Shown one piece after another: positions 1-13,237 of a DNA stretch of 13,237 bases (its first letter is position 1; every line of letters begins with the position of its first letter). The notes under the pieces are model-generated. The model was given only the letters and a program-made list of their open reading frames with translations. It did no database searches and had not been told where the DNA came from. The DNA lies in the NCBI GenBank assembly GCA_030765605.1, contig JAVCCG010000128.1, positions 1 through 13,237 of the forward strand. The letters run 5' to 3'. Source of the DNA: Candidatus Alcyoniella australis. GTDB lineage: Bacteria > Lernaellota > Lernaellaia > JAVCCG01 > Alcyoniellaceae. Made by a program: the position numbers and the translations under genes.

Positions 1-8
1 AAGGCGGG

Positions 9-941
9 ATGGCGGTCCATGTCGGGAGCGGCGCATCGTCACGCCCTGTCATTCGCAATATCCCTCCCACTCGATATGACGATGTGCGCGGACAGAACGC
101 CGCAGTGGAGGCGGTGCGCGACTACGTCGAGATGCCCATCAAGCACGCGGAGATTTTCAAGCACATCGGCGCCAAGGGCAGCAGGGGCGTCCTGCTTTAC
201 GGCGCGCCAGGCAACGGCAAAACATTGCTGGCCAAGGCCGTGGCCGGTGAATCCGGCGCGCACATCGAGATCGTCTCCGGGCCGGAGGCGCTATCCAAGT
301 GGGTCGGCGAGGCCGAGGAGCGGATCCGCGCGATCTTCGAGCGAGCCCGTAAACTTGCGCCCTCAGTAATCCTCTTCGACGAGATCGACGCCATCGCTTC
401 CTCCCGAAGCCTCGCGGAAGGGCATCATCACAAGACTCTCGTATCCCAACTGCTCGTCCTGCTCGACGGCCTGGAGGATCGCGGCCACATCTTCGTCATC
501 GGCACGACCAACCGCCCCGACGACGTGGACCCCGCGCTACGCCGCCCAGGTCGCTTCGACCGGACGATCCACATGGGGCCGCCGGGTATCGAAGGCCGCG
601 CGGCCATCTTTGCAAAACACATGGCCGGGATGAAAGTCGGCAGCGATATTGACCCCCATGAACTTGCCCGCCTCACACCAGGCTTTTCCGGCGCGCAGAT
701 CGAACTTGCCTGCCGCGAGGCAGGCATGGCCTGTGTGAAGGAGACCGTGCAAGATCATGTTCCCCTGGAATTCGTGGAAGTGCGGATGGATCATTTCGAA
801 AAGGCTATTGAGCTGATTATTCGTGAAAACCTCAAAAACGCTTCCGGCCGGCGCCGCTCAAAAGGCAATGGCGATGAAAAACCCGAGGCCGGCCGGATAC
901 TCGATCCGCATTTTCTCCTGATCGCTGACCAAGCAAAATAA
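9..941 (+). CDS. Single-domain AAA+ ATPase (Cdc48/FtsH-like)
   Basis: Probable cytoplasmic AAA unfoldase or remodelling ATPase of the Cdc48/VAT/FtsH clade. Visible motifs are Walker A GAPGNGKT (residues 65-72), the pore loop KWVGEAE (97-103), Walker B VILFDE (120-125), sensor-1 GTTN (165-168), the second region of homology ALRRPGRFDR with putative arginine fingers R179 and R182, and the sensor-2 region GFSGAQIELACREA (225-238). A short helical lid and a basic tail follow. There is no protease domain, transmembrane segment or second AAA domain, so it is much shorter than Cdc48 or FtsH. The frame stays open upstream of ATG 9 to the window edge, and the protein starts only about 25 residues before the conserved AAA linker. 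An N-terminal substrate-binding domain may therefore lie outside the window. AAGG at 1-4 is a weak ribosome binding site for ATG 9. The substrate is unknown. Family call sure; start uncertain. Confidence 0.9.
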   Translation: MAVHVGSGASSRPVIRNIPPTRYDDVRGQNAAVEAVRDYVEMPIKHAEIFKHIGAKGSRGVLLYGAPGNGKTLLAKAVAGESGAHIEIVSGPEALSKWVGEAEERIRAIFERARKLAPSVILFDEIDAIASSRSLAEGHHHKTLVSQLLVLLDGLEDRGHIFVIGTTNRPDDVDPALRRPGRFDRTIHMGPPGIEGRAAIFAKHMAGMKVGSDIDPHELARLTPGFSGAQIELACREAGMACVKETVQDHVPLEFVEVRMDHFEKAIELIIRENLKNASGRRRSKGNGDEKPEAGRILDPHFLLIADQAK

Positions 942-1220
942 CGCGCTCAACCTCATGCCGATTTTCCCGAATCCAGTTTTTGGGGATACTTGCGACCGCC
1001 AATCTAATCCCGCCTGCGCTGGGTGGAAGTCTTATGGGACAAAAACTTCCATCAGAAACAACCATGAAAACGAGCCGCGAAAGTGCTTTTTCGAGGCGCC
1101 TTCTCCAAGCGGTTCCATACGGGAGCTCAATCGGCACTCCAAGGGCACTCCAAGCGCGAATCCGCCTGCACGAACCGATTGGAAACTCGCTTGAAGGTCC
1201 CGGCGCATGAGGGTCGTATC
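942..1220. other. Intergenic stretch without a recognisable gene
   Basis: I see no convincing coding region here. Short open frames on both strands give low-complexity, unrecognisable peptides and lack good ribosome binding sites. The one ordered element is a perfect tandem duplication of the 11-mer GGCACTCCAAG at 1133-1154. The ATPase gene (plus) and the Cys-rich gene (minus) converge on this stretch, so transcription terminators would be expected, but no clear stem followed by a T-run is visible. Confidence 0.5.
1133..1154. repeat. 11-bp perfect tandem duplication
   Basis: GGCACTCCAAG occurs twice head-to-tail (1133-1143 and 1144-1154). Two copies are too few to call a microsatellite. It may simply be a slippage duplication in non-coding DNA. 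Confidence 0.6.
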
Positions 1221-1691
1221 CTAAATTCGGACCATCGCTTTTGTGGCTCTACACCAGCCGCCATAGCTCATCCGCGCGATCTTGAAAAGCGTCGATTCCA
1301 GGTAGGGGCGCACCAAGTTCGCCATGAAGCTGAACCCGCCCAGGCTGTTGAAGTGCTTCAGACCGCAACTTGAGCAATACGCCACCACCCCGCCCACGCT
1401 GAGTAGCCCGCCGAAGTACACACCCCACGCACTGCCGCCGCAGTGCTGGCAAGAGGTGGTGAAGACCGGGCACTGCTCCCATAGCAGGAATAACGCGCCG
1501 ATCGGTAGCGGCCGAGCCTGCTCGCCGAAGGCGAAGCTGCACGATCGCTGCGGGTACGGCATCCAGGGGTCGAGCTGCAGCAGGTCCGCTTGATGGCAGC
1601 GGCACGCGCGTAGGATCTGCGCCTGCTCGGGCGAGAAACGACCTTCGTTGCTCCAGTGACTCTTGATAAAGCTGGACTGCTCGGTGTTCAT
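1221..1691 (-). CDS. Unrecognised Cys-rich (zinc-ribbon-like) protein
   Basis: 156-residue protein that I do not recognise. It has two CxxC knuckles, CQHC (residues 81-84) and CSSC (106-109), separated by a Gly-rich hydrophobic stretch, which suggests a zinc ribbon with an unusually hydrophobic insert. Further Cys/His residues at C30, C32, H33, C51 and C74 could form a second metal site. ATG at 1691 is chosen over the longer frame opening at 1802 because GGAGG sits five bases upstream of it. A TTTACA-N17-TATTCT promoter at 1815-1843 would also start the transcript near 1808, leaving the 1802 start almost leaderless. The gene lies alone in an AT-richer island between the ATPase gene and a truncated comM, which hints at acquisition by transfer. 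That is inference. No function can be assigned. Confidence 0.7.
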   Translation of the reverse strand: MNTEQSSFIKSHWSNEGRFSPEQAQILRACRCHQADLLQLDPWMPYPQRSCSFAFGEQARPLPIGALFLLWEQCPVFTTSCQHCGGSAWGVYFGGLLSVGGVVAYCSSCGLKHFNSLGGFSFMANLVRPYLESTLFKIARMSYGGWCRATKAMVRI

Positions 1692-1814
1692 GGTGTCCTC
1701 CATCGTTCGCAGCATTGCCACCGTGCCACAGAGGCCGGTTGGCGTCGGGTCATAGGGCCGCGTCCCTCGCCGACTCGTGATGGATAGAAAGAAAAAGAAC
1801 AACTATTCGCTCAC

Positions 1815-1843
1815 AGAATATGCGCCATCGCGCGGCTTGTAAA
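1815..1843 (-). promoter_or_regulatory. Sigma70-type promoter for the Cys-rich gene
   Basis: Read on the minus strand, TTTACA (1838-1843) and TATTCT (1815-1820) are separated by exactly 17 bases, close to the TTGACA/TATAAT consensus. Transcription would start near 1808, giving a leader of about 117 bases before ATG 1691. It lies in visibly AT-rich DNA, and no better pair stands out nearby. Confidence 0.6.
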
Positions 1844-1893
1844 GAGCCGTTTTGGGGTGGTCAGATGTCTCATTTAGATCGATTTTCAAGCCC

Positions 1894-1911
1894 ACATTAT
1901 GTTCATAATGT
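1894..1911. promoter_or_regulatory. Operator-like inverted repeat
   Basis: Perfect 8-base arms, ACATTATG-TT-CATAATGT, lie about 50 bases upstream of the -35 box of the minus-strand promoter. This size and symmetry suit a dimeric transcription factor site. The loop is too short for a good RNA hairpin, and no T-run follows. The regulator is unknown. Confidence 0.4.
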
Positions 1912-1950
1912 AGCCGATGGCTAATGTTTAAAAACCGCTAAGAAAATTCC

Positions 1951-1960
1951 CGTGTACACG
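1951..1960. promoter_or_regulatory. 10-bp perfect palindrome
   Basis: CGTGTACACG is self-complementary and sits in the AT-rich non-coding stretch. It may be a protein-binding site, but a palindrome of this length can occur by chance. Confidence 0.2.
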
Positions 1961-2047
1961 AATTTATCGCCAGCGTCCGCGGTAACTCTTTGAATTCTGG
2001 CGGTTAAAGCTCTAGCCCATCTTTATACCGTTTGTAGTAGAGCTACG

Positions 2048-2530
2048 GTGGGATGCCCCTGCGGTCACCTGACCGACCCGGTGCGCACCTGCCTGTGCAC
2101 CACCCGCCAAATACAGCGCTACCGCACGCGCATTTCCGGCCCGCTGATGGACCGCATCGACATCCACATCGAGGTCCCGGCCTTGCGCTACGTCGAGCTG
2201 TCCGGCGAGCGCCGGGGCGAGGCCAGTTCCGAGGTGCGCGCACGGGTCAACGCGGCGCGCAAGGTCCAAGCCGCGCGGTTCAACGGAACCAACGGCGTGC
2301 GTTGCAACGCCCAAATGTCGCCGCGGATGATCGAAAATCACTGCGTCCTGGACGAGCGTTCCAAGTCTCTGCTGGCCAACGCCTTCGAGCGGCTGGGCAT
2401 GAGCGCCCGCGCGCATTCGCGGATCCTCAAAGTCGGCCGCACCATCGCCGACCTCGACGGGTCCGAACGCATCGCGAGCCACCACCTGACCGAGGCGATC
2501 GGCTACCGTTCCCTCGACCGGCCGCTGTAG
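2048..2530 (+). pseudogene. comM: 5'-truncated ComM/YifB (Mg-chelatase-like ATPase), C-terminal third
   Basis: The translation matches the end of ComM/YifB, a ring helicase-like AAA+ protein that aids branch migration during natural transformation in some bacteria. Visible landmarks are CPCGHLTDP with the following Cys cluster, QIQRYRTRISGPLMDRIDIHIEVP (the sensor and arginine-finger region, residues about 21-44), and the C-terminal helical domain with SARAHSRILKVGRTIADLDG. The family is about 500 residues long and only about 158 remain. The Lon-like N-terminal domain, Walker A and Walker B are all absent, so this cannot be an active ATPase. Homology starts abruptly near 2053, where the usual AMNPCPCG becomes VGCPCG, and AT-rich DNA lies upstream. 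The remaining codons are intact with no internal stop, so the truncation looks fairly recent. The GTG at 2048 is only the first possible start and has no evident ribosome binding site. Confidence 0.88.
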
Positions 2531-2538
2531 GTGGCTCG

Positions 2539-3558
2539 ATGACCAAACAGGCTCACAGGCTGTTGCTGCTGCTGCTGGTAATCGAGTGCCTGGTGCTGGC
2601 CAACATCGTGGTCGATCAGGCCGGGGCAGTGGACTGGGACGTGGGACGCTTCTTCCGCGCCATGCAAAACCACGAGCAGCCGTCCAAACCGTACATCAGG
2701 GGCAAACCGCTGCCGCTGCTGTGCGTGCGCGCCTGCTGGGCGTTCCAGCCCTACCACTATATCGTCTGGCGCTGGCTGGCCGTGGCCCTGGTCGCGTCCG
2801 GCGCTCTGGGCCTGGCCCTGGCCACCCGTCTTTCCACCCGCTCGTGGGCCACCACGTTGGCCGCGCCGTTGGTGCTGCTGTTCATGCCCGCGGTGCGCCA
2901 TATCAGCGCCGAGCAGGACGACAACATGTTCATGCTGCCGGCCCTGGCCCTGATGATCGGCAGCCTGCTGGCCAAACGGCCCCGGCCGCTGCTGCTGGGG
3001 CTCTCGATCGGCCTGCTGCTGGTGATCCACGCCGAGGCCGCGCCCGTGCTTGTCGTGGCCTGCGCCGCGGGCCTGTACCTCTGGGGGCGCAATAAAATGC
3101 TCGTCGCAGCGGCGCCGATGGTCTTGACCATACTCGCGGTCGACCTCACGGCCATGGCGGTCTGGCCCGAGGCCCCGTCGCTGATGCGAACCTGGATCGG
3201 CGGCGCTAAAACGCTGCTAGGCGGGGCTGCCGGGACTAACAAGTCGGCCGCACTTTTCGCCTGCACCAGGCCGGTGAACGACGCCCTGTACTGGTTCGGG
3301 CTCGACTGGACCGCAATCGTGGGGATCGGCGCAGTCGTCGGCATCGCGTTGCGCCGAACGGGCTCCAAGGACGTGGCCGTGCTCGGTACGCTGACCCTGG
3401 CCGGCTGCCTGTTCCCGTCGCTGTACGAGGGGGCCAATGCCGAGCGCTGGGTGGCTGCGGCCGTGCCCCTGGCCGCCCTGGCGATCGTCGCGGTCTGGCA
3501 CACGCTGGACTTTGGACCAACGACAAGCACCAAAACGAGGGGAGATGACGATGGGTAA
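2539..3558 (+). CDS. Multi-pass inner-membrane protein, possibly GT-C-like
   Basis: 339-residue hydrophobic protein with about nine predicted membrane spans: roughly residues 7-26, 77-96, 104-119, 132-145, 150-183 (two), 187-209, 257-271 and 279-320 (two). An acidic loop after the first span (VDWDVGRFF, 31-39) and the short SAEQDDN motif (123-129) recall the catalytic loops of GT-C membrane glycosyltransferases, but I cannot assign a family. ATG 2539 is preceded by AGGTGG at a workable distance. It lies eight bases after the comM remnant, in the same frame but separated from it by a stop. Its 3' end overlaps the start of the HRDC gene by eight bases, indicating translational coupling and a shared transcript. 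Confidence 0.8.
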   Translation: MTKQAHRLLLLLLVIECLVLANIVVDQAGAVDWDVGRFFRAMQNHEQPSKPYIRGKPLPLLCVRACWAFQPYHYIVWRWLAVALVASGALGLALATRLSTRSWATTLAAPLVLLFMPAVRHISAEQDDNMFMLPALALMIGSLLAKRPRPLLLGLSIGLLLVIHAEAAPVLVVACAAGLYLWGRNKMLVAAAPMVLTILAVDLTAMAVWPEAPSLMRTWIGGAKTLLGGAAGTNKSAALFACTRPVNDALYWFGLDWTAIVGIGAVVGIALRRTGSKDVAVLGTLTLAGCLFPSLYEGANAERWVAAAVPLAALAIVAVWHTLDFGPTTSTKTRGDDDG

Positions 3559-4138
3559 TGACGCAGGCAAACAGGTACGGCTGCTCACATTGCGTTTTGA
3601 CAAGGCCGCGGGGTGCTTTGACGACCGCGAGCTGCGCCGGTTCTGCGACCAGCACCACGTGCTGCAGACCGAACAGCAATTTTTTGCGCAAGACGGTGAA
3701 CACTTCATGGCCGTAACGGTGATTCACTCCGGCGCGCCGCAGGCGAAACAGGGCGCAAAGCCCGCGCCTGAGCAGCAGCAACAGCAACGCAGCCGGCCCA
3801 AGGGGGACGCGGGCAAAGCAGCTCCAGGCTCCACCAATCCCAAGCAAAAGCAGCCCGATCCCGCGGACCCCTACAACGAGTTGGACCAGGGTGAGCGCAA
3901 AGTCTACGAGGCGCTACGCGCCTGGCGCACCCAAATCGCCGAAAAGCAGTCGCTGCCGCGCTACGCCGTGGCCAAGAACAGCCACTTGGCGCGGATCGTC
4001 AAGTTGCGGCCGCAATCGCGCGACGACCTGGCTGTGATCGAGGGCTTCGGCCTGCAGCGCGTCGAGCGCTACGGCGCCCAGATCATCGACGTGCTGGCCC
4101 GCGAACAGGGGAACAACGGTCGGGCGCGAGCCCGATAA
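3551..4138 (+). CDS. HRDC-domain protein (retroelement-accessory type)
   Basis: 195 residues in three parts. The N-terminal module (about 8-60) has the pattern VRLLTLRFDKAAGCFDD...FFAQDGEHFMAVTV. A low-complexity linker (61-108) contains a run of five Gln. A C-terminal HRDC domain (about 111-186) includes YEALRAWR, LARIVKLRPQSRDDLAVIEGFG and VERYGAQIIDVL. HRDC domains bind nucleic acid in RecQ and RNase D. From memory, this N-terminal module plus HRDC is the layout of accessory proteins found beside diversity-generating retroelement reverse transcriptases, but no reverse transcriptase or template repeat is in this window. ATG 3551 is chosen because GGGGAG ends six bases upstream; the ATG at 3545 would abut that site. 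It is coupled to the membrane-protein gene by overlap, and the next frame starts one base after its stop. The HRDC call is sure; the biological role is not. Confidence 0.85.
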   Translation: MGNDAGKQVRLLTLRFDKAAGCFDDRELRRFCDQHHVLQTEQQFFAQDGEHFMAVTVIHSGAPQAKQGAKPAPEQQQQQRSRPKGDAGKAAPGSTNPKQKQPDPADPYNELDQGERKVYEALRAWRTQIAEKQSLPRYAVAKNSHLARIVKLRPQSRDDLAVIEGFGLQRVERYGAQIIDVLAREQGNNGRARAR

Positions 4139-4139
4139 A

Positions 4140-4349
4140 ATGCGTGCTCCCGGCCGACAGCTCCTGCTGTTGACCGCTGGTCCTGATTCCCGCTGCGGCC
4201 CAGGCCAATGTCGCGGCCTCGTCCCAGTCGCTGCTGGTCGAGGCGCTGGCTCAGCTCGCCTGATTATCAATCAATGTTCGTCGATGTTGCCCGAACTGCG
4301 CGAGCAGGTCGGGGTCGGGTATTTCGCGCTCTACGACTTGGGCGAATAG
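4140..4349 (+). pseudogene. Frameshifted remnant of a small exported protein
   Basis: ATG 4140 starts one base after the HRDC stop. It encodes MRAPGRQLLLLT, which then loses sense. Shifting by one base at about 4175 restores LVLIPAAAQANVAASSQSLLVEALAQLA, completing a textbook signal peptide with a likely AQA|N cleavage site; this frame stops at TGA near 4261-4263. A further stretch in the original frame, MLPELREQVGVGYFALYDLGE, ends with TAG at 4347-4349. Two frame changes in 210 bases point to a decayed gene, or to sequencing errors in a real one. The protein family is not recognised. Its position suggests it was the last gene of the run that starts at 2539. Confidence 0.5.
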
Positions 4350-4360
4350 ACGGATATCGG

Positions 4361-5656
4361 TCAGGCGCTAGTTGGCCGATCAGCCAGGCAAGACAGAACC
4401 AGAACCAAGGCTGCAATGCAGTAGCCAAATCCCTCGTACCACGCCAGGCCCAGGGGCGCGAGCAGCAGCGGCAGACACAGCAGCCCGAGTCCGACTGCAG
4501 CCAGGACGATCCGCATCTTGGGCAACGCAACGCCGCGAACGGACAGCGGCGCGAAGAGCCACAGCACCAACGGCGCGCACAACAGATAATAGTGCGACCA
4601 GGCCAGAGGCGAGAGCAGGATCAACGCCAGGGGCCCAAGGGCTATTAGCAGCAAGTCGCGTTGCCCCCGAGCGTTGACAGGTGCAGCAGATCCACGTCTT
4701 GCCCTGCGCCAGAGCACGTAGAGCAATGCCGCGAGCACCTGCGTCTGCCAGACGGCCCTCGCCAGCGGACTGATCTTGCCCAGCAGCAGGCTGATCGAGT
4801 AGTTGCCCGCTTGCCAGCGCATGGTGGACGGACCAAGCGCTCCCAGGCCGGAGATCCACTGGGCCCAGCACTCCACGCTGCCCAGCAGCGGATAGGCCAA
4901 GGCCGCGGCCAGTGGCAACCCCAGGGCGCAACCCAGCGCCAGGCGTGCGGCAGCAGACCAGCGTCGCTCAAACAGCCGCGATCCGATCAGCAGCAGCGGG
5001 ACCAAGGCCAGGGTGGGTTTAAACAATGCGGCCAGACCCAACACCAACCCGGCGCCAACATCGCGCACCAATGGGCCGCGAGCGAGCAAAGCCCACCCGG
5101 CCAGGGCCAACAGCAACATCTGGAGTTGGTTGGAGTTGCCCACCGACACATCCGCGGCAAGCGGCGCAAAAGCCACGTAGTAGACCGCCAGCGCCGCGGC
5201 AAGCATTGCGAGTCGATACCCGAGCATCCGGCCCCAGAGCGCCACGGCCGCGAACCCGGCGAATAGGCTCAGCCAGAAGTGCAGCCAATGGGCGCGCTCG
5301 TAGTCCAGCCGCGCGAGCAGACCGTAGGCCGCGTAAAACAGCGGCGATGCGAACAGCTCAAGCTCGGGCCGCGCCGCGACCGCCGCCCCCAGACGCGCCT
5401 GCTGCGGTTGCTCCACAGCCAACGCTGCCATGCGCGCGGCCACGATCGAGCGTCCGTCTGCGGAGTAGATATCCGTGATCGGCGATAGCTGTATTGCCCG
5501 ACCCACGGCCCAGAACTGGTAGAAGTCCAGGCCCACGCCGCCCTGGGCGAGCGTGTAGAGCCGCATTGATCCGAGCAGCGCCAAGACCAGCAGCACTAAA
5601 ACCAAGGCGCCATCACGCCGGTGGGTTTGTTTCGTGCTTGCGCTCACGCCTCTCAA
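4361..5656 (-). CDS. GT87-family (DUF2029) membrane glycosyltransferase
   Basis: 431-residue polytopic protein resembling GT87 polyprenyl-phosphate-mannose-dependent mannosyltransferases such as PimE, which use a lipid-linked sugar donor on the outer side of the inner membrane. Family landmarks: GLDFYQFWAVGRA in the first extracytoplasmic loop, with D44 as candidate catalytic base; GNSNQLQMLLLALAGWALL (173-191), matching the usual GQVN-type motif; FKPTLALVPLLL (212-223); and SPLAWSHYYLLCAPLVL (349-365), matching the SP..W.HH motif. About ten or eleven membrane spans are visible. The start is uncertain: TTG 5656 or GTG 5647 keep the first span, while the first ATG would delete it. It converges with the decayed gene at 4140-4349 (12 bases between stops) and lies about 60 bases downstream of the zinc-ribbon gene on the same strand, so the two may be co-transcribed. 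Acceptor and product are unknown. Confidence 0.82.
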   Translation of the reverse strand: MRGVSASTKQTHRRDGALVLVLLVLALLGSMRLYTLAQGGVGLDFYQFWAVGRAIQLSPITDIYSADGRSIVAARMAALAVEQPQQARLGAAVAARPELELFASPLFYAAYGLLARLDYERAHWLHFWLSLFAGFAAVALWGRMLGYRLAMLAAALAVYYVAFAPLAADVSVGNSNQLQMLLLALAGWALLARGPLVRDVGAGLVLGLAALFKPTLALVPLLLIGSRLFERRWSAAARLALGCALGLPLAAALAYPLLGSVECWAQWISGLGALGPSTMRWQAGNYSISLLLGKISPLARAVWQTQVLAALLYVLWRRARRGSAAPVNARGQRDLLLIALGPLALILLSPLAWSHYYLLCAPLVLWLFAPLSVRGVALPKMRIVLAAVGLGLLCLPLLLAPLGLAWYEGFGYCIAALVLVLSCLADRPTSA

Positions 5657-5718
5657 CCTACCGCAGGCAGGCCAAGATTTCTCATTTTATCGGGTTATTC
5701 CGCTAAAAAAGATGGGTC

Positions 5719-5967
5719 TCAACGCGGTAGATATGTGAACGCCAAAATGCCTAGGCCCAATACGCTGAAAACCAAGGTCAACAAGACGGCCACCGACGAA
5801 CTGCCGAGCCGATCGCTCCGCTTCTGCTTGGGCTCAGGCAGCTCCTGCTCGGCTGCGCGGCGGATCGCCTTGAGCTTGGCGCCGTTTATCAGCGTGCCGC
5901 AGGAAGGGCAGGCCGGTGCGGCATCGCTGACTTTCCAGCCGCAAATGGGACAGATCATAATTGCCAT
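5719..5967 (-). CDS. Small zinc-ribbon membrane protein
   Basis: 82 residues. An N-terminal zinc ribbon, with CPIC (6-9) and CPSC (20-23), is followed by a charged linker (about 28-55) and one C-terminal membrane span (about 58-79) ending in a short basic tail. This is a common layout for small bacterial zinc-ribbon membrane proteins of unknown role; the zinc ribbon would be cytoplasmic if the tail is a simple anchor. ATG 5967 has AGAGG about six bases upstream, which supports the start. It is the first gene of a possible two-gene unit with the GT87-like gene and is transcribed divergently from the RND exporter gene. Confidence 0.8.
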   Translation of the reverse strand: MAIMICPICGWKVSDAAPACPSCGTLINGAKLKAIRRAAEQELPEPKQKRSDRLGSSSVAVLLTLVFSVLGLGILAFTYLPR

Positions 5968-6208
5968 TTAACACCTCTTTTCAGGGCCCGCCCCCAACGC
6001 GGTCCCAAAATCAATACGTCCCAACTCCCATGATTATTCATCGTCAATGCGCAGAACCAATAAATAGCGTTGCCTATATATTGATGGGTTCCCCCTGGTT
6101 TCTCGCGTATCGAGATGGGGCTTATATCCACATCTTCCGGCCGTGTCAAGCTGCCCGAAACGCGCCACGGGTGCCGATTAAAAACATCTGCGCTAGAATC
6201 GCGCGGAC

Positions 6209-8242
6209 ATGGCGCGTTCGGCATTCACTCTGTTGGCTCGGCTGATTATACGGGCCTGGCCAATTTTGATTGTGGTCGTGTTGGCCTCGGGCATTGTCGC
6301 GGGCTATGCGGCGCGCCACATCGAGTTCAACGTCTCGCTGCTCGAGCTGCTCGATCCACAGCTACCCGAGGTGGCGGCATACGAGCGCCTGCGGCAGGAG
6401 CTGGGCGAGCTCGATCCGTTGATCGTGGCCTTGGAGGCGGACGACCAGGCGCGGTTGCAGGTTGCGGCCGATGGATTGGCCGCGCGGCTGACGCAGCTTA
6501 AATCCGTGGCCTGGATCGACCATCGCCCGCCGACTCAGAGCAACGACGATCCGGCCTACTACGCCTCCACCGACGGAAGGATGGTGCTGCTGCTGGTCTT
6601 TGGTCAGGGCCGCGCCGACCAGTTCGGCTTTGCCTCGCAGTTGGTCGAGGAAGTTCGCCGCGATTGCGATGCTGGTTTGGCGCAACAGCCTGGAGTCACG
6701 TTCAGGCTCGGCGGCAATCCGCTGCTGGTGGTCGAGAAGCAGCGCGCATTAGAGCGTGATATGCCGCTGACCACGCTGATCGCGTTGGCAGCGGTGATTG
6801 CGATCTTTGCCGTGGCCTTCCGTTCGCTCAGTTCGCCGTTGATCGCGGCGTTGCCGCTGTGCGTGGGAATCGCCTGGACCCTGGCCGCGGCCGATTTGCT
6901 CTACGGCAGGCTCTGCCTGCTGACCATGCCGTTCGTGCCGGTGCTCGCCGGGCTGGGCATTGACTACGGCGTGCATCTGATCGCGCGATTCGACGAGCAG
7001 CGCGCCGCGGGCTCAAGCGTTGCCGACTCGCTGGTCGCCGCGCTTTCCGGCGCAGGGCGTAGCGTGCTCACCGGCGCTCTGACCACGGCCGGAGCGTTTC
7101 TGACCATCGGACTGGCGTCGTTGCGCGGTTTCTCCGAGGCCGGAATCATCGGCTGCTTAGGGATACTGTTCACTTTGGTGGCCACGTTGCTGCTGCTGCC
7201 TGCGCTGCTGCTGCTGCGCGAACGGATTTTTAGTTTCCGCAAGACTGCGGCCTTTACTTCGCCAATGCTGGCCGGACTGGGGCGTTCCATCGAGAGGCAT
7301 CCCAAGCGCTGGATTGCGCTGTGGTCGGCGCTTTGCGTAGTCGCGGGGATCGGCGCGTTCCAACTGCGTTACGACAGCGACGTGCTGGGCAGCGAGTTCG
7401 AGGGCGAGGCGGTGCGTCTGTTCCGCGAGCTGGATCAGCGCTTCGAGTTCGGCCTGAACTTCGGCGTGGCGCGCGCCGACTCCCTGGCCCACGCCTGGGG
7501 CATGGCCGCGCAGTTGCGCAAAGATCCGGCAGTGGGACGCGTGCTCGCGCCCCCCGCAATCCTGGCCCTGGGCGACGCGCCGGGCATCGAGGCCGCCCGG
7601 CGGCGCTTCACCTCCGTGGATGGCGGCTACCTGGTCTACGCCTTTTCCGCGGGGCGCAACTGGGACCAGGGCTCTATGCTGGCCCTGGCGCAGGCTCTGG
7701 CTGCGGAGGATGAGAACGCCACCGGCCCCGCGCTGCTCAGTGCGCGCATCTGGGGCGCGATGGCCGACGACGCGCAACGCATGTTGCTCTGCGCGGCGTT
7801 GGCGATCTGGCTGATCCTGCTGGCCGACCTGCGCTCGTTGCGGCGCTCGCTGCTGGCCCTGGCGCCGGTGGCCGCCGGGGCGCTGCTGATGGCCGCGATC
7901 ATGGCGCTGGCCGGGGTGCGGCTGAGCTTCGTGAGCATCATGGCACTGCCGCTGGTGCTGGGGATCGGCATTGACGACGGCGTGCACATCCTGCGGCGTA
8001 GCGTGGCCGGCGACGGCATGGGCGCGGTGCTGGGCAACACGGGCAAGGCGGTGGTCGTGACCTCGCTGACCACCATCGCCGGGTTCGGCTCGCTGCTGCT
8101 GTGTTCCCATCGCGGCATGGCCGGACTGGGCCTGGTGCTGGTGATCGGGATTGCCGCGTGCATGCTCAGCTCGCTGACCCTGCTTCCCGCGCTGCTGATC
8201 TTCTTTGACGCGCCGCGTCAGGACGAGGCTGATAAAACATGA
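6209..8242 (+). CDS. RND/MMPL-family exporter
   Basis: 677-residue inner-membrane transporter of the RND superfamily, MMPL/SSD branch, which uses the proton gradient to move lipids or hydrophobic molecules. The two-fold layout is plain. TM1 (about 11-33) is followed by a periplasmic domain (34-185) and TM2-6 (186-337); TM7 (about 367-386) is followed by a second periplasmic domain (387-520) and TM8-12 (521-667). Each half has the family's TM4 proton-relay motif, GIDYGVH (250-256) and GIDDGVH (587-593), giving acidic residues D252, D589 and D590. It is smaller than HpnN-type hopanoid exporters. ATG 6209 has only a weak ribosome binding site. A TAGAAT box at 6194-6199 would place the transcript start almost at the ATG, but no -35 supports it. 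The end overlaps the downstream sialidase-like remnant by five bases. Substrate unknown. Confidence 0.92.
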   Translation: MARSAFTLLARLIIRAWPILIVVVLASGIVAGYAARHIEFNVSLLELLDPQLPEVAAYERLRQELGELDPLIVALEADDQARLQVAADGLAARLTQLKSVAWIDHRPPTQSNDDPAYYASTDGRMVLLLVFGQGRADQFGFASQLVEEVRRDCDAGLAQQPGVTFRLGGNPLLVVEKQRALERDMPLTTLIALAAVIAIFAVAFRSLSSPLIAALPLCVGIAWTLAAADLLYGRLCLLTMPFVPVLAGLGIDYGVHLIARFDEQRAAGSSVADSLVAALSGAGRSVLTGALTTAGAFLTIGLASLRGFSEAGIIGCLGILFTLVATLLLLPALLLLRERIFSFRKTAAFTSPMLAGLGRSIERHPKRWIALWSALCVVAGIGAFQLRYDSDVLGSEFEGEAVRLFRELDQRFEFGLNFGVARADSLAHAWGMAAQLRKDPAVGRVLAPPAILALGDAPGIEAARRRFTSVDGGYLVYAFSAGRNWDQGSMLALAQALAAEDENATGPALLSARIWGAMADDAQRMLLCAALAIWLILLADLRSLRRSLLALAPVAAGALLMAAIMALAGVRLSFVSIMALPLVLGIGIDDGVHILRRSVAGDGMGAVLGNTGKAVVVTSLTTIAGFGSLLLCSHRGMAGLGLVLVIGIAACMLSSLTLLPALLIFFDAPRQDEADKT

Positions 8243-8677
8243 ACATTACGCCTGGCGCGCCAAGACCATCGACGGCGTGCCGTACCTGATCGGCTACATC
8301 GGCGGCGAGAACATCTACGACCCGGGCTCGGGCGGCGAGATGGAAGTCCACTGGCTGACCACGGACAACGGCCGCGACTGGGCAAGTACGACTCGCCGCG
8401 GATGTTCCGCCACAACAACGAGGTCTATCTCGTGGGTCGGCGCAACGTCACGCCCGACGGCAACTACGATTTGGGGCGCGACGGGCTGCGCGTGGACTTC
8501 GTGCTCGACCTGCCCAGCCAGGGCGACACCGGCTTCGCCGCCTACGTGCCCGGCCCCTGGGACAACCAATTCGTGATCTACAACTACTCCTCGCCCTAGG
8601 ACGACCCGGACGAGTTCTGGCTGCAAGGACAGCTCGGGCCGACCTGTATCTACCGCGTGATGCTGACCCTGCCGTAG
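8238..8677 (+). pseudogene. Degraded sialidase/BNR-like protein gene
   Basis: Coding-like segments in two frames. Frame one (from 8238) reads HEHYAWRAKTIDGVPYLIGY and onwards to EVHWLTTDNGRDW near 8381. The frame then shifts to KYDSPRMFRHNNEVYLVGRR (from 8384), runs through NVTPDGNYDLG, and joins VDFVLDLPSQGDTGFAAYVP and NQFVIYNYSSP. An in-frame TAG at 8597-8599 interrupts it, after which DDPDEFWLQGQLGPTCIYRV continues to TAG 8675-8677. As I remember this beta-propeller sialidase-like family, conserved blocks are missing between the segments, and the N-terminus with its signal peptide is absent. The remnant therefore carries a 5' truncation, two internal deletions, a frameshift and an amber stop. 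It starts inside the last codons of the exporter gene, so a deletion probably fused the two. Coding status as a functional gene is ruled out; the family name rests on memory. Confidence 0.7.
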
Positions 8678-8720
8678 TGCTATATTCGTCTGCGCCTGAC
8701 CGATGCGCGCGGAGGGAAAT

Positions 8721-8966
8721 TTGTACGAGCGGCTGCTGGAGCTGATCGAGCAATATCTGGGGCTCGAGCCGGTGCTGCTTATGCACATGGTCTCGACCCT
8801 GGGCGTGATCGTGCTCTACCTGCTGGTGCGCAAGCCCTTCGTGGTCGGCGACCGGATCCAGATTGGCGATTCCATTCCAAACGGCTGGGTGTTCAAGCAA
8901 CCCGTGGCCAACTACACCCAGGGCTTAGCGCGGCCCGCAGCATATACAGCGGTATGGAGGGCGTAA
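8721..8966 (+). pseudogene. Internally deleted MscS mechanosensitive-channel gene
   Basis: The 81-residue frame starts at TTG 8721, with GGAGGG at 8711-8716 as ribosome binding site. It has an N-terminal helix and one membrane span (residues about 18-37), then RKPFVVGDRIQIGD (37-50) and IPNGWVFKQPVANYTQGL (52-69). Both motifs are hallmarks of the MscS beta-domain, where a strand-rich segment of roughly 40 residues normally separates GDRIQIG from the IPNG motif. Here they are joined directly. The other membrane spans and the C-terminal domain after NYTQG are also missing, and the last dozen residues look like frame noise. A working pore is therefore not possible. The start and ribosome binding site look intact, so a short membrane peptide could still be made. 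It lies in the same decay zone as the sialidase-like remnant. Confidence 0.72.
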
Positions 8967-8967
8967 T

Positions 8968-9288
8968 TTGAAAGAAGGAAGCATTGTCTCGGCGATCCTT
9001 TGGATGTGCCTGCTCTCGCTGCTGCTGTTCTGGCTGCCGACCCTGGGCCCCTTGATCGCGGGGTTCGTCGGCGGACAAAAGGCCGGCGGCGTGGGACGCG
9101 CGATTTTGGCCGTAATCCTGCCCGCCGCGCTGTTCGGCGTGCTGTTGCTTTTCCTGGGCTCGGCCCTCACCGGATTGCCGTTGATCGGCGCGGTGGCCGC
9201 AGTGGGCGGCTTCGCGCTGGCCCTGTCCCACGTAGGCGGCCTGCTGCTCGGCGCGATCATCGGCGGGATCGCCGTACACTTCAAATAG
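8968..9288 (+). CDS. Small Gly-rich three-span membrane protein
   Basis: 106 residues, almost entirely hydrophobic, with about three spans (roughly 8-35, 46-66 and 75-103) and many small residues (LGPLIAGFVGGQKAGG; LLLGAIIGGIAVHF). The only charged surface is a short basic loop around K38-R44. The family is not recognised; the layout fits small integral membrane proteins of unknown function. Start TTG 8968 is supported by GGAGGG at 8956-8961, six bases upstream. It begins two bases after the MscS remnant's stop, so it was probably in the same transcript. It looks intact, in contrast to the two genes before it. Confidence 0.62.
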   Translation: MKEGSIVSAILWMCLLSLLLFWLPTLGPLIAGFVGGQKAGGVGRAILAVILPAALFGVLLLFLGSALTGLPLIGAVAAVGGFALALSHVGGLLLGAIIGGIAVHFK

Positions 9289-9294
9289 ACCGCC

Positions 9295-9321
9295 GTCAAC
9301 CGTCCCGCCCGGTAGGTTGAC
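9295..9321. promoter_or_regulatory. Candidate BirA (biotin repressor) operator
   Basis: A perfect inverted repeat, GTCAACC (9295-9301) and GGTTGAC (9315-9321), lies 30 bases upstream of bioB. Extended to nine bases, each half agrees with the known BirA half-site (TTGTAAACC and its complement) at about six or seven positions. The 13-base spacer is shorter than the usual 15-16, so the match is imperfect. TTGACA at 9317-9322 inside the right arm could be a -35 box that the repressor would cover, but no good -10 follows. Confidence 0.4.
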
Positions 9322-9351
9322 AGCCATTCGCTCCGATGTGACAGTCGGCCG

Positions 9352-10323
9352 ATGAAGCTGATCGAGCACGCATTGGACCGGGCCCTAGGCAGTGATGGCT
9401 GCGATCGCGCCACGGCGATCGAGCTGCTGCAACTGCCCGACAGCGCCCTGCCCGAGCTGTTCTCCGCAGCTTCGCAAGTGCGCGACGAGCTGCGCGGCCG
9501 CCGCGTACTTCTCTGCGCGATCGTCAATGCCAAGAGCGGCCGCTGCGGCCAGGACTGCGCGTTCTGCGCCCAGTCCGCGCACCATCTGACACAGATCGAG
9601 CTTTACGACCTGCTCGACATCGAATCGGTGCTCGACGTGGCTCGTGCGGCGCACGGCCAAGGCGCGAGCTGCTTTGGCATCGTCACCTCGGGTCTCGGAC
9701 CGAATTCCGAAGAGCTCGAGCGAATCGCGCTGATGGTCGCCGGCGTAAAGCGCATCGGCTTGGAGCCCTGCGTCAGCCTGGGACTGCTCGACGGTCAACA
9801 ACTGGCGCTGCTGGCCGCGGCGGGCCTGGAGCGCGTACACCACAACCTGGAATGCGCGCAATCTTTCTATCCGCAAATTTGCACCACCCGTAAATGGGCC
9901 GACAACCTGGCCGCGATCCGGGCGGCCCGCGACGCCGGCCTGGCCGTATGCTCGGGCGGGATCTTCGGCATGGGAGAGGATTTTGCGCAACGCGTGGACC
10001 TGGCGTTGGCCCTGCGCCGGACCGGGATCGATCGCGTGCCGCTGAACTTCCTGCATCCGATTCCGGGCACACCGCTGGCCGGATCACAACGCCTGACGTC
10101 CGGCGAGTGCCTGCGGATCGTCGCGGTCTATCGGCTGCTGCTGCCGCACGCGGGATTGCAGATCTGCGGCGGCCGCGAGCACAACCTGGGAGCGCAACAA
10201 TCAGCGCTGTTCAACGCCGGGGCCGACGGGCTGATGATCGGCAACTACCTCACAACCTCCGGCGCGGATCCGCACAGCGACCTGGAGCTGATCGCGTCCG
10301 CCGGACTGGAACCGCTGCGATGA
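9352..10323 (+). CDS. bioB: Biotin synthase BioB
   Basis: 323-residue radical-SAM enzyme that inserts sulfur into dethiobiotin, the last step of biotin synthesis, in the cytoplasm. The radical-SAM [4Fe-4S] motif is C65-GQD-C69-AF-C72. The ligands of the sacrificial [2Fe-2S] cluster are all present: C107 (GASCFG), C140 (EPCVSLG), C200 (AVCSGGI) and the Arg in ICGGREH (R275). HHNLE (163-167) matches the substrate-binding YNHNLD region. NFLHPIPGTPL (232-242) and GLMIGNYLTTSG (293-304) are typical family blocks. Length matches the family. ATG 9352 has no strong ribosome binding site, but it begins a sensible N-terminus. Its stop overlaps the bioF start by four bases, so the two are translationally coupled. 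A BirA-like inverted repeat sits just upstream. bioA and bioD are not nearby. Confidence 0.97.
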   Translation: MKLIEHALDRALGSDGCDRATAIELLQLPDSALPELFSAASQVRDELRGRRVLLCAIVNAKSGRCGQDCAFCAQSAHHLTQIELYDLLDIESVLDVARAAHGQGASCFGIVTSGLGPNSEELERIALMVAGVKRIGLEPCVSLGLLDGQQLALLAAAGLERVHHNLECAQSFYPQICTTRKWADNLAAIRAARDAGLAVCSGGIFGMGEDFAQRVDLALALRRTGIDRVPLNFLHPIPGTPLAGSQRLTSGECLRIVAVYRLLLPHAGLQICGGREHNLGAQQSALFNAGADGLMIGNYLTTSGADPHSDLELIASAGLEPLR

Positions 10324-11504
10324 GCCTTGAGCGCGAGCTGCAACTTGAACTGGAAACCCTCGAGCGCAACGGCCTGCTGCGGCGGCTGACGCAAATCGAT
10401 GAGCGCCGGGGTCCGCGGGTCAGGGTCGAGGGGTGCGAACTGCTGCTGCTGTGCGGCAACGATTACCTGGGTTTGGCAGGCGACCCGCGGCTGGCCCAGG
10501 CTGCGGCGCACGCGGCGCGCGAACACGGCACGGGCAGCGGGTCGAGCAGGCTGATCAGCGGCGATTGCGAGTTGTTGCGCCGACTGGAGCGCGCGGCCGC
10601 CGAGCTGGTCGAGCTGCCCGAGGCGCTGGCTTTTGGTTCGGGGTATCAGGCCAACGTCGGCCTGTTGGGCGCCCTGGCCGGTCCCGAGGACGCGCTGCTC
10701 TCCGACGAGCTGAACCACGCCAGCATCATCGACGGCGCGCGTTTGAGCGCGGCGCGCAAGCTGATCTACCCGCACCTCGACCTGGACGCGTTGGAGCGCG
10801 GACTGATCGAGGCGCGCACGGCGCGGCGGCGGATCGTGGTCAGCGAGACGCTGTTCTCAATGGACGGAGACTCACCCGATCTATCCAGATTGGCCGAGCT
10901 GTGCCAACGGCACGACGCCTGGCTGGTGCTCGACGAGGCCCACGCCCTGGGCGTGCTCGGGCCCCACGGCGCGGGCCTGGCCGCGGAGCATGGTGTGAGC
11001 GGACGCGTGGCCGCGCTGGTGGGCACATTAGGTAAAGCCTTTGGATCGAGTGGTGCGTTCGTCGCCGGATCGCGCGTTCTGCGCGAGTTTCTGATCAACC
11101 GCTGCCGCAGCCTGATCTTCAGCACCGCGCCCAGCCCAACGACAGCCGCGGCCGCAACCATGGGAATCGAGATCGCCTTGGGCATGGACGCCCAACGCGC
11201 CGCGTTGCTGCGTTCCGCCGACGAGCTGCGCCATCGTCTGCGCGAATATGGGTTCGATGCGCCCAGCGGCCAAAGCCCGATCGTGCCGCTGCTGCTGGGG
11301 GATCCGGCCGCGGCCCTGCGCGGTCAGCGTTTGCTGTGGGATCAGGGGGTCTGGGTCCAGGCGATCCGTCCGCCCACTGTTCCGCAGGGCACCAGCCGTT
11401 TGCGCATCAGCCTGCGCGCGGACCTTTGCCCGGCCGACCTGGAACTTGCGGCCCGCGCCTTTGCGCAGCTCGCGGCGCAATCCGTTGAAAGGGTTGGTGG
11501 GTAA
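10320..11504 (+). CDS. bioF: 8-amino-7-oxononanoate synthase BioF
   Basis: 394-residue PLP-dependent alpha-oxoamine synthase that condenses pimeloyl-thioester with L-alanine to give 8-amino-7-oxononanoate, the first committed ring-building step of biotin synthesis. Visible landmarks are CGNDYLGLAGDP (45-56), GTGSGSSRLISGD (70-82), FGSGYQAN (105-112), DELNHASIIDGARLS (129-143) with the PLP-stacking His133, SETLFSMDGD (175-184), DEAHALGVLG (205-214) with Asp205/His208 for PLP, and GTLGKAFGSSG with the Schiff-base Lys239. Length is normal. ATG 10320 overlaps the bioB stop (ATGA). Related alpha-oxoamine synthases (Kbl, HemA, SPT) are less likely because of the bioB coupling. The 3' end faces the propeller gene across the repeat array. 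Confidence 0.95.
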   Translation: MSLERELQLELETLERNGLLRRLTQIDERRGPRVRVEGCELLLLCGNDYLGLAGDPRLAQAAAHAAREHGTGSGSSRLISGDCELLRRLERAAAELVELPEALAFGSGYQANVGLLGALAGPEDALLSDELNHASIIDGARLSAARKLIYPHLDLDALERGLIEARTARRRIVVSETLFSMDGDSPDLSRLAELCQRHDAWLVLDEAHALGVLGPHGAGLAAEHGVSGRVAALVGTLGKAFGSSGAFVAGSRVLREFLINRCRSLIFSTAPSPTTAAAATMGIEIALGMDAQRAALLRSADELRHRLREYGFDAPSGQSPIVPLLLGDPAAALRGQRLLWDQGVWVQAIRPPTVPQGTSRLRISLRADLCPADLELAARAFAQLAAQSVERVGG

Positions 11505-11536
11505 TGTGGTGACAATATTTATCAACCCCCATCTTC

Positions 11537-11861
11537 CGACGCGGAGAAGGTCGTTGCGTTACGACCAGCGAACTACGCGAGTTTTGCTGCACCTCTAAGG
11601 TGCCGATGCGGAGAAGGTCGTTGCGTTACGACCAGCGAACTACGCGAGTTTTGTGGCACCTCAAAGGTGCCGCGAGTTTTGCTGCACCTCTAAGGTGCCG
11701 ACGCGGAGAAGGTCGTTGCGCTACGACCAGCGAACTACGCGAGTTTTGTGGCACCTCAAAGGTGCCGCGAGTTTTGTGGCACCTCTAAGGTGCCGTCGCG
11801 GGGAGGGGCGTTGGGCTACGACCCTGGTTCGCTCGCGTGCCATGCTGCAGCTCTAAGCTGT
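11537..11861 (+). repeat. Modular hairpin repeat array (A/B units)
   Basis: The array resolves without remainder into a 39-base unit A and a 28-base unit B in the order A-B-A-B-B-A-B-B-A*-B*. Boundaries: A 11537-11575, B 11576-11603, A 11604-11642, B 11643-11670, B 11671-11698, A 11699-11737, B 11738-11765, B 11766-11793, A* 11794-11833 (40 bases), B* 11834-11861. A contains the hairpin GGTCGT-N6-ACGACC. B is CGCGAGTTTTG plus two variable bases plus the hairpin GCACCT-CWA-AGGTGC. The last pair is diverged, yet its B* hairpin GCAGCT-CTA-AGCTGT still folds. The array fills the space between the convergent 3' ends of bioF and the propeller gene and stops exactly at the latter's stop codon. It resembles REP/BIME-type extragenic elements in setting and structure. 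No T-run follows the stems, so simple termination is not supported. Confidence 0.92.
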
Positions 11862-12920
11862 CTAGCGGTTGATCGCGCCGGTGAGCAGCCAGTTGAACGA
11901 GACCTCGGGCAGGTCCAGCCGCCGCCAACTGCGCCCTTCGCGCAGATAGGCCACGCCCTGTTTGCGTACCTGGTCCTGTCCCACGGCCAACAGCCGATTG
12001 CCCGGCGCCATGACCACGGCGATCAACTCCACGTTGTCGTCGATAATCGCCGAGCTCCACTTGCCCGCTGAGTATTCGAGCAAAATGCCGCGACGGTTTG
12101 AAAGATCGCTGCCCACGGCCACGGCGGTCGAGCCGTCGTCCGCGGCCCAGACGTCGTAGAGCGTCCATGAGCGCGAGACCTCGGGCAGCAGCTCGGGCTT
12201 AAAGCTCAGGCCCGATTGCCCGTCGTACTTCACGCGCACGATCAGGCCGCGTTCGACCTGACCTGCGCTGCCCACGATTAGCGCCTCGCCGCCAAATACG
12301 GCCAGCCCCTCGAAGCGGAAGCTCTCCTCGATGCGCTGGGCCACGTTCAGCTCGCTCCAGGTGCCGGATTGGCGCACGAACAGCGCGCCCTTGTTGGTCG
12401 AGCGGTTGACTCCCGCGGCGAATGCCAGCTCGTGGGTACCGTCCACGTCAAGCAGCTCGATGCGGCCCATGGTTGCGGGGAAGCTCTCGAAGCTCCACTG
12501 CGCCGCCTGTCCGGCCAAGGCGATCGGCAGTCCGCGCGCCTGGTCGTAGCCCACCAGCAATGCCCGATCCGCGCCGACGAACGTTCCGGCGGTGAGCATC
12601 CAGTTGCCCTCGAGCCGCGGCAGCTTGAGCGGCGTTATCTTGTCGCCGTCCAGTCGCAAGAGCAGGCCCTGGCCGGTCCCGCGATCCGCGCCGAGCAGCA
12701 GCACGCCGCCTCCGCGCGGCTGGGATGCTGCGCCGGTGATGTACCACTTGCCGTGCAGCGGCGGCAGTTCCAGCGCCCGTAGCTCGCCCGGGGCCGACTC
12801 GACGAGCACTACGCCCACGCCCTTGGTGAAATCGAGCCCCGCGGCGACGAACGACGCGTGAGCGCTCAGAGGGCACAGCAGCAGAGCCAATGCGATGGCC
12901 GCTATTATTTTGATTCTCAT
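11862..12920 (-). CDS. Exported protein, probable seven-bladed beta-propeller
   Basis: 352 residues from ATG 12920; the frame opens at 12959, but this Met begins a clean Sec signal peptide (MRIKIIAAIALALLLCPLSA, cleavage likely after AHA at 23). The mature part is built of about seven units of 45-50 residues with the pattern W-hydrophobic strand, short loop, LLVG or AVG, charged loop, RG-hydrophobic strand, then W or L plus a Pro-rich turn. Examples are AVAVGSDLSNRRGILLEY and LLAVGQDQVRKQGVAYLR. The first unit lacks its leading strand, and the last eleven residues (FNWLLTGAINR) supply the missing W-type strand, as in the strand exchange that closes propellers. The family is not recognised and no catalytic motif is seen, so a binding or structural role in the periplasm or outside is the default inference. 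Ribosome binding site weak. The gene is bracketed by copies of the A/B repeat. Confidence 0.8.
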   Translation of the reverse strand: MRIKIIAAIALALLLCPLSAHASFVAAGLDFTKGVGVVLVESAPGELRALELPPLHGKWYITGAASQPRGGGVLLLGADRGTGQGLLLRLDGDKITPLKLPRLEGNWMLTAGTFVGADRALLVGYDQARGLPIALAGQAAQWSFESFPATMGRIELLDVDGTHELAFAAGVNRSTNKGALFVRQSGTWSELNVAQRIEESFRFEGLAVFGGEALIVGSAGQVERGLIVRVKYDGQSGLSFKPELLPEVSRSWTLYDVWAADDGSTAVAVGSDLSNRRGILLEYSAGKWSSAIIDDNVELIAVVMAPGNRLLAVGQDQVRKQGVAYLREGRSWRRLDLPEVSFNWLLTGAINR

Positions 12921-13066
12921 GGGCAAAGTGTATTGCGGTTGCCGACCGTTTTCCAGCAAGACCGCAATGGTTAGCCTGGATTATTCATGAGGTTCGTTTA
13001 CGAGGCGTGCAAGATTCCGCAAGAACGAGGAAGCACCCCAAGCTCAAAGTCCAACACTACTCTGCG

Positions 13067-13119
13067 CGTCGCGGTGCGGTTCTTTGGCCAGCGATCAGGG
13101 TAATACGCGAGTTTTGCAG
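13067..13119 (+). repeat. Diverged, interrupted copy of the A/B repeat
   Basis: A 39-base stretch at 13067-13105 followed by CGCGAGTTTTG at 13106-13116 aligns without gaps to the start of unit A and the first 11 bases of unit B. By eye about 34 of 49 positions agree, and the final 12 bases are identical. The A hairpin is lost. The B hairpin arm expected next is absent: similarity ends at about 13119, where the structured leader of the putative transposase approaches. It has the same orientation as the array at 11537-11861. Confidence 0.6.
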
Positions 13120-13134
13120 CGTATACATGAAAGA

Positions 13135-13217
13135 GGGCTGTCCTCGAGGTCTGTTTGATAAAACAGCCTCAAACGTTAAACGTGCTCATACGACACAAAC
13201 TTTGAGGAGGACAGCCC
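13135..13217 (+). promoter_or_regulatory. Structured leader that covers the transposase ribosome binding site
   Basis: An outer 11-bp stem (13135-13145 with 13207-13217) encloses a second hairpin, GAGG-T-CTGTTT-GATA-AAACAG-CCTC (13146-13170), ten base pairs with one bulged T and a GATA loop. The right arm of the outer stem contains most of the GAGGAGG ribosome binding site (13204-13210). An RNA that includes the left arm would hide that site, as in IS10, IS50 and IS200 protection against read-through. A structured non-coding RNA is the other reading. Confidence 0.55.
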
Positions 13218-13218
13218 A

Positions 13219-13237
13219 ATGCAACTTTACATCGGCC
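13219..13237 (+). CDS. Start of a probable transposase (cut by window edge)
   Basis: ATG 13219 follows GAGGAGG (13204-13210) at an eight-base distance, and the six visible codons read MQLYIG. This opening is typical of IS110-family transposases (MxLYxGxDxH...), whose RuvC-like DEDD domain starts within the first residues. Six residues cannot prove the family. The context (structured leader, interrupted repeat) supports a mobile-element gene. The gene continues beyond the window. Confidence 0.4.

Follow-up and report, generated by a model that had tools for sequence, protein, structure and literature searches.

Hairpin repeats behind stop codons in Candidatus Alcyoniella australis: a dispersed, probably REP/BIME-like family

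Introduction

What is an array of small hairpins doing between two convergent genes, and does its fold matter? The question is raised by 325 nucleotides of Candidatus Alcyoniella australis that lie in the stretch of DNA analysed here, 13,237 nucleotides of contig JAVCCG010000128.1 (hereafter the window). A preliminary description had read them as an array of two modules, each with its own hairpin, and had taken a base change in the stem of the most diverged copy as compensatory.

The array and its surroundings

The array occupies most of the gap between a bioF-like gene on the + strand and a gene on the - strand, and consists of ten modules, namely three A modules of 39 nt, one A* of 40 nt and six B modules of 28 nt. 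Genes were called by a simple codon-usage script, which recovers bioF 10320-11504. The features are as follows.

10320..11504, + strand: bioF-like (8-amino-7-oxononanoate synthase-like) gene, convergent neighbour, stop TAA 11502-11504
11512..11536, - strand: apparent remnant of an AT-rich hairpin module (AATAATGTT..AACATTATT type), repeated in the genome sample, likeness judged by eye
11537..11861, - strand: whole array, sense on the - strand, hairpin B first, adjoining a stop codon
11537..11575, - strand: A module, 39 nt, hairpin GGTCGT/ACGACC within CGCG/CGCG
11576..11603, - strand: B module, 28 nt, hairpin GCACC/GGTGC, spacer CAAAACTCGCG
11604..11642, - strand: A module, 39 nt
11643..11670, - strand: B module, 28 nt
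11671..11698, - strand: B module, 28 nt, doubled B
11699..11737, - strand: A module, 39 nt
11738..11765, - strand: B module, 28 nt
11766..11793, - strand: B module, 28 nt, doubled B
11794..11833, - strand: A* module, diverged, 40 nt
11834..11861, - strand: B* module, 28 nt, stem type CAGC/GCTG, abutting TAG 11862-11864 of the - strand gene
11862..12890, - strand: function-unassigned gene whose TAG stop touches B*; longest ORF starts at 12959
13068..13140, - strand: second unit in the window, degenerate and single (R1 match, see below; 37.5 bits, E 4e-8)

The order first described, A-B-A-B-B-A-B-B-A*-B*, is borne out by direct reading and agrees with the periods of 67, 95 and 28 nt returned by Tandem Repeats Finder and a repeat search. 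The modules of 39 and 28 nt are thus as claimed, whereas the division without remainder is not exact, since A* has 40 nt (3 × 39 + 40 + 6 × 28 = 325).

As single strands, both the RNA of the - strand (z = -8.1 against dinucleotide shuffles) and the DNA of the + strand (z = -6.6) fold strongly. Because these folds are far more stable than those of the shuffles and related units recur genome-wide, the array is not a product of chance. The sense strand of the array has no canonical T-tract terminator, and the two matches on the + strand lie within the spread of the shuffles (mean 0.9, sd 1.2). Rfam covariance models give no match to the array in the window, and six large loci elsewhere in the genome are likewise without a match up to E 0.1. 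The sole Rfam match in the window is a SAM riboswitch (RF00162, 1697-1786, - strand, 55.9 bits, E 7e-11), which lies upstream of a - strand ORF at 1221-1715.

A dispersed family

The window array is one locus of a dispersed, genome-wide family of hairpin repeats, and the possibility raised at the outset that such units occur only here is excluded. In the genome (4.29 Mb in 157 contigs, 98% complete), a 135-base probe from the array finds 58 places by BLAST, an exact 28-nt motif has 30 copies and none in a reversed control, and a covariance model built from 97 units, R1, gives at least 156 matches (150 of 3259 candidates scored). Most loci analysed were chosen for carrying arrays; to these was added an array-blind sample of 200 kb (ten 20-kb stretches). 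The genome sample used for repeat searches comes to 430 kb. The array-blind part holds eight matches at E < 0.005, equivalent to some 170 per genome, a figure that may be low because the sampled stretches are interiors of long contigs. Furthermore, repeats lie close to many contig ends (e.g. C4, C5, C36, C111, C116, C132 and C1); the assembly therefore probably breaks at these elements, and the copy number is likely underestimated.

Outside this genome, the exact 28-nt motif is absent from 289 other genomes by pattern search, BLAST finds no match in 40 relatives, and R1 has none in six relatives of the class, the nearest relatives compared being from other families of that class. Nor were array units found in the viral contigs searched. 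A scan of the genome contigs with BioB brought up no close relative, its matches having about 50% identity at most.

Unit anatomy and large composite loci

Read in the sense of the gene whose stop precedes it, a unit runs from hairpin B through a spacer, (C)AAAACTCGCG across units, to hairpin A. Hairpin B is GGCACC-TTNGA-GGTGCC with variants, in which the stem is GGCACC, GGCGGC, GGCAGC or CCCGGC with its complement and the loop has T-N-G at its centre; hairpin A, GGTCGT...ACGACC, is enclosed in CGCG...CGCG. The B module may be repeated alone, and units are combined into direct tandems, into tail-to-tail pairs with 3 nt between the A ends, or into mixtures of both. BIME units alternate in orientation; in the window array all units share one orientation, tail-to-tail pairs being found at other loci. 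The genome holds inverted pairs alongside common tandem arrays without partners. The modular growth proposed earlier by analogy with BIMEs is supported.

Several loci are much larger. AT-rich hairpins (AAAGATCG...CGATCTTT or AATAATGTT...AACATTATT) are joined on, the latter type often closing arrays at other loci, and at several loci long dyads of up to about 250 nt are added, with nested fold-backs as long as 1 kb as the result. L149 3070-4069 extends from 2 nt past one stop to 4 nt before the other stop of a convergent pair, has inverted B units at both ends and folds as one structure (z = -12.8); further large loci reach z-scores of -12.0 (L159), -6.5 (L124) and -5.4 (L150). Large intergenic composite repeats with long dyads are also seen at L150 3847-4827, L136 1754-2664, L138 2502-3193 and L143 2539-3294 besides L149 3070-4069. 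For the long dyads (e.g. GGCTCGCGGGGCATTGGAACGAAATT...AATTTCGTTCCAACACCCCGCGAGCC) there are two or more types of arm, and the two arms of a dyad differ together. No transposase was seen within the larger repeats, whose modules match contiguously. One may ask whether such loci form an element class of their own, composite nested fold-backs up to 1 kb long and built from two-hairpin end units with AT-hairpin and long dyad modules, whose insertion would be specific to stops and which would bring the stop themselves and provide the upstream gene with a large, structured 3' UTR; we regard this as decidedly unlikely.

Repeats of another kind occur inside called genes (L124 4020-4190, L126 977-1095, L148 5931-6056 and L176 9294-9387), with up to 35-58 BLAST matches each in the 430-kb sample. 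These are probably repeated protein domains.

Position and orientation at genes

All but one of 159 units lie outside called genes, the exception being a weak match. Near stop codons, hairpin B leads on the gene's own strand by 36 to 6 (p 2.8e-6), and of 35 sense units near a stop, 26 start no more than 5 nt from it. At L127, L157 and L158 the TGA stop lies within the hairpin loop itself. Genes with a unit at -2 to +5 nt end in TAG in 15 of 24 cases, compared with 69 of 301 other genes (p 9e-5). The bias toward convergent gene ends that had been proposed for checking is borne out in the array-blind sample, where units are present in 3 of 21 convergent gaps, 1 of 114 tandem and 0 of 18 divergent ones (p 0.008, convergent versus rest). 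Truncation of host genes by arrays was considered and rejected, as conserved Pfam domains run near their ends in several array-adjacent genes (e.g. FtsJ 1-180/181, Amidohydro_2 to 286/289).

Such precise placement could mean that the repeats are RNA elements adopted by the host, 3'-UTR hairpins kept for protecting the upstream message, ending it or controlling its translation, with spread only secondary. The leading hairpin close to the stop, the orientation bias and the strong folds speak for this reading, as does the finding, cited in PMC12306157, that E. coli REPs up to 15 nt from a stop can stall ribosomes. However, most convergent pairs carry no array and lie only about 21 nt apart (median), so that arrays are not required for such pairs. 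Given also that no canonical T-tract terminator is seen in the window array in its sense direction, and given the behaviour of wobble pairs described below, we consider it unlikely.

Does the fold matter?

Read on the + strand, the B* stem does change from GCACCT/AGGTGC to GCAGCT/AGCTGT, as had been reported. Whether this reflects selection on a fold was addressed with the 97 units, on which covariation is found: 96.5% of stem-B cells are paired, and two pairs vary on both sides, 5-15 (A-T 58, G-C 35) and 6-14 (G-C 46, C-G 43). Over the whole structure 89.9% of cells are paired; shuffling lowers this to 85.4%, and sliding the partners to 34-47%. Stem A is paired in 82.5% of cells and the outer CGCG pair in 92.8%, with few double changes; these two were named by eye and have weaker support, RNAalifold alone giving stem B only.

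Stem B occurs in a few types, between which its two arms change jointly; they are matched in 87 of 97 units. Three types, AC/GT (41), GG/CC (33) and AG/CT (12), account for 86 of the 97, and on a tree of units built without the stem they are scattered, with at least 32 changes. Alignments of related units overstate independence. Among supported independent contrasts, about 5 of 5 and 6 of 7 have the arms moving jointly, with sign tests at the limit of significance. Since pairing is high and both arms switch in nearly all supported contrasts, stem B complementarity is maintained through coupled two-arm changes. The preliminary reading of B* is upheld to this extent, but the change most likely reflects the swapping-in of a stem type that already existed and not a fresh compensatory mutation, because no more than three or four stem types recur, with both arms switching at once.

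The second part of that reading, that the fold matters as RNA or as single-stranded DNA, can be examined through wobble pairs. In B*, the G-T pair of the + strand is an A.C mismatch on the - strand, which is the transcribed, or sense, side. Counted per locus on the sense strand, G.T and A.C number 4 and 5 in stem B, 25 and 15 in stem A, and 2 and 20 in the outer pair, or 31 versus 40 over all stems. G.T is thus not favoured over A.C, which argues against the host-adopted RNA reading, does not support selection on transcribed RNA and favours a DNA-level or strand-neutral cause; complementarity is maintained, but a case for RNA over single-stranded DNA is not supported.

A cause of this kind need not involve function at all. 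Template switching between arms, or exchange between units, would keep the arms complementary as a matter of mutation bias. The small number of common stem types, their scatter over the unit tree and wobble pairs without sense-strand preference are what such a bias would produce, yet it leaves the position and orientation at stop codons, and the dispersal over many contigs, unexplained. As the whole account of the family it is possible though somewhat unlikely; it is, however, compatible with the REP/BIME-like explanation that we favour.

Mobility and the RAYT gene

We infer that the units may be mobile. The genome contains one Y1 transposase above the Pfam cut-off, a REP-associated tyrosine transposase (RAYT), which carries the HLH motif of HUH enzymes by our reading of its sequence.

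L124 13328-13900, - strand: single RAYT gene, NF047646 (146 bits, E 7e-43)

The nearby RAYT that the preliminary description had thought of looking for is not there: the gene is on another contig and no units lie within 3.7 kb of it. For the palindromes tested in its flanks, the best hairpins among them, the 430-kb sample holds no second copy, and searches for terminal inverted repeats around it gave only weak pairs. In lacking flanking REP-like units it differs from published RAYTs. It may plausibly mobilise the units in trans.

No target-site duplication was detected in 13 two-ended elements (mean longest common string 4.38 versus 4.57 shuffled, p 0.76), as expected of IS200/IS605-like single-strand chemistry. 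The same result bears on whether the repeats are MITEs of a classical DDE transposon, comparable to ERIC, Correia, RUP or YPAL, in which the B units would serve as terminal inverted repeats. This idea would suit full loci, for example L149 3070-4069, which have inverted B units at either end and form a fold-back along their entire length, and ERIC and YPAL are likewise hairpin elements co-transcribed with genes (PMC2229807). Against it stand not only the missing duplications but also the lack of any TA seen at the ends and the wide variation in length and module content, and we judge it very unlikely.

Comparison with known repeats

The REP/BIME-like explanation is best assessed against the repeats it invokes. 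First of all, REPs and BIMEs are short extragenic palindromes of high copy number, present singly, as inverted dimers or in clusters, in genomes with a RAYT; GTAG and CGTC REPs lie 3' of genes with a convergent bias, less than 20 bp from stops, with termini that supply TAG and with alternative complementary stem letters (PMC3733652). All of this resembles the present family, which differs in its two hairpins per 67-nt unit, its mostly direct tandem arrays, its nested fold-backs of up to 1 kb and its RAYT gene without flanking repeat units. Second, the tags that define the described families are not those found here. GTAG REPs carry an unpaired GTAG, or degenerate GYAG, at the stem foot; in our family GTAG directly precedes hairpin B in 3 of 104 units, CTAC follows it in 2, and GYAG, though present in 65 of 97 units, is separated from stem A by several bases. 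CGTC REPs have a CGTC tag and a stem of 8-9 bp starting with A-T pairs, whereas in our family 4 of 104 units have CGTC on the 5' side of hairpin B and the stem begins with G-C. The initial impression that A and B are unlike known REP sequences is supported: the repeat works like a REP/BIME but is outside the described GTAG and CGTC families.

Third, REPINs, which replicate as an inverted doublet, share inverted pairs that fold as one hairpin, ordered tandem clusters and compensatory changes, the last being common in them (PMC3116915), while here the pairs meet at A ends about 3 nt apart, their arms are only partly complementary and none lies beside the RAYT. Finally, elements of other origin overlap in part. 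BOX of pneumococcus, likened here by description and not by sequence, also has a variable count of an inner module, more than 100 loci, strong folds and a single lineage, but makes target duplications and has A-B-C order (PMC3049150). YPAL and ERIC are palindromic insertions whose hairpins are co-transcribed with genes, but their units are 100-200 bp long with target-site duplications, which RUP makes as well (PMC2229807) and which are not seen here.

Conclusions

We thus conclude that the array probably belongs to a REP/BIME-like, lineage-specific, non-autonomous palindromic repeat that sits behind stop codons. Its units would spread in the form of hairpins of single-stranded DNA, possibly with the one RAYT-type HUH transposase of the genome acting in trans, and slippage or unequal exchange would then lengthen the arrays and also mix the few stem types. 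Insertions would be retained mainly directly behind stop codons, where the element may itself supply the stop, as TAG or as TGA in the loop. Located there, the hairpins would belong to the upstream transcript as its 3' UTR and may protect the mRNA end, hinder terminating ribosomes or cut read-through between convergent genes. Such effects have been reported for E. coli REPs.

REP-like repeats are best described in Proteobacteria and other well-sampled groups. The present family comes from an uncultivated, deep-branching lineage and combines a different unit, no tag, a RAYT that is not adjacent and hairpins that start from the stop codon. It would help to part what is essential to a REP, the palindrome and the 3'-end position, from what is incidental, the tag and the adjacent RAYT, and it makes insertion at stop codons testable.
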